In this document: piece by piece, positions 1 to 64,000 of the stretch
Numbering within the stretch: the first letter of the stretch is position 1
Layout of the letters: each line of letters begins with the position of its first letter
Assembly (NCBI GenBank): GCA_003222675.1
Contig: QHWT01000079.1
Location: 1 to 64,000 of the forward strand
Source of the DNA: Acidobacteriota bacterium
GTDB lineage: Bacteria > Acidobacteriota > Vicinamibacteria > Vicinamibacterales > 2-12-FULL-66-21
Reading direction: 5' to 3'
Length of the DNA stretch: 64,000 nt
Program-made: the position numbers and the translations under genes
The notes under the pieces: generated by a model
Databases searched by the model: none
The model's input: only the letters and a program-made list of their open reading frames with translations
What the model was told of the DNA's origin: nothing

Positions 1-1
1 C

Positions 2-277
2 GAACGGCAGAAGCTCGTCGCGGGTCTCCTGAAGGCCTGCGAAAAGCGTCCGGTAAGCATAGCCTCGATCGAGAAGATCGCCGACCGCGTGGAGTCGGCG
101 CTGCAGGACAAGCCCGAGAAGGAGATCAGCACGGAAGAGATCGGCGCTTTCGTGATGAACGAGCTGCGCCGGCTCGACAAGGTCGCGTACGTCCGCTTCG
201 CTTCGGTGTATCGTCACTTTCGCGATATCGGCGAGTTCATGAGCGAGCTCAAAGACCTGCTCAACACGAAAGAGTAA
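2..277 (+). CDS. nrdR: Transcriptional repressor NrdR, C-terminal part (partial)
   Basis: This is the 3' end of an open frame that runs off the left edge. The visible 91 residues are the ATP-cone domain of NrdR, the nucleotide-sensing repressor of ribonucleotide reductase genes; the family signature can be seen in KLVAGLLKACEKRPVS and in DKVAYVRFASVYRHF near the C-terminus. The N-terminal zinc ribbon lies outside the window. The frame ends in TAA followed at once by TAG. No NrdR box can be judged here because the promoter is missing. Identification is by recognisable family motifs only. Confidence 0.9.
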   Translation, partial: ERQKLVAGLLKACEKRPVSIASIEKIADRVESALQDKPEKEISTEEIGAFVMNELRRLDKVAYVRFASVYRHFRDIGEFMSELKDLLNTKE

Positions 278-542
278 TAGGGAGTCTAGGGATGCGGGTT
301 GCGGGATGCGCCCGCCTCCGCGCGCGTGACAACACGGGCGCGCTACGGCGAGGTCACGCCGTAGCCGCTGCGCGGCGGAGGCGGAGGATGCGGAAAATGT
401 CTGCTCTCGATCGAGAGCACCTACGGATGCTGTCCCTCGGATCCGTGATGCGGCTCGCGCCGCGCGCCCCATACCGTGCACCCCGGGTCCCGCACGCCGA
501 TGCACCCCGGATCCCGCACCCCGCGCCCCGACGTGATCGCCC
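278..542. repeat. Intergenic word repeat with inverted halves, plus REP-like GC palindrome
   Basis: There is no convincing gene here; the short open frames are GC-frame artefacts. The left part (about 289-312) repeats GCGGGATGCG/GCGGGTTGCG words, and the right part (about 470-536) carries their reverse complement (CCCGCAC, GATGCACCCCGGATCCC), so the halves could pair. Between them, at 358-389, lies a GTAGCCGCTGCGCGGCGGAG element that recurs almost unchanged at 5647-5680, suggesting a dispersed REP-like family. Confidence 0.6.
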
Positions 543-2858
543 ATGACTACCGTCCGCGATTTCAAGCATCGGCCGACCCTGCCGCCGCGTCCACCCGCGC
601 CGTCCCCGCGGCCTGAGCGCCGGCCGTTTCGCGACAACCCGCGGCTGATCCTCGCGGGGATCGTCCTGCTGCTCGTCAGCCTGGTCGCGATGATCACGCT
701 GGCGGATCGGTCGACGCAGCTCAACCCGGACTTCCTCAGCGAGGTAGTCCTCTACGCGCTCACGCTTGCGGACGCCACGATGCTGGTCGCGCTCGCCTTC
801 GTGCTGGCGCGCAACGTCGTCAAGCTGTTCGTCGAACGGCGGCGGGGCCTGCCGTTCTCGCGTTTCCGGCTGAAGCTCGTCGCCGCGCTGCTGGGCCTGA
901 CGATCGTGCCCTCCGTCCTGGTGCTGCTCGTCGGCAGCGAATTGATCCGCAAGACCACGGACCGGTGGTTCAGCCAGCCGGTGTCCGATGTCCTGACGTC
1001 GGCGAACGCGATCGCCGGCGCGTTCTACCGCGACCGCGAGGATTCGGTTGCCGCGCAGGCATCCCGCATCGCGAAAACGCTTCCGATCGACGCGCTGAAC
1101 AGGGGAAATCTCGACGCGCTGAAGAGCGCGGTGAGCGCACCCGTCATGGACGGGCGCGTCAGCATGGTTGAAATCTATCGGCTGCAGCCCGGAGGCGGCC
1201 CGCGGCCGGAGGTGGCTCCCGTGTTCGCTCTCGAATCACCGACGCTGCGGCACGGGCACCTGCGTGCGTCAGCCGATCGGCTGGCGGCCCGCGTCGCTGC
1301 CGGCAGCACCGATACACAGGCGCACGAGCCGCTCGACGCGGGCGGCGAGCTGGTGCGCGCCGGCGCGATCGCACGCGACGCGTCCGGCACTGCGGTGGGC
1401 GTCGTCATCGCGAGCGACTTCCTGTCGAGCGATCTCGCGCGTCATGCCCGGAGCATTGCGGAGGCGTACGAGGATTACAACCAGCTGCGCGTCCTCAAGC
1501 GTCCGCTCGAAGGTGTGTACCTGTCACTGTTTCTGTCGATGACGCTCTTGATCCTGGTCAGCGCGACGTGGCTCGGGTTGTATCTCGCGAAACGGATCAC
1601 GCGTCCGGTGCACATGCTCGCGGCCGGCGCCAGGGAAATCGGTGCGGGCCATCTTGATCACCGTATCGAACCGGAAACGCGCGACGAGTTCGGTTCGCTG
1701 GTCGAGGCGTTCAACGCGATGGCGGGAGAGTTGGCAACAAGCCAGCGGCGCCTCGAACGATCGCGCCACGATCTCGAGAAAAAGAATTCGGAGCTCGACG
1801 AGCGGCGGCGGTACATCGAGACCGTTCTCGAGCGCATCGCGACGGGCGTCGTCTCGATGGCGCCTGACGGCTCGGTCAGCACCATCAACGCCGCGGCATT
1901 GCGCCTCCTCAACATGGACGCCGCCGTCGTCGGCATGCCGGCGGAACAGGTGTTTGCGCGCGAGGATCTACAGCCGCTCGCGGCGCTCGTCCGCGCCGCG
2001 ACGGCGGGTCTGGCGAAGCCCGCGGGACAGGAGATTGCGCTCGCGCGCGAAGGGCGCGAGATTCATCTGGCTGCGGCCGCGACGACCCTGCAGAGCGGCG
2101 GGGGCGCGCTCGAAGGGGCCGTGCTGGTGTTCGACGATGTGACGCCGCTCGTGCGGACGCAGCGCGTGGCGGCGTGGCGCGACGTGGCCCGTCGGCTCGC
2201 GCACGAAATCAAGAACCCGTTGACGCCGATCCAGCTGTGCGCCGAGCGGATGCGGCGTCACTTCGGGAACGCGCCGTCGCCCGTGCGGGAGCTCGTCGAG
2301 GAATGCACGACGACGATCGTGGGCGAGGTCGAATCACTGAAAGCGCTGGTGGACGAGTTCGCGCAGTTCGCGCGGATGCCGGCGCCGCGCGCGGTCCCGT
2401 CGAACTTGAACGGCGTCCTCGCTGAATCGCTGGCGCTCTACAATGGGCTGTTCCGCGACATCCACATCGATCGGCAGTTCGCGTCGGTGCTGCCGCCCGT
2501 CCGGCTCGACGTCGAACAGATCCGGCGCGTGGTGATCAATCTTGTCGACAACGCGATCGAGGCGGTCGGCGAAACCCATGCGGTGCCGCGGCCCGATGCG
2601 GAGCCGCCGTGCATCAGCATCGAGACGCAGCACGATGCCGCCAATGCGGTCGCGCGGATCATCGTGTCCGACAACGGTCCCGGCGTGCCGCCGGCGGACC
2701 GGGAAAAGCTGTTCATGCCGTATTACTCGACGAAACGCCGCGGCAGCGGCCTCGGCCTCGCAATCGTGCGCCGGATCGTCGCCGAGCACGGCGGCTCGAT
2801 AGAAGTAGGCGACAATAGTCCTCATGGGAGCCGGTTCGTGATCGAGCTTCCATGCTGA
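543..2858 (+). CDS. NtrY-like sensor histidine kinase
   Basis: A 771-aa membrane sensor kinase. After a proline-rich cytoplasmic start (residues 1-32) there are hydrophobic segments at about 34-54, 68-90 and 111-131, a long presumably periplasmic region to about 320, and another membrane segment at about 325-347 (ILVSATWLGLYL). A HAMP domain follows (ITRPVHMLAAGAREIGAGHLD), then a coiled linker and a PAS-like domain (about 425-530). The HisKA box RLAHEIKNPLTP places the phosphorylated His at residue 554; ATP-binding motifs DNGPGVP and GSGLGLAIV lie near the C-terminus. This is the NtrY architecture. The sigma-54 response regulator 240 bp downstream is its likely partner. The signal sensed cannot be told from the sequence. 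Confidence 0.9.
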   Translation: MTTVRDFKHRPTLPPRPPAPSPRPERRPFRDNPRLILAGIVLLLVSLVAMITLADRSTQLNPDFLSEVVLYALTLADATMLVALAFVLARNVVKLFVERRRGLPFSRFRLKLVAALLGLTIVPSVLVLLVGSELIRKTTDRWFSQPVSDVLTSANAIAGAFYRDREDSVAAQASRIAKTLPIDALNRGNLDALKSAVSAPVMDGRVSMVEIYRLQPGGGPRPEVAPVFALESPTLRHGHLRASADRLAARVAAGSTDTQAHEPLDAGGELVRAGAIARDASGTAVGVVIASDFLSSDLARHARSIAEAYEDYNQLRVLKRPLEGVYLSLFLSMTLLILVSATWLGLYLAKRITRPVHMLAAGAREIGAGHLDHRIEPETRDEFGSLVEAFNAMAGELATSQRRLERSRHDLEKKNSELDERRRYIETVLERIATGVVSMAPDGSVSTINAAALRLLNMDAAVVGMPAEQVFAREDLQPLAALVRAATAGLAKPAGQEIALAREGREIHLAAAATTLQSGGGALEGAVLVFDDVTPLVRTQRVAAWRDVARRLAHEIKNPLTPIQLCAERMRRHFGNAPSPVRELVEECTTTIVGEVESLKALVDEFAQFARMPAPRAVPSNLNGVLAESLALYNGLFRDIHIDRQFASVLPPVRLDVEQIRRVVINLVDNAIEAVGETHAVPRPDAEPPCISIETQHDAANAVARIIVSDNGPGVPPADREKLFMPYYSTKRRGSGLGLAIVRRIVAEHGGSIEVGDNSPHGSRFVIELPC

Positions 2859-3095
2859 CGGAACTGACGCAGTGGGTGCTCGGCGCGAGGGTGCTAAGGG
2901 CTCGGGTGCTGGATGCTTCCACTGCAAACACGAAGCAAGCGAGCGCCGTCCGCCTTCGCGCAAAGCGCTTCGGCTGGACACCCTTCGGCTGGAGTCGACA
3001 TTGCGCAGCGGCCTGCCCGCCGCAGCTCGATGAAGCCTGAGAGCGAAGGCGGGGAGGTGGGGAATCTAAAGGCGCCCCACCGAGCGAAGTAAGAC
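2859..3095. repeat. Spacer with short imperfect repeats
   Basis: No gene is visible between the kinase and its regulator. The spacer starts with a repeated GGTGCT-containing word (about 2876-2920) and then has a direct repeat of CTTCGGCTGGA (about 2970-2995). I see no clear promoter, so transcription may read through from the kinase gene. Confidence 0.4.
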
Positions 3096-4472
3096 ATGAA
3101 ACCCACCATCCTAATCGTCGACGACGAGGCGGGCGTCCGGACGGCGCTCAGCGGCGTGCTGCGCGACGAGGGATACCAGGTCGATGCCGTCGACTCGGGC
3201 GAGGCCTGCCTCGATCGCGTCACGCGCGCTCTGTACGACGTAATCGTGCTGGATATCTGGCTGCCGGGGATAGACGGCCTGACGACGCTCGCGCGACTGC
3301 AGGAACGGCGCGTTGACGCGCCCGTGGTGATGATCTCGGGTCACGGCAACATCGAATCAGCCGTGCGCGCGATCAAGATCGGCGCGTTCGACTTCGTCGA
3401 GAAGCCGCTGTCGCTGGAAAAAACAGTGCTCGTCGTGAGCCACGCGCTTCGGCAGCGGCGGCTCGAGGCGGAGAACCGTGCGTTGCGCGCGACCGTCGAC
3501 CGGGGCCTGACGATGATCGGCGAGAGCTACGTGATGGCGCAGCTCCGCGAGCAGATCGCGATGGCGGCGCCGACAAAGGGGCGCGTGCTGATTTACGGGG
3601 AGAACGGGACGGGCAAGGAGCTCGTGGCGCGCAACATCCATATGTTGAGCCGGAAGCGGGGCGGGCCGTTTGTCGAGGTCAATTGCGCAGCGATTCCCGA
3701 GGAACTGATCGAGAGCGAGCTGTTCGGACACATGAAGGGCGCGTTCACGGGCGCGATGGCGGATCGCCGCGGCAAATTCGAGGCGGCCGACGGCGGAACG
3801 TTGTTCCTCGACGAGATCGGCGACATGAGCCTGAAGACGCAGGCCAAGGTGCTGCGCGCGCTGCAGGAGGAAGTCGTCGAACCGGTGGGCGGCACCAGCA
3901 CCGTCAAGGTCGACGTACGCGTCATCGCCGCGACGAACAAGGAGTTGCCGCTCGAGATCCGCGGCGGACGATTCCGCGAGGACCTGTACTTCCGGCTGAA
4001 CGTCATCCCCATCTTCGTGCCGCCGCTGCGCGACCGCGAGGCGGACATTCCACTGCTGGCCGAGCACTTCATGGCGGATTTCGCGCGCGAGTACGGCCGC
4101 CGGCCCAAGCGGCTCGATCCGGGCGCGACGACAGGGCTGCGGAGCTATAAGTGGCCGGGCAACGTGCGAGAGCTGCGGAACGTGATCGAGCGATTGATGA
4201 TCATGGTGCCGGGGGATACGATCGCGCTGTCCGATCTCGCGTTTCTCGAGGGAACGGCGACGCTTACGGCCGACGAAGCCAGCGTGCCGCCACTGCCGCT
4301 GCACGAGGCGCGCGAGCGGTTCGAGCGCGACTACATCCTGCGCGCGCTCGCGGCGCAGAACGGCAACATCTCCCGCACCGCCGAAGTCCTCGGCGTGGAG
4401 CGCAGCAATCTCTATCGCAAGATGCGCGCCTTCGGGATCGCGCCCGCGCGGAGAGAGGAAGAGGCCGTGTAG
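3096..4472 (+). CDS. NtrX/NtrC-type sigma-54-dependent response regulator
   Basis: A 458-aa activator with the full three-domain layout. The receiver domain has the acidic pair D9-D10 and the phosphoacceptor D53 in VLDIWLPG. The AAA+ domain has Walker A GENGTGKE at about residue 168, the sigma-54 contact loop GAFTGA at about 215 and Walker B GTLFLDEIGD. A Fis-type helix-turn-helix (NISRTAEVLGVERSNLYRKM) closes the protein. It lies next to an NtrY-like kinase, the usual NtrYX pairing. It should activate sigma-54 promoters; one candidate in this window is upstream of pilM (56494-56509), but a link is only inference. Confidence 0.93.
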   Translation: MKPTILIVDDEAGVRTALSGVLRDEGYQVDAVDSGEACLDRVTRALYDVIVLDIWLPGIDGLTTLARLQERRVDAPVVMISGHGNIESAVRAIKIGAFDFVEKPLSLEKTVLVVSHALRQRRLEAENRALRATVDRGLTMIGESYVMAQLREQIAMAAPTKGRVLIYGENGTGKELVARNIHMLSRKRGGPFVEVNCAAIPEELIESELFGHMKGAFTGAMADRRGKFEAADGGTLFLDEIGDMSLKTQAKVLRALQEEVVEPVGGTSTVKVDVRVIAATNKELPLEIRGGRFREDLYFRLNVIPIFVPPLRDREADIPLLAEHFMADFAREYGRRPKRLDPGATTGLRSYKWPGNVRELRNVIERLMIMVPGDTIALSDLAFLEGTATLTADEASVPPLPLHEARERFERDYILRALAAQNGNISRTAEVLGVERSNLYRKMRAFGIAPARREEEAV

Positions 4473-4724
4473 AGGCCACGGAGCTGTCTTCTACTTAGAG
4501 GCCACGGAGGGGAACGACATAAGAATTAGAATTCTTAAAGAAGAGAATTTCTCTGTAGAACAAACGCGCGAAAACGTGTTTTCCTGACAAGAATGCGTTT
4601 GTTCTACTAGATCGGCGGGCCCACGGGTCCTGCCGCTAGCGCGGATGCGCCACGGGTTTGGTTGCGGCGCAGCCGCGCTGTGACCTCCGTGGCCTCTGAG
4701 TAAGGTGCTCCGTGGTCTCCGTTC
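4473..4724. repeat. Convergent intergenic region with inverted repeats; probable bidirectional terminator
   Basis: This spacer separates two convergent genes. A perfect 13-bp inverted repeat, GTAGAACAAACGC at 4555-4567 with its complement at 4595-4607, brackets a 27-nt loop. An outer pair is formed by two copies of GAGGCCACGGAG (about 4471-4482 and 4498-4509) and reverse copies CTCCGTGGCCTC and CTCCGTGGTCTCC at about 4685-4722. A hairpin between convergent genes suggests transcription termination on both strands, but no clear U-tract is present. Confidence 0.6.
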
Positions 4725-5624
4725 CTATTCGGCGGCGCGAAGTTTGTGTTCCAGAATCTGATTCTCTCCGAATCGGTCCAACTGCAGATAGAACTCCGCC
4801 GCCCCGACCAGCGCGGCTGAGGGCACCAACCCGATGATCTCGCTCTCGAGAATCGACACCCCGTGCCGTTCGGCCTCACGCTTCACCATCTCGAATACGC
4901 GGAAGATTGGCGTCTTCTGATAGTTCGTGAGGTTCATCGAAACCTGCGCGATGCGCCGATCCTCCAGCATGAAGCCGGCCGCCTTGACGTAGCGCAGGCC
5001 GCCGCTGCTGTGGCGGACCGCGGCCGCGATCTTCTTCGCGATATCGACGCGATCCGTGTTGAGGTTGATGTTGTACGCGATGAGCGGCATCCGGGCGCCG
5101 ATCACCGAGGCGCCCGCGCTCGAGTGCGGCTCCGCTGGACCGTAATCGGGCATCCACCCGGGCGTTTTCATCTTCGCTGCCAGTCCTTCGTACTCGCCAC
5201 GGCGGATGTCTTCCAGGTTCTTCCTCGCGGGATTCGACGAGGCCTCCTCGTAGAGGAAAATCGGAATGCCGAATCGCGACGCCACCGCTTGCGCGAGCTC
5301 CTTTGCGAGGGTGACGCACGCGTCCATCGTGACCCCTTCAATGGGAACAAAGGGCACAACGTCGACGGCGCCGAGCCGCGGGTGTTCGCCCCTATGCGTC
5401 CGGAGATCGATTGCTGCGACGGCACGTTCGAAGAGCGCAAGCATCGCGGTCTTCAGCGGTGCGGCATCGCCCGCAAGCGTGAAGACCGATCGGTTGTGGG
5501 ACGCATCGGATGAATAGTCGAGCACGCGCACGCCTGGCACCGCGCGCACAGCGGCAGCGATCGCATCGACGACGTCCGAGCGTCGACCCTCGCTCACATT
5601 TGGAATGCACTCGATGATGGCCAT
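4725..5624 (-). CDS. ftcD: Glutamate formimidoyltransferase
   Basis: A 299-aa protein beginning with MAIIECIPNVSEGR, the classic N-terminus of the formiminotransferase domain, which moves the formimino group between formiminoglutamate and tetrahydrofolate at the end of histidine breakdown. The length matches the transferase domain alone; the cyclodeaminase domain of bifunctional FTCD enzymes is absent, and no separate cyclodeaminase or hut genes are seen nearby. The open frame extends upstream to 5864 but that part is low-complexity intergenic DNA, so I chose the ATG at 5624. Confidence 0.93.
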   Translation of the reverse strand: MAIIECIPNVSEGRRSDVVDAIAAAVRAVPGVRVLDYSSDASHNRSVFTLAGDAAPLKTAMLALFERAVAAIDLRTHRGEHPRLGAVDVVPFVPIEGVTMDACVTLAKELAQAVASRFGIPIFLYEEASSNPARKNLEDIRRGEYEGLAAKMKTPGWMPDYGPAEPHSSAGASVIGARMPLIAYNINLNTDRVDIAKKIAAAVRHSSGGLRYVKAAGFMLEDRRIAQVSMNLTNYQKTPIFRVFEMVKREAERHGVSILESEIIGLVPSAALVGAAEFYLQLDRFGENQILEHKLRAAE

Positions 5625-5645
5625 AGGTGGTTTGTCGGCTTGCCC

Positions 5646-5680
5646 GCCGTAGCCGCTTCGCGGCGGAGGCAGGAGGATGG
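5646..5680. repeat. REP-like GC-rich palindromic element
   Basis: GCCGTAGCCGC followed by TTCGCGGCGGAGGCAGGAGG is nearly the same as the element at 358-389 (differing mainly CTTCG/CTGCG in the loop). A related reverse-oriented form is present near 49703-49727. The GCCGC/GCGGC arms can form a hairpin. Confidence 0.55.
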
Positions 5681-5780
5681 TTGTCGGCGGTCGGGGTTGT
5701 CGGGGGACGGAGAAGAGTACGGACAAAGGTTTTTCGGTTTTGCCGTCTTCCGTCCTCCATCCTCCGTCAACTGGATGAAG

Positions 5781-5786
5781 TATAAT
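5781..5786 (+). promoter_or_regulatory. Likely -10 element TATAAT
   Basis: A consensus TATAAT sits 14 bp before the ATG of the TPR membrane protein at 5800. No good -35 hexamer is evident at 17 bp. If used, the mRNA leader would be only a few nucleotides. Confidence 0.45.
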
Positions 5787-5799
5787 CGCGCTACTTGTA

Positions 5800-6618
5800 A
5801 TGCCAGATCCGCTGCGCCATGAAGGGGACCTGCTCGCCTCAGAGACGGGACGCGAAACGCGCATCGAGGAACTCCTCCTCGCCGGCCTCGATCATTATTT
5901 CAACGGTCAGCACGAGCTGGCGATCAGCGTGTGGACGCGTGTCCTGTTCCTGGACCGCAGCCACGCGCGGGCCCGCGCGTACATCGAGCGCGCGCGCGGC
6001 GCGATCGCCGAGCGGCATCGCGAGGGGGAAGAGCTGCTGCAGACCGGTGTCGCGGCCTTCGATCGCGGCGATGCCGTGGATGCGCGGCGGCTGCTGACCT
6101 CGGCGGTGGAGCGGGGCATCTCCTCCGACGAAGCGTTCGCGCTGCTCGATCGCCTCGATCGGCTCGCGCCCGCGGGCGATACACGCGACGAAACGGCGCC
6201 TGCGGGCCGCGAGCGCACGGCAACGAACGCGGGCGCTGCCGCGCGCGAAAGCATCTCCGCCGCGACGCTCTTCCTCGTATTGGCGATCGGCGCATTGAGC
6301 GGGGCGCTGGTGGTCATCGCCTGGAGCGGCCGCGATCTTCCATGGCGGCCATCGTCGGCTCCTGACGCGGTTGGCGCTGGTGGTCCCAGGCTGGAGCCGC
6401 TGCCGGTCCCATCGCCCGCAGAAGTCTCTCTCTCGCGCGCGCGGATCTTCTATTCGAAGGGGCGCGTCCGCGACGCGCTTGCCGCGCTCGACGCGATCCG
6501 TCCCGGCGATCCCCTTCGCTCGCAGGCTGACGATTTACGCATCACGATCCAGCGTCAGCTGCTTGCAACCGCTCGCACGGGATCGCGCGCGGCTACCCCG
6601 GGCTCCTCCTCACGATGA
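5800..6618 (+). CDS. Membrane-anchored TPR-like protein
   Basis: A 272-aa protein of unknown function. The N-terminal half (about residues 20-115) is helical with TPR-like periodicity (LLLAGLDHYFNGQHELAISVWTRVLFLDRSHARARAYIERAR). One transmembrane helix is seen at about 152-172 (LFLVLAIGALSGALVVIAW), followed by a proline-rich linker and another TPR-like unit (ARIFYSKGRVRDALAALDAI). The ATG follows a TATAAT by 14 bp. Its stop overlaps the next gene by 4 bp, so it is probably co-transcribed with the zinc-ribbon RDD protein. Perhaps a scaffold or assembly factor. Confidence 0.75.
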   Translation: MPDPLRHEGDLLASETGRETRIEELLLAGLDHYFNGQHELAISVWTRVLFLDRSHARARAYIERARGAIAERHREGEELLQTGVAAFDRGDAVDARRLLTSAVERGISSDEAFALLDRLDRLAPAGDTRDETAPAGRERTATNAGAAARESISAATLFLVLAIGALSGALVVIAWSGRDLPWRPSSAPDAVGAGGPRLEPLPVPSPAEVSLSRARIFYSKGRVRDALAALDAIRPGDPLRSQADDLRITIQRQLLATARTGSRAATPGSSSR

Positions 6619-7553
6619 GATGTCCGAAGTGCCAGTACATCAGCTTCGATAGCGGCGAACGCTGCCGGAACTGCGGCTACGACTTTTCGCTCAGCGACGA
6701 TGTCGATCCGGTGGAACTGCCGATCCAGGACGGCACGGAGGCCATGGGGCCGCTCTCGGATTTCTCGCTGAACGACGCCGCTACGCCGTCAGAACAGGAA
6801 GCAGAAGAGGGCGACACACCGCTTGCGTCCCTTTCGCCGACCGCCGCCGCGCAGGCCGGCGCGCGCCCCATTACGAGCAGCTTCGATTTGCCATTGTTCA
6901 AGGAACGCGCCGCGAGGGAGGATGCGCCGCTCGTCACGCCAGGCGCTTCGCCGCGTGCGCCGCTGGCCGTGCGGCGAACGAGCGTGGCGACGAAGCCTCG
7001 CCCGAGACGCGACGCCTCTAACCCGCAGCTCGCGCTCGAGACAGCGGAAATCCCGATCGTGGCGGACCGCGCCGTGCCCGTAGCGCCGCCAAGAGCGGCG
7101 GAGATCGCGCCGCCGACAGTCGGGGCCGGGAGTCTTGCGTCGCCAATCGCGCGGCTGGGCGCGGCCACAGTCGACGCGCTGCTTCTTGGAACCATCGATG
7201 CCACGGTGCTGTATTTCACGCTGAAGATCTGCGAGCTGCCGTTCGCCGAGGTGAGGGCGCTGCCTGTGGCCCCTTTCATCGCCTTCCTGTTATTGATGAA
7301 CGGCGCGTACTTCGCGGCGTTTGTTGCGGCTGGAGGCCAGACGATCGGGAAGATGGCCGCCCGCATTCGGGTGGTCCAGGGGGATTCTGACGGCGATGCG
7401 TTCGATCGCGTGTCGCTCGGCCATGCGATCGTGCGCGCGACCGGCTACCTCGTTTCTGCACTGCCTGTGGGGCTCGGCTTTCTGCCAGCGCTCTTCGGTG
7501 ACCGCCGCGCGCTTCACGATCGCCTCGCCGGCACGCGCGTCGTGAAAGCGTGA
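6615..7553 (+). CDS. Zinc-ribbon and RDD domain membrane protein
   Basis: A 312-aa protein opening with a zinc ribbon with cysteines at positions 3, 6, 17 and 20 (CPKC, CRNC). A long low-complexity linker follows, then an RDD domain from about residue 175 (PIARLGAATVDALLLGTIDATVLYF, GGQTIGKMAARIRVV), with several hydrophobic helices. RDD proteins are membrane proteins often linked to transport, but no substrate can be assigned. It overlaps the gene before by ATGA and the pgpA gene after by GTGA. Confidence 0.8.
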   Translation: MRCPKCQYISFDSGERCRNCGYDFSLSDDVDPVELPIQDGTEAMGPLSDFSLNDAATPSEQEAEEGDTPLASLSPTAAAQAGARPITSSFDLPLFKERAAREDAPLVTPGASPRAPLAVRRTSVATKPRPRRDASNPQLALETAEIPIVADRAVPVAPPRAAEIAPPTVGAGSLASPIARLGAATVDALLLGTIDATVLYFTLKICELPFAEVRALPVAPFIAFLLLMNGAYFAAFVAAGGQTIGKMAARIRVVQGDSDGDAFDRVSLGHAIVRATGYLVSALPVGLGFLPALFGDRRALHDRLAGTRVVKA

Positions 7554-8014
7554 CTCGTTTCGCCGTTTTCGTCGCCACTGTTGGTTATTGCGGGTACTTT
7601 CCAGTGGCGCCGGGCACAGTCGGGTCCGCTGCCGGTCTGGTGGTCTACCTGATCGTGTGGTGGGCGCGTTCTCGGGCAATCGAAGCGGCACTGATTGCGC
7701 TGGTCTTCGGCGCCGGCGCGTGGGCCGGCACACATGCGGAGCGCTACTTCGGCGGCATCGACCCCGGTCCTGTGGTCATCGACGAAGTGCTCGGGATGTT
7801 GATCACGCTCGCGTTCATGCCCATCGGCTGGTCCGCGGCGCTGGCCGGGTTCTTCCTGTTCCGCGTCTTCGACGTCATCAAGCCCTATCCCGCGGACCGG
7901 CTCGAGCGGCTGCACGGCGGTCTCGGCGTGATGGCCGACGATGCGATGGCCGCGGTCTACGCGAACATCAGTCTGCGCCTCTTGATTTGGCTGCTGCCTT
8001 CGTGGATTCATTGA
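7550..8014 (+). CDS. pgpA: Phosphatidylglycerophosphatase A
   Basis: A 154-aa membrane enzyme that dephosphorylates phosphatidylglycerol phosphate in phospholipid synthesis. The PgpA landmarks are present: the N-terminal GYFPVAPGTVGS loop, then the DEVLGML motif with the acidic residues, and several hydrophobic helices. The GTG start overlaps the previous stop (GTGA). Length is normal for the family. It sits a few kb from plsY and gpsA, two other phospholipid precursor genes. Confidence 0.92.
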   Translation: MTRFAVFVATVGYCGYFPVAPGTVGSAAGLVVYLIVWWARSRAIEAALIALVFGAGAWAGTHAERYFGGIDPGPVVIDEVLGMLITLAFMPIGWSAALAGFFLFRVFDVIKPYPADRLERLHGGLGVMADDAMAAVYANISLRLLIWLLPSWIH

Positions 8015-8017
8015 GGC

Positions 8018-9286
8018 ATGTCCACCGCCTCGCCGCTCCGCACCGCCGAGATCATCGCGGTCGGCTCGGAGCTGCTCGGGACCGCGCGCCTCGACACGAA
8101 TTCTCTTCTCCTCACTGAGCAGCTCGCCTCGATGGGCATCGAGGTCCTGACGAAACACGTGGTCGGGGATCATCGCGCGACGCTCGCGCAGGTCTTCAGG
8201 GAAGCGCGCGCGCGATCGGATCTGATCGTCTTCACCGGCGGGCTCGGTCCGACCGACGACGACCTGACGCGGGACGTCGTGGCCGACGTGCTCGGGCGCG
8301 CCATGGACATCGACGAAGCGATTGTCGAGAAGATTCGCGCGCGCTTTACGCGGCGCGGAATGCGGATGCCGGACGTCAATCGGCGCCAGGCGCAGGTGCC
8401 GCGTGGCGCGACCGTGCTCGACAATCCCAACGGGACCGCGCCGGGCCTCCTCATCGATGACGACCATCGTGTCGTGGTGCTGCTGCCCGGGCCTCCGCGA
8501 GAGATGAAGCCGATGTTCGAGAAGCTGGCCGCCGGCGCGCTCGCGGCGCGCGCGGGCGCCGAGCGGGTCTACACCGCGAGCCTGTTCATCACCGGCCGCT
8601 CCGAATCGGATGTCGAGCAGACCGTGCAGCCGATCTACTCGAGATGGCGGGACGCCACGCCGCCGATCGTGACGACCATTCTCGCGGCCATGGGGCAGAT
8701 CGAGCTGCACCTCTCGTTGCGCGCGGCAGACGGAGCGAAGGGCCCGGCCGAAGTCTCGCGCGCGCGTGACGAGCTGGCACGCGCGCTCGGCGACGATGTC
8801 TACAGCACCGACGGGCGAATGATGCCGGAGGTCGTCGGCGATCTGCTGCGCACCGGCGGCTATTCGTTTGCCGCGGCGGAATCCTGCACGGGCGGGCTGC
8901 TGTTGTCGCGGCTGACGGACGTGCCGGGCAGCTCCGATTACGTGCACGGCGGCATCGTCGCGTACGACAACGACGCGAAGATCGCGTGGCTCGACGTGCC
9001 GCGTGCGCTGATCGCGCAGCACGGCGCGGTGAGCGAGCCGGTGGCGATCGCGATGGCCGAGGGCATCCGCGCGCTGACAGGCGCCGACGTTGCCGTCGCG
9101 ATCACAGGGATCGCCGGTCCGGGTGGCGGCACGCCGGAGAAGCCGGTCGGGACGGTGGTAATCGCGGTGCTCGCGCCCGAACGCGCCGCATACGTGCGGA
9201 CCTACTCATTTCTCGGCGGACGTGACATGGTGAAGTTCCAGTCGACGCAAGCTGCGCTCGATCGCGTGAGGCGGATGATCGCCTGA
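8018..9286 (+). CDS. cinA: CinA family protein (NMN amidohydrolase/ADP-ribose pyrophosphatase type)
   Basis: A 422-aa two-domain CinA. The N-terminal MoCF-like domain starts EIIAVGSELLGTARLDTNS and holds FTGGLGPTDDDLT; the C-terminal amidase-like domain contains AAAESCTGGLL and ITGIAGPGGG. CinA recycles nicotinamide mononucleotide in pyridine nucleotide metabolism; the older competence-damage name is historic. The ATG is 3 bp after pgpA, and the stop overlaps the next start by one base. Confidence 0.93.
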   Translation: MSTASPLRTAEIIAVGSELLGTARLDTNSLLLTEQLASMGIEVLTKHVVGDHRATLAQVFREARARSDLIVFTGGLGPTDDDLTRDVVADVLGRAMDIDEAIVEKIRARFTRRGMRMPDVNRRQAQVPRGATVLDNPNGTAPGLLIDDDHRVVVLLPGPPREMKPMFEKLAAGALAARAGAERVYTASLFITGRSESDVEQTVQPIYSRWRDATPPIVTTILAAMGQIELHLSLRAADGAKGPAEVSRARDELARALGDDVYSTDGRMMPEVVGDLLRTGGYSFAAAESCTGGLLLSRLTDVPGSSDYVHGGIVAYDNDAKIAWLDVPRALIAQHGAVSEPVAIAMAEGIRALTGADVAVAITGIAGPGGGTPEKPVGTVVIAVLAPERAAYVRTYSFLGGRDMVKFQSTQAALDRVRRMIA

Positions 9287-9867
9287 TGCGCCTCTTTGTC
9301 GCCGTCGAGCTCGATGAAGCAGTGCGTGCGGCCGCGGCGCGCGCTGCCGACGACCTGCGGCAGCAGGTGCGGCGAACCGGTCTGGACGCGCGCTGGGTCG
9401 TCTTCGACAATCTTCATCTGACGCTCGTGTTCATCGGGCAGATCGAGGATCGATCCGCGGACTCGTTCGCCGCGGCCCTCGGCCAGCCTTTCGCGCAGAG
9501 GCCGTTTCGACTGCGTCTCGGGCGGTGTGGCGTATTTCCCCCGTCGGGCCCACCGCGCGTGATCTGGATTGGTCTGGCCGATGGAGCCGAGGCGCTCCGG
9601 CATCTGCAACAGGAAGTCGTGCGCCGGCTGCAACCGCTCGGGTTCGAGCCCGAGCGACGGCCGTTCAGCGCGCATCTGACGATCGCGCGCGTAAAAGATG
9701 TGCGGCATGCCGGGGCCCGAGCTGCGCGCGCGATGATCACTGGACTGAGCGCTCCGGATGCGAGCTGTCTCATCACGCGCGTCACGCTGTTTCGCAGTCA
9801 TCTCTCGCCCAAGGGTTCTCGGTACGAGGTGATGGCTCACGGAGAGCTGGCTGGATCTTCCGCCTAA
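9286..9867 (+). CDS. thpR: RNA 2',3'-cyclic phosphodiesterase (2'-5' RNA ligase family)
   Basis: A 193-aa 2H phosphoesterase. Both catalytic HxT motifs are visible: HLTLVFIG near residue 45 and HLTIARVK near residue 127. The family hydrolyses RNA 2',3'-cyclic phosphate; its physiological role is unclear. The gene ends inside a REP-like palindrome: the last codons and the TAA stop (9865-9867) are part of a hairpin sequence at 9857-9876, so the extreme C-terminus has probably been reshaped by the repeat. Confidence 0.9.
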   Translation: MRLFVAVELDEAVRAAAARAADDLRQQVRRTGLDARWVVFDNLHLTLVFIGQIEDRSADSFAAALGQPFAQRPFRLRLGRCGVFPPSGPPRVIWIGLADGAEALRHLQQEVVRRLQPLGFEPERRPFSAHLTIARVKDVRHAGARAARAMITGLSAPDASCLITRVTLFRSHLSPKGSRYEVMAHGELAGSSA

Positions 9868-9970
9868 AGGCGGAAGCCACAAAGATTCCCTTTCCCACAA
9901 GGTTCCCGTTCCCTCGCGCCTGACGACGGAAGCCACAACGCGTCCCGTGGCTTCCGCGTTTAGGCGGAAG
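9857..9970. repeat. REP-like palindromic pair between thpR and plsY
   Basis: Two palindromes bound this element: CTTCCGCC-TAAA-GGCGGAAG at 9857-9876 and an imperfect CTTCCGCG-TTTA-GGCGGAAG at 9951-9970. Between them CGGAAGCCAC (9927-9936) faces its complement at 9947-9956. The whole unit is therefore a nested inverted repeat, able to fold on either strand. It spans the thpR stop codon. Confidence 0.75.
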
Positions 9971-9992
9971 AAGTGTTGTACGCTCTTTTGTT

Positions 9993-10577
9993 GTGCTGAC
10001 CTGGATCCTGTTCGGCTACGTGCTCGGCTCGGTGCCATTTGCGTTCCTGCTGGCGAGACGCGCCGGCATCGACGTGCGCGTCTCGGGCAGCGGCAACGTG
10101 GGCGCCGCGAACGTCCTGCGCACGACTGGTGCGCCACTTGGCGTTGCGGTGATGGCCCTCGACATTTCAAAGGGGGCGGCAACCGTGTGGGCGGCGCACG
10201 CTGCTACAGGCACGATCGATGCGATGGCGGCGGCTGGCGCGGCGGCCATCGTTGGACACATTTATCCCGTGTGGCTTCGGTTCCACGGCGGAAAGGGCGT
10301 TGCAGTCGCCGCCGGCGTCTTCGGCGTGCTCGCGCCGATCGCCGCGGGCGCGGCTGCCGGAATGTTTCTCGCGATCGTCTGGTTCACGCGTCTCGTCTCG
10401 CTGGGATCGCTTGCCGCCACCGTGACCCTCCCGTCTGTCGCGATGATCTCGGGTGCGCCGCCACAGGTCCTCGGCGCCGCGATCGGAACCGGCGCGCTCA
10501 TTCTCTTCCGCCATCGCGCGAACCTGCGGCGATTGATAGGCGGCACCGAACGCCGTATGGGCGAGCGCGAGCGATGA
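9993..10577 (+). CDS. plsY: Glycerol-3-phosphate acyltransferase PlsY
   Basis: A 194-aa multi-pass membrane enzyme that transfers an acyl group from acyl phosphate to glycerol-3-phosphate, the first step of phospholipid synthesis. The signatures GYVLGSVPFAFLLAR, GSGNVGAANVLRT and WLRFHGGKGVAVAAG match PlsY motifs. Translation starts at GTG 9993, just after the REP-like element. The stop overlaps the ATG of gpsA (ATGA), which makes the substrate glycerol-3-phosphate, so the pair is functionally matched. Confidence 0.93.
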   Translation: MLTWILFGYVLGSVPFAFLLARRAGIDVRVSGSGNVGAANVLRTTGAPLGVAVMALDISKGAATVWAAHAATGTIDAMAAAGAAAIVGHIYPVWLRFHGGKGVAVAAGVFGVLAPIAAGAAAGMFLAIVWFTRLVSLGSLAATVTLPSVAMISGAPPQVLGAAIGTGALILFRHRANLRRLIGGTERRMGERER

Positions 10578-11521
10578 CCGAGCGGATCGGCGTGCTCGGC
10601 GCCGGAAGCTGGGGCACGGCTCTCGCCAACCACTGCGCTCGCGTTGGTCACGAGGTCCATCTGTGGGGCCGCGATCCGTCGCTCGTGAGCGAGATCGGGG
10701 CGGCGCGCGAGAACCCGCGATACTTGCCGGGCGTCCCGCTTTCGCGCGCCATCACTGTTACGTCTTCCGTCGAAGCCGCTCTGAAAGGCGCCGCGATCGT
10801 CATCGCCGCCGTTCCATCACATGGCATGCGCGACGTGTTGAGGCATGCCGCGCCGGTGGTCGCGCGCAACGCGATTCTCGTGAGCGCGACGAAGGGGCTT
10901 GAAACCGACGTCGTGTTGTCCGGCCCCAGCTTCGCGGCGGAAGTCGCGCGCGGGCTGCCGACGGCTGTCGTCGCAGCCTCCACGGACCAGAGGGCGGGCT
11001 GTCGCGTGCAGGAGGCGCTGAGGGGACCGACGTTCCGTCTCTATGGCACGGACGATGTGCCCGGCGTCGAGTTCGGCGGCGCATTGAAAAACGTGATCGC
11101 GATCGCGGCTGGGACGCTCGAAGGCCTCGGACTCGGTCACAACGCGATGGCCGCGTTGATCACGCGTGGTCTCGTGGAGATGTCACGCCTCGCGTGCGCC
11201 GAAGGCGCCCGGCGCGACACGTTGAGCGGCCTGAGCGGCCTTGGGGATCTCGTACTGACGTGCACGGGCGATCTCAGCCGCAATCGCCGAGTGGGCATCG
11301 AGCTCGGCCGCGGTCGGGCGCTGGAAGACATCCTCTCGCACATGCGGATGGTCGCCGAGGGCGTACGCACGACGGGCGTTGCGCTGGCACTCAGCGCACG
11401 CCACGGCGTCGAGTTGCCGATCGCCGCGCAGATGGCGGCCGTGCTCGACGGCCGCACGTCGCCGAAAGACGCCGTCGAAGCATTGATGCTGCGCCGCCAG
11501 CGGCAGGAAGCGGATATGTAA
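10574..11521 (+). CDS. gpsA: Glycerol-3-phosphate dehydrogenase [NAD(P)+], with internal deletion
   Basis: A 315-aa cytosolic reductase of dihydroxyacetone phosphate to glycerol-3-phosphate. The nucleotide-binding GAGSWGTALA, the GGALKNVIAIAAG catalytic stretch and GLGDLVLTCTGDLSRNR are present. The frame is open far upstream (to 9947) but homology starts at the ATG 10574, which overlaps plsY by 4 bp. Between ATKGLE and LSGPSFAAEVA only four residues remain where the family normally has about 20-23, so an in-frame deletion of roughly 60 bp is likely; this may hurt folding or be tolerated. Confidence 0.9.
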   Translation: MTERIGVLGAGSWGTALANHCARVGHEVHLWGRDPSLVSEIGAARENPRYLPGVPLSRAITVTSSVEAALKGAAIVIAAVPSHGMRDVLRHAAPVVARNAILVSATKGLETDVVLSGPSFAAEVARGLPTAVVAASTDQRAGCRVQEALRGPTFRLYGTDDVPGVEFGGALKNVIAIAAGTLEGLGLGHNAMAALITRGLVEMSRLACAEGARRDTLSGLSGLGDLVLTCTGDLSRNRRVGIELGRGRALEDILSHMRMVAEGVRTTGVALALSARHGVELPIAAQMAAVLDGRTSPKDAVEALMLRRQRQEADM

Positions 11522-11581
11522 TCGGTTCACGGTTCACGGTTCACGGTTCATGGTTCATGGACCTCGGACCTCGGATCGGAT
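11522..11581. repeat. Word repeat GGTTCAC and CCTCGGA
   Basis: The 60-bp spacer between gpsA and ftsY consists almost wholly of GGTTCAC/GGTTCAT repeated about five times, then CCTCGGA repeated. The second word is the reverse complement of the word used at 44926-45003. Confidence 0.75.
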
Positions 11582-12505
11582 ATGGGCTTTTTCGACAAGA
11601 TCAAAAAATCGCTGTCGCGCACGAAAGAGCAGTTCGTCGAGCGTTTCGATGAAATCGTGCGCGGCGCGGAGGGTCCGGCCGAGCGCAGCCGACCCGTGGA
11701 TCTCGAGACGCTCGACGCGCTCGAGGAAGCGCTGATCTCGGCAGATGTCGGTGTCGCAGCTGCCGATCGAATCGTCAGCGCGGTCCGGCAGCGCCGGACG
11801 CGCGGCGAATCGCTGCGTGACCTGGTCAAAGGCGAGATTCTGTCCATTCTGCGCGCGGCGGAGCAGCCCGCGTCAAACGGCAAGACTCCGCATGTCGTGC
11901 TGATCGTCGGCGTGAACGGCACCGGCAAGACCACGACGGTGGGCAAGCTCGCGCGGTTCATCAAGGAAGCTGGTAAAACGCCGCTCATTTGCGCGGCCGA
12001 CACGTTCCGCGCGGCGGCGGTCGAGCAACTCCAGGTGTGGGCGACGCGAGCGGGTGTGGACTTCATCCGCGCGAAGTCCGGCGCGGATCCGGCCGCCGTT
12101 GTGTTCGACGCGATCGCGGCAGGGAAGGCGCGTGGTCGGGACGTCGTGATCGTCGACACCGCGGGTCGGCTGCACACGCGCGTGAACCTGATGGCAGAGC
12201 TCGAGAAGATCCGCCGCATCGCGTCGCGCGAGATCGAGGGGGCGCCACACGAAGTCCTCCTCGTGCTCGACGCGACCGTCGGCCAGAACGGGTTGAACCA
12301 GGCGCGCGAGTTCATGGGCGTCGCCGGCGTCAACGGCATCGTCCTCACCAAGCTCGATGGCACCGCGAAGGGAGGCATTGCCGTCGCGATCGCGCACGAT
12401 CTCAAGCTGCCGATCCGCTATGTCGGCGTAGGCGAGGGCATCGACGATCTCGTCCCGTTCTCGCCCGAGGAATACGTGAACGCACTTTTCGAAGAGAAGT
12501 GGTAG
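11582..12505 (+). CDS. ftsY: Signal recognition particle receptor FtsY
   Basis: A 307-aa SRP GTPase. The NG domain starts with MGFFDKIKKSLSRTKEQF and lacks the long acidic A domain found in E. coli, as in many bacteria. GTPase motifs: G1 GVNGTGKTT, DTAGR, TKLDGTAKGG. It receives ribosome-nascent chain complexes from Ffh, encoded 3.3 kb downstream, and delivers them to the translocon. A long word-repeat hairpin follows the stop. Confidence 0.95.
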   Translation: MGFFDKIKKSLSRTKEQFVERFDEIVRGAEGPAERSRPVDLETLDALEEALISADVGVAAADRIVSAVRQRRTRGESLRDLVKGEILSILRAAEQPASNGKTPHVVLIVGVNGTGKTTTVGKLARFIKEAGKTPLICAADTFRAAAVEQLQVWATRAGVDFIRAKSGADPAAVVFDAIAAGKARGRDVVIVDTAGRLHTRVNLMAELEKIRRIASREIEGAPHEVLLVLDATVGQNGLNQAREFMGVAGVNGIVLTKLDGTAKGGIAVAIAHDLKLPIRYVGVGEGIDDLVPFSPEEYVNALFEEKW

Positions 12506-12765
12506 ATGGATTGAAGAATGAAGATTGCAGACTGCAGATTCACGAATTGACGATGGAAGAATGCCGATTGGGACTGCCGATTGAAGAATAACGCGATGCC
12601 GATTGCCCATCGGCGGCGGCTTTTCGCCGGCCTCCGCGCAGCCGCGGACCAATCGACACTCGATAATCCGTGAATCGGCAATCTGCGATGTAATCTGGAC
12701 TCGGCAATCTGCAATGTGAATCTGCACTCGGCAATCCGTGAATCGGCAACCTGCAATCGGCAATC
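12506..12765. repeat. Large intergenic word repeat with inverted halves
   Basis: No gene is visible. From 12509 to about 12600 the words GAAGATTGCAGA, GCCGATTG and GATTCACG repeat; from about 12640 to 12765 the reverse complements appear repeatedly (CAATCGGC, GGCAATCTGC, CCGTGAATCGGCAA). The middle holds a GCGGCGGCTTTTCGCCGG loop. The transcript could fold into a long imperfect hairpin between ftsY and ribD. The GTG of ribD lies at the very edge of the right arm. Confidence 0.8.
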
Positions 12766-13854
12766 GTGAGTAACCACCACTACTACATGCGCAAGGCGAT
12801 CGCGATTGCCGAGCGCGGACGCGGCCGGACCAGCCCGAATCCCATGGTTGGTGCGCTGGTCGTCAATGACGACGGCGTGATTGTCGGCCGCGGACGGCAC
12901 GAAGTCGCCGGCGGACCTCACGCGGAAATCAATGCGCTGCGCGATGCCGCGGATCGCGCCCGGGGCGCCACGCTCTACTGCACACTCGAACCCTGCAGCC
13001 ACACGGGACGGACGGGGCCGTGCGCGCCGGTCGTTGTCGACGCGGGGATCCGTCGGGTGGTGATTGCGCTCGAAGATCCAAATCCGCTCGTGAACGGCCG
13101 CGGCCTCGCCTATCTGCGGGAGCGTGGCATCGAAACGCTGGTCGGCGTCGGCCGAGAAGACGCGGAACGGCAGAACGAAGCGTTCCTCACCGTGATGCGA
13201 CGCCAGCGTCCGCTCGTGATCGTGAAAGTCGCGCTGAGCCTCGACGGCTGTATCGCGGCCGCGCCCGGTGTGCGCACCGCATTGACGGGGCCGGCCGCAA
13301 ACCGCCTGATTCACCGTCAGCGCGCCGAGGTGGACGCGATTGCCGTCGGAGCGGGCACCATCCTCGCCGACGATCCGATGCTGACCGCACGCCGGGTATT
13401 TCGCGCGCGTCCGCTGGTCCGCGTCGTGTTCGACAGGCGGCTTCGTACTCCGCCGTCGGCGCGGCTGCTCTCGACGCTCGACACCGGGCCGGTCATAATC
13501 GTCAGTACCGAGCGCGCCTGTGCCGACATGCCGGCGGCCGTGGATCACTTGTCGGCGGCGGGCGCACGCGTCATCGCGCTTCCCGCTGACGATATCGGGA
13601 CCGCCGTGAGCGCGATCACGGATTTCGGCGTGACCTCCGTCGTGCTCGAAGGGGGCGCGACCCTCCACGCCGCCGCCCTTCACGCGGGCATAGTGGATGT
13701 CGTGCACGCCTATATCACGCCACGAGTTCTCGGACCCAAAGGACAGAAGTGGGTCAGCGCCGGCTGCTTCTCGCTCGGGCAACTGCAGGACCGGCGCGCC
13801 ACGTGGCTGGGCGACGACGTGCTGGTGGAGGGACATGTTTACCGGTCTGATTGA
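12766..13854 (+). CDS. ribD: Bifunctional riboflavin biosynthesis deaminase/reductase RibD
   Basis: A 362-aa enzyme catalysing the second and third steps of riboflavin synthesis. The deaminase domain shows the zinc motif HAEINAL and PCSHTGRTGPC; the reductase domain follows from about residue 145 (VIVKVALSLDGCIAAA). I accept the GTG at 12766; the ATG at 12787 (MRKAIAIAERGRG) is a shorter alternative. The end overlaps ribE by 20 bp. No FMN riboswitch was recognised upstream; the spacer is repeat sequence. Confidence 0.93.
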   Translation: MSNHHYYMRKAIAIAERGRGRTSPNPMVGALVVNDDGVIVGRGRHEVAGGPHAEINALRDAADRARGATLYCTLEPCSHTGRTGPCAPVVVDAGIRRVVIALEDPNPLVNGRGLAYLRERGIETLVGVGREDAERQNEAFLTVMRRQRPLVIVKVALSLDGCIAAAPGVRTALTGPAANRLIHRQRAEVDAIAVGAGTILADDPMLTARRVFRARPLVRVVFDRRLRTPPSARLLSTLDTGPVIIVSTERACADMPAAVDHLSAAGARVIALPADDIGTAVSAITDFGVTSVVLEGGATLHAAALHAGIVDVVHAYITPRVLGPKGQKWVSAGCFSLGQLQDRRATWLGDDVLVEGHVYRSD

Positions 13855-14446
13855 AGCGGTCGGCGAGGTCGTCGAGGTGAAGCCCACGACGGCGGGGTTC
13901 CGGCTGCACGTCAGGACCGACCTTGCATCCGAGCTCACGGCGGGCGACAGTCTCGCGATGAACGGCGTCTGTCTTACAGTCGTGGCGGCGGATGATGGCG
14001 GCGTGCACGCGGACGTGTCGCCCGAAACGGCGCGCGTGACGGCGCTCGGCGGCCTGAAGCGCGGATCGCTCCTCAATCTCGAGCGCCCGATGCGCGCCGA
14101 CGCCCGTCTCGGTGGCCACTTCGTGCAGGGACACGTCGACGCGACCGCTACGATCGAAGAGATCAGGCAGGAAGGAGATTCATGGTGGCTCACCGTGAAG
14201 TTCCCGCTGGCGCTTGCTGCCTATATCGTGCGGAAGGGTTCGATCGCGGTGGACGGCATCAGCCTGACCGTCGCGGGCGTCGACGATCGGCGCTTCGACG
14301 TCCAGATCATCCCTTACACTTGGGAGCACACCAACCTTCGGACCATGAGAGTGAATGACGTCGTCAACCTCGAATGTGACATCCTCGGCAAGTACGTGCT
14401 CCGCGCGATCGAAGTCTCGGCGCCTGGACGCATCGGGAAAGTGTAA
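13835..14446 (+). CDS. ribE: Riboflavin synthase alpha chain
   Basis: A 203-aa enzyme that dismutates two lumazines into riboflavin and a pyrimidine. It starts [12 protein letters not shown], the invariant N-terminus, and has the two-fold internal repeat typical of the family ([13 protein letters not shown] and [14 protein letters not shown]). The start lies inside the 3' end of ribD (20-bp overlap), implying coupled translation. Confidence 0.95.
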
Positions 14447-14448
14447 GC

Positions 14449-15681
14449 ATGTCAACGAAACGGACCCGCAAGCCGCGCTCGCCGTTCGCGCCGATTGAAG
14501 CCGCCGTCGAGTCGATTCGTGACGGCAGGATGATCATCGTCGTCGACGACGAGGACCGCGAGAACGAGGGAGACCTGACCATCGCGGCGGAGAAGGTCAC
14601 GCCCGAGGTGATCAACTTCATGGCGAAGCGCGGACGCGGTCAGATCTGTCTGTCGATGACCGGCCAACGCCTCGCCGAGCTCGATGTTCCGCTCGCGGTG
14701 AACGACAACACGACGCCATTCGGCACCGCCTTCTGCGTGCCGATTGACGCGAAGAACCACGTCACCACGGGGATTTCGGCTGCTGATCGCGCTGTGACGG
14801 TTCTATGCGCCATCGATCCGATGACGAAACCCTCGGACCTTGCCAGGCCTGGACACGTCTCGCCGCTGCGCGCGCGCGACGGCGGTGTGCTGGTGCGGGC
14901 CGGGCAGACCGAAGCGGCCGTCGATCTCGCGCGGATCGCGGGGCTGTACCCCGCGGGCGTGATCTGCGAAATCATGAACGAGGACGGCACGATGGCGCGT
15001 GTCCCCGAGCTGACCAGGTTCGCGAAGCGGCACAAGCTGCTGATGATTACCATCGCGGATTTGATCAAGTACCGCATGCGCACCGAGGCACTCGTGCATC
15101 GCGTCGCGTCAGCGGCGCTCCCGACCGCGCACGGCGAGTTCCGCGTGATCGCGTTCGAAAGCCCCATGGACGGCGAGACGCACGTGGCGCTCGTGCGTGG
15201 CGAGATCGGCGAGGGGGAGGACGTCATGGTGCGCGTCCATTCGAAGTGCCTCACAGGTGATGTCTTCCACTCGGCGCGATGCGATTGCGGACCGCAGCTC
15301 GACGCGGCGATGGAACGGATCGCGCGTGAAGGGCGCGGCGTGCTGCTGTATCTGAACCAGGAAGGACGCGGAATCGGCCTTGCCAACAAGATCCGCGCCT
15401 ACGAACTGCAGGACCAGGGCTACGACACGGTCGAAGCGAACGAGCGACTCGGCTTCAAGGCCGACCAGCGCGATTACGGCATCGGCGTGCAGATCCTCAA
15501 AGATCTTGGCATCCGCAGCATGCGGCTCTTATCCAACAACCCGCGAAAGCTCGTGGGACTCGAGGGGTACGGACTGTCCGTCGCTGAATGGATTCCCCTT
15601 GAGATCCCGGCCTCAGAGCACACTCAGCGTTACTTGCGGACAAAGAAAGAGAAACTCGGCCACAAGCTGCGCGGTGTCTAG
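14449..15681 (+). CDS. ribBA: Bifunctional 3,4-dihydroxy-2-butanone-4-phosphate synthase / GTP cyclohydrolase II
   Basis: A 410-aa fusion providing both branches into the riboflavin pathway. Residues to about 210 are the RibB part ([21 protein letters not shown]-like loop GISAADRA); the RibA part follows with the zinc cysteines in [20 protein letters not shown] and [14 protein letters not shown]. In the RibB loop the usual TGISAxDR is kept. It starts 2 bp after the ribE stop. No lumazine synthase (ribH) is present in the window. Confidence 0.94.
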
Positions 15682-15682
15682 T

Positions 15683-15760
15683 AGGGCGGGTCTTTAGACC
15701 CGACGCGGGCGCGGGTTTCAAACCCGGCCACGGAGCCGCAGTCTTAAGACCACCCACACA
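15683..15760. repeat. REP-like element with three short palindromes
   Basis: Three small palindromes lie in a row after ribBA: CGGGTCTTTAGACCCG (15687-15702), CGGGTTTCAAACCCG (about 15712-15726) and GGTCTTAAGACC-like (about 15740-15752, written in the other orientation). The arrangement is typical of dispersed palindromic repeats and could serve as a terminator for ribBA. Confidence 0.65.
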
Positions 15761-15783
15761 AGGGAGCTCACCGGACCTGCAGA

Positions 15784-15812
15784 TTGACAGTTTGGCGCCA
15801 TTGCTCTACGAT
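15784..15812 (+). promoter_or_regulatory. Sigma-70-type promoter for ffh
   Basis: TTGACA (15784-15789), a 17-bp spacer and TACGAT (15807-15812) form a near-consensus promoter about 40 bp before the ffh ATG. It begins the ffh-rpsP-khpA-rimM-trmD string. Confidence 0.8.
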
Positions 15813-15852
15813 AAACGTTTGCGCCTGAGGGGCTTAGGCCCTCCGTCCGGTC

Positions 15853-17211
15853 ATGTTTGAATCTCTCTCGACCCGTCTGCAGGACGTTTTCCGCAACATT
15901 CGCGGGGAGGCCCGGCTTACGGAAGAGACGGTCGAGCTGGCCCTCCGGGAAATCCGGATGGCGCTGCTCGAAGCCGACGTCAATTTCAAGGTCGTCAGGG
16001 CGTTCATCGACCGGGTACGCGATCGTGCTGTCGACCAGGACGTGCTGAAGAGCCTGACGCCCGACCAGCAGGTCGTGCGCATCGTCCGCGACGAAATGCT
16101 GGCGCTGTTCGGCGACGCGCAGGGCGGGCTGCCGACCTCCGCGCAGCGGCCGCGCGTGATCATGCTGCTCGGCCTTCAGGGCTCCGGCAAAACGACCACG
16201 TCCGCGAAGCTCGGTCGGTGGCTTGCGAAGCAGGGGCGTCACCCGTTGCTGGTCTCGACCGATGTGCGGCGTCCGGCGGCAATCGAGCAGCTGTCGATGG
16301 TGGGCAAGCAGGCTGGCGTCAAGGTCTACGACCCCGCGGGGCAGCTGGATCCGGTGGCGCGCGCCTCGGGCGCGTTGGTCGAGGCCAAGAACAGTGGCTT
16401 CGACGTGGTGATCGTTGATACCGCCGGTCGTCTTCACATCGATGACCAGTTGATGGGGGAGCTGCAGGCCATCAAAGGCGCCGTGCAGCCAGCCGACCAG
16501 CTGTTCGTCGCCGACGCGATGACGGGCCAGGACGCCATCAAGAGCGCGGGTGAATTCAATCGGCGCATCGGCGTCACCGGTGTAGTGCTGACGAAGATGG
16601 ATGGCGACGCGCGCGGCGGCGCCGCCTTGTCGGTGGTCTCGGTCGTCGGCGTGCCGATCGCGTTCGTCGGGAGTGGCGAGCGGCTGCAGGATCTCGAGCC
16701 GTTCCACGCGGACCGCGTGGTATCGCGCGTGCTCGGGATGGGCGACGTGCTGTCGCTCATCGAGCGCGCCGAAGAAGCGGTCTCGCAGGCAGACGCGGAA
16801 AAGCTCGAGAAGAAGATCCGGCTCGACGACTTCACGCTCGAGGACTTCCGCGATCAGCTGCGCACCATCCGCAAGATGGGCCCGCTCGAGCAGATTATCG
16901 GCATGCTTCCCGGGATGGGCGCGATCAAGGAGTTGAAGCAGCAACGCGAGCAGGTCGACGACAAACAGTTGTTGCGCGTGGAGGCGATCATCAACTCGAT
17001 GACGCCGAAAGAGCGCCGAAACCACCAGTTGATCAACGGGCAACGCCGCAAGCGCATCGCGAAGGGTTCCGGGACGACCGTCGAAGAAGTGAATCGCCTG
17101 CTGAAGCAGTTCATTCAGATGAAGAAGATGCTCAAGGCGATGGGTGGAATGGCAGGACTCGGGAAAGGCAAGCGTCCAAATCTCTCGGCGCTCAAAGGGC
17201 TCATGAGATAG
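15853..17211 (+). CDS. ffh: Signal recognition particle protein Ffh
   Basis: A 452-aa SRP54 GTPase that binds signal sequences and 4.5S RNA. The N domain begins MFESLSTRLQDVFRNIRGEARLTEE; the G domain has GLQGSGKTTTSAKL, DTAGR and TKMDGDARGG; the M domain holds SMTPKERR and the RNA-binding stretch RRKRIAKGSGTTVEEVNRL, followed by a methionine-rich tail. A good promoter lies 40 bp upstream. The downstream order rpsP-khpA-rimM-trmD-rplS is the widely conserved one. Confidence 0.96.
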   Translation: MFESLSTRLQDVFRNIRGEARLTEETVELALREIRMALLEADVNFKVVRAFIDRVRDRAVDQDVLKSLTPDQQVVRIVRDEMLALFGDAQGGLPTSAQRPRVIMLLGLQGSGKTTTSAKLGRWLAKQGRHPLLVSTDVRRPAAIEQLSMVGKQAGVKVYDPAGQLDPVARASGALVEAKNSGFDVVIVDTAGRLHIDDQLMGELQAIKGAVQPADQLFVADAMTGQDAIKSAGEFNRRIGVTGVVLTKMDGDARGGAALSVVSVVGVPIAFVGSGERLQDLEPFHADRVVSRVLGMGDVLSLIERAEEAVSQADAEKLEKKIRLDDFTLEDFRDQLRTIRKMGPLEQIIGMLPGMGAIKELKQQREQVDDKQLLRVEAIINSMTPKERRNHQLINGQRRKRIAKGSGTTVEEVNRLLKQFIQMKKMLKAMGGMAGLGKGKRPNLSALKGLMR

Positions 17212-17303
17212 CGGCCAGCTTCCAGCCGCCAGCCTCCAGCTGGTTCTTCGCTGGCAGCTGCTGGTGGCTGGTAGCTGGTGGCTGGTAGCTGTTAAGAGGA
17301 CAC
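17212..17303. repeat. Word repeat with inverted halves (CAGCTTCCAGC / GCTGGTAGCTG)
   Basis: The left half (17215-17245) repeats CCAGC words and the right half (17250-17291) is their reverse complement, GCTGGTGGCTGGTAGCTGGTG-like. The two halves can pair in the ffh-rpsP mRNA just before the rpsP ribosome-binding site (AAGAGGA at about 17294). Confidence 0.8.
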
Positions 17304-17573
17304 ATGTTAGTCATTCGTTTGAGGCGTGCAGGTTCCAAGAAGCGTCCGTTCTTCCGCGTAGTCGTCACCGACTCGCGCGCGGCGCGCGACAGCAGTTTCG
17401 TCGAGGTGCTCGGGCACTACAATCCGCGCACCAATCCCGAGACGCTGACGCTCAATCGCGAGCGGCTCGATCACTGGCTCAAGGCCGGTGCGCTGGCATC
17501 CGACACAGTTCGGACTCTCGTCGACCGCGCGCCGGTGGAAGCGCCGGCGGCGGAAGCGACCCCGGCGTTGTGA
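17304..17573 (+). CDS. rpsP: 30S ribosomal protein bS16
   Basis: An 89-aa ribosomal protein with the family start MLVIRLRRAGSKKRPFFRVVVTDSR and GHYNPRTNPETL. It helps assemble the 30S subunit. An AGAGGA sequence precedes the ATG. The stop overlaps the khpA GTG (GTGA). Confidence 0.96.
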   Translation: MLVIRLRRAGSKKRPFFRVVVTDSRAARDSSFVEVLGHYNPRTNPETLTLNRERLDHWLKAGALASDTVRTLVDRAPVEAPAAEATPAL

Positions 17574-17809
17574 GCCGAGCGCGCGACGTCGTTGAGGTGA
17601 TCGCCAGGGCCCTGGCCGACCAGCCCGACGCCGTGACGGTCACCGAGCGCGAGAATCGTGGCCAGACCGTCGTGGAGTTGACGATGGCGCCGGGTGATAT
17701 GGGTCGCGTGATCGGACGCCAGGGGCGCACGGCCCAGGCGCTGCGCACGCTCGCCAGCGCGGCGGCGGAATTCGAAGGGCAGAAAGTCACGGTGGATTTC
17801 AGGGACTGA
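17570..17809 (+). CDS. khpA: KH-domain RNA-binding protein KhpA
   Basis: A 79-aa single KH domain protein with the GxxG loop in GRVIGRQGRTA. The correct start is the GTG at 17570, overlapping the rpsP stop; a longer open frame to 17264 is spurious. KhpA proteins bind RNA and are widely encoded between rpsP and rimM, as here. Confidence 0.92.
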   Translation: MSRARDVVEVIARALADQPDAVTVTERENRGQTVVELTMAPGDMGRVIGRQGRTAQALRTLASAAAEFEGQKVTVDFRD

Positions 17810-17811
17810 TG

Positions 17812-17885
17812 TCGATTTCGTGAATTGGTGATTTGGTGAGGTGGTGGCTTCGATGAGCGAACCTAAATCACCACATCAAGCAATT
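17812..17885. repeat. Word repeat with inverted halves (GGTGATTTGGTGA / AAATCACCACATCA)
   Basis: The left words (GTGAATTGGTGATTTGGTGAGG, about 17820-17843) face reverse complements (AAATCACCACATCAAGCAATT) at about 17864-17884. The same words occur at 53700-53828. The open frame of rimM extends in from the right, but this stretch is probably untranslated. Confidence 0.75.
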
Positions 17886-18419
17886 ATGAAGTCACCCAGT
17901 CCAGGGGAGCTCCTGCTGGTCGGGCGGGTGGCGCGCGCGCATGGGAACCGCGGGCACGTCATCGTCAACCTTGATACGGATTTTCCGGACGCACGCTTCA
18001 CGGTTGGCCAGGTGCTGCACGTCGGTGTTGCGGGAAGCTTCGAGCCGCGGAGAATAGCTTCAGTGCGGTTCCATCAGCGACGGCCGGTAATTGCGCTCGA
18101 AGGTGTCGATTCGATGAATGCGGCGGAAGCGCTGGCGGGCGCGGAGTTGAAGATCGCGGCCGCGGACGTGGCGCCGCTGCCGGAGGGTACGTTTTATCAC
18201 CACGATCTCGTAGGTTGCGAGGTGCGCGATCGCGCCGCCCGCGTGATTGGCCGCGTGACGGGCGTGGAAGGGACGATGGAGCGGAGCCGCCTCATCGTCG
18301 CGGGACCGGAGGGCAGAGACGTGCTGATCCCGATGGTCGCCGGGATCTGCGTGAAGATCGATCCGGCATCGCGCGTGATCGTCATCGATCCGCCGGAAGG
18401 ACTGCTGGACTTGAATTGA
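17886..18419 (+). CDS. rimM: Ribosome maturation factor RimM
   Basis: A 177-aa protein that assists 16S rRNA 3'-domain processing and binds uS19. Signature parts: LLVGRVARAHGNRGHVIV, then the PRC-barrel half with FYHHDLVGCEVRD and VLIPMV. The reading frame is open to GTG 17841 and ATG 17853, but those codons lie in the word repeat; the ATG at 17886 gives the standard length. The last codons lie in the first copy of a 57-bp duplication. Confidence 0.92.
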   Translation: MKSPSPGELLLVGRVARAHGNRGHVIVNLDTDFPDARFTVGQVLHVGVAGSFEPRRIASVRFHQRRPVIALEGVDSMNAAEALAGAELKIAAADVAPLPEGTFYHHDLVGCEVRDRAARVIGRVTGVEGTMERSRLIVAGPEGRDVLIPMVAGICVKIDPASRVIVIDPPEGLLDLN

Positions 18420-18526
18420 AGCCGCAAGTGTTCAGCAAAGGGTCGCAACAGGCCACGCGTGAGCACGAGGAATTGAAGCCGCAAGTGTTCAGCAAAGGGT
18501 CGCAACAGGCCACGCGTGAGCACGAG
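18413..18526. repeat. Perfect 57-bp tandem duplication
   Basis: Unit one (18413-18469) and unit two (18470-18526) are identical over 57 bp. The first covers the rimM stop codon, and the second ends 2 bp before the trmD ATG, so it also supplies the trmD leader. Both strands of the unit are open in at least one frame. Identity of the copies points to a recent event. Confidence 0.93.
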
Positions 18527-18528
18527 TA

Positions 18529-19209
18529 ATGACAATCGACATCGTCACCATCTTTCCGAAGATGGTGGAGGCGCCGCTCGCGGAAGGGATCGTCGCGCGG
18601 GCCATCGCCCGCGGCATCATCGATGCGCGCGTGCATGATTTGCGCGAGTTCACGACGGATCGTCATCGGGTGGTGGACGACGTGCCATTCGGCGGCGGCC
18701 CCGGGATGGTGTTGAAGCCGGAGCCGCTGTTCGCCGCGGTGGATCGTATCCGCGACCAACGCGGAACACCGGCCGCGGTGATCCTGACGTCACCCGACGG
18801 CGAGCGCCTGACGCACACGGTCGCCGAGCGACTGAGCGCGCTGGATCATCTGGTGATCCTCTGCGGACGCTACGAAGGGGTCGATGAGCGGGTCCGCCAG
18901 CATCTCGCGACCGATGTCATTTCGATCGGCGACTACGTGCTGTCGGGCGGAGAGCTGGCGGCGCTGGTGATCATCGATGCCGTGGCGCGGCTGATCCCGG
19001 GCGTCGTCGGGGATCAGGCTTCGGTGACGGGCGACTCGTTCGCGAGCGGGCTGCTGGACTTTCCGCAGTACACGCGCCCCGCGGAGTTCCGCGGACATGC
19101 CGTGCCGCCGGTGCTGTTGTCCGGGCACCACGCGGAGATTGAGAAGTGGCGGCGGGAGCAAGCACTGGAGCGCACGCGCGCGAACCGGCCCGATTTGCTG
19201 AAAGAGTGA
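18529..19209 (+). CDS. trmD: tRNA (guanine-N1)-methyltransferase TrmD
   Basis: A 226-aa SPOUT methyltransferase that makes m1G37 in tRNA. Motifs: [12 protein letters not shown] at the start, [16 protein letters not shown], and the knot sequence [12 protein letters not shown] and [12 protein letters not shown]. Length is somewhat short of the E. coli enzyme but normal for many bacteria. The start follows the 57-bp duplication directly, so its ribosome-binding site lies in duplicated DNA. Confidence 0.95.
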
Positions 19210-19455
19210 GCCCGGCGGGGTATCGGGGTCCGCTCCAGCCATGAGCGATTCGGCGGAGCGCGAGCGGAGAGAAGTAAGCCAGGCGGGGTATCGGGGTCCG
19301 CTCCAGCCATGAGCGAGCGGCGGAGCGCGAGCGGAGAGAAGTGAGCCCGGCGGGGTATCGGGGTCCGCTCCAGACATGAGCGAACGGACATGAGCGAGCG
19401 GCGGAGCGGGAGCGGAGAGAAGTGAGCCAGGCGGGGTGCAGGGGTCCCCGCCGAT
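19206..19455. repeat. Three and a third tandem copies of a ~67-80-bp repeat
   Basis: Units start near 19207, 19276 and 19343, each opening with AGCCCGGCGGGGTATCGGGG or AGCCAGGCGGGGTATCGGGG and ending GAGCGGAGAGAAGT; a fourth, partial unit starts at 19423. Unit three carries an extra internal duplication of ATGAGCGA-ACGGAC (about 19376-19396), making it longer. The array fills the trmD-rplS spacer and begins on the trmD stop codon. Confidence 0.92.
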
Positions 19456-19473
19456 AATAGAAGGAGACTTGTC

Positions 19474-19830
19474 ATGACAGCCGTTGAGACCGTCGAGCGC
19501 GGACAGCTGGCCGAGCGCCCGGCGATCAAGCCGGGCGACACTGTGCGCGTGCACGTGAAGGTGCGCGAAGGGGACAAGGAGCGCATCCAGGTGTTCGAAG
19601 GCATGGTGATCGGGATGCACCGCGGCGGCGCGCGCGCGACGTTCACGGTCCGCAAAGTGTCGTTCGGTCAGGGCGTCGAGCGCATCTTCCCGCTGCACTC
19701 GCCCGTCATCGACAAGATCGATGTGCTGCGCACGGCCAAGGTCCGGCGCGCGAAGCTGTACTTCCTACGCGAGCTGAAGGGCAAGGCCGCGCGGATGAAG
19801 GAGACCGGGAAGAAGCAGCAGGCATCGTAA
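19474..19830 (+). CDS. rplS: 50S ribosomal protein bL19
   Basis: A 118-aa protein at the subunit interface. The family core is clear: [27 protein letters not shown], then [29 protein letters not shown] strong AGGAGA ribosome-binding site lies at about 19461. The ATA/GATAATAG stretch before it may be a -10 element. Confidence 0.96.
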
Positions 19831-19910
19831 TCGGCTTCAGATTCCAGGTTTCAGGCTCGGGTAAACGTCTTCTCGTCCTGAAGCCCGAGGCTCAAAGCCC
19901 GAAGCCTTCG
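19831..19910. repeat. Word repeat with inverted halves (GGCTTCAG / CTGAAGCC)
   Basis: Left words GGCTTCAGATTCCAGGTTTCAGGCTCGGG face right words CCTGAAGCCCGAGGCTCAAAGCCCGAAGCC, with TAAACGTCTTCTCGT between as a loop. The same GGCTTCGGGCTTC word family is used at 51069-51108 and 54515-54547. Confidence 0.82.
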
Positions 19911-20531
19911 ATGGTCAAGATTCGCGCCTTCCGGACCCTCGAGAACGCGCTCCGGCGCATGGGGTTCGTGTACGTCGCGGGGGTCGATGAAGTGGGGCGC
20001 GGCTGCCTGGCCGGGCCCGTGCTCGCCGGCGCGGTCGTGCTCGATCCCGACCGCTACATCCCGCGCGTCTGTGACTCGAAAACCGTCACCGCGCTCGAAC
20101 GCGACCGGCTCTACGAACGCATCACGCGCGAGGCGATCGCGTGGTCCGTCATCAGCGTCGAGGCCGACGAGATCGATCGGATCAACATCCACCAGGCGTC
20201 GCTGCGCGCCATGCAGCGCGCCGTGCTCTCGCTGGCGCCGCTCCCCGACATGGTGCTGGTCGATGCCTTCCGTATTCCCGAGATTCCCATGGCCCAGCGG
20301 CGGGTCGTCCACGGCGACGCCCGATGCACCGCGATCGCCGCGGCCTCGATTATTGCCAAAGTGACGCGGGATCGCCTGATGCTCCAATTACACGGTCAGG
20401 ATCCGCGTTACGGTTTTGATCGCCACAAGGGCTACGCGACGCGCGAGCACCTCGACGCGGTGTCGCGGTTCGGGTACTCGGAGATTCATCGGCGGTCGTT
20501 CCGACCTCCCTCGCTCTTTGATAAAATTTAA
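19911..20531 (+). CDS. rnhB: Ribonuclease HII
   Basis: A 206-aa nuclease that removes ribonucleotides from DNA and RNA-DNA hybrids. The catalytic acidic residues lie in VAGVDEVGRGCLAGPV and DAFRIPE-like and HGDARCTAIAAASIIAKVTRD segments. The end of the gene probably contains the promoter of the next one (TAAAAT at 20523-20528). Confidence 0.94.
   Translation: MVKIRAFRTLENALRRMGFVYVAGVDEVGRGCLAGPVLAGAVVLDPDRYIPRVCDSKTVTALERDRLYERITREAIAWSVISVEADEIDRINIHQASLRAMQRAVLSLAPLPDMVLVDAFRIPEIPMAQRRVVHGDARCTAIAAASIIAKVTRDRLMLQLHGQDPRYGFDRHKGYATREHLDAVSRFGYSEIHRRSFRPPSLFDKI
20523..20528 (+). promoter_or_regulatory. Likely -10 element inside the 3' end of rnhB
   Basis: TAAAAT lies 10 bp before the TTG that I take as the start of the large TPR gene; TTCCGA 17 bp upstream is a weak -35. 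If used, transcription would start near the TTG, giving a leaderless mRNA, consistent with the lack of a Shine-Dalgarno sequence. Confidence 0.4.
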
Positions 20532-20538
20532 ATCCCCC

Positions 20539-22470
20539 TTGGCTTTCGACCGCGAAGACACGCTGAAAAAGGCGGAGAAGCTGCTCCGGCAGGGCCGGCT
20601 CGATGCCGCCATCGTGGAGTACGCACGCGTGGTCGAGGAACAGCCGCGCGACTGGAACACGCTCAACACGCTCGGCGACCTCTACGCCCGGGCTGGGCAG
20701 ATGGACAAGGCCGCCGCGATGTACATGCGCATCGCGGACCACCTCTTTCGCGAGGGCTTCTATGCCCGCGCGGCCGCGCTCTACAAGAAGATTCTCAAGA
20801 TCAAGCCGGACGAGGAAGCGTGCCAGCTCAATCTTGGCGAGATCTCCGCGAAGCAGGGATTGCTGGCGGACGCGAAGTCGTACTTCAGCGGCATCGCGGA
20901 CCGTCGCCGCGCGCGGGGTGATCGGGCCGGGGCCGAGGAGATGGTCGTGCGCCTCGGCGCGCTCGATCCCGCGGACATCGACGCGCGGATTGCCGCGGCC
21001 AAGATCCTCGAGCAGCAGGGAGATGCGGTCCTCGCGTCGTTCCGCTACCGCGAGCTTCACGGGGATCTGCTCGAGAAGGGACGGAAGGAGGACGCGTTTG
21101 CGGCGCTGCGCGAAGCCGTGCGCCTCAATGCCGACGACAAGGAAGGACGCGTCGAGCTCGGGCGTGAGGCGGTTGCCGCCGGAGACTTCGAGACGGCACG
21201 CATGTATCTCGATCGCGAAACCGCAGGGCAGGATCCCGCGTTGCTGCTCGCGCTCGTGAACATCGAGCTCAGATCGGGGGCGTTCGAATCGGCGCGCGAG
21301 CTGGTGGGGCAGTTGCTCGCGCACGACCGCGAACTCCGGCATCAGATCGTCGAACTCGGGTGGACGCTCGCCGAGTCGTCGGGGGACGCCGCGTTCGTCT
21401 GTGTCGAGGCCGCGGTCGACGCCTCGATAGCGGCCAACGACTACGCGGACGCCGCGGGTGTCCTGCAGGAGCTGGTCGCGCGCGTGCCGACGCAGATCCC
21501 TGCGCTGCTCAAGCTGGTCGAGGTCTGCGTCGATGGCGGACTCGAAGCGACTATGTACGAAACGCAGGCGCAGTTGGCGGACGCGTACCTCGCGGCGGGA
21601 AAGGCGGGAGAGGCGCGAGTGATCGCGGAGGATCTCGTCGCGCGCGAGCCATGGGAGCGCGCCCACATCGATCGCTTCCGCAAGGCGCTCGTGATGCTGA
21701 ACATTCCGGATCCCGACGCGCTAATCGCCGAGCGCTTGAGCGGCCAGGCGCCGTTCACAGCCAACGATCCCTTCGCGGATCTGTCGTCGGAGGTGGCGGC
21801 GGAACCCGCCGCGGAACCTGCGGAAGGATTGCCGACCGACGCGCGGCCGATACCATCCCCGGTGCCACTGTCGATGGAGCCCGCGCCTCACGCGCCGGCG
21901 CCCGACGCTGCACCACCAATAGACAAACCACAGAAACCCGCCGGGACGGTCGAGATCGATCTCACCCGCCTGCTCGGCGATTTGCAGGGGACGCCGACTA
22001 TGCCTGGATCGCCCACACCGCCGCCAGACCGGGAGAATCTCGACGAAGTCTTTCAGGATTTCCGCGACGAAGTGTCGCGGCAGACCGGCGCCGCGGAAGC
22101 GGCGCAGCACCTGAAGCTCGCGCGCACCTATCTGGAAATGGGCATGCCCGACGAGGCGATCGGGTCGCTGCAGACAGCCGCCCGGTCGCCACGCCATCGC
22201 TTCGAGGCGGCGTCGACGCTCGGCCGCCTCTATCGCGATCAGCACGATCTGCCGCACGCGATCGAATGGCTCGAACGCGCCGCGGAAGCGCCCGCGCCCG
22301 GGGTCGAAGACGGGCGCGCGCTGTTGTACGATCTCGGCGTCGCGCTCGAATCAGCGAGCGAGACCGCCCGCGCCCTGGCCGTGTTAATGGAACTGCAGTC
22401 GGACGCCGGTGACTATCGTGACGTCGCCGCGCGCGTCGAGCGCCTCGCGAAAGTGCAGACGGGGAGCTGA
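20539..22470 (+). CDS. Large TPR-repeat protein
   Basis: A 643-aa soluble TPR protein. It begins LAFDREDTLKKAEKLLRQGRLDAAIVEYARVVEEQP, followed by many helical pairs to about residue 400, a proline- and alanine-rich linker (about 420-500), and a C-terminal TPR block (LKLARTYLEMGMPDEAIGSLQTAARSP). The frame is open to an ATG at 20416 inside rnhB, but the homologous-looking part starts at the TTG 20539. No catalytic motif is seen; probably a scaffold, perhaps in secretion or pilus biology. The stop overlaps the next gene. Confidence 0.78.
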   Translation: MAFDREDTLKKAEKLLRQGRLDAAIVEYARVVEEQPRDWNTLNTLGDLYARAGQMDKAAAMYMRIADHLFREGFYARAAALYKKILKIKPDEEACQLNLGEISAKQGLLADAKSYFSGIADRRRARGDRAGAEEMVVRLGALDPADIDARIAAAKILEQQGDAVLASFRYRELHGDLLEKGRKEDAFAALREAVRLNADDKEGRVELGREAVAAGDFETARMYLDRETAGQDPALLLALVNIELRSGAFESARELVGQLLAHDRELRHQIVELGWTLAESSGDAAFVCVEAAVDASIAANDYADAAGVLQELVARVPTQIPALLKLVEVCVDGGLEATMYETQAQLADAYLAAGKAGEARVIAEDLVAREPWERAHIDRFRKALVMLNIPDPDALIAERLSGQAPFTANDPFADLSSEVAAEPAAEPAEGLPTDARPIPSPVPLSMEPAPHAPAPDAAPPIDKPQKPAGTVEIDLTRLLGDLQGTPTMPGSPTPPPDRENLDEVFQDFRDEVSRQTGAAEAAQHLKLARTYLEMGMPDEAIGSLQTAARSPRHRFEAASTLGRLYRDQHDLPHAIEWLERAAEAPAPGVEDGRALLYDLGVALESASETARALAVLMELQSDAGDYRDVAARVERLAKVQTGS

Positions 22471-22736
22471 TCATCCGGGTCATCAGCCGGCTGCTGTTCG
22501 CCGCGTACTTTCTCGAGGCCGGGTTCATCCTGATCGTCGCGCCATGGTCCGCCTTCTGGGACCACAACCGGTTTACCAGGGCGCGCCCGACTGTCGAGAT
22601 GGTGGTCGGCAGTCCATACGTCCGCGGCGGCGTGACGGGCATTGGCGTGATCACCGCGATTGCCGGCCTGGCGGAACTTACCTCGCTTGTGACACGCCGC
22701 CGACGTCACGCTGATTCCGGCGCGGCGGAGCCGTGA
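22467..22736 (+). CDS. Small two-helix membrane protein with a likely CTG start
   Basis: An 89-aa frame, LIIRVISRLLFAAYFLEAGFILIVAPW then a polar loop with RTRARP-like charges and a second helix GVTGIGVITAIAGLAELTSLV, ending in an arginine-rich tail. It fits exactly between the TPR gene stop and thiE. The only start available in the frame is CTG at 22467, overlapping the previous stop as CTGA; its own stop overlaps the thiE GTG as GTGA. The tight packing on both sides supports it as a real gene. Function unknown. Confidence 0.7.
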   Translation: MIIRVISRLLFAAYFLEAGFILIVAPWSAFWDHNRFTRARPTVEMVVGSPYVRGGVTGIGVITAIAGLAELTSLVTRRRRHADSGAAEP

Positions 22737-23353
22737 TCTGCTTCGTAACGGATCGCCGGCGTGCGTCCGATCCGTCATGCGCGCATCTGCTCGATCGCAT
22801 CAACGCCGCCGCCACTGCCGGCGTGGACGTCATTCAGATTCGCGAGCGCGATCTGCCGGATCGCGATCTGATGGCGCTCGTCGGCAGCGCTCTCGACCTC
22901 GTCCGCGGGACGGCGGCACGCGTGCTCGTCAACGATCGCGTCGATATCGCCCTCGCGGCGGGCGCGGCTGGCGTGCACCTTCGCCATGATTCGGCCGACC
23001 CGGCGCGCGTGCGCGCGATCGTGCCAGGACGTTTCCTGATAGGACGATCGATTCACGATCCCCGTGAAGCCGCGACGGCGCGCGATTGCGACTTCCTCCT
23101 GTTCGGGACGGTGTTCACGTCGGCGGGAAAGCCCGCGGGACATCGTGTCGCGGGCCTCGACGCGCTCCGCGCCGCGTGCGCGAAATCTCGCGTGCCGGTG
23201 CTGGCGATCGGCGGCATCGACGAGACCAACGTTCAGGCCGTTGCTGATGCTGGCGCCGCCGGCATCGCGGCGGCGGGGATCTTCATGGCTGACAGACAGG
23301 TCTCGGCGCTCGTGTCCACCGTCCGCGCAATCCGCGCGGCGTTTGACAGTTGA
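22733..23353 (+). CDS. thiE: Thiamine phosphate synthase (ThiE/TenI family)
   Basis: A 206-aa TIM-barrel protein. Motifs of thiamine phosphate synthase are visible: VDVIQIRERDLPDRDL, VLVNDRVDIALAAGAAGVHL, IGRSIHDPREA, DFLLFGTVFTSAGKPA and AIGGIDETNVQAVADAGAAGIAA. It joins the pyrimidine and thiazole units into thiamine phosphate. No other thi genes are in the window, so a TenI-like role cannot be excluded. The GTG start overlaps the preceding stop. Confidence 0.85.
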   Translation: MICFVTDRRRASDPSCAHLLDRINAAATAGVDVIQIRERDLPDRDLMALVGSALDLVRGTAARVLVNDRVDIALAAGAAGVHLRHDSADPARVRAIVPGRFLIGRSIHDPREAATARDCDFLLFGTVFTSAGKPAGHRVAGLDALRAACAKSRVPVLAIGGIDETNVQAVADAGAAGIAAAGIFMADRQVSALVSTVRAIRAAFDS

Positions 23354-23377
23354 AGTTTTTCAGCAACCTGCTAAAGT
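23350..23377 (+). promoter_or_regulatory. Candidate sigma-70 promoter for the RodZ-like gene
   Basis: TTGAAG (23350-23355), a 16-bp spacer and TAAAGT (23372-23377) lie 14 bp before the ATG at 23391. The match is fair; a TTGACA at 23343-23348 is too far away to pair with this -10. Confidence 0.45.
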
Positions 23378-23390
23378 GGCGCCGGAACCC

Positions 23391-24194
23391 ATGATCGACT
23401 TCGGCGGGAAGCTGCGCCAGGCGCGCGAGCGGCGCGGAATCTCGCTGCGGCAGATTGCCGCGAGCACCAAAATTTCCGTGGCCGCGCTCGAGGCGCTCGA
23501 GCGCAACGACGTCTCCAAGCTGCCCGGCGGCATTTTCAGCCGCGCCTTCGTCCGTTCGTACGCCGTTGAGGTCGGGCTCGATCCCGACGAGACCGTCAGG
23601 GAATTCCTGGAGCGGTTCCACGCGGAACCGGCGCCCGCGCAGGCTCCCGCTCAGCACGTTCCCGAACAGGAAAGCCAGTTCGAAAGCCAGCAACGCATGG
23701 CGTCGGTGCTGTTGAAGCTCGTTGCGATCAGCGTGCCGCTGATCGTCACGATTCTGTATTTCACGCTGCGATCGCGGCCATCCGCGACACCGGCAGCGTT
23801 GCCGTCGTCGGACGCCGCATCCGCGCGCGTGCCGACCGTCGCCTCGGCCACGGCCGCGCCCGTGTCGCCGGCAGTGTTGCCGCAGCCTGGCGCGCCGGCG
23901 GGTCGATCCACGCCTGTGCCGGCCGTTTCCTCGGGGCCGATGCGGCTCGAACTGCATCCGACCGGGCCATGCTGGGTCTCGCTGACGGTGGACGGCAAGC
24001 GCGTGTTCGCGCGCGTGATGCAGGCCGGCGAGCGCGACTCGCGCGTCGTCGTCAAGGAAGCGGTCGTCGAGGTCGGCGACGCGGGCGCATTCGCGTTCTC
24101 GATCGACGGGCGCGAAGGGCGCGCGCTCGGCAGCGCCGGCCAGGTCAGAACACTCAAAGTCACGCGGGACACCGTCGCCGCGCATGTGAGGTAG
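23391..24194 (+). CDS. RodZ-like helix-turn-helix membrane protein
   Basis: A 267-aa protein with a cytoplasmic HTH (GGKLRQARERRGISLRQIAASTKISVAALEALERND, residues about 4-40, plus GGIFSRAFVRSYA), a transmembrane helix at about 108-126 (LLKLVAISVPLIVTILYFTL), a Pro/Ala-rich linker and a C-terminal DUF4115-like beta domain (CWVSLTVDGKRVFARVMQAGE). This is the RodZ layout, involved in cell shape through MreB, though many such proteins have other roles. A frame extending to 23064 inside thiE is spurious; ATG 23391 is the right start. Confidence 0.85.
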   Translation: MIDFGGKLRQARERRGISLRQIAASTKISVAALEALERNDVSKLPGGIFSRAFVRSYAVEVGLDPDETVREFLERFHAEPAPAQAPAQHVPEQESQFESQQRMASVLLKLVAISVPLIVTILYFTLRSRPSATPAALPSSDAASARVPTVASATAAPVSPAVLPQPGAPAGRSTPVPAVSSGPMRLELHPTGPCWVSLTVDGKRVFARVMQAGERDSRVVVKEAVVEVGDAGAFAFSIDGREGRALGSAGQVRTLKVTRDTVAAHVR

Positions 24195-24196
24195 TC

Positions 24197-24973
24197 GTGG
24201 ACCCCGGGTTTCGTTCGCCGCTCATTGATTTCTTCCGCCGCGGGGAAGTCGCGCGCGACGTGCGGCTGATGGCCGCGCAAGGCGCACTCGCGCCACGCGC
24301 GCACGAACAACTCGCCCTGCTCGTGCTGCTCGCCGACGATCCAGACCCCGAGATCGCGCGCGCGACGGCCGCGACGCTCGCCGCGCTCCCCGAGGATCCC
24401 CTCCGTGCGTTCCTCGCGCGCTCGGACGTGCCTGACGAGATGCGTAAGTTCTTCGCTGCGCGCGGCGTCGAGACAGCGGGCGTCGCGCCATCCGATACCG
24501 AGGCGCCGCTCATCGATACACTGGCCGAGCTCGCAGAAGTACCCGGTACCACCGACGATGCGGAAGCCGATCGCAAGCTCCTGTCGTCGCTGCCGGTGCT
24601 GGAGCGAATGAAGCTGGCGATGAAGGGCACGCGCGAGCAGCGCGCGCAGCTCGTGCGGGACTCGAACAAGCTCGTGTCCGCCGCGGTCCTCAGCAGTCCG
24701 AAGCTCACTAGTGCCGAAGTCGAGGCCTTCACGAAAATGGGAAACGTCTCGGAAGACGTCCTGCGCATCATTGCGACGAATCGTTCCTGGACGAAGAACT
24801 ACGGCGTGATCGCGGGCCTATGCCGCCATCCCAAGACGCCGCCAGCGATGTCGATGCACATGCTGCATCGACTTAATGAGCGCGATCTCAAGATGCTCTC
24901 GATCGACCGCAATGTGCCAGAGGCGCTGCGGCAGCTCAGTAAGAAGGTCCTCACGAAGGCGAAGCAGGGCTGA
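24197..24973 (+). CDS. Hypothetical helical-repeat protein
   Basis: A 258-aa protein with a GTG start 2 bp after the previous stop. It is rich in helices with HEAT-like character (ALAPRAHEQLALLVLLADDPDPEIARATAATLAALP) and continues in paired helices (LSSPKLTSAEVEAFTKMGNVSEDVLRIIA; NVPEALRQLSKKVLTKAKQG). No catalytic motif and no membrane segment. It is likely in one operon with the RodZ-like gene. Function not assigned. Confidence 0.72.
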   Translation: MDPGFRSPLIDFFRRGEVARDVRLMAAQGALAPRAHEQLALLVLLADDPDPEIARATAATLAALPEDPLRAFLARSDVPDEMRKFFAARGVETAGVAPSDTEAPLIDTLAELAEVPGTTDDAEADRKLLSSLPVLERMKLAMKGTREQRAQLVRDSNKLVSAAVLSSPKLTSAEVEAFTKMGNVSEDVLRIIATNRSWTKNYGVIAGLCRHPKTPPAMSMHMLHRLNERDLKMLSIDRNVPEALRQLSKKVLTKAKQG

Positions 24974-24997
24974 CAAGTGATGTCGTCATTCAAGGAT

Positions 24998-25189
24998 TCA
25001 GCGGCGTTTCCTTGCGCCTCTCCACTCCTTTCTCATCTCCGCCAGCCCCTCCATGTAGACTGCGGCCTTGCTACGCTCGTCCTCGTCGTTCATGGACTTG
25101 AGCAAATCGATCGCGCGCGCGATATCACGTTCGATGGTGGCGCCGCTCGCCTCGAAGTAGAGGCGCCTGATCTCCTCGATCGCGTTCAC
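24998..25189 (-). CDS. Small conserved-looking helical protein coupled to polX
   Basis: A 63-aa frame starting NAIEEIRRLYFEASGATIERDIARAIDLLKSMNDEDERSKAAVYMEGLAEMR after a GTG. The GTG overlaps the polX stop (GTGA), which strongly implies translational coupling. The protein looks all-helical and charged; no known family could be named with certainty. It may be a PolX partner or an unrelated rider. Confidence 0.7.
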   Translation of the reverse strand: MNAIEEIRRLYFEASGATIERDIARAIDLLKSMNDEDERSKAAVYMEGLAEMRKEWRGARKRR

Positions 25190-26910
25190 GCGGCTCTCCG
25201 ATGGCGCCGCAAGCCGGCGTGAAAGCTCTCGACATCGCGCGTGTTGAGCACGTCCGCCGGTGTGAGCCATGCGCGCCGCGCCACGACCACGCCCCAGCGA
25301 AGGACAGCTACCGCACCCGCGCTGTGCGCGTCCGAGCTGATGACGATCTTCGCGCCAGCATCGCGCGCCTGGCGCGCGCGCAGATCATCCAGATCGAGCC
25401 GATCCACCTGGCTATTGATCTCCAGGCAGACCCCTGCGGCGGCAGCTGTCGCGAACACCCGCGGCCAGTCAGCCTGCAGCGGCTCGCGCCGCAGGATGAT
25501 GCGTCCCGTCGGATGCCCGAGCACGTCGACCCACGGGCATTCGAGCGCGCGCAACAGCCGATCGGTCAATTGCGCGGGTTCCTGATTGAAGCCCGAATGG
25601 AGCGAGGCGACGACGAGATCGAGCTGGGCGAGGCAGTCGTCGGCGAGATCCATGGCGCCATCCGGGCGAATGTCGCACTCGATGCCGGCGAGCAGGTTGA
25701 AGTCTTCCATGCGCGCGCCGACCTCGCGCACCGCGCGCGCGTGCTCCAGGGCGCGCGCTTCGTCGAGCCCATTGGCCATCGCGAGCGACTTGCTGTGGTC
25801 GGTGATCGCGAGGTAGCGCAGCCCTGCCGCCTGCGCCGCCCGCGCCATCGACTCGATGTCCGCGCGGCCATCCGTCGCGGTCGTATGGGCGTGGAGATCC
25901 CCCTGGAGATCCGCGAGCTGCACCAGCCGGGGCAGCGCGCGCGCGTCGGCCGCCGCGATCTCGCCGCGATGCTCGCGTAATTCGGGCGGCACATAGGCCA
26001 GGTCCAGGGCATCGTAAATGCCTTCCTCGTTCTCACCGGCCACCTTCTCGTCGGTGTCCGCGCGGTACAACCCGTACTCGTTCAGCTTCAGCCCGCGTTG
26101 CATCGCGCGATCCCGCAGCGCGATGTTATGCGTCTTCGATCCGGTGAAGTACTGAAGCGCCGCGCCAAGGCTCTCGCGTGGAACGAGGCGGAGGTCCGCC
26201 TGGAAGCCGCCCCACAGCCGCACGCTCGACTTCGTGTCGCCGTGCGCGAGGACGCGGTCGACGAGCTTGTATCGCGTGAACGCGTCCATGACGGACGCGG
26301 GGGCGCCCGCGGCGAGAATGTCGAGGTCGCCGCAGGTATCGCAGCCGCGGCGCAGGCTGCCCACCATCGAGATGTCCGCGCCGGGCGCATGCTCGCGCAA
26401 TTCGGCCACGACCGCCGCCGCCGTCTCGTACGCCTCCGGCATCAGCCGCCGGCCCGTGAATCGCCGCTGCTCCTCGAGCGCCTTCAGGATCAGCACTTCC
26501 TTCTTGGCGCCCATGCCTTTGATTGCGCGCAGTCGGCCGGCCTTCGCGGCGTCTTCGAGATCCTGCAGCGTGCGGATGTCCATCTCGCGATACAGCAGGG
26601 CGACCGTCTTGGGCCCGACGCCCTGGAGGTGCAGGAGATCGAGCACCGTCGGCGGGAATTGCTGCAGCAGATCCTTGTGATACGCCATCTCGCCGGTGTC
26701 GACGAGCTCGCCGATTTTTCCGGCGATGTCCTTGCCGATGCCGGGCAGTTCAAGCCGCTCGGCGGGCGTGAGCTCGGCGATCCGGCGCGTCTCGTGCGCG
26801 ATGGTCTCCGACGCGTTGCGATACGCGCGAATCTTGAAGGGGTTCTCGGCCTTGATCTCGAGGAGGTCGCCAATCTCGGCGAGGACGCGCGCTATCGCTA
26901 AATTCTCCAC
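25186..26910 (-). CDS. polX: DNA polymerase/3'-5' exonuclease PolX
   Basis: A 574-aa repair polymerase. Helix-hairpin-helix motifs (LELPGIGKDIAGKI, LQGVGPKTVALLY) precede the pol-beta palm with GSLRRGCDTCGDLDIL, which contains the catalytic DxD. The C-terminal PHP domain shows DLHAHTTATDGRAD, AITDHSKSL, AGIECDIRPDGAMD, HPTG and SSDAHSAG, the metal ligands of the exonuclease. I chose the GTG at 26910 (VENLAIARVLAEIGDLLEIK), the usual family start; the frame stays open to 26991. It is followed by a coupled 63-aa gene. Confidence 0.94.
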   Translation of the reverse strand: MENLAIARVLAEIGDLLEIKAENPFKIRAYRNASETIAHETRRIAELTPAERLELPGIGKDIAGKIGELVDTGEMAYHKDLLQQFPPTVLDLLHLQGVGPKTVALLYREMDIRTLQDLEDAAKAGRLRAIKGMGAKKEVLILKALEEQRRFTGRRLMPEAYETAAAVVAELREHAPGADISMVGSLRRGCDTCGDLDILAAGAPASVMDAFTRYKLVDRVLAHGDTKSSVRLWGGFQADLRLVPRESLGAALQYFTGSKTHNIALRDRAMQRGLKLNEYGLYRADTDEKVAGENEEGIYDALDLAYVPPELREHRGEIAAADARALPRLVQLADLQGDLHAHTTATDGRADIESMARAAQAAGLRYLAITDHSKSLAMANGLDEARALEHARAVREVGARMEDFNLLAGIECDIRPDGAMDLADDCLAQLDLVVASLHSGFNQEPAQLTDRLLRALECPWVDVLGHPTGRIILRREPLQADWPRVFATAAAAGVCLEINSQVDRLDLDDLRARQARDAGAKIVISSDAHSAGAVAVLRWGVVVARRAWLTPADVLNTRDVESFHAGLRRHRRAA

Positions 26911-27131
26911 AGCTTCAACACAGCCGATCGATGCGTCCGGGTTCAGCCGGATTCGTGAACCTGTTTCGAAAGGGAGCACCGACGTACGCAATTATGAAGT
27001 ACGGCCACCAAAGAGCGCTCTGCGTCCTCGGCGGCCCTTTATGAAGCGGCGGCGTACCACGGACGCCCTCACGCGGAGAAGCCCGCAGAGAACATCAATT
27101 GATATACGTGTCGCCACTCAGACGCCAGAGG

Positions 27132-28127
27132 TCACTTACGTACGATCTCGAGGCCGCGCTCCTCGATTCGGAAATCCAGCACGCGGGCACCGGCGCGCGC
27201 GAGCGCGCCGCGCACGGCCGGGATCTTGTCAGGGTCACCAAAGCAGAAGAGACAGCCGCCACCACCGGCGCCGCAGACCTTCCCCGCGCTCGCGCCGGCG
27301 GCGCATGCCGCGGCCATCATCGCGTCAATCTCCGGGGTCGTGACGCCCGGCGCGAGCCGCTTGCGGTTGTCCCACTCGGCGGCGATCTGCCGTCCGACCT
27401 CCGCCCAGTCGCGGCGCTCGAGTGCGTTCCGCATCGCGGCGGCGATGTCGCGGATCCGCGCGAAGCTTTTCTGGACCGAGGCGTCGCCGTCGATGTGACG
27501 CTTCGTGACTTCCCAGTTGTTGATGCCCGAGTTGCGCGACGCGTTCGTATAGGCCAGCGCCACGCGCTCCCCGAGTTCCTGCGGGGTGACGTTGAGGGCG
27601 ACGCGCCGCACGCCGCTGACGCCGAGCTCCACCGCGGAGATGCCGCCATAGTATGCCGGACGGTAGTCCTGGACACCGGTCGGTACGTCGATCGCCTGCG
27701 CTTCGACGTTCATCGCGATCTGGAAGATCTCGTCAGCGGTGCGGCGGCCGCCGGTCCAGTCGTTGAGCGCCCCGCAGACGGCGATGTTCAACGCCGAGGA
27801 GCCCGCGATGCCGGCGCCGAATGGTGATTCGGAGCTCGTGTGCAGCTCGAGTCCTTCGGCCTGGAAGTGGAGGAGCAGGCGGCCGAGCAGCTTCAGGTCG
27901 TGGCCGTCGCGCAAGTGCGACCAGTGATCCACCTCGACGCGCTGCCCCGCATCTTCCGACACGATCACGAGCCGTCGATCGTTGCGCGGCGTGATCGTGC
28001 AGTGCGCGCGCAGGCTGATCGCGGCATTCAGCGTTTGCGCGCCGTGGTGAAACAGGTAGAGCGGCCAGATATCGAGCGTGCCGCCCGCAAGATCGATCCG
28101 CGTCGGCGCGGAAGCTTCGATGCGCAC
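27132..28127 (-). CDS. GHMP-family sugar kinase
   Basis: A 331-aa kinase. It starts RIEASAPTRIDLAGGTLD, the first GHMP motif, followed by SPFGAGIAGSSALNIAVCGAL, the ATP-binding GxxxGSSA loop, and near the C-terminus GKVCGAGGGGCLFCF. Closest in style to heptose-7-phosphate or related sugar kinases; the substrate is not evident. It is divergent from nagZ and lies next to cell-wall recycling genes, so an amino sugar is possible (inference). A TATAAT lies 7 bp before the GTG at 28127, which would make the transcript nearly leaderless; a TTG at 28145 is the alternative start. Confidence 0.82.
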   Translation of the reverse strand: MRIEASAPTRIDLAGGTLDIWPLYLFHHGAQTLNAAISLRAHCTITPRNDRRLVIVSEDAGQRVEVDHWSHLRDGHDLKLLGRLLLHFQAEGLELHTSSESPFGAGIAGSSALNIAVCGALNDWTGGRRTADEIFQIAMNVEAQAIDVPTGVQDYRPAYYGGISAVELGVSGVRRVALNVTPQELGERVALAYTNASRNSGINNWEVTKRHIDGDASVQKSFARIRDIAAAMRNALERRDWAEVGRQIAAEWDNRKRLAPGVTTPEIDAMMAAACAAGASAGKVCGAGGGGCLFCFGDPDKIPAVRGALARAGARVLDFRIEERGLEIVRK

Positions 28128-28130
28128 GCG

Positions 28131-28140
28131 CTCGATTATA
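28131..28140 (-). promoter_or_regulatory. Likely -10 (TATAAT) for the GHMP kinase gene
   Basis: On the minus strand TATAAT lies at about 28135-28140, 7 bp before the GTG start. A weak TTCAGG is 18 bp further upstream. The nagZ ATG is only 36 bp away on the other strand. Confidence 0.5.
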
Positions 28141-28163
28141 GGCAATGCAGTATCATTTCCTGA

Positions 28164-29258
28164 ATGTCTCTGCGCGATATTCGCCGGCATATCGGCCAGC
28201 TCGCGATCGTCGGTTTCAATGGCCATGCGCTCCCTGACGAGGTCGGACGGATCGCACGCGAATTCGATCTCGGCGGAGTGGTCTTTTTTGCGCGCAACGT
28301 GCAGGAACCGCAGCAGGTCGCCGATCTCTCGCGCGCGTCACAGGCGCTCGCCGGCGAGATCCCGCTGTGGATCAGCGTCGACCAGGAAGGCGGGCGCGTC
28401 GCGCGGCTGAAGCGGCCGTTCACCGAATGGCCGCCCATGCAGACGCTCGGGCGCGCGGGGGACGAGGCACTCGCGGAACGATTCGCTCGCGCACTTGCCG
28501 CGGAGCTGAAGGCCGTCGGCATCTCGCTCGACTACACGCCGGTGCTCGACGTCCTCACGAATCCGAAGAATCCCGTGATCGGGGACCGCGCGCTCGCGGA
28601 ACGCGCGGAGGATGTCGCGCGACTGGGGGTCGTGATCATCCGCACGCTCCAGACGGAAGGGATCGCGGCGTGCGGCAAGCACTTTCCCGGCCACGGCGAC
28701 ACGTCGGTCGACTCGCACTTCGACCTCCCCTTGATCGAACATCCGCCGGATCGCCTCGACGCGGTGGAATTCGTGCCGTTCAAGGCCGCAATTGCCGCAG
28801 ACGTTTCGTCGATCATGACAGCGCACATCCTCGTCCCTGCGCTTGACGAAGAACGCCCGGCGACGCTCTCGCCGGCGATCGTCGATGGCCTGTTGAGGAA
28901 GAAGCTCGGTCACGCCGGATTGATCCTGAGCGATGACCTTTCGATGAAGGCCATCAGCGGGCGATATGGGCACAGCGAGGCAACCGTGCAGGCAATCGCG
29001 GCGGGCTGCGACGCGGTGCTGATGTGCGCGCCGGAACCTGATTCCCAGATGGCCGCGCTCGAAGCGATCATCTACGCCGTCGAGCAGGGGCGTTTGCCTC
29101 GCACGCGTGTCGAGGATGCGCTCGCCCGGCAGCGCAAGGTCAAGGAGCGGTTCCTCGCGTCGCCGCGCTCGCGCCCGGCGAGCGGCGCCGCGCTCCGGGC
29201 GATGCTCGGACGGGCCGAGCACCAGGCGATTGCGGCGGAGATGGCCCGCTTCGCGTGA
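28164..29258 (+). CDS. nagZ: Beta-N-acetylhexosaminidase NagZ
   Basis: A 364-aa glycoside hydrolase family 3 enzyme that removes GlcNAc from anhydro-muropeptides during wall recycling. The catalytic loop KHFPGHGDTSVDSH and the nucleophile region ILSDDLSMKAIS are intact; the protein starts RDIRRHIGQLAIVGFNG. No signal peptide is seen, consistent with a cytoplasmic recycling enzyme. It leads a cell-wall cluster with ldcA and mpl. Confidence 0.93.
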   Translation: MSLRDIRRHIGQLAIVGFNGHALPDEVGRIAREFDLGGVVFFARNVQEPQQVADLSRASQALAGEIPLWISVDQEGGRVARLKRPFTEWPPMQTLGRAGDEALAERFARALAAELKAVGISLDYTPVLDVLTNPKNPVIGDRALAERAEDVARLGVVIIRTLQTEGIAACGKHFPGHGDTSVDSHFDLPLIEHPPDRLDAVEFVPFKAAIAADVSSIMTAHILVPALDEERPATLSPAIVDGLLRKKLGHAGLILSDDLSMKAISGRYGHSEATVQAIAAGCDAVLMCAPEPDSQMAALEAIIYAVEQGRLPRTRVEDALARQRKVKERFLASPRSRPASGAALRAMLGRAEHQAIAAEMARFA

Positions 29259-29474
29259 CGAGTCGCTGCTGAGTGCAAAAGTGCGAAGTGCCACGTGCCG
29301 GGTGCGCCGCCGAATACCGCTGACGAGCGAGTCCGGGCACGTGGGCACCGCTGCACCAGACAAGCACCCAGCACAAAGCACCAGAAGCACCGAGCACGAA
29401 GCACCTAGCACCTTTGCACCGAGCACCGGTATGGAGCTTCTTCAATCACCAGTTTACACAGCAGAGCGACAGGC
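29259..29474. repeat. Word repeat with inverted halves (AGTGC / GCACC)
   Basis: After nagZ a left half with GAGTGCAAAAGTGCGAAGTGCC words (about 29270-29310) faces a long right half repeating AAGCACC, GAGCACGAAGCACC and CTTTGCACC (about 29338-29430). The AGTGCAAAAGTGC word and CACCTTTGCAC are near reverse complements. The mRNA could pair the two halves between nagZ and ldcA. Confidence 0.8.
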
Positions 29475-29477
29475 TTG

Positions 29478-30407
29478 ATGCGCAAGCCTCGCGCGTTGCG
29501 GCCCGGCGACAAGATCGCCGTGATCGCTCCGGCCAGCAGCTTTGCGCGCGACGAGTTCGATGCCGGCGTCGCGGAGCTGCGGCGTCTCGGATACGAGCCC
29601 GTCTACGACGAGACGGTGTTCGCGCGGGACGCATATGTGGCCGGAGAGCCGTCGCTGCGTGCGGCGGCATTCCGGCGCGCCTGGGCCGACGAGGAGGTCG
29701 CCGCGCTCATCGCGGTGCGCGGCGGCTACGGGAGCGTGCACATCCTTCCGCTGCTCGACGCCGCAGAAGTCCGCCGCGCGCCCAAACCTTTCATCGGCTA
29801 CAGCGACAACACGTCGATCCTGTCCTGGCTCACGACCCGGTGCGGCGTCGTGTCCTTCCACGGGCCCATGCTCGAAGGGAGGCTGGCGCACGGGGAATCC
29901 GCCTACGACCGCGACACGTTCACGCGCGTTCTCTCGATCGACGAGCCTGCAGGGGAAATCACACACCCCGAGCTCGAGGCGCTGATGCCGGGCGAAGCGT
30001 CCGGCACACTCGTGGGCGGGACGTTGACGCAACTGCTGGCCTCCTTCCGCACGCCATTCGAGTTCGATCCACCCGGCGGTCACGTGCTGTTCATCGACGA
30101 AGTGGCGGAGCGTCCGTACCGGCTCGATCGAATGCTGACGCAGTTGCGCCTGTCCGGCTGGCTGGCGAAGGCGTCAGCGCTCGTCTTCGGCGAATTGCCG
30201 CGTTGTGATGAGCCGACGGAAAGTGGCGTCACGGCGCGCGCGGTGGTCACGCGCGTGCTGGCGGGTTTTCCCGGACCGGTGCTCTTCGGGCTTCCCTCGG
30301 GTCACACGACCGCACCCTGCCTGACACTGCCGTTCGGCGTCCGCGCACGCGTGGTCGCCGGGGCGCGCCCGGCAGTGATCATCGAAGAGGCCGCGGTCAC
30401 GGCATGA
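29478..30407 (+). CDS. ldcA: L,D-carboxypeptidase LdcA
   Basis: A 309-aa serine peptidase of family S66 that removes the terminal D-alanine from recycled murein tetrapeptide. Motifs: IAVIAPASS at the start, IAVRGGYGSVHILPLLD, the nucleophile in FIGYSDNTSIL, and the His in GLPSGHTT. The TTG just before the ATG is an alternative start. The end overlaps mpl by ATGA, so both act in one pathway and probably one mRNA. Confidence 0.93.
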   Translation: MRKPRALRPGDKIAVIAPASSFARDEFDAGVAELRRLGYEPVYDETVFARDAYVAGEPSLRAAAFRRAWADEEVAALIAVRGGYGSVHILPLLDAAEVRRAPKPFIGYSDNTSILSWLTTRCGVVSFHGPMLEGRLAHGESAYDRDTFTRVLSIDEPAGEITHPELEALMPGEASGTLVGGTLTQLLASFRTPFEFDPPGGHVLFIDEVAERPYRLDRMLTQLRLSGWLAKASALVFGELPRCDEPTESGVTARAVVTRVLAGFPGPVLFGLPSGHTTAPCLTLPFGVRARVVAGARPAVIIEEAAVTA

Positions 30408-31749
30408 AACGAATTCACCTGATCGGGATCTGCGGAACCGCGATGGCCACGCTTGCCGCGCTGCTCAAGAGCCGTGGCTACGATGTGCGGGGATCGGACC
30501 AGAATACACACCCGAGCACATCACCGCCGACCTCGATCTCGTCATCGTCGGCAACGCCATATCGCGCGGCAATCCTGAACTCGAGGAGGTGCTCGATCGC
30601 AAGATTCGGTACTGCTCGCTGCCCGAGGCAGTCCGCGATCACTTTCTGTGGGGCGCCCGCTCCGTTGTCGTTGCCGGTACGCACGGCAAGACCACGACAA
30701 CCTCGCTGACCGGATGGGTGCTGACACACGGCGGCGCCGATCCAAGCGTTTTTATCGGCGGCATTGCCGAGAATTTCGCGGGCAGCTACCGCATCGGCGG
30801 CGGGCGCGAGTTCGTGATCGAGGGAGACGAGTACGACAGCGCCTTCTTCGACAAGACGGCGAAGTTCCTGAAGTATCTGCCGGACATCGCGGTCGTGAGC
30901 AACATCGAGTTCGATCACGCGGACATCTATGCGGACCTGGAGTCGATCCGCGTCGCCTTCAGGCGGCTCGTCAACCTGATTCCCAGGCGCGGGCTGCTGC
31001 TCGTCGGGGCGGACGATCGGGAGGCCAGCGCGTTACGGTCCGTTGCGCGCTGTCGCGTGGAATCGTTTGGTCTGTCCGACGGCGCCGACTGGCAGGCGCA
31101 CGACGTGCAGATCGAGTCGGGGTTCACGAGGTTCGGCGTCTGGCGGGGCGGACAGCCGGCGGGAACGTTTGAGATCCCGCTGCTCGGCGCATTCAACGTG
31201 AGGAACGCGCTCGGGGCGATCGCGGTGGGCGCGGCAGTCGGTCTCAGCCCGGACACCATGGCGGAGGCCTTCCGGCGGTTCAAAGGCGTCCGCCGGCGCA
31301 TGCAGCTCCGCGGCACCGCGCGGGGCGTGTCGGTGTACGACGACTTCGCGCACCATCCAACGGCGATCGCGGAAACGCTCGCGGGTGTCCGCTCCGCGTA
31401 TCCGGACCATCGCATCTGGGCGATCTTCGAGCCCCGGTCGGCGACCTCGTGCCGCAAGGTGTTCCAGTCGGACTTTGCGCGCGCGTTCAGCGCGGCCGAT
31501 CGCGTGCTGCTCCCCGCCGTGTTCCGCTCCAGTCTTCCAGAGGATCAGCGTCTCTCGATCGATCAGCTCATTGCCGATCTGCGCGCGAGCGGTCAAGACG
31601 CCCGGTTCATTCCCCAGGTCGACGATATCGTGTCCACGATAGCGCGTGAAGCAAGTCCCGGCGACCTCGTGGTCGCCATGTCGAACGGCGGTTTCGACGA
31701 TATCCACCAGAAGCTGCTGACGGCGCTCGAGGCGCGTCCGCGCCGCTGA
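30404..31749 (+). pseudogene. mpl: Murein tripeptide ligase Mpl, broken by a deletion and frameshift
   Basis: Mpl attaches the recycled tripeptide to UDP-MurNAc. The first 35 residues are a normal N-terminus (MKRIHLIGICGTAMATLAALLKSRGYDVRGSDQN). At about 30506-30511 the sequence jumps into another frame at PEHITADLDLVIVGNAISRGNPELEEVLDRKIRYCSLPE, and about 20 residues that normally follow SDQN are missing. From there to the stop the protein is intact, with the ATP loop GTHGKTTTT and all later parts. An ATG-less restart within the second frame is possible (the open frame is clean from GTG 30589), but it would lack the N-terminal domain. Either a true pseudogene or an assembly error. Confidence 0.8.
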
Positions 31750-32439
31750 ATGGACGCGCGCGTCGTGCCGGCCGGTGATGCTGCGTGGCTCGTGGAACTG
31801 CCGGAGCGCATCGACCCGGTGGTGAATGCGAGGGCCATCGACATCGCGTCGCGCGTCACGCGGGCCAGGCTTCCGTTCGTTCGCGACGTGGTGGTTGGCT
31901 ATCGATCGGTGATGGTGTATGTCGATCCGATGGCCGATGGCGCCGGCACGATCGAGAGTAGACTTCGCTCCATTCTCGGCGAACCCACGGAAGACACATG
32001 TGCGCGGGGCGCTTCAGTCGAGGTCCCCGTCTGCTACGACGGCGTGTTCGGTATGGACCTGGCTGACGTCGCCGCTTACGCGCGGTGCGACGTCGCGGAG
32101 GTGATCGAGCGTCATCTCGCTGTGGAGTACCGCGTGTTCGTTGTCGGGTTCGTTCCCGGTTTCGCGTATATGGCGCCCGTGGATCCGCGCATTGCGGCGC
32201 CGCGACGATCGTCGCCGCGTCTGAAGGTTCCACGCGGGTCCGTCGCGATTGCCGCAGGCCAGACTGGAATCTATCCCGCGGAGACACCCGGTGGATGGAA
32301 CCTGATAGGTCGCACACCGCTGCGGCCCTATGCACCCGATCGATCGGAGCCTTTCATGTTCAGAGCGGGCGATCGCGTCCGCTTCAGGCGCATCAACGAA
32401 TCCGAGTACCGCGCAACGTCTGAATGGGGTGACGCGTGA
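31750..32439 (+). CDS. pxpB: 5-oxoprolinase subunit PxpB (KipI family)
   Basis: A 229-aa protein of the allophanate hydrolase subunit 1/KipI family: VPVCYDGVFGMDLADVAAYARCD, VGFVPGFAYM, and PRLKVPRGSVAIAAGQTGIYPAETPGGWNLIGRTP. With PxpC and PxpA it opens 5-oxoproline to glutamate using ATP. The ATG directly follows the mpl stop. pxpA is not next to it. The GTG of pxpC overlaps its stop. Confidence 0.9.
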   Translation: MDARVVPAGDAAWLVELPERIDPVVNARAIDIASRVTRARLPFVRDVVVGYRSVMVYVDPMADGAGTIESRLRSILGEPTEDTCARGASVEVPVCYDGVFGMDLADVAAYARCDVAEVIERHLAVEYRVFVVGFVPGFAYMAPVDPRIAAPRRSSPRLKVPRGSVAIAAGQTGIYPAETPGGWNLIGRTPLRPYAPDRSEPFMFRAGDRVRFRRINESEYRATSEWGDA

Positions 32440-33365
32440 CCGACGCACTGCTGGTCGCGCGCGCGGGCATGCTGACGACGGTGCAGGACTGCGGGCGGTG
32501 GGGCTATCAAGGCGTCGGCGTACCGGTTGCGGGGCCGATGGACTGGTACTCGCACGCCCTTGCCAACCGGCTCGTTGGAAACGCGCCAAATGCCGCCGCG
32601 CTCGAAGTGACGCTGATCGGCCCTGAGCTGATCGTGGAGGGACAGGTGGTCTGCGCGATGGCCGGCGCGGATTTCGAAGTGACCATCGGCGGCGGCGTCG
32701 TGCCTGCGCACCAGCCGTTCACCGCGCGCGGCGGATCGCGCGTTCGCATTGGCGCGCGCCGGGCCGGTGCGCGTGCGTCGCTTGCGGTGCGCGGAGGGTT
32801 CGACGTGCCGCTGACGTTTGGCAGTCGCGCCACGCATCTCGTCAGCCGCATGGGCCCGTTCGACGGGCGCGCGCTGCGCGCCGGTGATCGCCTGCCGATC
32901 GGATCAGCCGACCAGGAATCCATCGGCGATGCCGGCATCCCGCTCGAGATGCCGCGTGGGGGCGCGCGCGTGCGGGTCGTTCCCGCTGCACATCGCGAGC
33001 GATTCACCGACGAGGCATGGCGCGCGTTGACGAGCGCACGCTTCATCGTTACACCGCAGTCCGATCGGATGGGCTATCGCCTCGAAGGGCCCGTGCTTGC
33101 ACACGTCCGCGGCGCCGACATTTTGTCCGAAGCCATGCCCATCGGCGCGATGCAGGTCCCCTCGTCCGGGCAGCCGATCCTGCTGATGGCCGATCGTCAG
33201 ACGACGGGAGGTTACGCGACGATCGCGAACGTGATCACCGCCGACCTGCCGCTGGCCGGGCAGCTGGCGCCCGGCGACTGGATTGAGTTTTCCGCCTGCA
33301 CGCACGGGGACGCCATCGGCGCGCTGCGGGCGCGTCATGCATCGCTTGCGGGAGCCCGCACATGA
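32436..33365 (+). CDS. pxpC: 5-oxoprolinase subunit PxpC (KipA family)
   Basis: A 309-aa protein of the allophanate hydrolase subunit 2/KipA family: LLVARAGMLTTVQDCGRWGYQGVGVPVAGPMD at the start and QTTGGYATIANVITADLPLAGQLAPGD at the end. It forms a complex with PxpB. The GTG start overlaps pxpB by GTGA, and the stop overlaps murB by ATGA. Confidence 0.9.
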   Translation: MTDALLVARAGMLTTVQDCGRWGYQGVGVPVAGPMDWYSHALANRLVGNAPNAAALEVTLIGPELIVEGQVVCAMAGADFEVTIGGGVVPAHQPFTARGGSRVRIGARRAGARASLAVRGGFDVPLTFGSRATHLVSRMGPFDGRALRAGDRLPIGSADQESIGDAGIPLEMPRGGARVRVVPAAHRERFTDEAWRALTSARFIVTPQSDRMGYRLEGPVLAHVRGADILSEAMPIGAMQVPSSGQPILLMADRQTTGGYATIANVITADLPLAGQLAPGDWIEFSACTHGDAIGALRARHASLAGART

Positions 33366-34294
33366 CGGACCTCGCCGCCCGCTTTCGCAGTGCCATCGAG
33401 GCAGGGCGCGCGTTCCGCGATGCGCCGCTTGCGTCTTACACGACATTCAGGGTGGGTGGTCCCGCCGACTGGCTCGTCCATGCGCGAACCGCCGCGGAGA
33501 TCAGGTTTGTCGTTGCCGCCGCACGCGACGCGAACGTCGACGTCACCGTGCTCGGAGGCGGGTCCAACGTGTTGATCGCCGACGCGGGAATCCGTGGTGT
33601 GGTGATCAGGGTGCACGGCGGCGACGTCAGACGCGTGCCGGACGACCGCCTCCGTGTGGACGCAGGAGTGACGATCAACGGTTTCGTCCGATGGACGATC
33701 AACCGCGGCTTCGCCGGAGTCGAAGCGTGGGCCGGGACGCCCGGCACGGTGGGCGGCGCCATCCACGGCAATGCGCATTTCAAGGGGCGGATGATCGGTG
33801 AGCTGATCGAGAGCGTGGAGATTGCGACGCGCGATGGCGAGCTCCGTCAGATCGACATGGCCGATATGGAATTCGGCTATGACCGCAGCCGCCTGCAACG
33901 CACGCACGAGATCGCGATCGCGGCCGATTTCCGCGTGGGACGCGGAGAGAGCGCAGCACTGCGGGCGGTGGCACGCGAGTCGCTCGCATATCGCAAGCGG
34001 ACGCAGCCGCTCGAGTCCGCGAGCGCCGGCTGCATCTTCCAGAATCCTGACCCGGCGCAGGACCGCGTGCCGGATGGGATCCCATGGTCCGCCGGCGCGC
34101 TCGTTGACCGCGCCGGGTTGAAGGGGAGCAGGGAAGGGCATGCGCGCGTGTCGCCCACGCACGGCAATTTCATTATCAACGAGGGAGACGCGAGCGCGGC
34201 CGAGATCCGGCATCTCATCGAGCGCTGCCGCCGCGCGGTGCGGGATGCATTCGGCGTCGCGCTTCGAGACGAGATCGTGTATCTCGGGTTCTAG
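33362..34294 (+). CDS. murB: UDP-N-acetylenolpyruvoylglucosamine reductase MurB
   Basis: A 310-aa FAD enzyme that reduces the MurA product to UDP-MurNAc. Motifs: ASYTTFRVGGPADWLVH, VTVLGGGSNVLIADAG, AGTPGTVGGAIHGNA, SAGCIFQNP and the C-terminal VSPTHGNFIINEGDA. The catalytic Ser sits in ASAGCIFQNP. Stop-start overlap with pxpC suggests co-translation; murA follows after a 107-bp repeat spacer. Confidence 0.94.
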   Translation: MTDLAARFRSAIEAGRAFRDAPLASYTTFRVGGPADWLVHARTAAEIRFVVAAARDANVDVTVLGGGSNVLIADAGIRGVVIRVHGGDVRRVPDDRLRVDAGVTINGFVRWTINRGFAGVEAWAGTPGTVGGAIHGNAHFKGRMIGELIESVEIATRDGELRQIDMADMEFGYDRSRLQRTHEIAIAADFRVGRGESAALRAVARESLAYRKRTQPLESASAGCIFQNPDPAQDRVPDGIPWSAGALVDRAGLKGSREGHARVSPTHGNFIINEGDASAAEIRHLIERCRRAVRDAFGVALRDEIVYLGF

Positions 34295-34401
34295 CAGGTG
34301 AAGACACAGCCCGAATGCCCAATGTCACATGCCGAACGCCAAGAATCCACGGAGCGCTGGCATTTAGCATTTAGGATTGACATCCGCTTTCTGGACTGCT
34401 G
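34295..34401. repeat. Word repeat with inverted halves (AATGCCCAATG / GCATTTAGCATTTAG)
   Basis: The left half (about 34311-34345) repeats CGAATGCCCAATGTC, ATGCCGAACGCC; the right (about 34360-34385) repeats GGCATTTAGCATTTAGGATTGACAT. Closely related words fill 38629-38712 and 52303-52380. Confidence 0.72.
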
Positions 34402-35655
34402 ATGGCCACACTGAGAATTGAAGGCGGACGCCGGCTCTCCGGGAAGCTGGCGGTGGAGGGCAACAAGAACTCCGCGCTGCCGCTGATTGCCGCGTGCATG
34501 CTGACGGATCAGCCATGCGAGCTCTCCAACGTCCCCCGCATTCGTGACGTGGACGTGCTGCTCGAGTTGATCGAAGGCCTCGGCGCGCGCATCGAAGGGC
34601 GCGGCACGTCCAGCTTGCGCATTCAGTGCAGCGAAATCCGCAGCGATCGTCCCGATCCCGTCAGGGTTGGAAAGCTTCGCGGTTCGGTGCTGCTCCTGGG
34701 GCCGCTGCTGGCCCGTCGCGGGGCAGCCAGGCTTGCGCAGCCCGGCGGAGATTTCCCGACGCGCCGCACGATCTCCACGCATCTCGGTGCGCTCTTCGCG
34801 ATGGGAGCGCGGGCGCTCGACGAACCCGGGTATGCGCTGGACACCGCCGGCCTCATCGGCGCGTCGATGTATCTCGATGAGGCATCCGTGACAGGCACGG
34901 AGACGGCACTGCTCGCCGCCGCCGCGGCGCGCGGCAGCTCCGAGATCCGTCATGCCGCAACCGAGCCGCACGTCGTCGAGCTCTGCGAGTTTCTGCAGAA
35001 GATGGGCGTGGGCGTCGAAGGCAAGGGGACGTCGACGATCCGCGTGGATCCCGCGGCGCGATTCACCGGCGCGCGGCATACGCTGAATGGAGACTATATC
35101 GAGGCGGGCAGTTGGGGCGTGGTCGCCGCAATCACGAACGGCGAAATTGAAGTAACGGGAGCGCGGAGCGCCGATCTGGAAGTGATTGCCGCGCCGCTGA
35201 AGCGCATGGGACTCGGCTGCGACTACGATGACGATCGGTTCAGGGTGGCGCCATCGAGCCTGCATGCGGCGCGACGAATTACAACGGGACTCTGGCCCGG
35301 CTTTCCGAGCGATATGGTCAGCCTCGTGACCGTACTCGCCACGCAGGCAGACGGCCGCACGCTGGTGCACGACTGGCTGTACGAGCTCCGCCTGTTTGCG
35401 CTGGAGCAGATGAGCGCGATGCGCGCGGATCTTTTCCTCTGCGATCCACACCGGATCATCGTCAGCGGCTCGACGAAGTTGAAGGGACGATCTCTGGACA
35501 GCCGCGATCTGCGATCGGGAATGGCGTTGATCGCGGCCGCGCTCGCGGCCGAGGGGGAAAGTAGCGTCGCGCCGCTCGAAACCGTTGAGCGAGGTTACGG
35601 ATCGCTCGTCGAGCGCCTGCGCGTCCTGGGCGCGCAGGTCGAACGCGAGGGGTGA
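34402..35655 (+). CDS. murA: UDP-N-acetylglucosamine 1-carboxyvinyltransferase (MurA-type) with Asp in place of the active-site Cys
   Basis: A 417-aa enolpyruvyl transferase that makes the first committed peptidoglycan precursor. It starts LRIEGGRRLSGKLAVEGNKNSALPLIAACML. The loop that normally holds PGGC has PGGD here, with Asp at residue 117; this Cys-to-Asp change is known from naturally fosfomycin-insensitive MurA enzymes. The following FPTRRTISTH differs from the common GARPVDLH. It may be the main MurA or a paralogue with its own specificity; adjacency to murB favours a real wall role. Confidence 0.88.
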   Translation: MATLRIEGGRRLSGKLAVEGNKNSALPLIAACMLTDQPCELSNVPRIRDVDVLLELIEGLGARIEGRGTSSLRIQCSEIRSDRPDPVRVGKLRGSVLLLGPLLARRGAARLAQPGGDFPTRRTISTHLGALFAMGARALDEPGYALDTAGLIGASMYLDEASVTGTETALLAAAAARGSSEIRHAATEPHVVELCEFLQKMGVGVEGKGTSTIRVDPAARFTGARHTLNGDYIEAGSWGVVAAITNGEIEVTGARSADLEVIAAPLKRMGLGCDYDDDRFRVAPSSLHAARRITTGLWPGFPSDMVSLVTVLATQADGRTLVHDWLYELRLFALEQMSAMRADLFLCDPHRIIVSGSTKLKGRSLDSRDLRSGMALIAAALAAEGESSVAPLETVERGYGSLVERLRVLGAQVEREG

Positions 35656-36021
35656 AAGCGTGAATGCCGACGCGACGCGCGGCGTTCTCAACCATGCAGC
35701 CGTAAGCCGGTGTTGACGCTCCGGACCTCGCATTGGGCGACAGCCTTGTCCACGTACGATTCACGCAGAGATCGCCGAGGGCGCAGAGCAGCTATGGAAA
35801 AGACGGAACACGGACGGCCGAACACTCATAGCGTCGCGCGGACAATTAAAGAAGCGCCGCGCAGCAGCACTCAACCGCGCGAAGCGCGGCACGGCGGGCG
35901 TGCTCAGACGCGGCTTCTCCGCGGTCTCTGCGCCTCAAGACAAGAATTCATCTCTGCGTGAGATCGTCCGTGCGGAGCGGTCATCATCAGTCCGGCATTG
36001 ACAGCGGTTTTTCGCTACCCG
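35656..36021. repeat. Convergent intergenic region with inverted word repeats
   Basis: A 366-bp space between murA and the secretin gene on the other strand. Left: ATTCACGCAGAGATCGCCGAGGGCGCAGAG (about 35758-35789, written here only as a motif family CACGCAGAG and GCGCAGAG). Right (about 35916-35960): GGTCTCTGCGCC and ATCTCTGCGTGAG, the reverse complements. Between them, GCGCGAAGCGCGGC and neighbours give smaller hairpins. No gene or promoter is evident; a shared terminator for convergent transcripts is a fair guess. Confidence 0.65.
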
Positions 36022-37947
36022 CTAGACCTGTCCCGTGCCACCGCCGCCCTTTTTGGGTGGCGGAGGAGGCGTGAGCGGAATAGGAATGCCCGGCATGGGA
36101 CCCTGCAGTGGCTGCGGGAACACGGGCGCAGGCGGTACGGCCGCGGGTGCGGCTGCCGGGGTCGTCATCGGAACCGCCGGTGCAGCGCCTGGAGCCGTCA
36201 GCTCGGACGGCACCTCGGGCGCCTCCTCCCGATCGCGTGGGGTCGCAAGCGTCCCCGGAATGGCCGGCACCGTGACCCCGACGTCCCGTCCGAGGCGGAA
36301 CGGGCGCAGATCTGTTTCCGTCAGGTCCAGCACGCGGACGATGTGCGGCGTCAGCGTGAGGATGATGTCGGTCTGCTGCGTTTCCTTGTGATTATTGGCG
36401 AACAGCCGGCCAACGAGAGGGATGTCGCTCAAGCCGGGAATGCCGGCCATGACCGATCGCTCGTCGTCGCGAATCAAGCCCGCCAGCATGTTCGTCTCAC
36501 CGTCCCTCAACCGGATTGTCGTGGCGATCTCGCGGTTGCCGAAGGTCGGCAGGTTCGCGAAGCCCGTACCCGAGATGCTCGAGAGCGAAACCCGCAGCGC
36601 GAGCGTCACCTCGTCGTCGTGATGCGTGCGCGGCGTGATGTCGATGTTCACGCCAATGTTCTCGTACACGAAGGAGGTAATCGGCTGCGTGTTGATGCCT
36701 CCCGCAGCAATAGGGGCGAATGTCGTGACCGGTACCGGCACCCGTTCCCCGAACTTCGCGGAGGCCGCGAGTCCTTCCGCGGTCCGGAGTTGGGGGTTCG
36801 CGAGCGTGCGCGTCGCGGTGTCGTTTTTCAGCAGGCGGTAATAGATGCCAGGAATGCCGGACATGAAGATGTCGGCGGCCGTGAGGTTCCGCAGGTTCTC
36901 GAGCGTGTAATTCTGGCGGTTCACGTCCGCCGAGCCGGAGATGCCGGGCTGTCCTGGTGACGCGATCTGCAGTCCGTACTCGAGCAACCGCGTGCGATCG
37001 ACCTCGAGCAGCTCGACATCGATAACCACTTCGGGGCGCGCCTTGTCGATGGCGTTGATCAGTTTCGCGGCAGCGACGATGCGCTCCGGCGTATCTTTAA
37101 TCGAGATCGCATTCGTTGCCGTAATTGCCGAGACCTGCCGGATGTCGATCACGACCCGCAGGAGATCGATCACTTCCTTGACGTCCGCGTTGCTCAGGTA
37201 AAACGTGCGAACGACCGATTCCTCGTACTCGCGGCGCTTTGCCGGCGTGTCGGGCACGATCGTGATCGTCTGCGGTGCGCTGACGCGGTAGAAGGACCGC
37301 GTGCTGGCGGTGACGGCGGCGAGCGCATCCTCGAGCGTCGCGTTGCGCAGGTCGATGCTGAGCGGCTGATCACGGAACGCCGGATCGAACACGAGACTCA
37401 GGTTCGCGAAGCGCGCGATGGCCATGAACACCGCCCGCGCCGTCGCGCCATTGCCGAAGACGAGCGACGTGGGCAGCTTTGCCGTGGCGGGAAGGTCGAG
37501 GCCAGGCGGCGCCACGTCGCGCGTGCGCTCGATCAGACTCTCGAGCTCGGTGCGTCCGCCGCGGTTCACGCGGATTTTCGTCCGGAGCCGCTGGCGCGCG
37601 TCGCGCAGCGCAGCATCGATTTGCGGATCCGTCGGATTCAGCTCCGAGGCGAGCTGGTACTCGATAACCGCCTCTTCGAAACGATCGAGCCCGGCGAGCC
37701 GGCGCCCCTTGTAAGCGTGGTCCTGCGCGGCGCGTTGTTTCACGCGATCGAGTGCCGTGCGAGCCTCGCGGTTGGCGGGATCGGCGCGTACGACCTTCGT
37801 GTATTCGACGACGGCGCGGTCGTAATCCAGCGCCTGCTCGGCGCGATGCGCGGACCGCAACCCCGCGCTCGACGCACATCCAAATGAGCCGGCGAGCACC
37901 AGCGCCACGGCGCCGGCGCGAAGATCAGCGGCCCGGCGAATCAGCAT
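36022..37947 (-). CDS. TPR-containing secretin lipoprotein (GspD/PilQ-like)
   Basis: A 641-aa outer-membrane secretin. The N-terminus (MLIRRAADLRAGAVALVLAGSFGCASS) is a lipoprotein signal with Cys in the lipobox. TPR-like repeats follow (AEQALDYDRAVVEYTKVVRADPANREA; DRFEEAVIEYQLASELNPTDP), then an STN-like module (PLSIDLRNATLEDALAAVTAST), N-domains (TFYLSNADVKEVIDLL) and the secretin core (GERVPVPVTTF, VGVNIDITPRTH-like, GDIPLVGRLFANNHKE-like). The tail is proline-rich. Several starts are possible; ATG 37947 is preferred. It overlaps the lolA-like gene by 23 bp. Its assembly partner may be a type II or Tad-like export system elsewhere. Confidence 0.85.
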   Translation of the reverse strand: MLIRRAADLRAGAVALVLAGSFGCASSAGLRSAHRAEQALDYDRAVVEYTKVVRADPANREARTALDRVKQRAAQDHAYKGRRLAGLDRFEEAVIEYQLASELNPTDPQIDAALRDARQRLRTKIRVNRGGRTELESLIERTRDVAPPGLDLPATAKLPTSLVFGNGATARAVFMAIARFANLSLVFDPAFRDQPLSIDLRNATLEDALAAVTASTRSFYRVSAPQTITIVPDTPAKRREYEESVVRTFYLSNADVKEVIDLLRVVIDIRQVSAITATNAISIKDTPERIVAAAKLINAIDKARPEVVIDVELLEVDRTRLLEYGLQIASPGQPGISGSADVNRQNYTLENLRNLTAADIFMSGIPGIYYRLLKNDTATRTLANPQLRTAEGLAASAKFGERVPVPVTTFAPIAAGGINTQPITSFVYENIGVNIDITPRTHHDDEVTLALRVSLSSISGTGFANLPTFGNREIATTIRLRDGETNMLAGLIRDDERSVMAGIPGLSDIPLVGRLFANNHKETQQTDIILTLTPHIVRVLDLTETDLRPFRLGRDVGVTVPAIPGTLATPRDREEAPEVPSELTAPGAAPAVPMTTPAAAPAAVPPAPVFPQPLQGPMPGIPIPLTPPPPPKKGGGGTGQV

Positions 37948-38593
37948 CGATGACATCGACACCCCGCGGAATCTTGAACGTGAAGCGCGTGTCCGCGAGT
38001 CCCGTGTTCTCGCGGAAGTTGGTGAACCGGAAGGTTGACGTGCCCCCTTGTTGATCGGCGGCGCTCAACTCGCGAATCTGCAGCGAGCGACGATCCACCA
38101 CGAGAATGAGCCAGTCGTAGTCGCGCTGCCGCAGCTTCGGATCGAGCCGGAGCGCCCACGTATCCTCGCTGGCGCCTGGAGCGTAGGTGACGGTGAAGTC
38201 GCGCGTGACATTGCCCTTGCCCGCGAGGAACAGCACGCCGGTCGTCGCCTGGTCGTCGGCAGGCACGGAGCTCACGATCACCTGTTTGTCCGCCGGCACA
38301 TACGAATACATCTTCCTTCCGTCGGAGACGAACAGCTTCTTCTCCGGCACGGAGTACTCCCATCGCATGCGTCCGGGTTTCTTCACATCGACGGTACCTG
38401 TCTCGCGCAGCGTTTTCTTCAGCACGCCACCCTGGTATGTGTGCGTGAAGTCCGCGGTGAAGTCGCGAACGCGATCGTACTTGTCTTGCAGGGCGCGCGC
38501 GGTTTCGAGAGCCGGCGGCCGCGAGGCAGTCTGCGCGGCGGCGGCGCCTGAGATCAGCACGGCCACAATGGGAATCATTCGGTATGGGACCAT
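37925..38593 (-). CDS. lolA: Outer-membrane lipoprotein carrier LolA-like protein
   Basis: A 222-aa periplasmic protein with a signal peptide (MIPIVAVLISGAAAAQ; the first Met could be at 38593 or 38578). The LolA fold is suggested by DKYDRVRDFTADFTHTYQGGVLKKTLRETGTVDVKKPGRMRWEYSVPEKKLFVSDG and by the C-terminal FRFTNFRENTGLADTRFTFKIPRGVDV. LolA ferries lipoproteins to the outer membrane. The 3' end overlaps the secretin lipoprotein gene, a sensible pairing of a carrier with a lipoprotein cargo. Confidence 0.9.
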   Translation of the reverse strand: MVPYRMIPIVAVLISGAAAAQTASRPPALETARALQDKYDRVRDFTADFTHTYQGGVLKKTLRETGTVDVKKPGRMRWEYSVPEKKLFVSDGRKMYSYVPADKQVIVSSVPADDQATTGVLFLAGKGNVTRDFTVTYAPGASEDTWALRLDPKLRQRDYDWLILVVDRRSLQIRELSAADQQGGTSTFRFTNFRENTGLADTRFTFKIPRGVDVIDADSPGR

Positions 38594-38776
38594 CGGGTGA
38601 CCCGGGCACAGGCTGCTGAAACGGCAGCCTCAATGCCAAACGTCAAACGCCCCGATGCCGAATTTCAATCGATGTCGACATCTGGCATTGAGCATTCGCC
38701 GTTGACATTGGCCTTGTTCAACAAGGGCTGAAAAGCCTCATCCGAGTGTAGCACCGTGGACGACCGTGGATGGGCC
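38594..38776. repeat. Word repeat with inverted halves (CAATGCCAAACGTCAAACG / TGGCATTGAGCATT)
   Basis: At about 38629-38665 the words CAATGCCAAACGTCAAACG and CGATGCCG appear, and at about 38680-38715 the reverse complements GGCATTGAGCATTCG and GTTGACATTGGCC. No gene. The spacer lies between the PHP gene 3' end and the lolA start, both on the minus strand. Confidence 0.75.
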
Positions 38777-40180
38777 CTATGCACGCTTTTGCGCAACGAA
38801 TGCGCGGATCTCTCGCAGCGGGCGGGTGTTCAGCACGTGGCGGGGTTCCACCCATCCGCGACGGGCCGTGCCGATGCCGAGCTGCATCTGCCGCTCGAGC
38901 GACCGCGCGCGGTGGCAGTCGCTGTCGATCGCGACCGTGACGCCGTTTGTCACCGCCTCGCGTGCATGCCCGCCGTCCAGATCGAGGTGTCCCGGGGCGC
39001 CGTCGATTTCGAGAGCGGTGCCGGTCGCTGCCGCCGCCTCGTAGATGGCGGCGTAGTCCATGTCGTACCCGGCGCGCCGCCCGACGAGCTGATTCGCCGG
39101 GTGCGTGATGATCGTGACGAGCGGATGCCTGAGCGCCTGCAGGCAGCGCGCAGTAAGCCGCTTGCCATCGTGACCGCAGCGCTCGTGCAGCGACGCGAGC
39201 ACGACGTCGAGCGACGCGAGGATCTCGTCGGGGCAATCGAGGCTGCCGTCGGGAAGGATGTCTGCTTCGATGCCGTGCAGGATGGCGAGCCGCGGATACT
39301 CATCGCGCAGGCGGGCGATTTCTTCACGTTGACGCTCCAGGAGATCGAGCGTCAGCGTCCGCGACGCGGCGGCGTGTTCCGAGTGATCGCTGATCGCCAT
39401 GTACTCGTAACCGAGCGCGGCGCACGAATCGACCATCTCGCGCACTGAGTTCTGGCCGTCGCTGAATGTCGTGTGCATGTGCAGGTCGCCGCGAATATCC
39501 GCGCGTGTCACGAATGTCGGGACGCGTCCGCGCACTGCTGCCTCGATGGCATCGGGAGCGCTGCGCACTTCGGGCGGAAGATAAGTGAGACCTGCCTGCG
39601 AGTAGAGCTCGTCTTCCGAGGCGCTCATGCGCGGCCCGCGCCGCCGATGAATCTCCACGACGTGCGCCGCGGGGCCTGTCGTCGTGAAGAGCACAGTGCC
39701 GTATTCGTCCGGTGTCGCGACGCGCACGTCGATCTCGTGCCCCTGGAACACCACGATCACGCGTCGGCCTGTTCGATGCAGCACGCCCGTAACGCCGGGA
39801 AGGCTCGCGATCGACGCAACAGCGCCCGGGGGATGTCGGCTGCGTCCGACGAGGAGCAGTTCCCGGGGCAGCTGTTCGAACCGGCGAACCTCGCCCGATA
39901 CATCGACGTCGATCAGCTCGGGGCATCCGGCCGTGAGAGCTGCGGAAAACGCATCGGCGATATCCGACGCGCGGCCGAGCGTGAGCGGTGCGCGGTCCGC
40001 GGCGAGCATCGAAACGGCGGCGCGCAACCCCTGTGCGCCGACGGACGCGCGTCGCTCGCCAACGGCAAGTTCGAAGTCCGTCAGCGTGAGGATGCCGTCG
40101 CGGACGAGTGTCTGTTCGAGTGAAAGGGAAAGCGCGCCGAGCTCGCGCAGCCCGCGCAGAAGAAACGGGAGCGGCGTCAC
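38777..40180 (-). CDS. PHP-domain protein with a degenerate PolX-type polymerase region
   Basis: A 467-aa protein with a C-terminal PHP phosphoesterase domain whose metal ligands are all visible: DLHMHTTFSDGQ, AISDHSEHAA, HGIEADILPDGSLD, THPANQ and DSDCHRA. The N-terminal half resembles PolX in layout but lacks the helix-hairpin-helix motifs seen in the true PolX of this window, and where PolX has GSLRRGCDTCGDLDIL this has SGEVRRFEQLPRELLLV, so the catalytic DxD is lost. The GTG at 40180 overlaps the stop of the rhodanese-like gene (GTGA). Probably a nuclease or phosphatase derived from PolX. Confidence 0.82.
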   Translation of the reverse strand: MTPLPFLLRGLRELGALSLSLEQTLVRDGILTLTDFELAVGERRASVGAQGLRAAVSMLAADRAPLTLGRASDIADAFSAALTAGCPELIDVDVSGEVRRFEQLPRELLLVGRSRHPPGAVASIASLPGVTGVLHRTGRRVIVVFQGHEIDVRVATPDEYGTVLFTTTGPAAHVVEIHRRRGPRMSASEDELYSQAGLTYLPPEVRSAPDAIEAAVRGRVPTFVTRADIRGDLHMHTTFSDGQNSVREMVDSCAALGYEYMAISDHSEHAAASRTLTLDLLERQREEIARLRDEYPRLAILHGIEADILPDGSLDCPDEILASLDVVLASLHERCGHDGKRLTARCLQALRHPLVTIITHPANQLVGRRAGYDMDYAAIYEAAAATGTALEIDGAPGHLDLDGGHAREAVTNGVTVAIDSDCHRARSLERQMQLGIGTARRGWVEPRHVLNTRPLREIRAFVAQKRA

Positions 40181-40533
40181 CCCTTCAACGAGCCGCCAAT
40201 CGCGGCAGGTTGCGGCGCCGGCTTGGAATCGGTCGGATACTTCGCGCCGATCCATTCGGCGATCCCGCCGGCGAGGACGGCGACTCGGTGGCCGGTCTTC
40301 TGGAGCTCGCGCGCTACATTCGAGCTCACCAGTTCTTCCGGATCGGAATCGTAGAGCAGGATATCGCGGTCGAGCGGCAGGCGGGAGGAATCGAGCGCGT
40401 TCGGCGCCATGCGGATGGCGCCAGGCAGCATCACAGTGCTGTGCTCGAAAGGATACTTGAGGCGGACGTCAACGATCAGAGGGGCGGACGGGCCGGCGGC
40501 GTCGAGCCGTCGTCGCAACTCGTCCTTTGACAT
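40177..40533 (-). CDS. Rhodanese-like domain protein lacking the catalytic Cys
   Basis: A 118-aa single rhodanese fold: APLIVDVRLKYPFEHSTVMLPGAIRMAP and the C-terminal HRVAVLAGGIAEWIGAKYPTD. At the active-site loop, where active sulfurtransferases have Cys, the sequence is LLYDSDPEELVSS, with no Cys. It is probably a binding or structural domain. It is translationally coupled to the PHP gene that follows. ATG 40533 is preferred to upstream GTGs. Confidence 0.82.
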   Translation of the reverse strand: MSKDELRRRLDAAGPSAPLIVDVRLKYPFEHSTVMLPGAIRMAPNALDSSRLPLDRDILLYDSDPEELVSSNVARELQKTGHRVAVLAGGIAEWIGAKYPTDSKPAPQPAAIGGSLKG

Positions 40534-40590
40534 ACGCGGCACCACCACGAGGCTATTGTCCTCAGGCGGCGCGCGGTGTCAACCGACGGC

Positions 40591-40758
40591 TTACCCCCGC
40601 TGCGCGCTGACTGACGCGTGCGCGTGACCGTGCGAGTGGTGGACGACCCACCCTTCGGAGCGACGGCCACACACGACACACTTGAGGAACATCCTCCCGT
40701 GGTCGCAACTCACGCAGTAGTCATGTCCGGTTACGTAGCAGCTGATCCAAGCCCACAT
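40591..40758 (-). CDS. 55-aa CxxC zinc-ribbon-like small protein
   Basis: The frame MWAWISCYVTGHDYCVSCDHGRMFLKCVVCGRRSEGWVVHHSHGHAHA runs from ATG 40758 to TAA 40591. Two CxxC pairs (CVSC and CVVC, the second in KCVVCGRRSEGW) look like a zinc ribbon, and the C-terminus is His-rich. A GAGGG lies 6 bp before the start. It sits upstream of the rhodanese-like gene on the same strand. Function unknown; metal binding is likely. Confidence 0.68.
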   Translation of the reverse strand: MWAWISCYVTGHDYCVSCDHGRMFLKCVVCGRRSEGWVVHHSHGHAHASVSAQRG

Positions 40759-41120
40759 AAAGCACCCTCACTAAAGGAGTCCCACGGGCGCCGCAGTGGC
40801 AATTCGAGTGCCACTGTGTCACATCGACCAGAAGTATGGAAAAGCTTCAAAAACACCAACTGCGCCTCGCAACTGCGGTGGCCGCAGGAGTTTGGGCACG
40901 CGCCGTAATCGTGTGCGAAATTACGGAACTGTGCGATTGAATCAATCAGAGCAATGGGTGCGTGGTGCGGGGATGCGGGGTGCGGGGTGCGGGGTGCGGG
41001 ATGCGGGGTGCGGGATGCGCGGTGCGGGCCGTGACGCCCGACGCACGGAATGCGCGTCGCCGAAGGAGAGCTGGTAATTCCGCCGACACCAAATCCGTAC
41101 TGCGAGCCGGACCGGGGGCG
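40759..41120. repeat. Intergenic region with an inverted repeat and a GCGGGGT word array
   Basis: No gene is convincing. A perfect 8-bp inverted repeat CAGTGGCA (40794-40801) / TGCCACTG (40809-40816) with a 7-bp spacer could be an operator or a short hairpin. At about 40966-41030 the word GGTGCGGGGATGCGG repeats about eight times with small changes (GTGCGGG, ATGCGGG); the same word is used in reverse complement around 470-536. The 41031-41110 part shows nothing recognisable. Confidence 0.6.
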
Positions 41121-44100
41121 TTACTGCTTGGTGAAGTCGACCGAAAGCGCGGCGGGTGGACCGCCCGTGATCGTCGTCACCAGCTTGCGTTCCCCGAACT
41201 GTGGATTGCGGAAGACGATCTCGCGGACCCCCAGCGCGATGGAGACGTTGGCGATAGGCGTTTCGCCGACGCGGACGCCATCGATCCAGACCTCGGCCCA
41301 CGGCTGGGCATTGATATTCGCGGAACCCCGAGGCTCCAGGCTGACCTTGTAAACCTCGCCGGGCTCGATCTCGACCGTCTGTGTTCCCTGGTAGTTCAGC
41401 GCGTTGTTGGTGAATCGCAGCTGGTGCCGGCCCGGCGGCAGCATGATCTGATTCTCGCTCGTCCCGAGGAGCCGGCCGCCTTCGGCGACCTCAACGACGA
41501 TCGGCGCCGAAATCGCTGCGAAGCCGGAGAAGATCGGGATATCGAGCGAGAGGCTGCGACCGGCCTCGACGCGTACCGTCTTCTTCACGCTGCCGCTTTC
41601 GGTGATGAGCGTCACGGTATGCCGTCCTGGCGTGACGGTCTGCAGCGTCACCGGGGATTCTCCGACAGCCTTGCCGTCAAGCAGCACGCGCGCGCCGGGA
41701 GGCTGCGTGGCAACGACGATTTGACCGGCGGTGCTCGACGGGGCCGGTGTGGAGATCGCCGCGGACGCTGTTGACGGCGTCGGCTTGGACCTGGTCGGCT
41801 CGACTTTGCCCGATGGCAGCAACGAGTGCGCCGCGGCAACGCCGATGAGGAGCACGACACCGGCGGCGCCGGCGATCTTCCAGGGGATCCCGCCACGGCT
41901 GGTGTCGGTCGGGTTGGCGCTGAAATCCGGCGTGAACGCGACGTCGCGATCGCGTCGCGGCGCGAAGCTCGCGGGATTCGCGTGGCTCGTCGTGTCGTGC
42001 TTCAGGCGGATCGGCGTTGGCTGCGCCAGTCCGATGGGCGCGCTCTGCGGCTGCGCGACGGGCTTCGGAGGCGCGAATCCGATCTGCGTCGGCATTGTGA
42101 CGGACGGCGGTATTACTGGCGGCACGACGACAGGCGGAGGCATCGCGGCCGCAATCGGCGGTTGCGTGGCGGGCGGCATGTAGACGGGGTACGTCTGTGG
42201 CGCTGCGACGTGCACAGGCGCCTGCGGGAGCACTGGCACCGGCGGCTCGAATGCGGCCGCGCGATCCGGTGGAACAAGCCAGGAGCTCTTCGATCCGGCA
42301 CCCGCGGGTGTGTGCGCCGGTGTCGGAGTCGTGCCGCTCGACCCGGGTGCCGCCGATCGGAGGCGGTCCTTCTTCGATCGGGCGGACTTGTCGCGCTTGC
42401 GCCGCTTGTTGGCCTGACCCGCGGACTCGGCGCCTTCTTCCGCGTCCGCCTGAGCGGCGAGCTCCTGCTCGCGCCGCTCTGCGGCCGCGCGTTCCTTCTC
42501 GCGGCGTTCTGCTTCGGCGCGCTCGCGTTCGAGCCGCTCTCTTTCGAGCCGCTCTTTTTCGCGGCGCTCCTTGTCGCGGCGATCTGTTTCGAGCCGCTCT
42601 TTCTCTTTGCGCTCGGCCTCCAGCTTTGCCTGCCGCTCGCGCTCGCGCCGATCCGCTTCGAGCCGTTCTTTCTCTTTGCGCTCGGCTTCGAGGCGTGCCT
42701 GGCGCTCGCGCTCCTGCCGTTCCTTTTCGACGCGCTCCTTCTCGCGGCGGTCGGCTTCGAGGCGCTCTTTTTCCTTGCGCTGCGCTTCGAGCTTCGCCTG
42801 CCGCTCGCGCTCCAGGCGTTCGGCTTCAAGTCGCTCCTTCTCGCGGCGTTCGCGTTCCCGGCGTTCCGCTTCGCGCCGCTCCGCTTCCTGGCGTTCCTTT
42901 TCCCGCCGCTCACCTTCGAGGCGGGCGCGCTCACGCTGTTCCGCTTCGAGCCGCTCGCGCTCGATGCGCTCGCGTTCGAGGCGCTCCTTGTCGCGACGTT
43001 CCGCTTCGAGCCGCGCGCGCTCGCGCATCTCCGCTTCGAGCCGCCCGCGCTCGATGCGCTCGCGTTCGAGCCGCTCCTTTTCCAGCCGTTCCGCTTCCAA
43101 CCGCTCGCGTTCGCGCTGCTCGGCCTCGAGTCGCTCGCGTTCGACGCGTTCGCGTTCGATCCGCTCCTTTTCGAGCCGTTCCGCCTCTAACCGTGCGCGT
43201 TCGCGGCGCTCGGCCTCGACTCGTTCCCGTTCGCGCTTCTCGGCCTCCAGCCGCTCGCGTTCGCGCCGCTCGGCTTCGAGCTTTTCCTTTTCACGGAGCT
43301 CCTTCTCTTTGCGCTCCGCCTCCAGCTTCGCCTGCCGCTCGCGCTCCCGGCGTTCCGCCTCGAGCCGTTCGCGTTCGCGTCGCTCCGCTTCGTGCTTCTC
43401 CTTCTCGTGGCGCTCGGCTTCGAGCCGCGCACGCTCGCGCGCCTCCGCGTCTCTGCGCTCGCGCTCGCGGCGTTCCGTCTCGTGTCTCGCGCGTTCCTCG
43501 CGCTCCCCATCGACACGTGCGTGTTCGTGGCGGTCGCTTGCGTGCTGTGCGGCCAGCACTTCTTCGGCGGCCGTGCGCTCGGCTTCCGCCGACTCGACCT
43601 GTTGCAGGAATTCGAGAAGCGCCGCGCGGCACGCGTCGATTCCTATTTCGCGTCGCACCAGCTGACGTAGGTCCAGCACTGCATCGTCGGCCGAGGGAAA
43701 CGCCTTGCGTCCGGCGAGCGGGAGCACGCGATCGAAGAATTTCTCGAAGCCGTTCGCGAAGACGGTCGTGCCCCGGATTTGCGCGACTTCGAGGATTTCG
43801 GCGCGCAGCGCCTGAATCCCGTTCGGATAGTCGGCTGGGCCCAGGGGACGGCCGACAATCAACGCGGCCGCCGTGATGCCTGCCTGCGTCAGATCAGCCG
43901 CGACATCGAACCGCGCAGGTCCCGCGGAGGGAGCGACTGCGACGCCGAACTCGTTCCATAGCCGCTGCCGCGTGAACGCCAGCCGCTCCAGGACCGCGCC
44001 GTAGATTGGATCGAGCAGGACGATCTGTCCGGCAGGAGTGAACACGACACGCGCCGGCGATACCGAGCCGTGCGCGAACCTGGCCATTCCATGGAGATTG

Positions 44101-44471
44101 CCGAGCGCGGGCAGTATTTCGAGCAGGAACCCGAGTGCCGCGTCCAGGCCGGGGACGATGCCGGCATCGCGAGCGGCGTCGAGTGCGTCGGAGAGTCGCC
44201 GGCCGGGAACGAATTCGGAGACGACGGTCAGCCGGCCTTCCTCGTCCTGCTCGAGATCGCGGGGATGCGCGAAGCGTTCGTCATCGAGCTTCGCCACGGT
44301 GTCGATACGAGCGATCAGGGCCCTCTCGAACGCGGCGAGCTCCGGCCGCAGGACGAGACACTCCAACATCTCGCCCGTCTCGCAATCGAACGCGAGCACA
44401 CGCCGCCCAAGACCGTCCTCGAAACCGGAGGACGAGAGCGACGAAGCGGAGTTGGAGGTAGGCCCGGACAT
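41121..44471 (-). CDS. Giant kinase-like, E/R/K-helix, PEGA-domain membrane protein
   Basis: A 1116-aa protein. Residues about 1-285 look like a degenerate protein kinase fold (VVSEFVPGRRLSDALD; LGNLHGMARFAHGSVSPARVVFTPAGQIVLLDPIYG), with HGSVSP in place of the HRD loop, so probably inactive. Residues about 290-680 are almost pure E, R, K, A, L in 7-residue patterns such as ERRERERLEAERRERERQAKLEAE, predicted as a very long single alpha-helix. A basic patch (ANKRRKRDKSARSKKDRLR), a Pro-rich linker, a transmembrane helix at about 865-885 (WKIAGAAGVVLLIGVAAAHSLL) and PEGA-type beta domains (IVVATQPPGARVLLDGKAVGESPVTLQ) follow, with a second PEGA-like unit near the C-terminus. ATG 44471 is preferred; the frame stays open to 44849. 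Confidence 0.82.
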   Translation of the reverse strand: MSGPTSNSASSLSSSGFEDGLGRRVLAFDCETGEMLECLVLRPELAAFERALIARIDTVAKLDDERFAHPRDLEQDEEGRLTVVSEFVPGRRLSDALDAARDAGIVPGLDAALGFLLEILPALGNLHGMARFAHGSVSPARVVFTPAGQIVLLDPIYGAVLERLAFTRQRLWNEFGVAVAPSAGPARFDVAADLTQAGITAAALIVGRPLGPADYPNGIQALRAEILEVAQIRGTTVFANGFEKFFDRVLPLAGRKAFPSADDAVLDLRQLVRREIGIDACRAALLEFLQQVESAEAERTAAEEVLAAQHASDRHEHARVDGEREERARHETERRERERRDAEARERARLEAERHEKEKHEAERRERERLEAERRERERQAKLEAERKEKELREKEKLEAERRERERLEAEKRERERVEAERRERARLEAERLEKERIERERVERERLEAEQRERERLEAERLEKERLERERIERGRLEAEMRERARLEAERRDKERLERERIERERLEAEQRERARLEGERREKERQEAERREAERRERERREKERLEAERLERERQAKLEAQRKEKERLEADRREKERVEKERQERERQARLEAERKEKERLEADRRERERQAKLEAERKEKERLETDRRDKERREKERLERERLERERAEAERREKERAAAERREQELAAQADAEEGAESAGQANKRRKRDKSARSKKDRLRSAAPGSSGTTPTPAHTPAGAGSKSSWLVPPDRAAAFEPPVPVLPQAPVHVAAPQTYPVYMPPATQPPIAAAMPPPVVVPPVIPPSVTMPTQIGFAPPKPVAQPQSAPIGLAQPTPIRLKHDTTSHANPASFAPRRDRDVAFTPDFSANPTDTSRGGIPWKIAGAAGVVLLIGVAAAHSLLPSGKVEPTRSKPTPSTASAAISTPAPSSTAGQIVVATQPPGARVLLDGKAVGESPVTLQTVTPGRHTVTLITESGSVKKTVRVEAGRSLSLDIPIFSGFAAISAPIVVEVAEGGRLLGTSENQIMLPPGRHQLRFTNNALNYQGTQTVEIEPGEVYKVSLEPRGSANINAQPWAEVWIDGVRVGETPIANVSIALGVREIVFRNPQFGERKLVTTITGGPPAALSVDFTKQ

Positions 44472-44648
44472 TGAAGGAATCCCCAACGACTTTGCAACCA
44501 GCGCACCATGCCGGCCCCTCGGGCGAGTGTGCGGGATCGCCCATGGATGCATCTGTTTACGCTGGAACCCGAGACTCCCGAGAGTGTGAGAATCACAAAA
44601 TGGTACGCACCGATTTCGAACCTGTAATTGCGCTAAAGTGAACGCGCC

Positions 44649-44918
44649 ATGGCCGATTCGAATGAGATCGCAGCGCTGAGAGCGTCCATGCGCGGTGTGC
44701 GCCGCTCGGCGGAGGCGCTCGCCGGCATGAGCGAGCGCGTCGAGGCACTCGACCTTCAGTCGGAGATCTCCGACACCGACCTCGACGATCTTCAACGGCT
44801 CTCGTCGGCGCATGCGGTCGCCGCGCAGGCGCTCCGCGGACTGGTCCACACGATGTTGCGGCGACGCGGCAAAGTGGAGGAGGCGGTGACGGGATCAGGG
44901 ACGGCGCCCGAGGAGTAG
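44649..44918 (+). CDS. Small helical hypothetical protein
   Basis: An 89-aa frame, divergent from the giant PEGA gene. MADSNEIAALRASMRGVRRSAEALAGMSERVEALDLQSEISDTDLDDLQRLSSAHAVAAQ suggests two helices or a short coiled coil, without Cys or membrane segments. The 177-bp space between it and the divergent gene may hold both promoters. Function unknown. Confidence 0.55.
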   Translation: MADSNEIAALRASMRGVRRSAEALAGMSERVEALDLQSEISDTDLDDLQRLSSAHAVAAQALRGLVHTMLRRRGKVEEAVTGSGTAPEE

Positions 44919-45003
44919 ATTGTCCGAGGTCCGAGGTCCGAGGTCCGAGGTTCGAGGTCCGAGGTTTGAGGTCCGAGGTTCGAGGTCCGAAATCCGAGAT
45001 CCC
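44919..45003. repeat. GAGGTCC word array
   Basis: The word CCGAGGT or TCGAGGT repeats about nine times with single changes (CCGAGGTCCGAGGTTCGAGG and so on). Only one orientation is seen here; the reverse complement CCTCGGACCTCGGA lies in the gpsA-ftsY spacer. Confidence 0.85.
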
Positions 45004-45131
45004 GGTCAAAGGCCAAGAACGCGGTTCATGAGGCAGTCGGCTGAGTCCGCATCCGGACCGTTTCGGCATGCGGAACCATATTTGAAAGAGAACGAGATGA
45101 TACCCTGCGAAAGGCTCAGCGGGGTACTCCC

Positions 45132-45518
45132 ATGCCCTTCGCCGTCGAGGTGCTCGAAGAAGATCGGCTGATTCGTGCCCGGCTGTATGGCGCATGCGAC
45201 GCCGACGAAGCGCACGCAGCCGTTGCCGCAATCAAGAGTCGCGTCGGCACTTACCCCGTTGAGGGTGTGCTGATGGACGTCCGCGATGTTCAGTACACAC
45301 CCACACTGGATGAGGCGTGCGATTTCGGCACGGAGTTCGGCAGCTTTCTGGGCCGCCGCCGGCTGGCATTCGTGACCAGATTGCCGGCGCAATATGGGAT
45401 GGCGCGCATGATCTCAGTACGCGCCGAGCCGCGCGGCATCGACGTGGATGTCTTCGGCGACGAGGACGAGGCGCTCGAGTGGCTGCACAGTCCCGACACT
45501 GCGCATGACAGATTCTGA
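45132..45518 (+). CDS. STAS/SpoIIAA-like domain protein
   Basis: A 128-aa protein, MPFAVEVLEEDRLIRARLYGACDADEAHAAVAAIKSR then PVEGVLMDVRDVQYTPTLDEACDF, with the alternating strand-helix pattern of STAS-like proteins (such as SpoIIAA-like). No kinase or anti-sigma partner is nearby. Membrane segments are absent. It is the last ordinary gene before the decayed island. Confidence 0.6.
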   Translation: MPFAVEVLEEDRLIRARLYGACDADEAHAAVAAIKSRVGTYPVEGVLMDVRDVQYTPTLDEACDFGTEFGSFLGRRRLAFVTRLPAQYGMARMISVRAEPRGIDVDVFGDEDEALEWLHSPDTAHDRF

Positions 45519-45643
45519 TCGAGATTGTTTGTCGAGGACAGCTGTAGCTCGGACGAACTGAGGCCCGCCTTCGCCGCTACTGTTCGAGTCGCTTGACGAT
45601 GTGAGGATTAGGCGTCTTGGAGATTGGTGCGGAGACTGCAGCG
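45519..45643. other. Gene-poor spacer
   Basis: No gene, promoter or repeat is recognised in these 125 bp. They separate the STAS-like gene from the antitoxin remnant. Confidence 0.4.
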
Positions 45644-45920
45644 TCACAGAGAGCTTAGGCCCGGGGCTCCTGTCCCGCAGGTTGATGGCGAAGTCCTCGT
45701 CGAGCCCGATCTATGCCACCGAATACTTGTAGAGGAATTATTGTAGGCGTCGCCAAATCGAAGCCGGTCGCCGCGCAGACGCTCGAACTCCCGCAAGGAC
45801 ACGACGACTGGGATAGGCTTGTCGCGGCGCGTCAACTCGACGCGCTCTCCCGCTTCGACCTTCGTCAATGATCGTCGAAAGGCTCGTTCCGGCGTCCGCG
45901 ATGCAATATCGTCGCGGCAT
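45644..45920 (-). pseudogene. Phd/YefM-type antitoxin remnant with two frameshifts
   Basis: Reading the minus strand from ATG 45920: RRYCIADAGTSLSTIIDE, then a one-base shift to VEAGERVELTRRDKPIPVVVSLREFERLRGDRLRFGDAYN, then another shift to FLYKYSVA, a stop, and IGLDEDFAINLRDRSPG. Together these parts make one Phd/YefM antitoxin, so the gene is dead. No toxin is recognisable next to it. Confidence 0.75.
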
Positions 45921-46209
45921 GAGGGTAATGCACATCACGATGTAGATGTCGTCAAACGGCAGCCCGTCGGCTCCTTAGGGCTATCCTCCACCTCGCGCGC
46001 CTTTCGCTCCATTCGACCGCTCCGCGAAATCTACATGGATCAAACGGGTCATCATGGCTAGCCCGCGGGTACCACGAAAAGGCCCGCCGGCGAAGACGGC
46101 TTGCCAAACCGTAGCTCGCTGCGAGAGAGCAAGTCCGCCTCCGCGCGACAGAACTTATGTTGACGCGCTACGGCGGACAAACTTCGCGTGTAGACAGGAG
46201 AGCGAAGAT
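45921..46209. other. Gene-poor spacer before the tRNA fragment
   Basis: No gene is recognised. At about 46130-46190 GTCCGCCTCCGCGCG and GCGCTACGGCGGAC form a REP-like inverted pair related to the element at 358-389. Confidence 0.35.
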
Positions 46210-46256
46210 TGGTGGACGGCAGGAGGCTCGAACTCCCGACCTCCGCGTTGCGAACG
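46210..46256 (-). repeat. 47-bp copy of the 3' half of tRNA-Ala (attachment-site-like)
   Basis: The 47 bases are identical to 49800-49846, that is, the CCA end, acceptor strand, T arm and anticodon loop of tRNA-Ala(CGC). Homology stops inside the anticodon stem, and the 5' half of the tRNA is missing. This pair of direct repeats, 3590 bp apart, is what integration at a tRNA 3' end leaves behind. Confidence 0.9.
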
Positions 46257-46377
46257 AACCGTGGGAGCGGCCCTATCTGGTTAAGCGGCAACGTCGTAAG
46301 CGCCGCGATCCCGGTGATTAGGTTGGATGCACAAGGGTGCGTGCTTACGCGGGTTTCTGCATAGTCGTGCGCAGCGG

Positions 46378-46398
46378 TTGTCCACAATCTGTCCACAA
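46378..46398. repeat. 21-bp repeat shared with the integrase fragment
   Basis: TTGTCCACAATCTGTCCACAA matches 49627-49647 except for one base. The second copy lies in the integrase C-terminal fragment near the tRNA, so this may be the trace of a second integrase end or a recombinase binding site. Confidence 0.6.
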
Positions 46399-46476
46399 AG
46401 AAATTCCCGTAAGTCGTTGATCTGCGATCCCGCAGCCGTGGCTGCCCGTCAACGTTGCGGCCAGCCTCCTCAGTGG

Positions 46477-47061
46477 TTATCGCTTCTTGCTCGAAAGGCG
46501 CGTGCTCTTCGTCCGCGCGACGAGTACCCTGGCGTGCACCGGCATTCCTGCAGCTCGCCGTGGCCGTCCGGAGGTTCTATAACGGCCTGTCGCCCGCCGC
46601 ACATTAGCGGCAGCGGCCTGTATCGGGAACTCATCGGGCACAACGAATGCGACCTCCAGGTTCCCACCAAGTGCATGGGCCGCGGCTTCGAGTTGTTCCA
46701 GTCTTGAACCGTGCTTGACGTCGAGCAGTCGATCAATCTGCGGCATGTGGACGTGGAGCCGCCGCGCCAATTCGCTCTTGGTGACGTGCTGGTGACGCAT
46801 CCGCTTATAGAGCTGCACCTTCGTCGCGATGAGTGACGGTAACCGGACGCTGTCGGCGGCGATCGCGGACGGTTCGGGAATGTCCCGTCGATCGCGGATA
46901 TACGCGTCAATGATGGTCTCCAGCGCATCGACAGCGCGCGCGAGCGCTTCCGTGTTGTGGTCGCCGAACGTGTGCGCCTCTGGAAAATCTGGAAACGTCA
47001 CAAGGACGGTGCCGTTATCGTCGGAAGTCAGTGTCACCGGATATCGAACCATCGTCTTCAC
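46477..47061 (-). CDS. hicB: HicB-type antitoxin with HTH
   Basis: A 194-aa frame. The HicB fold is seen in VRYPVTLTSDDNGTVLVTFPDFPEAHTFGDHNTEALARAVDALETII, and a DNA-binding HTH in HQHVTKSELARRLHVHMPQIDRLLDVKHGSRLEQLEAAAHALGG. The last 45 or so residues (after VAFVVPDEF) are unlike HicB and may be read-through. GTG 47061 or ATG 47052 could start it. It neutralises the HicA mRNA interferase and should bind the palindromes upstream of hicA. Confidence 0.85.
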   Translation of the reverse strand: MKTMVRYPVTLTSDDNGTVLVTFPDFPEAHTFGDHNTEALARAVDALETIIDAYIRDRRDIPEPSAIAADSVRLPSLIATKVQLYKRMRHQHVTKSELARRLHVHMPQIDRLLDVKHGSRLEQLEAAAHALGGNLEVAFVVPDEFPIQAAAANVRRATGRYRTSGRPRRAAGMPVHARVLVARTKSTRLSSKKR

Positions 47062-47104
47062 CTCTCTGCAGCCGCAACTGTCGTCGCACGGTCTGCAGCA
47101 TCCA

Positions 47105-47284
47105 CTACAGACCGAGGTCCTTCTTAATCTTGGTCACGAGCCCTGTGCCCAGCTCCTTTGCGCTGCCGTGCATCGGCAGCACGCTCATGCGATCGCCGCG
47201 CCGAACGATGAGGTGTCCGCCCTTGCCGGACTCGAACGTGCACCCTTGTTTCGCAAGCCATCGTTTGAACTGCCTGCTGGTCAC
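47105..47284 (-). CDS. hicA: HicA-type mRNA interferase toxin
   Basis: A 59-aa double-stranded-RNA-binding toxin. TSRQFKRWLAKQGCTFESGKGGHLIVRRGDRMSVLPMHGSAKELGTGLVTKIKKDLGL carries the catalytic His in GGHLIV and the LPMHG motif. GTG 47284 is preferred to a TTG one codon earlier. It precedes hicB by 43 bp on the same strand. All key residues are intact, so the module may be active. Confidence 0.9.
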   Translation of the reverse strand: MTSRQFKRWLAKQGCTFESGKGGHLIVRRGDRMSVLPMHGSAKELGTGLVTKIKKDLGL

Positions 47285-47298
47285 CAAAACGGAAGATA

Positions 47299-47332
47299 CA
47301 ACACTTGTGTTGCAATATCAACACTTGTGTTG
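47299..47332. promoter_or_regulatory. Twin palindromic operator upstream of hicA
   Basis: CAACAC-TT-GTGTTG occurs twice, at 47299-47312 and 47319-47332, 20 bp from centre to centre (about two helical turns), just upstream of hicA. This is the arrangement expected for an autoregulatory HicB operator. Confidence 0.8.
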
Positions 47333-47538
47333 TTTGCGGGGACGCGGTCAACTCGTTGATCAGCCACGCGGATGGCCGAACACTTGCGCCTGCATCGCGC
47401 CATTGCGTATTGTCGATGTTCGAAAGGCTTTCAATGAAACGCGTACCGTTTCGCGATCTGCTGCGTAGCGTTCGTCAGGCGGGTCGGCGACGGGATTTGC
47501 CGCAGGAACCGAGATTCTTCCGTAACGGAGCAGAGGCC

Positions 47539-48201
47539 ATGAGAACTGTCCCTCTCTATAGCCTGTTGCCCGTCCTGATCCTATGGGCTGGGGCTGAGTG
47601 GCCCAACGGTCAACGTCAGCCGGCGAGCGCAGCCGGCGCGGTAGAGGGCATCGTCGTCAATACGGATGGACGGCCGGTTGCGGGCGTGCGTGTGTATCCC
47701 ATGCAGACGGGCCCAACTCCGTTCAGCGTGACCGACGTCCGCGGGAGATTCGAGCTGGTCGGTGTGCAGGCGGGATCTGTCCGTATCATGACCTCAAAGA
47801 TGGAGGAGGGTTATCCGGATACCGGTTCTGGCATGTACGGAGTCAACCTTGAGAGTATTCCGGTAGTGCTGGTTCAACCGGGCGCTACAACGGACAACGT
47901 TGTCGTGAAGCTGGGTATGAGGTTGGGCGTGCTGCGTGGCACGGTGATTGACGCCGCGAGCGGAAAGAGAGTACCAACTGCCAGGATCCGCATCGCGAGG
48001 GAGGATAACCCGGCAAATTTCCTGTCTACGAATGTCGATGAAGCGGGCCAGTTCGTACTGGCGTGGCCGGCCCACGTCCGTAGACTTGAGGTGACTGCTC
48101 CTGGGTTCAAAGCGTGGCGCTCGGACGTGGATCTGCCAGAGGGGCACTTAACGGTGCCGTCTGGGGCTGAGAAAGCCTTGGTGGTGCGCATGCGGCGGTA
48201 G
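47539..48201 (+). CDS. Secreted carboxypeptidase-regulatory-like domain protein
   Basis: A 220-aa protein starting MRTVPLYSLLPVLILWAGAEW, a signal peptide. Two beta domains of the carboxypeptidase-regulatory type follow: AVEGIVVNTDGRPVAGVRVYPMQTGPTPFSVTDVRGRFELVGVQAGSVRI and GVLRGTVIDAASGKRVPTARIRIARED. An open frame from 47305 is not part of it; ATG 47539 gives the clean signal. Such domains are common in acidobacterial secreted proteins. It lies within the island. Confidence 0.7.
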   Translation: MRTVPLYSLLPVLILWAGAEWPNGQRQPASAAGAVEGIVVNTDGRPVAGVRVYPMQTGPTPFSVTDVRGRFELVGVQAGSVRIMTSKMEEGYPDTGSGMYGVNLESIPVVLVQPGATTDNVVVKLGMRLGVLRGTVIDAASGKRVPTARIRIAREDNPANFLSTNVDEAGQFVLAWPAHVRRLEVTAPGFKAWRSDVDLPEGHLTVPSGAEKALVVRMRR

Positions 48202-48495
48202 CCGTGAACGCGATGTCAGGGCCAGCTGGATTCGCCGCGGCACATTGAAATCAGGCCGGACCATGGTGTTCACGTCGGCGGATGTGTGGGCCATTCGGGC
48301 CGCCTCGGCGCGTCTCAGAGTGAGTTCGCGCTCTTGATCGCGGCGAGCGTCGCAACGCGAAGCCACATATGAGACCCGATCCGAAACGAATCAAAGGCTC
48401 TCGCTGCTCGATGCGTCGGGCGAGGTCGAATTCGCTAGGCCTGCACACCTGATCTCGGCCGTGCTTGCTAAAATGATCCCTGTGAGAGGCGCGGG
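48202..48495. other. Spacer with a possible -10 for mntA
   Basis: No gene is seen. TAAAAT at about 48468-48473 lies about 22 bp before the mntA ATG, without a convincing -35. The rest shows nothing recognisable. Confidence 0.3.
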
Positions 48496-48804
48496 ATGAC
48501 GACGAACCCATCGCTCCGACGCGAGGAGATCCTCAAGGCACTGCGCGAGAGTCGTGAGTTGCTGGATAATTTCGGCGTTTCCCGCCTGTCGCTGTTCGGT
48601 TCGTTTGCCAGGGATGAAGGCCGAGAGGACAGTGACGTCGATCTGCTCGTCGAGTTCGGCCGGCCCATCGGCCTGTTCCACTTCGTGCGATTGCAGCGCG
48701 AGCTTGGTGAGCGCCTGGGCCGGCGAGTCGAGCTCGTGACCCCCGCCGCCCTCAAGCCGCAACTCCGAAACAGGATCCTCGGCGAGGCAGTGGTTGCCGC
48801 CTAG
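48496..48804 (+). CDS. mntA: MntA-type nucleotidyltransferase antitoxin
   Basis: A 102-aa minimal nucleotidyltransferase. The catalytic motif is complete: LSLFGSFARDEGREDSDVDLLVEF, with GS and DxD. MntA proteins silence HEPN RNases by AMPylation. The C-terminus overlaps a HepT start, but that HepT is truncated, so the antitoxin has lost its partner here. Confidence 0.88.
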   Translation: MTTNPSLRREEILKALRESRELLDNFGVSRLSLFGSFARDEGREDSDVDLLVEFGRPIGLFHFVRLQRELGERLGRRVELVTPAALKPQLRNRILGEAVVAA

Positions 48805-48892
48805 AGAATGGCGGCTCCGGGTCGAGGACATTCTCGAGGCCATCGCCAGAATCGAGCGCTACACCGCGACGACCTGGCCTCTCAACTTGTGA
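48794..48892 (+). pseudogene. hepT: HepT (HEPN RNase) N-terminal fragment
   Basis: TTG 48794 opens LPPREWRLRVEDILEAIARIERYTATTWPLNL and stops at 48892. The first 25 residues match the start of HepT toxins; the rest, including the RxxxxH active site, is gone. The stretch fuses into an unrelated gene at about 48880, so a deletion created the junction. Confidence 0.78.
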
Positions 48893-49113
48893 CTTTGCCG
48901 CTTGTGGACCGATGTCGCTGCGGAGATGACTTCTGCGCGACCTTCTACACCGCGAAAAGGCCCGCGGGCCTCTGCGGCGCGGGACACTCCAACATGGTCG
49001 TGGAATCTCGAGAAGGAATGATCATTGTCGATCTTGTAGAGGACAGGATTCACTGCGTCGAAGTCCTTTATCGACCCGATGTCCGCGAAGCGTTGTTCGC
49101 CGTCCTGCCGTAA
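48889..49113 (+). pseudogene. 3' part of a CRCGDDFCATFYT-type hypothetical protein
   Basis: The readable part is LPLVDRCRCGDDFCATFYTAKRPAGLCGAGHSNMVVESREGMIIVDLVEDRIHCVEVLYRPDVREALFAVLP, a compact domain with Cys pairs. Upstream of the GTG 48889 the frame runs through out-of-frame HepT DNA, so the original N-terminus seems lost at the deletion junction. Whether it is still translated (GTGA overlap with the HepT stop) is unclear. Confidence 0.55.
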
Positions 49114-49215
49114 AGCTGATCGTCGTTGCGATCCTTCTTGGCTCAGGCAAGATCTCGCGTGCCCGCATGGCCAGGCAAGTGAGTGGTATCCTCCTAGACC
49201 AACTCGGAGCGGCTC

Positions 49216-49488
49216 ATGAACAAGCACGAAGCTGCTGCAATCTCGATTGGCCTTACAGCGATCTTTCTGGGTTGGCTTTCACCTGTGCAAGGCTATGGCG
49301 CATCCGGACTGCTCGGGATGCCCATGGCTATTTCGAAATCGTCAGGTACTCCGGACACGTGCGGCGTCACACCTAACAGACATCCACTTCCGAAACGTGT
49401 CACTGGGAACCTAACCTCAGCGATCACTGGACACAGGGTCGACGCGCCGAGCATCGCGCTGAGAGCGCAAATTGATCATCAATTCGAC
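49216..49488 (+). other. Open frame with a hydrophobic start, not recognised
   Basis: The frame opens MNKHEAAAISIGLTAIFLGWLSPVQGYGASGLLG and runs into the integrase fragment without a stop. The first 34 residues could be a signal peptide or a membrane helix, but the join to integrase sequence suggests the whole is a fusion of remnants. Confidence 0.3.
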
Positions 49489-49752
49489 GCAGCCGATTTT
49501 CAGCCGTCATTCCTGATCTTTGCTGACACGGTGATGTCGATCTCCGGTCACTCGTCCACACGCATGCTCGACCGGTACACGCATCCCACCCTTGAACGTC
49601 GCATCGCTGCGCTGGACACGTTCAACTTGTCCACAAACTGTCCACAAGACTCCGTACAACAGAAAGAGGCAGCGGAAGCTGTAATGGTGAGAAGTGGCCC
49701 GCCTTCGCCGCTGCGCGGCTACGGCGCGGCAGCCTTCGCGCTGATTTTATAG
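49489..49752 (+). pseudogene. Tyrosine integrase C-terminal fragment
   Basis: The stretch VMSISGHSSTRMLDRYTHPTLERRIAALDTF contains the GHSS (HxxR-like) and the catalytic Tyr context of a phage-type tyrosine recombinase. The catalytic Arg box and core domain are missing upstream. It lies about 50 bp from the tRNA-Ala 3' end, exactly where an island integrase is expected. After it the frame runs into a REP-like element (SPLRGYGAAAF). Confidence 0.78.
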
Positions 49753-49799
49753 CTCGCTGGCTTGCCGAGCCGAAGCTCGCCTGAAAGGCGAGCGACGAC

Positions 49800-49875
49800 T
49801 GGTGGACGGCAGGAGGCTCGAACTCCCGACCTCCGCGTTGCGAACGCGGCGCTCTCCCAACTGAGCTAGCCGCCC
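49800..49875 (-). tRNA. tRNA-Ala (anticodon CGC)
   Basis: The minus strand reads GGGCGGCTAGCTCAGTTGGG and ends in CCACCA, so CCA is encoded. The anticodon loop TTCGCAA gives CGC. The acceptor stem pairs fully and includes a G3-U70 wobble, the alanine identity element. The tRNA has 76 nt. Its 3' half is duplicated at 46210-46256. Confidence 0.96.
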
Positions 49876-49952
49876 ACTCTGAGGATGTTCGCGCCGGTGT
49901 CGCACCACAGAGAAGTCGTGCTCGGCACGAATCCCAAGTATAGCACGGTTGG

Positions 49953-49958
49953 TTATAC
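49953..49958 (+). promoter_or_regulatory. Likely -10 element of pfkA
   Basis: TATACT ends 9 bp before the pfkA ATG (49968). If used, the transcript would begin close to the ATG (leaderless). No clear -35 is seen. Confidence 0.4.
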
Positions 49959-49967
49959 TCGGACTTC

Positions 49968-51068
49968 ATGCCTGCGCCCGAAAACCGCTCCGGGATCCAG
50001 CGCATCGGTGTGCTGACCGGAGGCGGCGATGCGCCGGGACTGAACGCCGTCATCCGCGCAGTCGTGAAGGCCGCCGTCAATTGCCGCTGCGAGGTCATCG
50101 GCCTCGAGGACAGCTTCGACGGATTGATCGAGCCCAACCGGTGGCGGCGGCTCACGCCGAAGGACGTCACCGGCATCCTTCGCATCGGCGGCACGATCCT
50201 CGGGACGACCAACCGCGGCAATCCGTTTGCCTATCCTGTCGGCGCAACCGGCGGAACGCGTGATTACGCCGCGCGCTGCGTGGAGATGTATCGCGAGCTG
50301 AAGCTCGACGCGCTCGTGGTCATTGGCGGCGACGGCACGCTCAGCATCGCGCACGAATTCCACAAGCGCGGCATCCCGCTCGTCGGCGTTCCCAAGACGA
50401 TCGACAACGACATCGTCGAGACGACGAACACGTTCGGCTTCGACACCGCTGTGAGCTTCGCGACCGAGGCGATCGATCGGCTGCACACGACGGCGGAGGC
50501 GCACCACCGCATCATGGTCGTCGAGGTGATGGGGCGATACGCTGGATGGATCGCGCTCTATTCGGGCATCGCCGGAGGCGCCGACGTCATCCTGATACCG
50601 GAGATCCCTTACGACGTGGAGAAGGTCGCGGACGGCATTCGTCATCGTGACGGACTGGGTGCGCGATTCAGCATCGTTGTCGTGGCGGAAGGAGCGAAAC
50701 CCGTCGGCGGCACTGTCACGATCGCGAAAGCTGCGCGCGCCGACGCGGCGGAGCGTCTTGGAGGCATCGGCGCGGTCGTCGCCGCGCAACTCGAAACGCT
50801 GACAGGCAAGGAATCCCGCAGCGTCCTCTTGGGCCACCTGCAGCGCGGCGGGGCGCCCACCAGCTTCGATCGCATTCTCGCGACGCGGTTTGGCGCTCGC
50901 GCGGTGGAGCTCCTACTCGAAGGCACGTTCGGCCACATGGTCGCGTTCCATCCGCCTGACATCGTCTCGGTGCCGCTCGAGAAGATCGTCGGCCGCACGC
51001 GCAACGTGCCGCCGCACTTCGACGTCGTACGCGCGGCGCGCGCGATGGGGATCTCGCTGGGAGATTGA
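49968..51068 (+). CDS. pfkA: 6-phosphofructokinase
   Basis: A 366-aa phosphofructokinase, the committed step of glycolysis. IGVLTGGGDAPGLNAVIRAVV, GGDGTLSIAHEFHKRG, the catalytic PKTIDNDI and GRYAGWIALYSG are present. After GGD the residue is Gly, the mark of ATP use rather than PPi, while Lys replaces Gly in the PKTIDND loop, as in some group III enzymes. So ATP dependence is likely but mixed features leave doubt. The start is close to a -10 element. Confidence 0.92.
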   Translation: MPAPENRSGIQRIGVLTGGGDAPGLNAVIRAVVKAAVNCRCEVIGLEDSFDGLIEPNRWRRLTPKDVTGILRIGGTILGTTNRGNPFAYPVGATGGTRDYAARCVEMYRELKLDALVVIGGDGTLSIAHEFHKRGIPLVGVPKTIDNDIVETTNTFGFDTAVSFATEAIDRLHTTAEAHHRIMVVEVMGRYAGWIALYSGIAGGADVILIPEIPYDVEKVADGIRHRDGLGARFSIVVVAEGAKPVGGTVTIAKAARADAAERLGGIGAVVAAQLETLTGKESRSVLLGHLQRGGAPTSFDRILATRFGARAVELLLEGTFGHMVAFHPPDIVSVPLEKIVGRTRNVPPHFDVVRAARAMGISLGD

Positions 51069-51113
51069 ACCTTCCGGCTTCGGGCTTCCGGCTTCGGGCT
51101 TCAAGACATGAGC
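51069..51113. repeat. Word array CCGGCTTCGGGCTT
   Basis: GGCTTCCGGCTTCGGGCTT words repeat about four times between pfkA and the convergent thrC. They share the word with 19831-19910 and 54515-54547. Confidence 0.75.
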
Positions 51114-52295
51114 CTAAGCCAATACGTCCAAATATTTCAACGCACCGCCCGTATTGAAGATCACGACGCTGTCGGTGGGCTTCACGTCGCCACGTTTCAC
51201 GAGCATCTCCAGCGCGACGAGCGCGGCGCCGCCTTCGGGCGCCGCGCTGATCCCTTCCTTGCGTCCGAGGTCCCGCATTGCACGGACCATGTCCGCATCG
51301 GTGACGGCGAGGGCCGTGCCGCCGCTTTCGCGGATCGCGCGCAGCACGAGGAAGTCGCCGATCGCCTTGGGCACGCGCAAGCCGTCCGCGATCGTGCGGG
51401 CGTTGGGGAACATCTCGGACGTGTCGGCGCCCTGCTCGAAGGCGCGGACGATGGGCGCGCAGTGTTCGGCCTGGACCGATACCATCTTCGGGCGTCGGCC
51501 CGGCGCCTTCCAGCCGAGCGCTTCCATTTCCTCGAACGCCTTCCACATGCCGACCATGCCGGTACCGCCGCCGGTGGGATAGATGATCCAGTCGGGGAAC
51601 TGCCACGCGAGCTGTTCGCCGATCTCGAACGCCATCGTCTTCTTGCCCTCGATGCGGTACGGCTCCTTGAGCGTCGACACGTCGTACCAGCCGAGCGGCT
51701 TGCCTATTTCCGCCGCAATGCGGCCGGCATCCGTGATCAGGCCGTCGACCAGCGTGACCTCGGCGCCATACAGCTCGCATTCGCGGATGAACGGCACCTT
51801 CACGTCCTTCGGCATGAACGCGCGGGCGTTGATGCCGGCTGCCGCCGCATAGGCGGCCGTCGCGTTCGCCGCGTTGCCGGCGGACGGCACGGAAAGCGTT
51901 CGCGCGCCGAGATACATCGCGCGCGTCACGGCGGCGGAGAGGCCCCGCGCCTTGAACGAGTTGGTTGGATTGAGCGACTCATCTTTCACGAACAACCGCG
52001 TGAGTCCCAGATCGCGGGCGAGCCGCTCGGCGCGGATCAGCGGCGTCCAGCCCTCGCCGAGCGTGATGGGCGCTTCGCCGTCGAAGAGCGGGAGCACCTC
52101 TCGGTACCGCCACATGTTCGGCTCGCGCGCGGCGAGCGAGTCCTGCCACACCTTCGACAGCGGCGCCCGCGCCGCGGCGAGATCGTACCGCGCGAGCAGC
52201 GGAGCGCCGCACGTGCACAGATGCTGTTCTTTGCGAGGATCGTACGGCGCAGCGCCGCACGGGACACTGCATTCGAGGTGGGTGAAATACGACAT
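51114..52295 (-). CDS. thrC: Threonine synthase
   Basis: A 393-aa PLP enzyme converting phosphohomoserine to threonine. It starts with a zinc-ribbon-like N-terminus (HLECSVPCG, HLCTCGAPL), then LGEGWTPLIRAERLARDLGLTRLFVKDESLNPTNSFKARG with the PLP lysine in NSFKARG, and later PTGGGTGMVGMWKAF. The N-terminal cysteine pairs are typical of the class II-like threonine synthases of many bacteria. Confidence 0.92.
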   Translation of the reverse strand: MSYFTHLECSVPCGAAPYDPRKEQHLCTCGAPLLARYDLAAARAPLSKVWQDSLAAREPNMWRYREVLPLFDGEAPITLGEGWTPLIRAERLARDLGLTRLFVKDESLNPTNSFKARGLSAAVTRAMYLGARTLSVPSAGNAANATAAYAAAAGINARAFMPKDVKVPFIRECELYGAEVTLVDGLITDAGRIAAEIGKPLGWYDVSTLKEPYRIEGKKTMAFEIGEQLAWQFPDWIIYPTGGGTGMVGMWKAFEEMEALGWKAPGRRPKMVSVQAEHCAPIVRAFEQGADTSEMFPNARTIADGLRVPKAIGDFLVLRAIRESGGTALAVTDADMVRAMRDLGRKEGISAAPEGGAALVALEMLVKRGDVKPTDSVVIFNTGGALKYLDVLA

Positions 52296-52381
52296 CGTGT
52301 CAATGCTCGATGATCAATGCTCAATGTTCAACCAACCCCGTTCTCTGGTTGCACCATTGAGCGTTGGACATTGAGCATTAG
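52296..52381. repeat. Word repeat with inverted halves (CAATGCTCAATGTTCAACC / CATTGAGCATT)
   Basis: The left half (about 52299-52325) reads TCAATGCTCGATGATCAATGC with GCTCAATGTTCAACC; the right half (about 52340-52379) reads GGTTGCACC, ATTGAGCGTTGG, ACATTGAGCATTAG. They are reverse complements with a short loop. The unit lies between frr and thrC and may end transcription from the ribosomal string. Confidence 0.82.
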
Positions 52382-52951
52382 TTATTTGCCGAGCAGCTCG
52401 CCGTCCTTCTTCTTCTGGATGTCGTCGATGAGCGCGATGTGCTGGTCGGTGATCTTCTGCACGTCGTCGAGGCCGCGCCGCTCGTCGTCTTCGGAGATCT
52501 TGTGATCCTTCAGCAGTTTCTTCAGCTTCTCGTTCGCCTCGCGGCGCACCTGGCGGACGCCGTTGCGTCCTTCCTCCGCATATTTGTGTACGAGCTTCGA
52601 GAGCTCCTTGCGGCGCTCCTCGGTGAGCGCGGGGAGCGGAATCCGCACGACCTTGCCGTCATTGGTCGGGTTGAGTCCCAGATTCGAACCGCGGATCGCC
52701 CGTTCGACGGCGCCCATCAGCGATGGATCGAACGGCGTCGCCAGGATCATCGTCGGCTCCGGGATCGAGAGCGAGGCGACCTGATTGATCGGCATCATCG
52801 AGCCGTACGCTTCCACGTGCACGGCGTCGAGGATGTTCACGGACGCGCGCCCCGTGCGCACCCCGCCGAGCTCGCGTCGCACGTGCTCGATATGTCCGTC
52901 CATGCGCTTCTTGACTTCCGCGGACACGCTTTTCAGATCGGTCGCTTCCAT
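52382..52951 (-). CDS. frr: Ribosome recycling factor
   Basis: A 189-aa protein with the two-domain RRF sequence: HVRRELGGVRTGRASVNILDAVHVEAYGS and LNPTNDGKVVRIPLPALTEERRKELSKLVHKYAEEGRNGVRQVRREANEKLKKL. It separates post-termination ribosomes with EF-G. It is directly after pyrH, the common order. Confidence 0.96.
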   Translation of the reverse strand: MEATDLKSVSAEVKKRMDGHIEHVRRELGGVRTGRASVNILDAVHVEAYGSMMPINQVASLSIPEPTMILATPFDPSLMGAVERAIRGSNLGLNPTNDGKVVRIPLPALTEERRKELSKLVHKYAEEGRNGVRQVRREANEKLKKLLKDHKISEDDERRGLDDVQKITDQHIALIDDIQKKKDGELLGK

Positions 52952-52957
52952 GTCAAC

Positions 52958-53674
52958 TCACTCCGGCTTGACCAGCGTGCCGACGGCATCGCCCATCACC
53001 ACGCGGCGCAGGTTGCCCGCGGTGCGCAGGTTGAACACGACGATCGGCAGGCGGTTATCCATGCAGAGGGAAATCGCGGTCGCATCCATGACCTTCAGCC
53101 CCTGCTCGAGGACCTTCAGATACGAAATGGAATCGTACTTCGTGGCATCGCGGTGAATCATCGGGTCGGCGGTGTAGATGCCGTCGACCTTGGTGCCCTT
53201 GAGGATGACGTCCGCCCTCATCTCCATGGCGCGGAGCGCGGCCGCGGTGTCTGTGGTGAAGTAGGGGTTGCCGGTGCCGGCGGCGAAGACGACGACGCGC
53301 CCCTTTTCGAGGTGACGCACCGCACGGCGGCGGATGAAAGGTTCAGCGACGGCGCGCATTTCGATCGCCGTCGCGACGCGCGTGTTGACGCCCACGTGCT
53401 CGAGCGCATCCTGCAGCGCCAGCGCGTTGATGACCGTCGCGAGCATGCCCATGTAGTCGGCGGTCGCGCGATCCATGCCTTTCGCGCTCGCCGCCAGCCC
53501 GCGAAACAGGTTGCCGCCCCCGATGACGACGCCGACCTGGACGCCGAGCTGCTGGATCTCCGAGATATCCTTCGCGATCTGCGTGGTGACGCCGGGATCG
53601 ATCCCGAACGCCTGTTCCCCCATGAGCGCTTCGCCGGAGAGCTTCAGCAGGATGCGACGGTAACTCGGGTCCAT
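52958..53674 (-). CDS. pyrH: UMP kinase
   Basis: A 238-aa amino-acid kinase-fold enzyme that phosphorylates [37 protein letters not shown]-less [41 protein letters not shown] and [11 protein letters not shown] identify it. It is placed between tsf and frr, as in many bacteria. Confidence 0.96.
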
Positions 53675-53829
53675 CCCGACAAGTATAGCTGTGGATTTGC
53701 TGATTCAGTGATTCAGGGGATTTGGTGATTTCTCATCGCACGCGCTACCGCGCCTGCATATAAATCGCGCGGGCGGTAGCCCGCGCATGCTGAATCACCA
53801 AATCACCAGATCAGAAAATCACGAAATCG
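53675..53829. repeat. Nested inverted repeats between tsf and pyrH
   Basis: Outer pair: left TGATTCAGTGATTCAGGGG, ATTTGGTGATT (about 53699-53729) against right GCTGAATCACCAAATCACC, GATCAGAAAATCACGAAATC (about 53789-53828). Inner pair: CTACCGCGC against GCGCGGGCGGTAG around 53745-53777, with GCGCGGGCGGTAGCCCGCGC. A long stem is possible in the mRNA. The same words occur at 17812-17885. Confidence 0.85.
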
Positions 53830-54447
53830 CTACGCGCTCTGTTCGCCGACCTTCATGCGAACGAAGCGCGAGATGGAAATGTTCTCACCCAGCTTCGCGA
53901 CGGCCGCGGTGACGAGCGCGCCGATCGTCGTTTTGGGATCGCGGATCGATGCCTGGTCGAGCAGCACGAACTGCTCGTAGAAGCTGTTCAACTTGCCCTC
54001 GATGATCTTGTTGAGGACCTCCGCAGGCTTCTTCTGGGCCGCCATCTGCGCGCGGTAGATGTCGCGCTCGCGCTCGAGTACGTCGGCCGGGACCTCCTCG
54101 CGGCGGACGTAGGTCGGGTTCGCGGCGGCGATGTGCATCGCGACTTCCTTCACCAGATTCTGGAAGTCATCGGTGCGGGCCACGAAATCCGATTCGCAGT
54201 TCACCTCCACCAGGACGCCGATCTTGCCGCCCATGTGGATGTAATGGCCGATGATGCCTTCCGAGGTCGAGCGGCCCGCCTTCTTCGCCGCCTGCGCGAG
54301 CCCCCGCTTGCGGAGCAGCGTGGTGGCGGCCTCGAGGTCGCCCTTCGCCTCGGTCAACGCGGCCTTGCACTCCATCATGCCCGCGCCCGTGATGTCGCGA
54401 AGCTTCTTCACCATGGCTGCCGTGATGTCCATCGCTGTCGTCTCCAT
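53830..54447 (-). CDS. tsf: Elongation factor Ts
   Basis: A 205-aa nucleotide-exchange factor for EF-Tu. DITAAMVKKLRDITGAGMMECKAALTEAKGDLEAATTLLRKRG is the N-terminal domain; HMGGKIGVLVEVNCESDFVARTDDF follows. It is short compared with E. coli but typical of many phyla. The ATG at 54447 has GGAGAG 6 bp upstream; the next Met at 54432 is an alternative. Confidence 0.93.
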   Translation of the reverse strand: METTAMDITAAMVKKLRDITGAGMMECKAALTEAKGDLEAATTLLRKRGLAQAAKKAGRSTSEGIIGHYIHMGGKIGVLVEVNCESDFVARTDDFQNLVKEVAMHIAAANPTYVRREEVPADVLERERDIYRAQMAAQKKPAEVLNKIIEGKLNSFYEQFVLLDQASIRDPKTTIGALVTAAVAKLGENISISRFVRMKVGEQSA

Positions 54448-54549
54448 CGGTACTCTCCGTACGCGAAAGCGCCGGCCCATCGATCAGGCCGGCGTCGCAA
54501 AAACTGAATTCTAAAACCCGAGGCCTGAAGCCTGGAGCCTGAAGCCCTC
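54448..54549. repeat. Word array CTGAAGCCTGGAGCC between rpsB and tsf
   Basis: AGGCCTGAAGCCTGGAGCCTGAAGCC words lie at about 54515-54547; they belong to the same family as 19831-19910 and 51069-51113. The left part of the spacer holds a CGGCCTGATCGATGGGCCGG-like imperfect hairpin (about 54472-54492). Confidence 0.65.
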
Positions 54550-55356
54550 TTACACCGACGCCGGAGAGGTCGCCTGCTCAGGACGCGCGGCGGGGCGGGC
54601 CGACCGCGCGCGCCGGTTGCGCTCGTCGCCGCCTTCACCCTCGGGGCCGCTGTCGTCTGCCTGAGCCGACTCGCGCACGCCGCGGCCCGACATCACCGCG
54701 TCGGCAATCCTGGACGCGAACAGCCGGATCGCGCGCAGCGCGTCGTCGTTGCCGGGGATCACATAATTGACTTCGTCGGGATCGCAGTTGGTGTCCACCA
54801 CGCCGATCACCGGAATCTTCAGCTTGCGCGCCTCGTCGACCGCGATCTTCTCCTTGCGGGTATCGACGACGAAGAGCGCGTCGGGCAGCCGTGACATGTG
54901 GCGAATGCCTTCGAGGTTCTTCTGCAGCTTGCGCTTTTCCTTCTCGAGCTGCGCGATTTCCTTCTTCGAGAGCGTCTCGTAACGGCCGTCGGTTTCCATC
55001 GCCTCGAGGTCGCGGAGTCGCGCGAGGCTGCGCTGAATCGTCGAAAAGTTCGTCAACAGGCCTCCGAGCCAGCGCTGGTTCACGAAGAACATCCCGCTGC
55101 GCTGCGCCTCCTCGGCAATCGCGTCCTGCGCCTGCCGCTTCGTCCCGACGAAGAGGACCGTGCGCCCATCGGCCGCCAGATTGTGGACGAACTCCTCCGC
55201 GTCGCGGAACAGTTTTGCCGTCTTGGCCAGGTCGATGATGTAGATGCCGTTCCGCTCACCGAAGATGTATTTCTTCATCTTCGGGTTCCAGCGCTTGGTC
55301 TGGTGGCCGAAGTGGACGCCGGCCTCCAGCAAATCCTTCAACGCGATACCACTCAA
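54550..55356 (-). CDS. rpsB: 30S ribosomal protein uS2
   Basis: A 268-aa ribosomal protein: [42 protein letters not shown], then [26 protein letters not shown]. The C-terminal tail after residue 240 is long and charged. A good GGGAGGG ribosome-binding site lies inside the longer ATG frame (55368), just before a TTG at 55356, so I take the TTG as the true start; the ATG (which overlaps the rpsI stop) remains possible. Confidence 0.93.
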
Positions 55357-55367
55357 GCTCCCTCCCA

Positions 55368-55763
55368 TTACCGTTTGCTGAACTGGAAACGCTTGCGCGC
55401 CCCCTTCTGCCCGTACTTCTTGCGCTCCTTGATACGCGCGTCGCGCGTCAGGAAGCCTTCCTTCTTGAGCCGCGGCCGCAGCTCGAGGTTGTACTCAACG
55501 AGCGCGCGCGCGATGCCGAGGCGCAGCGCGCCGGCCTGGCCGGCAATGCCGCCGCCCGCAATCGTCGCGAGCACGTCGAACTTATCGGACGTTTCGGTGA
55601 CGAGCAGCGGCTGTTTGATCTGGGTACGGAGCGCTTCGGTGGGGAAGGCCTGTTCGATCGGCTTGTGGTTGATCGTCAGGGTTCCGGAACCGGGCCTCAG
55701 GAAAACGCGGGCCGTTGACGTTTTCCGGCGGCCGGTGCCGTAATACTGGATTGCTGCTGCCAC
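55368..55763 (-). CDS. rpsI: 30S ribosomal protein uS9
   Basis: A 131-aa protein: [51 protein letters not shown], and the C-terminal [24 protein letters not shown] with the usual R/K end that reaches the P-site. It follows rplM by 3 bp. Confidence 0.97.
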
Positions 55764-55766
55764 GAC

Positions 55767-56216
55767 TTATGCGACCTCGCTCCTGCTGCTGACTTTTCTC
55801 GGCTGCGGCTTCTGCGCCGCGTGCGGGTGCTCGCCTCCCGCATAGACCTTGAGCTTGCGCCACATCGCTTCGCCCAGCTTCGTCTTGGGCAGCATGCCGC
55901 GCACGGCTTCCTCGACAATGCGGACCGGCTGCTTGGCACGGACGTCCTTCGCGCGCTCCTCGCGGACGCCGCCTTCGTAGCCGCTGTGATAGCGGTAAAC
56001 CTTCTGCTCTTCCTTCCGGCCGGTCAGCCGGACCTTGGCGGCGTTGACGATCACCACGTGATCGCCGGTATCAATGTGCGGCGTGTACACCGGCTTGTGC
56101 TTGCCCTGCAGCAGGCGCGCGGCTTCGGTCGCGACACGCCCGAGGACCTGCCCCCCGGCATCGATGACATGCCACCGGCGTTCGACACTGCCGGCCGTCG
56201 GAACAAACGAACCCAT
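55767..56216 (-). CDS. rplM: 50S ribosomal protein uL13
   Basis: A 149-aa protein with GSFVPTAGSVERRWHVIDAGGQVLGRVATEAARLLQGKHKPVYTPHIDTGDHVVIVNAAKVRLTGRK. It binds 23S rRNA early in assembly. It opens the rplM-rpsI-rpsB-tsf-pyrH-frr string and has a strong promoter about 100 bp upstream with a leader in which an autoregulatory structure could lie. Confidence 0.97.
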   Translation of the reverse strand: MGSFVPTAGSVERRWHVIDAGGQVLGRVATEAARLLQGKHKPVYTPHIDTGDHVVIVNAAKVRLTGRKEEQKVYRYHSGYEGGVREERAKDVRAKQPVRIVEEAVRGMLPKTKLGEAMWRKLKVYAGGEHPHAAQKPQPRKVSSRSEVA

Positions 56217-56315
56217 GAGATCCTCTCGGCCTCCGCTGAAGCCTCCCGACCGCCGGCCATAGCTTGGCAGAGCAAGCGCAGCCGGTCAGCCCTTATCAAA
56301 GGACGGCAAACCAAA

Positions 56316-56344
56316 AGGATACTGGTGATTAGCGAGATTGTCAA
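56316..56344 (-). promoter_or_regulatory. Strong sigma-70 promoter for the rplM string
   Basis: On the minus strand TTGACA (56339-56344), a 17-bp spacer and TATCCT (56316-56321) sit about 100 bp before the rplM ATG. The hexamer and spacing are near ideal. Confidence 0.85.
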
Positions 56345-56493
56345 CCGACGGGACGAGGTGGTAACGCGGGTTCCCCGCAAGGAATTACATATCCGTTGGT
56401 CACGTACACTTTCGTTGTCACTCCCGACGTTCCGCCGGGCCCCCCGGATGCCAGATTTGCGCAATTCTGCCGAATTTGCATGGCTCTGCGCTA

Positions 56494-56509
56494 TGGCATC
56501 TGAGTTGCC
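56494..56509 (+). promoter_or_regulatory. Sigma-54-type promoter candidate upstream of pilM
   Basis: TGGCAT-CTGAG-TTGCC matches the -24/-12 consensus TGGCAYR-N4-TTGCW at 14 of 16 positions, with GG and GC in the right register. It lies about 140 bp before the pilM GTG and points toward it. Confidence 0.55.
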
Positions 56510-56647
56510 GATGAGGTCCCGCCGATAAGCACAGCAATTCAGCGGGAAGGATCGGGTGTTGTGTCGAATAGGACACGCACTGATGGTGCTGCGAGCAGGC
56601 GCCTTTCCGACAACCAGTTGCGCGGATTCGCAGGATAGGACACCAAG

Positions 56648-57706
56648 GTGTTTCGCAAAGCGAAGGCTCTGGTCGGCTTGGACATCGGCTCGAGCGCAGT
56701 CAAAGCGGTCGAGCTGAAGTCCGCCGGCAAGGTTTACAAAGTCACCGGCTTTGGCAGCGAGCCCATCCCGCCCGACAGCATTGTCGACGGCGCGATCATC
56801 GATGCGGCGGCGGTCGCGGACGCGATCCGCCGTCTGTTCGACACGCGCGGGATCAAGACGAAAGAGGTCGCGGCGTCGCTCTCGGGCAATGCCGTCATCG
56901 TGAAGAAGATCACCCTGCCGGTGATGACCGAGGCGGAGCTCGCCGAGTCGATCTACTGGGAGGCGGAGCAGTACATCCCCTTCGACATCCAGGACGTCAA
57001 TCTCGATTACCAGATCCTCGACAAGGGTGACGCGTCCGGCGGGAAGACCATGGACGTCCTTCTCGTCGCGGCGAAGAAGGAAAAGATCGCGGACTATACC
57101 GGCGTCATCGCGCAGGCAGGACGCACGGCGGTCGTCGTCGACGTCGATGCCTTCGCGCTGCAGAACGCCTACGAAGCGAACTACGGCATCCAGCCGGGGT
57201 CCGTCATCGTCCTGCTGAATGCCGGCGCGAGCGCGACCAACATCAACATCCTTCAAGGCGATCAGTCGGTCTTCACGCGCGACATCTCGATCGGCGGCAA
57301 CGCCTACACGGAAGCGCTGCAGCGCGAGCTGAGCCTTCCACACGAAAGCGCCGACACGCTCAAGCGCGGCCTGCCGGTCGACGGCACGTCGTACGACGAT
57401 GCGAAGCCCGTTCTGCGCGCGGTCACCGAGAACATGATGCTGGAGATCCAGAAGACGTTCGACTTCTTCAAAGCGACCGCGGCGTCCGATCGCATCGATC
57501 GCATCGTGCTGAGCGGCGGCGCGTCGCGCGCGGAAGCCTTCACCGAGATGCTCACGGAGCGCTTCGAAGCGCCCGTCGAATCCTTCGATCCGTTCAAGAA
57601 GATCGGCTTCGAGGGGAAGAAGGTCCAGGCGGACGCGTCGGGCGACGTTGCGCCGACGGCGGCGGTCGCTGTCGGTCTCGCGCTTCGTCGGATGGGCGAC
57701 CGATGA
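56648..57706 (+). CDS. pilM: Type IV pilus assembly protein PilM
   Basis: A 352-aa actin-like cytoplasmic protein. FRKAKALVGLDIGSSAVKAVELK is the actin-type phosphate loop, and RIVLSGGASRAEAFTEMLTERFEAPVESFDPFKKI is a typical C-terminal nucleotide site. It links PilN to the cytoplasmic face of the pilus machine. GTG start. It leads pilMNOPQ, with ATGA overlap with pilN. Confidence 0.95.
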   Translation: MFRKAKALVGLDIGSSAVKAVELKSAGKVYKVTGFGSEPIPPDSIVDGAIIDAAAVADAIRRLFDTRGIKTKEVAASLSGNAVIVKKITLPVMTEAELAESIYWEAEQYIPFDIQDVNLDYQILDKGDASGGKTMDVLLVAAKKEKIADYTGVIAQAGRTAVVVDVDAFALQNAYEANYGIQPGSVIVLLNAGASATNINILQGDQSVFTRDISIGGNAYTEALQRELSLPHESADTLKRGLPVDGTSYDDAKPVLRAVTENMMLEIQKTFDFFKATAASDRIDRIVLSGGASRAEAFTEMLTERFEAPVESFDPFKKIGFEGKKVQADASGDVAPTAAVAVGLALRRMGDR

Positions 57707-58332
57707 TTCGCATCAATCTCCTCGCCGTCGAGCGCGGCACCAAACGCAGCACTCCGGCCGCGCGCACCGCGATCACTCCAGGGCAGCGCGTCACGATTGG
57801 CGCGAGCCTGATCCTGCTCGTGACGGTGCTCGGCATCGGCTGGTGGTTCTGGTCGCTGCGCATGCACTCTGCGCAGCTCGACGAGGACATCGCGCGCGCC
57901 GAAACCGAGACGCAGCAGTTGCGCTCCGTCCTCGCGCAGGTCCAGAAGTTCGAGACCCGCAAGGCGCAGCTGCAGCAGCGCGTGACGCTGATTGAGCAGT
58001 TGCGCAAGGGACAGTTGGGGCCGGTGCACCTGCTCGATGAAGTGAGCAAGAGCATCCCGGATCGGTTGTGGCTGATCACGATGGCGCAGCAGGCGGACGC
58101 GTTCACGATCGAGGGACAGACCACGTCGCTCACCTCGCTGTCCGATTTTGTCTCGAATCTCGAGGCGAGCACCTGGTTCAAGCGTCCGGTGGAGATCGTG
58201 GACAGCACGGTGCAGCCGAACTCGCAGACCGGTGACGTGGTGCGGTTCACGATTCGCGCGAATTTCAACAATCAGGATCTGGCGCCGAAGCCGCCCGTCG
58301 CGCCGCGGCCGCCGGCGCCGCCGGCGCATTAG
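57703..58332 (+). CDS. pilN: Type IV pilus assembly protein PilN
   Basis: A 209-aa inner-membrane protein. A short cytoplasmic start with the conserved IRINLLAVERG (which binds PilM) precedes one transmembrane helix (TIGASLILLVTVLGIGWWFWSL), a coiled coil (QLDEDIARAETETQQLRSVLAQVQKFE) and a ferredoxin-like domain. The end is proline-rich. Confidence 0.94.
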   Translation: MIRINLLAVERGTKRSTPAARTAITPGQRVTIGASLILLVTVLGIGWWFWSLRMHSAQLDEDIARAETETQQLRSVLAQVQKFETRKAQLQQRVTLIEQLRKGQLGPVHLLDEVSKSIPDRLWLITMAQQADAFTIEGQTTSLTSLSDFVSNLEASTWFKRPVEIVDSTVQPNSQTGDVVRFTIRANFNNQDLAPKPPVAPRPPAPPAH

Positions 58333-58367
58333 CGCGGGCGCGTCGTACCGACAGCCAGGCAGGATAC

Positions 58368-58967
58368 ATGGATATCTCGCTCACAAAGCTTCCGTGGTAT
58401 GGCCAGATCGGCGCGTTCCTCGTCGTCTGCGCCGGCGCCGTCTTCGGGTTCTGGAACTTCTATGTCAGCGAAGTGCAGATCGACATCGCGCTGCGCCAGA
58501 CGCACTTGAACGCGCTGAGGCTGGACATCAACAAGGGTGTCGCGACGGCGCGTCGCCTTCCGGAGTTCGAATCGCAGGTGACGGACCTGGAGCACCGCCT
58601 CGAGAGCCTTCGCAACGTGCTGCCCGAGCAGAAGGACGTGGCGGACACGCTTCGTCGGCTGCAGGGACTGGCGACGCAGTCGAACCTGACGATCCTGCGC
58701 TTCACGCCGGCGCCGCAGAAGCAGCTGCCGCTCTACGCGGAAGTGCCGTACCGGCTGGCGGTCGACGGCACGTATCACAACCTCGGTCAGTTCTTCGATC
58801 GAGTGAGCAAGTTTCCTCGGATCATCAACGTCAACGACATTGGGATCCGCGCCAAGGGAAGTCCCGAACCGAACTCCACGGTCACCGCCGAATGCACGGC
58901 GACGACGTTCGTGCTGGCGGAAGGGGTCAAGGGAGGCCGCGGCGCTGGGCCCGGGGTGCCACGGTAA
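58368..58967 (+). CDS. pilO: Type IV pilus assembly protein PilO
   Basis: A 199-aa protein with a transmembrane helix near the N-terminus (WYGQIGAFLVVCAGAVFGFWNFYV), a coiled coil (NKGVATARRLPEFESQVTDLEHRLESLRNVLPEQKDV) and a periplasmic domain (DGTYHNLGQFFDRVSKFPRIINVNDI). It pairs with PilN. Its TAA overlaps the pilP ATG as TAATG. Confidence 0.94.
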   Translation: MDISLTKLPWYGQIGAFLVVCAGAVFGFWNFYVSEVQIDIALRQTHLNALRLDINKGVATARRLPEFESQVTDLEHRLESLRNVLPEQKDVADTLRRLQGLATQSNLTILRFTPAPQKQLPLYAEVPYRLAVDGTYHNLGQFFDRVSKFPRIINVNDIGIRAKGSPEPNSTVTAECTATTFVLAEGVKGGRGAGPGVPR

Positions 58968-59584
58968 TGCCTCTGTTGATCGCACTACTCATGCTCGGTC
59001 AGGCGGCGCAGGCGCCCGCGGCGATTGCCGCGGCGAAGAACGCGTCGGCGCAGGTCTCCGCGGCGCAGAAGAAGAACTCCGAGGCGCTCGAGCCGCATCC
59101 GCAGGCCCCTACGACGAGCTCGCAGGCCGCGCCGCAGCCCGGCGTGCAAGCGTCCGGGGCGCCTGCTCTCTCGACAAGCCCAGGGCAGGCGGCCGAAGCG
59201 TCAGTCCCTTCGTCAGGTGCAGGGCAGGCGTCGCAGGGCGCGTACACGTACGACCCGAGTGGGCGGCGCGATCCGTTCGTGAGCCTGCTGCTGGGTGGCG
59301 GTGAGACGCGCCCGAGCGGCGCCTCGCGACCCCCTGGATTGCCCGGCCTGTTGATTGGCGAGGTCAGCGTGAAGGGCGTGTTGAAGGCGAAGGGCAGCTT
59401 CGTCGCGATCCTGCAGTCGTCCGATACGAAGACCTATCTCGCGCACTCCGGCGACCGGGTGATGGATGGCACGGTGAAGTCGATTACGCAGGACGCGGTG
59501 GTGTTTTCACAGAACGTGAACGATCCGCTCTCGCTCGTGAAGCAGCGCGAGGTCAGGAAGACGATTCGGCCGGAGACCAGATGA
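58967..59584 (+). CDS. pilP: Type IV pilus assembly protein PilP
   Basis: A 205-aa protein. A short hydrophobic start (MPLLIALLMLGQAAQAPAA) acts as a signal; no lipobox Cys is seen, unlike classical PilP lipoproteins. A long Ala/Gln/Pro-rich linker leads to the HR domain YDPSGRRDPFVSLLL and GLLIGEVSVKGVLKAKGSFVAILQSSDTKTYLAHSGDRV. It connects PilNO to the secretin PilQ. The frame runs open from 58148, but ATG 58967 is the real start. Confidence 0.92.
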   Translation: MPLLIALLMLGQAAQAPAAIAAAKNASAQVSAAQKKNSEALEPHPQAPTTSSQAAPQPGVQASGAPALSTSPGQAAEASVPSSGAGQASQGAYTYDPSGRRDPFVSLLLGGGETRPSGASRPPGLPGLLIGEVSVKGVLKAKGSFVAILQSSDTKTYLAHSGDRVMDGTVKSITQDAVVFSQNVNDPLSLVKQREVRKTIRPETR

Positions 59585-62022
59585 TGATGCCTTTGAAGGT
59601 GCGACTACGCCCGGTGCACCGGGTCATAGCCGCGAGTGCGCTCGCCGCGTTGGCCGGTGGGTTGGTGTTGACGGCGTCCCCCGCGCCCGTGCGTCTGGTC
59701 GGCGTCTCCGCCCAGGCGACCGGCCATGCGGCTGCGGTGATGATTGAAGCGACCGAGCCGGTCGCCTACGCGGTGAGCCGACCCGACCCGTTGACGGTGC
59801 TCGTCGATCTGCGAAACGTCACCGTCGAGGACGCGGACAACCAGGTCTCGCGGAGCGGACCGGTGTCCGGGGTCTCGCTCGAACAGGCTACTGCGATCGA
59901 CGGCAAGGCGCTCGCCCGCGTGCGCGTGGCGCTCACGTCTCCCGCCAACTACAGAGTGCGCAGCGCGCGCAACGTCATCCGCGTGGAACTCGAGCCGACA
60001 ACGGGTCCGGTGCCGATCGACGGCACGCCCGCGGCGGTCCGGCGCGACGCGGCGGCCGTGGCTCCGGCGCCGACGACTGCGACGGCAGCGCTCGTACCCG
60101 CGACCGTCCTCGAGAAGGTTCGTGCGTCGCACACGCGGCTGGCGACAACGATTACCCTCGCCGGCAATGGACGGCTGAACCCGGCGTCATTGACCGAGTC
60201 GGACGATCAGCCGCGTCGCCTCATCATGGACTTCCCGAATCTGGGCACGGACGCGCCGCAGCAGATGAACGTGGACGGCGCCTTCGTCAAGAAGGTGCGC
60301 GTCGCGCTCAGCAGCCGCGAGCCGCTTGCCACGCGCGTCGTGATGGAGATGGCCTCGAACGCGGCGTACCACGTCGAGCGCGCGGGCGCCGGTGGGCGCG
60401 ACCTCGCCGTCGTGTTCGAAGGACGCAGGTCGGGCAGCGAGATCCTTGTTGCGCCGCCATCAGAATCCGCGTCGTCGACGGCCACCTCGGACAGCGACGA
60501 CACGATGCCGATGTCGCAGGCCATCGCGAACGCGGCGTCGATCACGCCGCCGGATCCAATTACCGCGTTGAACGGCACCGAGACGCCAGCCGCCCCTGCC
60601 CGTGCCGCGCAAAAGGCTGCCGCGCCGAAGGCGGCCCCGGCGCCGGCGAAGAAGCAGCAGGCCGCGGGTCAGAAGGGCCTCGTGGAGGCAGCCCAGGCCG
60701 CGCAGCAGCCGCCGTCGCCATCGCCGCCGCCCGTCTCACACCAGCCGGCGGCGCAGCCGACGACATCGCTTCCGGTGCCCGGCAGCGGCGGCAGGCAGTA
60801 CACCGGCAATCCGATCAGCATGGACTTTCAGGATGCGGATCTGCGATCGGTCCTCCGCACCTTCGCGGAGATCAGCGGCCTGAACATGGTCATCGAATGG
60901 GATCAGGCGCTCGACACGATTCTCCGCGGCAACAAGCTCGGGTGGACGGTCGACGGCACCATCGTCCGCATCGTGCCGCTTACGGTGCTCACCGAAGAAC
61001 AACGCGAGCGCGCGGCGCTTCAGCAGCAGCAGGCGCTGGCGGGTGAAACGCGCGTGCAGACGTTCGCGCTCAGTTACGCGAAGGCAGGTGAGCTCTCGCC
61101 GTTGATCACGAGCTCCGCGCTGTCGCAGCGCGGCAAGATCCAGGTCGACGCGCGCACCAACACGTTGATCATCACCGACCTGCCCGATCGCCTGCAGACC
61201 GCGGCGACGTTGATCGGCACGCTCGATCAGCCCGAACCGCAGGTCGAAGTCGAGGCGCGTATCGTCCAGACGACGCGCGACTTCGCGCGCGCAGTCGGCA
61301 TCCAGTGGGGCCTCAACGGCCGCGTCAATCAGCAGCTCGGCAACACGACACCGTTCGCGTTCCCGAACAACGGAACGCTTGGCGGCCGCATCGGTGGCAC
61401 GCAGGGCTCGAACGATCCGCGCAGCACCGGCACGAACGAGAACACGTCCACGGTCGTGAACCTCGGCGCCGCGGCGGCTTCGTCTGCAATCGGCCTGGCG
61501 CTTGGATCCGTCAATGGCGCGTTCAACCTCGACGTGGCGCTCACCGCGCTCGAGAACAGCGGCAAGGGGCGCGTCCTGTCGACGCCTCGCTTGACGACGC
61601 AGAACAACCAGGAAGCGGAAGTCGCGCAAGGTATCCAGATTCCGATCCAGACCGTCGCCAACAACACCGTGAGCGTGCAGTTCAAGGACGCGGTGCTCGT
61701 GCTGAAGGTGACGCCGCAAATCACCGCGGCGAACACCGTCATCATGAACGTCTCGATTGAAAACGCGACACCGGACTTCTCGCGGCAGGTGAACGGCATT
61801 CCGCCGATCGACACGCAGCGCGCGCTGACGCGCGTGCAGGTGAACGACGGTGCGACCACCGTCATCGGCGGCATTTTCGTGAGCCAGGAACAGACAACCA
61901 ACGATCACACGCCGGTGCTGCATCGCATCCCGCTGCTCGGGTGGCTGTTCCGGCGCGACACGTTGACCGATACGAGCCGCGAGCTGTTGATCTTCATCAC
62001 GCCGCGGATTCTGAGAGGGTAA
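59581..62022 (+). CDS. pilQ: Type IV pilus secretin PilQ
   Basis: An 813-aa secretin. Two AMIN-type domains (LVGVSAQATGHAAAVMIEATEPVAYAVSRPDPLTVLVDLRNV; HTRLATTITLAGNG and RRLIMDFPNL) are followed by a long Pro/Ala linker, the STN/N0 module (GNPISMDFQDADLRSVLRTFAEISGLNMVI) and the secretin core (VEVEARIVQTTRDFARAVGIQWG, GKGRVLSTPRLTTQNNQEAEVAQGIQIPIQ, HRIPLLGWLFRRDTLTDTSRELLIFITPRI). It forms the outer-membrane pore. ATGATGATG start overlaps pilP. Confidence 0.96.
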   Translation: MMMPLKVRLRPVHRVIAASALAALAGGLVLTASPAPVRLVGVSAQATGHAAAVMIEATEPVAYAVSRPDPLTVLVDLRNVTVEDADNQVSRSGPVSGVSLEQATAIDGKALARVRVALTSPANYRVRSARNVIRVELEPTTGPVPIDGTPAAVRRDAAAVAPAPTTATAALVPATVLEKVRASHTRLATTITLAGNGRLNPASLTESDDQPRRLIMDFPNLGTDAPQQMNVDGAFVKKVRVALSSREPLATRVVMEMASNAAYHVERAGAGGRDLAVVFEGRRSGSEILVAPPSESASSTATSDSDDTMPMSQAIANAASITPPDPITALNGTETPAAPARAAQKAAAPKAAPAPAKKQQAAGQKGLVEAAQAAQQPPSPSPPPVSHQPAAQPTTSLPVPGSGGRQYTGNPISMDFQDADLRSVLRTFAEISGLNMVIEWDQALDTILRGNKLGWTVDGTIVRIVPLTVLTEEQRERAALQQQQALAGETRVQTFALSYAKAGELSPLITSSALSQRGKIQVDARTNTLIITDLPDRLQTAATLIGTLDQPEPQVEVEARIVQTTRDFARAVGIQWGLNGRVNQQLGNTTPFAFPNNGTLGGRIGGTQGSNDPRSTGTNENTSTVVNLGAAAASSAIGLALGSVNGAFNLDVALTALENSGKGRVLSTPRLTTQNNQEAEVAQGIQIPIQTVANNTVSVQFKDAVLVLKVTPQITAANTVIMNVSIENATPDFSRQVNGIPPIDTQRALTRVQVNDGATTVIGGIFVSQEQTTNDHTPVLHRIPLLGWLFRRDTLTDTSRELLIFITPRILRG

Positions 62023-62027
62023 GGACG

Positions 62028-62633
62028 ATGACTAAGGCCGTTTGGGGGGCACGTATCAGCCTGGCAGGGGCGCTCGCATGCGCCGTCATGGTGTCTTCGT
62101 GCGGAGAGGTCGTGCGACAGGGAAGTGGGAGCTCATACTTGATCCTGACGAGTCTTCAAGCCGCGCCCGGTAACAAGCCGGGCAGCCTTGGCTCGTTCCT
62201 GTTGTCCGATGTGCGGACCGTGGTCGACAATGTCCCGACGACCTTCAATGACGTCGGACAGGCGTCCTTCGAGCTCGCGCTGAAGGATGCCGGACCGACC
62301 GGGTCCGCAAACGCGCCCTCGCAGAACAACGGCATCACCCTCACCCAGTATCACGTGCAATACGTCCGCTCGGACGGCCACAACACGCCGGGAGTCGACG
62401 TGCCGTTCGCGTTTGACGGCGCGCTGACCCAGACAGTGTCCGCCGCCGCGTCGGTCGGCTTCACCCTCGTGCGCAACCAGGCGAAGTCCGAAGCGCCGTT
62501 GCAGGCGCTGGTGCTCAACAACATTCCGTTCACCGTGGTCGCACAGGTGACCTTTTATGGCCACGACCAGACCGGGCACGAGGTGAGCGTCTCCGGCAAC
62601 ATCGAGATCACGTTCGCGGACTTCGGCGACTAA
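62028..62633 (+). CDS. Lipoprotein of unknown function after pilQ
   Basis: A 201-aa protein with a lipoprotein signal MTKAVWGARISLAGALACAVMVSSCGE, Cys in the lipobox. The remaining sequence is beta-rich with repeated segments of Ser/Thr/Val (NGITLTQYHVQYVRSDGHNTPGVDVPFAFDGALT), but no domain could be named. It starts 5 bp after the pilQ stop with AAGGA as the ribosome-binding site, so it belongs to the pilus operon. Confidence 0.8.
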   Translation: MTKAVWGARISLAGALACAVMVSSCGEVVRQGSGSSYLILTSLQAAPGNKPGSLGSFLLSDVRTVVDNVPTTFNDVGQASFELALKDAGPTGSANAPSQNNGITLTQYHVQYVRSDGHNTPGVDVPFAFDGALTQTVSAAASVGFTLVRNQAKSEAPLQALVLNNIPFTVVAQVTFYGHDQTGHEVSVSGNIEITFADFGD

Positions 62634-62711
62634 CTCGCGGGCTCTCCCGGAAAAACGATTCGACGGTTCAGGGAACAGGACGAAGAGGGCCGGGCGGCCG
62701 GCGTTATATCT

Positions 62712-63973
62712 ATGGCAACACGACAGAGATACATTGCGTTCATCGCGGTGCTGGCATGCCTGAGTGCCTGCACACTCAAGAAGCAGGAAACGCCCTCGCT
62801 GACCGGTCCGTCGGAGCTGGGGACGTCGGTACGGCTGTCCGTATCACCCGACGTGCTGTCCCTCGACGGCGCATCACAGTCCATTGTCACGATCCAGACG
62901 TCCGACCAGAACGGTCAGCCGCTGCGCAATGTGTCGCTGAGAGCGGAAATCCTGCTCAACGGCACGCTCGTCGACTTCGGGACGCTGTCGGCGCGGAACA
63001 TCGTGACCGACGCGAACGGTCGTGCCACTGTCGTGTATACCGCGCCGGCGTCGGCCACGAACGTCGACAATTTCACAACCGTGCAGATTGTCGTAACGCC
63101 GGCTGGGTCCGACTTTGCAAACGCGACTGCCAGGAGCGTCAGCATTCGACTGGTGCCAGTCGGCATCGTTGTACCTCCAGACGGCCTGAAGCCACAGTTC
63201 TCCATGTCAAATGGATCGCCGACGGATCACGAGCCGGTTCTGTTCACGGCGTGCGCAGATCCTTTGAATCCATGCGCTCCTTCGAACAATCCCATCGCGA
63301 CATTCTCGTGGGATTTCGGCGACGGTGATCACGCCACGGGATCAACAGCGACGCACGCATTTGACGGTGCCGGTACCTTCGTGGTGACGCTCACGATCAC
63401 CGATGCGTGGGGACGCTCTGCGTCGGGCCAGCGGACGATGACCGTCGGCGCGGGCGCGAATCCGACCGCCGTGTTTACGACGTCGCCTTCGAGTCCGGTT
63501 CCGAATACCGACATCTTCTTCAACGCAGTACAGTCGCGCCCGGCGCCGGGTCGGACGATCGTGAGCTACCACTGGGACTTCGGCGACGGGAAATCGGCCG
63601 ATGGGGTCCAGGTCAGCCATCGTTATACGAATCCGGGGTCGTACACCGTTACTCTGGTCGTCACTGACGACGCAGGTCGCACTGCCTCGTCGACCCAGCA
63701 ACTCTCGGTGTCGCTCGGAGCGCCGACGGCGGACTTCACATTCTCCATCGCGGGCGCTTCTGTTTCGTTCACGGGCACATCCGTCCCGGCGACGGGTCGA
63801 ACGATCGTGAGCAGCGCGTGGTCCTTCGGAGATCCGGCCTCGGGAAGCAACACGAGTTCGGCGACGAATCCGAGCCACACATTCAGTGGCCCGGCACCTA
63901 TAATGTGACGCTGACCGTCACGGACGACGTCGGTAAGACCGGAACGATCACTAAGTCCGTGGTTATTCCCTGA
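62712..63973 (+). pseudogene. PKD-repeat lipoprotein with a C-terminal frameshift
   Basis: The frame starts MATRQRYIAFIAVLACLSACTLKK, a lipoprotein signal (LSAC). An Ig-like domain (VRLSVSPDVLSLDGASQSIVTIQTSDQNGQPLRNVSLRAEI) comes next, then PKD repeats with the hallmark WDFGDG (ATFSWDFGDGDHATGSTATHAF; SYHWDFGDGKSADGVQVSHRYTNPGSYTVTLVVTDDAG) and a third starting SSAWSFGDPASGS. A single-base loss in GTGGCCCGG near 63889 ends the frame at 63908; in the shifted frame the protein continues as GTYNVTLTVTDDVGKTGTITKSVVIP to 63973. The mutation looks recent, or a sequencing error in a G/C run. If real, only the last repeat is lost. Confidence 0.75.
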
Positions 63974-64000
63974 GGCGCACCTTCGTTGGTGAGATGGCAG

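Follow-up and report, generated by a model that had tools for sequence, protein, structure and literature searches.

A predicted pseudokinase–PEGA family of one Acidobacteriota order with a long and probably exchangeable linker

The window analysed here, i.e., the whole stretch of 64,000 nucleotides from an Acidobacteriota bacterium (Vicinamibacterales, contig QHWT01000079.1), carries on its minus strand, as with the domains and neighbouring genes listed below, a gene at 41121-44471 with an ATG at 44471 and a product of 1116 aa (ORF call). Together with its relatives, the call gives the order pseudokinase, charged helix, Pro-rich linker, transmembrane segment (TM) and PEGA. The ATG start is backed by relatives that open with the same MS..-[SA]G[FY] text, and a longer GTG frame reaching 44849 was rejected as the gene because the relatives begin at the equivalent methionine. 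Upstream of the gene, the intergenic DNA holds a 7-bp tandem repeat (GTCCGAG, 11 copies, 44922-44998). A comparison of orthologue loci identified as conserved neighbours a rhodanese-like gene (40177-40548), a PHP-domain gene (38777-40255), a LolA-like lipoprotein carrier gene (37925-38593) and a TPR plus secretin gene (36022-37962). The last of these, situated beside LolA, has its TPR at the N-terminus and does not reach the threshold of any named secretin model (GspD, PilQ, and others). The window gene and the orthologues L114, L035, L036, L037, L038, and L086 all lie at a locus with LolA and secretin genes, most of the seven have the PHP gene beside them and some also rhodanese and MurB genes, within the limits of the contigs.

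The N-terminal domain (residues 1-298, 43578-44471) gave nothing above cut-off when searched alone in Pfam or NCBIfam, and for this reason a family profile was used, which matched solved kinases (PDB) at 3.1e-15. Structure prediction, which the initial annotation had proposed as a check, returned a two-lobed protein kinase fold (AlphaFold2, 42-sequence alignment, pLDDT 93.3, pTM 0.90), and the model was matched to PknA by Foldseek (5.6e-10) and to MST3, PknA, PknI, and others by VIA-align (Z 20 to 21.6 over 234-266 residues). The residues of an active Ser/Thr protein kinase (beta3 Lys, HRD Asp, DFG Asp-Gly) were not found: in 42/42 aligned homologues the beta3 Lys is replaced by Leu/Phe, the HRD Asp by A/L/C/T/S, and DFG is absent, with HGxxxPER-type motifs in place of HRDxxxxN, CLVL/L-x-L in place of VAIK and DPI/EHV in place of DFG. 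The kinase-like domain had originally been described as being without HRD, and this description can now be extended to the beta3 Lys and DFG. As all 42 aligned homologues are devoid of all three, we regard the family as a pseudokinase family, in the general sense of kinase homology, degraded motifs, and a conserved family. Nine positions are invariant across the alignment (D19, G22, R24, R92, G135, R141, W172, G207, and A264), and since G135, R141, W172, R92, and R24 persist despite the lost catalytic residues, the domain appears to be under selection. Judging by its residues, it is predicted to be dead as a kinase, yet it is conserved.

Degenerate kinase folds in membrane proteins are not new. 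MviN of M. tuberculosis (ActPs3) and EssB/YukC likewise are membrane proteins with a kinase fold lacking catalytic residues and are thought to recruit partners (PMC12599244, PMC9600267), whereas the family described here has different replacement motifs, predicted outer PEGA domains, a long variable linker, and is restricted to one Acidobacteriota order. In pseudokinases of the GLW family, GLW replaces HRD and the beta3 Lys position reads LLLL/W, while the ActPs3 (MviN) family has VALT at VAIK and Lsidhpsr at HRDxxxxN (PMC12599244). Our family belongs to neither, as it has HG-[A/L/S/C/T] at HRD and the beta3 L/F in a different context from GLW, and differs from ActPs3 in a comparison by stated motifs rather than by full residue pattern. 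The other five families of the same 2025 review were compared by their text descriptions, not by residue patterns; CP1 and DLHK have no TM, and DYD and DLHK keep HRD and/or DFG (PMC12599244). The text of this review makes no mention of PEGA or Acidobacteria, and a literature search pairing Acidobacteria with bacterial pseudokinase families found no paper.

The kinase-like domain is followed by a charged segment of 382 residues (302-683, 42423-43568) built of R-x-E-[A/R]-E units and composed almost exclusively of E, R, A, L, and K (36% E+D, 35% R+K, net charge -3, 4 Gly, and no Pro). In comparison to 1000 shuffles of the same residues, R/K is followed by E at i+4 in 93 cases against 48 (z 10.2), the reverse order E to R/K is enriched at i+4 (z 4.8), and same-charge pairs are depleted at i+4 (26 against 95, z -9.5) and enriched at i+5 (z 13.7). 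Arg/Lys flanked by Glu/Asp at both -3 and +4 occurs 55 times against 17 in shuffles (z 11.5); E-R-E networks have been described for single helices, the E(-3)/E(+4) flanking of Arg being one type (PMC5347031). Hydrophobic residues (Leu) are spaced by 5 or 10, not 7, the best local 28-residue heptad a/d occupancy is 0.375 (mean best 0.20), hydrophobic power is 0.01 at a period of 3.5 and 0.04 at 3.667, and neither a heptad nor a hendecad seam of the coiled-coil kind was found. The segment thus has the sequence features of a single alpha-helix (E/R/K-rich, opposite charges at i+3/i+4, no heptad seam), in agreement with the charge pairing pointed out in the initial annotation. Myosin-6/-10 and designed ER/K helices share this composition, the i+3/i+4 opposite-charge pairs, and the missing hydrophobic seam (PMC5347031, PMC4183817), but the present helix is several times longer, has a period of 5 instead of 7 and is Arg-rich (R:K about 4:1). 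In vitro, single helices designed with a high Arg content aggregated, whereas myosin-6 remained a monomer on substitution with Arg (PMC5347031); owing to its own Arg-rich composition the present helix could self-associate. Pro is absent throughout residues 276-690 and the last helix of the kinase domain (residues 278-297 in the AlphaFold2 model) leads into the charged segment, which suggests that the latter may be joined to the kinase C-lobe without a hinge.

Given that three other genomes contain a segment of this kind, we do not consider it an assembly artefact. The DNA that encodes it contains repeats of 30-99 bp with 65-83% matches, and its GC3 is 0.75 (0.78-0.82 in the rest of the gene). 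Identical pentapeptides are almost all encoded by different DNA (e.g., the 11 copies of RLEAE by 10 DNA versions). At the lags of the repeat (5, 10, 15, and 30) pN/pS is 0.57-0.64, compared with 0.9-1.07 for the majority of other short lags. The synonymous divergence and the low pN/pS at the repeat lags argue that the charge pattern has been kept by selection, beyond fresh DNA repetition; duplication is the probable source of the helix repeat, which since then has been maintained at the protein level.

Between the helix and the membrane anchor lie residues 689-865, basic at first and then Pro-rich. They contain a basic motif, KRRKRDKSARSKKDRLRS (residues 689-706, 42354-42407), immediately after the helix and conserved in L114, L036, and L086 (with a similar, shifted stretch in L037), a second short motif, WLVPPDRAAAFEPP (residues 731-744, 42240-42281), conserved in L114, L035, L036, and L086, and, in the Pro-rich stretch ahead of the TM, a PIRLK motif (residues 820-824, 42000-42014) conserved in most orthologues. 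A hydropathy scan located the single TM at residues 866-884 (41820-41876). The C-terminal part (residues 909-1116) matches PEGA (Pfam PF08308, 6.5e-19, 68 bits against a cut-off of 20.8) and is modelled by AlphaFold2 as three consecutive beta domains (pLDDT 93.7): PEGA domain 1 (residues 916-979, 41535-41726), which carries the PF08308 match and strands in the model, PEGA-like domain 2 (residues 983-1044, 41340-41525) with repeated beta-strand units, and PEGA-like domain 3 (residues 1048-1112, 41136-41330), bearing the conserved text NINAxPWAEVWIDGxxxGETPxAN. A Foldseek search with this model gave only multi-domain beta-sandwich matches, the best being the TIE protein of Bacillus anthracis (3.8e-8); with a TM-score of 0.32 we read it as a generic beta-domain resemblance and rejected kinship. 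The giant protein with pseudokinase, E/R/K segment, TM, and PEGA envisaged at the outset is therefore confirmed; of the two observations that the initial annotation had named as speaking against it, clear hydrophobic heptads and an unsupported kinase fold, neither was made. The notion that the helix is tied to the membrane anchor needs amending, since about 180 intervening residues, largely Pro-rich, mean that the charged helix itself stops short of the membrane.

The linker is where the orthologues diverge. Complete E/R/K helices are present in three genera (382 residues in the window, 402 in L035, and 296 in L036), and L114, of the same genus as the window and with a C-terminus 80% identical, also has the helix, although its contig ends inside the repeat and the missing 5' end was not found in its genome; helix length thus varies between genera. 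In L037, VEAVQAVE / VEAVQAVETVE repeats take the place of the helix, the linker of L038 is Pro-rich, as is that of L086 in the part covered, and L039, a more distant member, has a Glu/Pro-rich one. Linkers of more distant members range from about 40 to 1400 residues with domain order unchanged, e.g., ca. 1375 residues of Ala/Val/Asp-rich repeats in a 2002-aa frame of L059 (G014) and 40-250 in others. Across the extracted family both protein ends are kept while the middle changes, and the locus is common to orthologues of every linker type. The seven same-locus orthologues form one clade (SH-aLRT 99) in which the window, L114, and L035 group at 97, and as L036 falls outside this group with weak support, the helix may have had one or two origins. 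As same-locus orthologues keep both ends but replace the helix, the latter probably represents one spacer that others can replace rather than a fixed ruler. A ruler would be expected to retain its length and stiffness, and the ruler-like link between cytoplasm and envelope first suspected for this protein is not supported by helices of 402, 382, or 296 residues, or none at all where Pro-rich or VEAVQAVE linkers replace them. The motifs KRxKSARSKKDRLRS, WLVPPxRAAAFEPP, and PIRLK between helix and TM are conserved across several linker types, making these short motifs the stronger candidates for binding sites. The closest parallel to such an exchange is, by analogy, domain II of TolA/TonB, likewise a spacer of envelope proteins, which takes an alpha-helical form in some taxa and a Pro-rich one in the majority, with the ends kept (PMC12204202); that spacer differs in being periplasmic, proton-motor-driven, unrelated in sequence, and without a kinase domain, the one described here being presumably cytoplasmic.

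The N-domain was detected in 82/162 genomes of the order (Vicinamibacteria; E <= 1e-20) and in 43/60 relatives, a count that includes weak matches to ordinary kinases. Among 297 genomes sampled across the Acidobacteriota, 16 had a match, every one of them from this order, and none was found outside it. C-terminal relatives were sought in the genome collection with a narrow C-terminal alignment, and named records with a C-terminal match are Acidobacteriota, several of them labelled gp6 or Vicinamibacteria/Vicinamibacterales. One contig titled Acidimicrobiia (VFZL01000017.1; L126 / L074, G057:C17) has two tandem family members and is probably misnamed, as the genome set places it in the order of the window. 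The genome of the window itself carries a paralogue (G000:C86, 36% identity) and also a second, different protein with a kinase-like domain, TM, and two PEGA domains (L165, G000:C115:9000-19000, 4988-7162, minus strand), in which HGALHPRD stands for HRD and GFG for DFG while the beta3 Lys (VGVK) seems kept. Intact receptor Ser/Thr kinases in records of Myxococcota, KSB1, Ignavibacteria, and Gemmatimonadota also combine kinase, TM, and PEGA-like domains in one ORF, but differ by intact HRD/DFG and a pre-TM linker that is mostly short (under about 80 residues). Some of the PEGA matches outside the order are also recognised by the kinase profile, and among these 13 frames retain HRD and DFG; in every one of the 13 the kinase domain is followed by a hydrophobic segment, in most cases no more than 80 residues away. 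Because the PEGA match sits in intact kinases there, we infer from these motif counts, rather than from a rooted kinase tree, that in this order a receptor kinase would have given up catalysis and acquired a long linker.

We consider a bitopic, envelope-anchored pseudokinase scaffold on a long exchangeable linker to be the best explanation of these observations, and a reasonably probable one. The PEGA domains would lie outside the inner membrane and bind an envelope ligand, and the dead kinase domain would act in the cytoplasm as a protein-binding scaffold, which the long linker would hold off the membrane, giving it reach and displaying the short putative binding motifs. In the species of the window, as in three relatives, an Arg/Glu-rich single alpha-helix would make up most of the linker and would probably continue the terminal helix of the kinase C-lobe, giving about 400 residues, or about 60 nm should all of it be helical. 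Since the linker of the same orthologous gene is Pro-rich or repeat-rich elsewhere, what selection appears to preserve is both ends and a degree of spacing rather than a set length or stiffness. Against this explanation count the possible self-association of the Arg-rich helix and that the linker may have functions masked by its exchange, given the conservation of the short motifs that flank it. That the whole constitutes an undescribed order-wide family, in which a syntenic gene swaps a ca. 60 nm, hinge-less, C-lobe-fused single alpha-helix for flexible linkers, we propose only tentatively, at somewhat less than even chances.

Orthologues that do without the helix also bear on readings in which the helix has a property of its own, and disfavour any helix-specific ruler or spring. 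A stiff strut of defined length that sets the pseudokinase tens of nm from the envelope, e.g., at the nucleoid, would fit the single-helix statistics, the probable lack of a hinge at the kinase end (no Pro in 276-690, with the model's terminal helix entering the segment) and the similar lengths of two of the three complete helices (382 and 402); however, the third has 296 residues, same-locus orthologues have none, and the largely Pro-rich stretch before the membrane would blur any distance, which makes this reading unlikely. A low and almost constant force is enough to unfold single alpha-helices (PMC4183817), and the protein could be anchored at both of its ends; the helix might then be a spring of constant force, with PEGA bound to the wall on one side and the pseudokinase holding a cytoplasmic anchor on the other. 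Orthologues with Pro-rich linkers have no such spring, and the present evidence lends support to neither a wall nor a cytoplasmic anchor; we judge a tension sensor to be very improbable.

Two further readings concern the segment itself. It is long, Leu-containing, and helix-favouring, and kinase domains of this class often dimerise, as would be expected if a coiled coil paired two pseudokinases, but the Leu spacing and the heptad values given above speak against it, leaving dimerisation by this route with very little credence. Slippage of a GC-rich repeat could also have lengthened the linker without any selected property, as the DNA repeats, the few genomes with a helix, and the free change of linker kind across the family might suggest. 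Such neutral expansion is at odds with an amino-acid pattern that persists despite heavy synonymous divergence and is kept in three genera plus the same-genus relative, and it appears improbable, a little more so than the strut. The exchangeable linker of a pseudokinase scaffold thus remains the reading that we favour.

A kinase fold, a linker of the single-helix type, and PEGA are each already known. What is added here is a pseudokinase family found in roughly every second genome sampled from a large order of soil bacteria, with motifs that match none of those given for fully degenerate families in the 2025 review (PMC12599244). It also cautions that a long single helix from one genome should not be read as a ruler. 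The same gene in the same place with different linkers offers a comparative series on the purpose of long charged helices, and, if true, the linker swap would be a natural experiment in which a stiff and a flexible tether can be compared for a membrane-anchored signalling scaffold.
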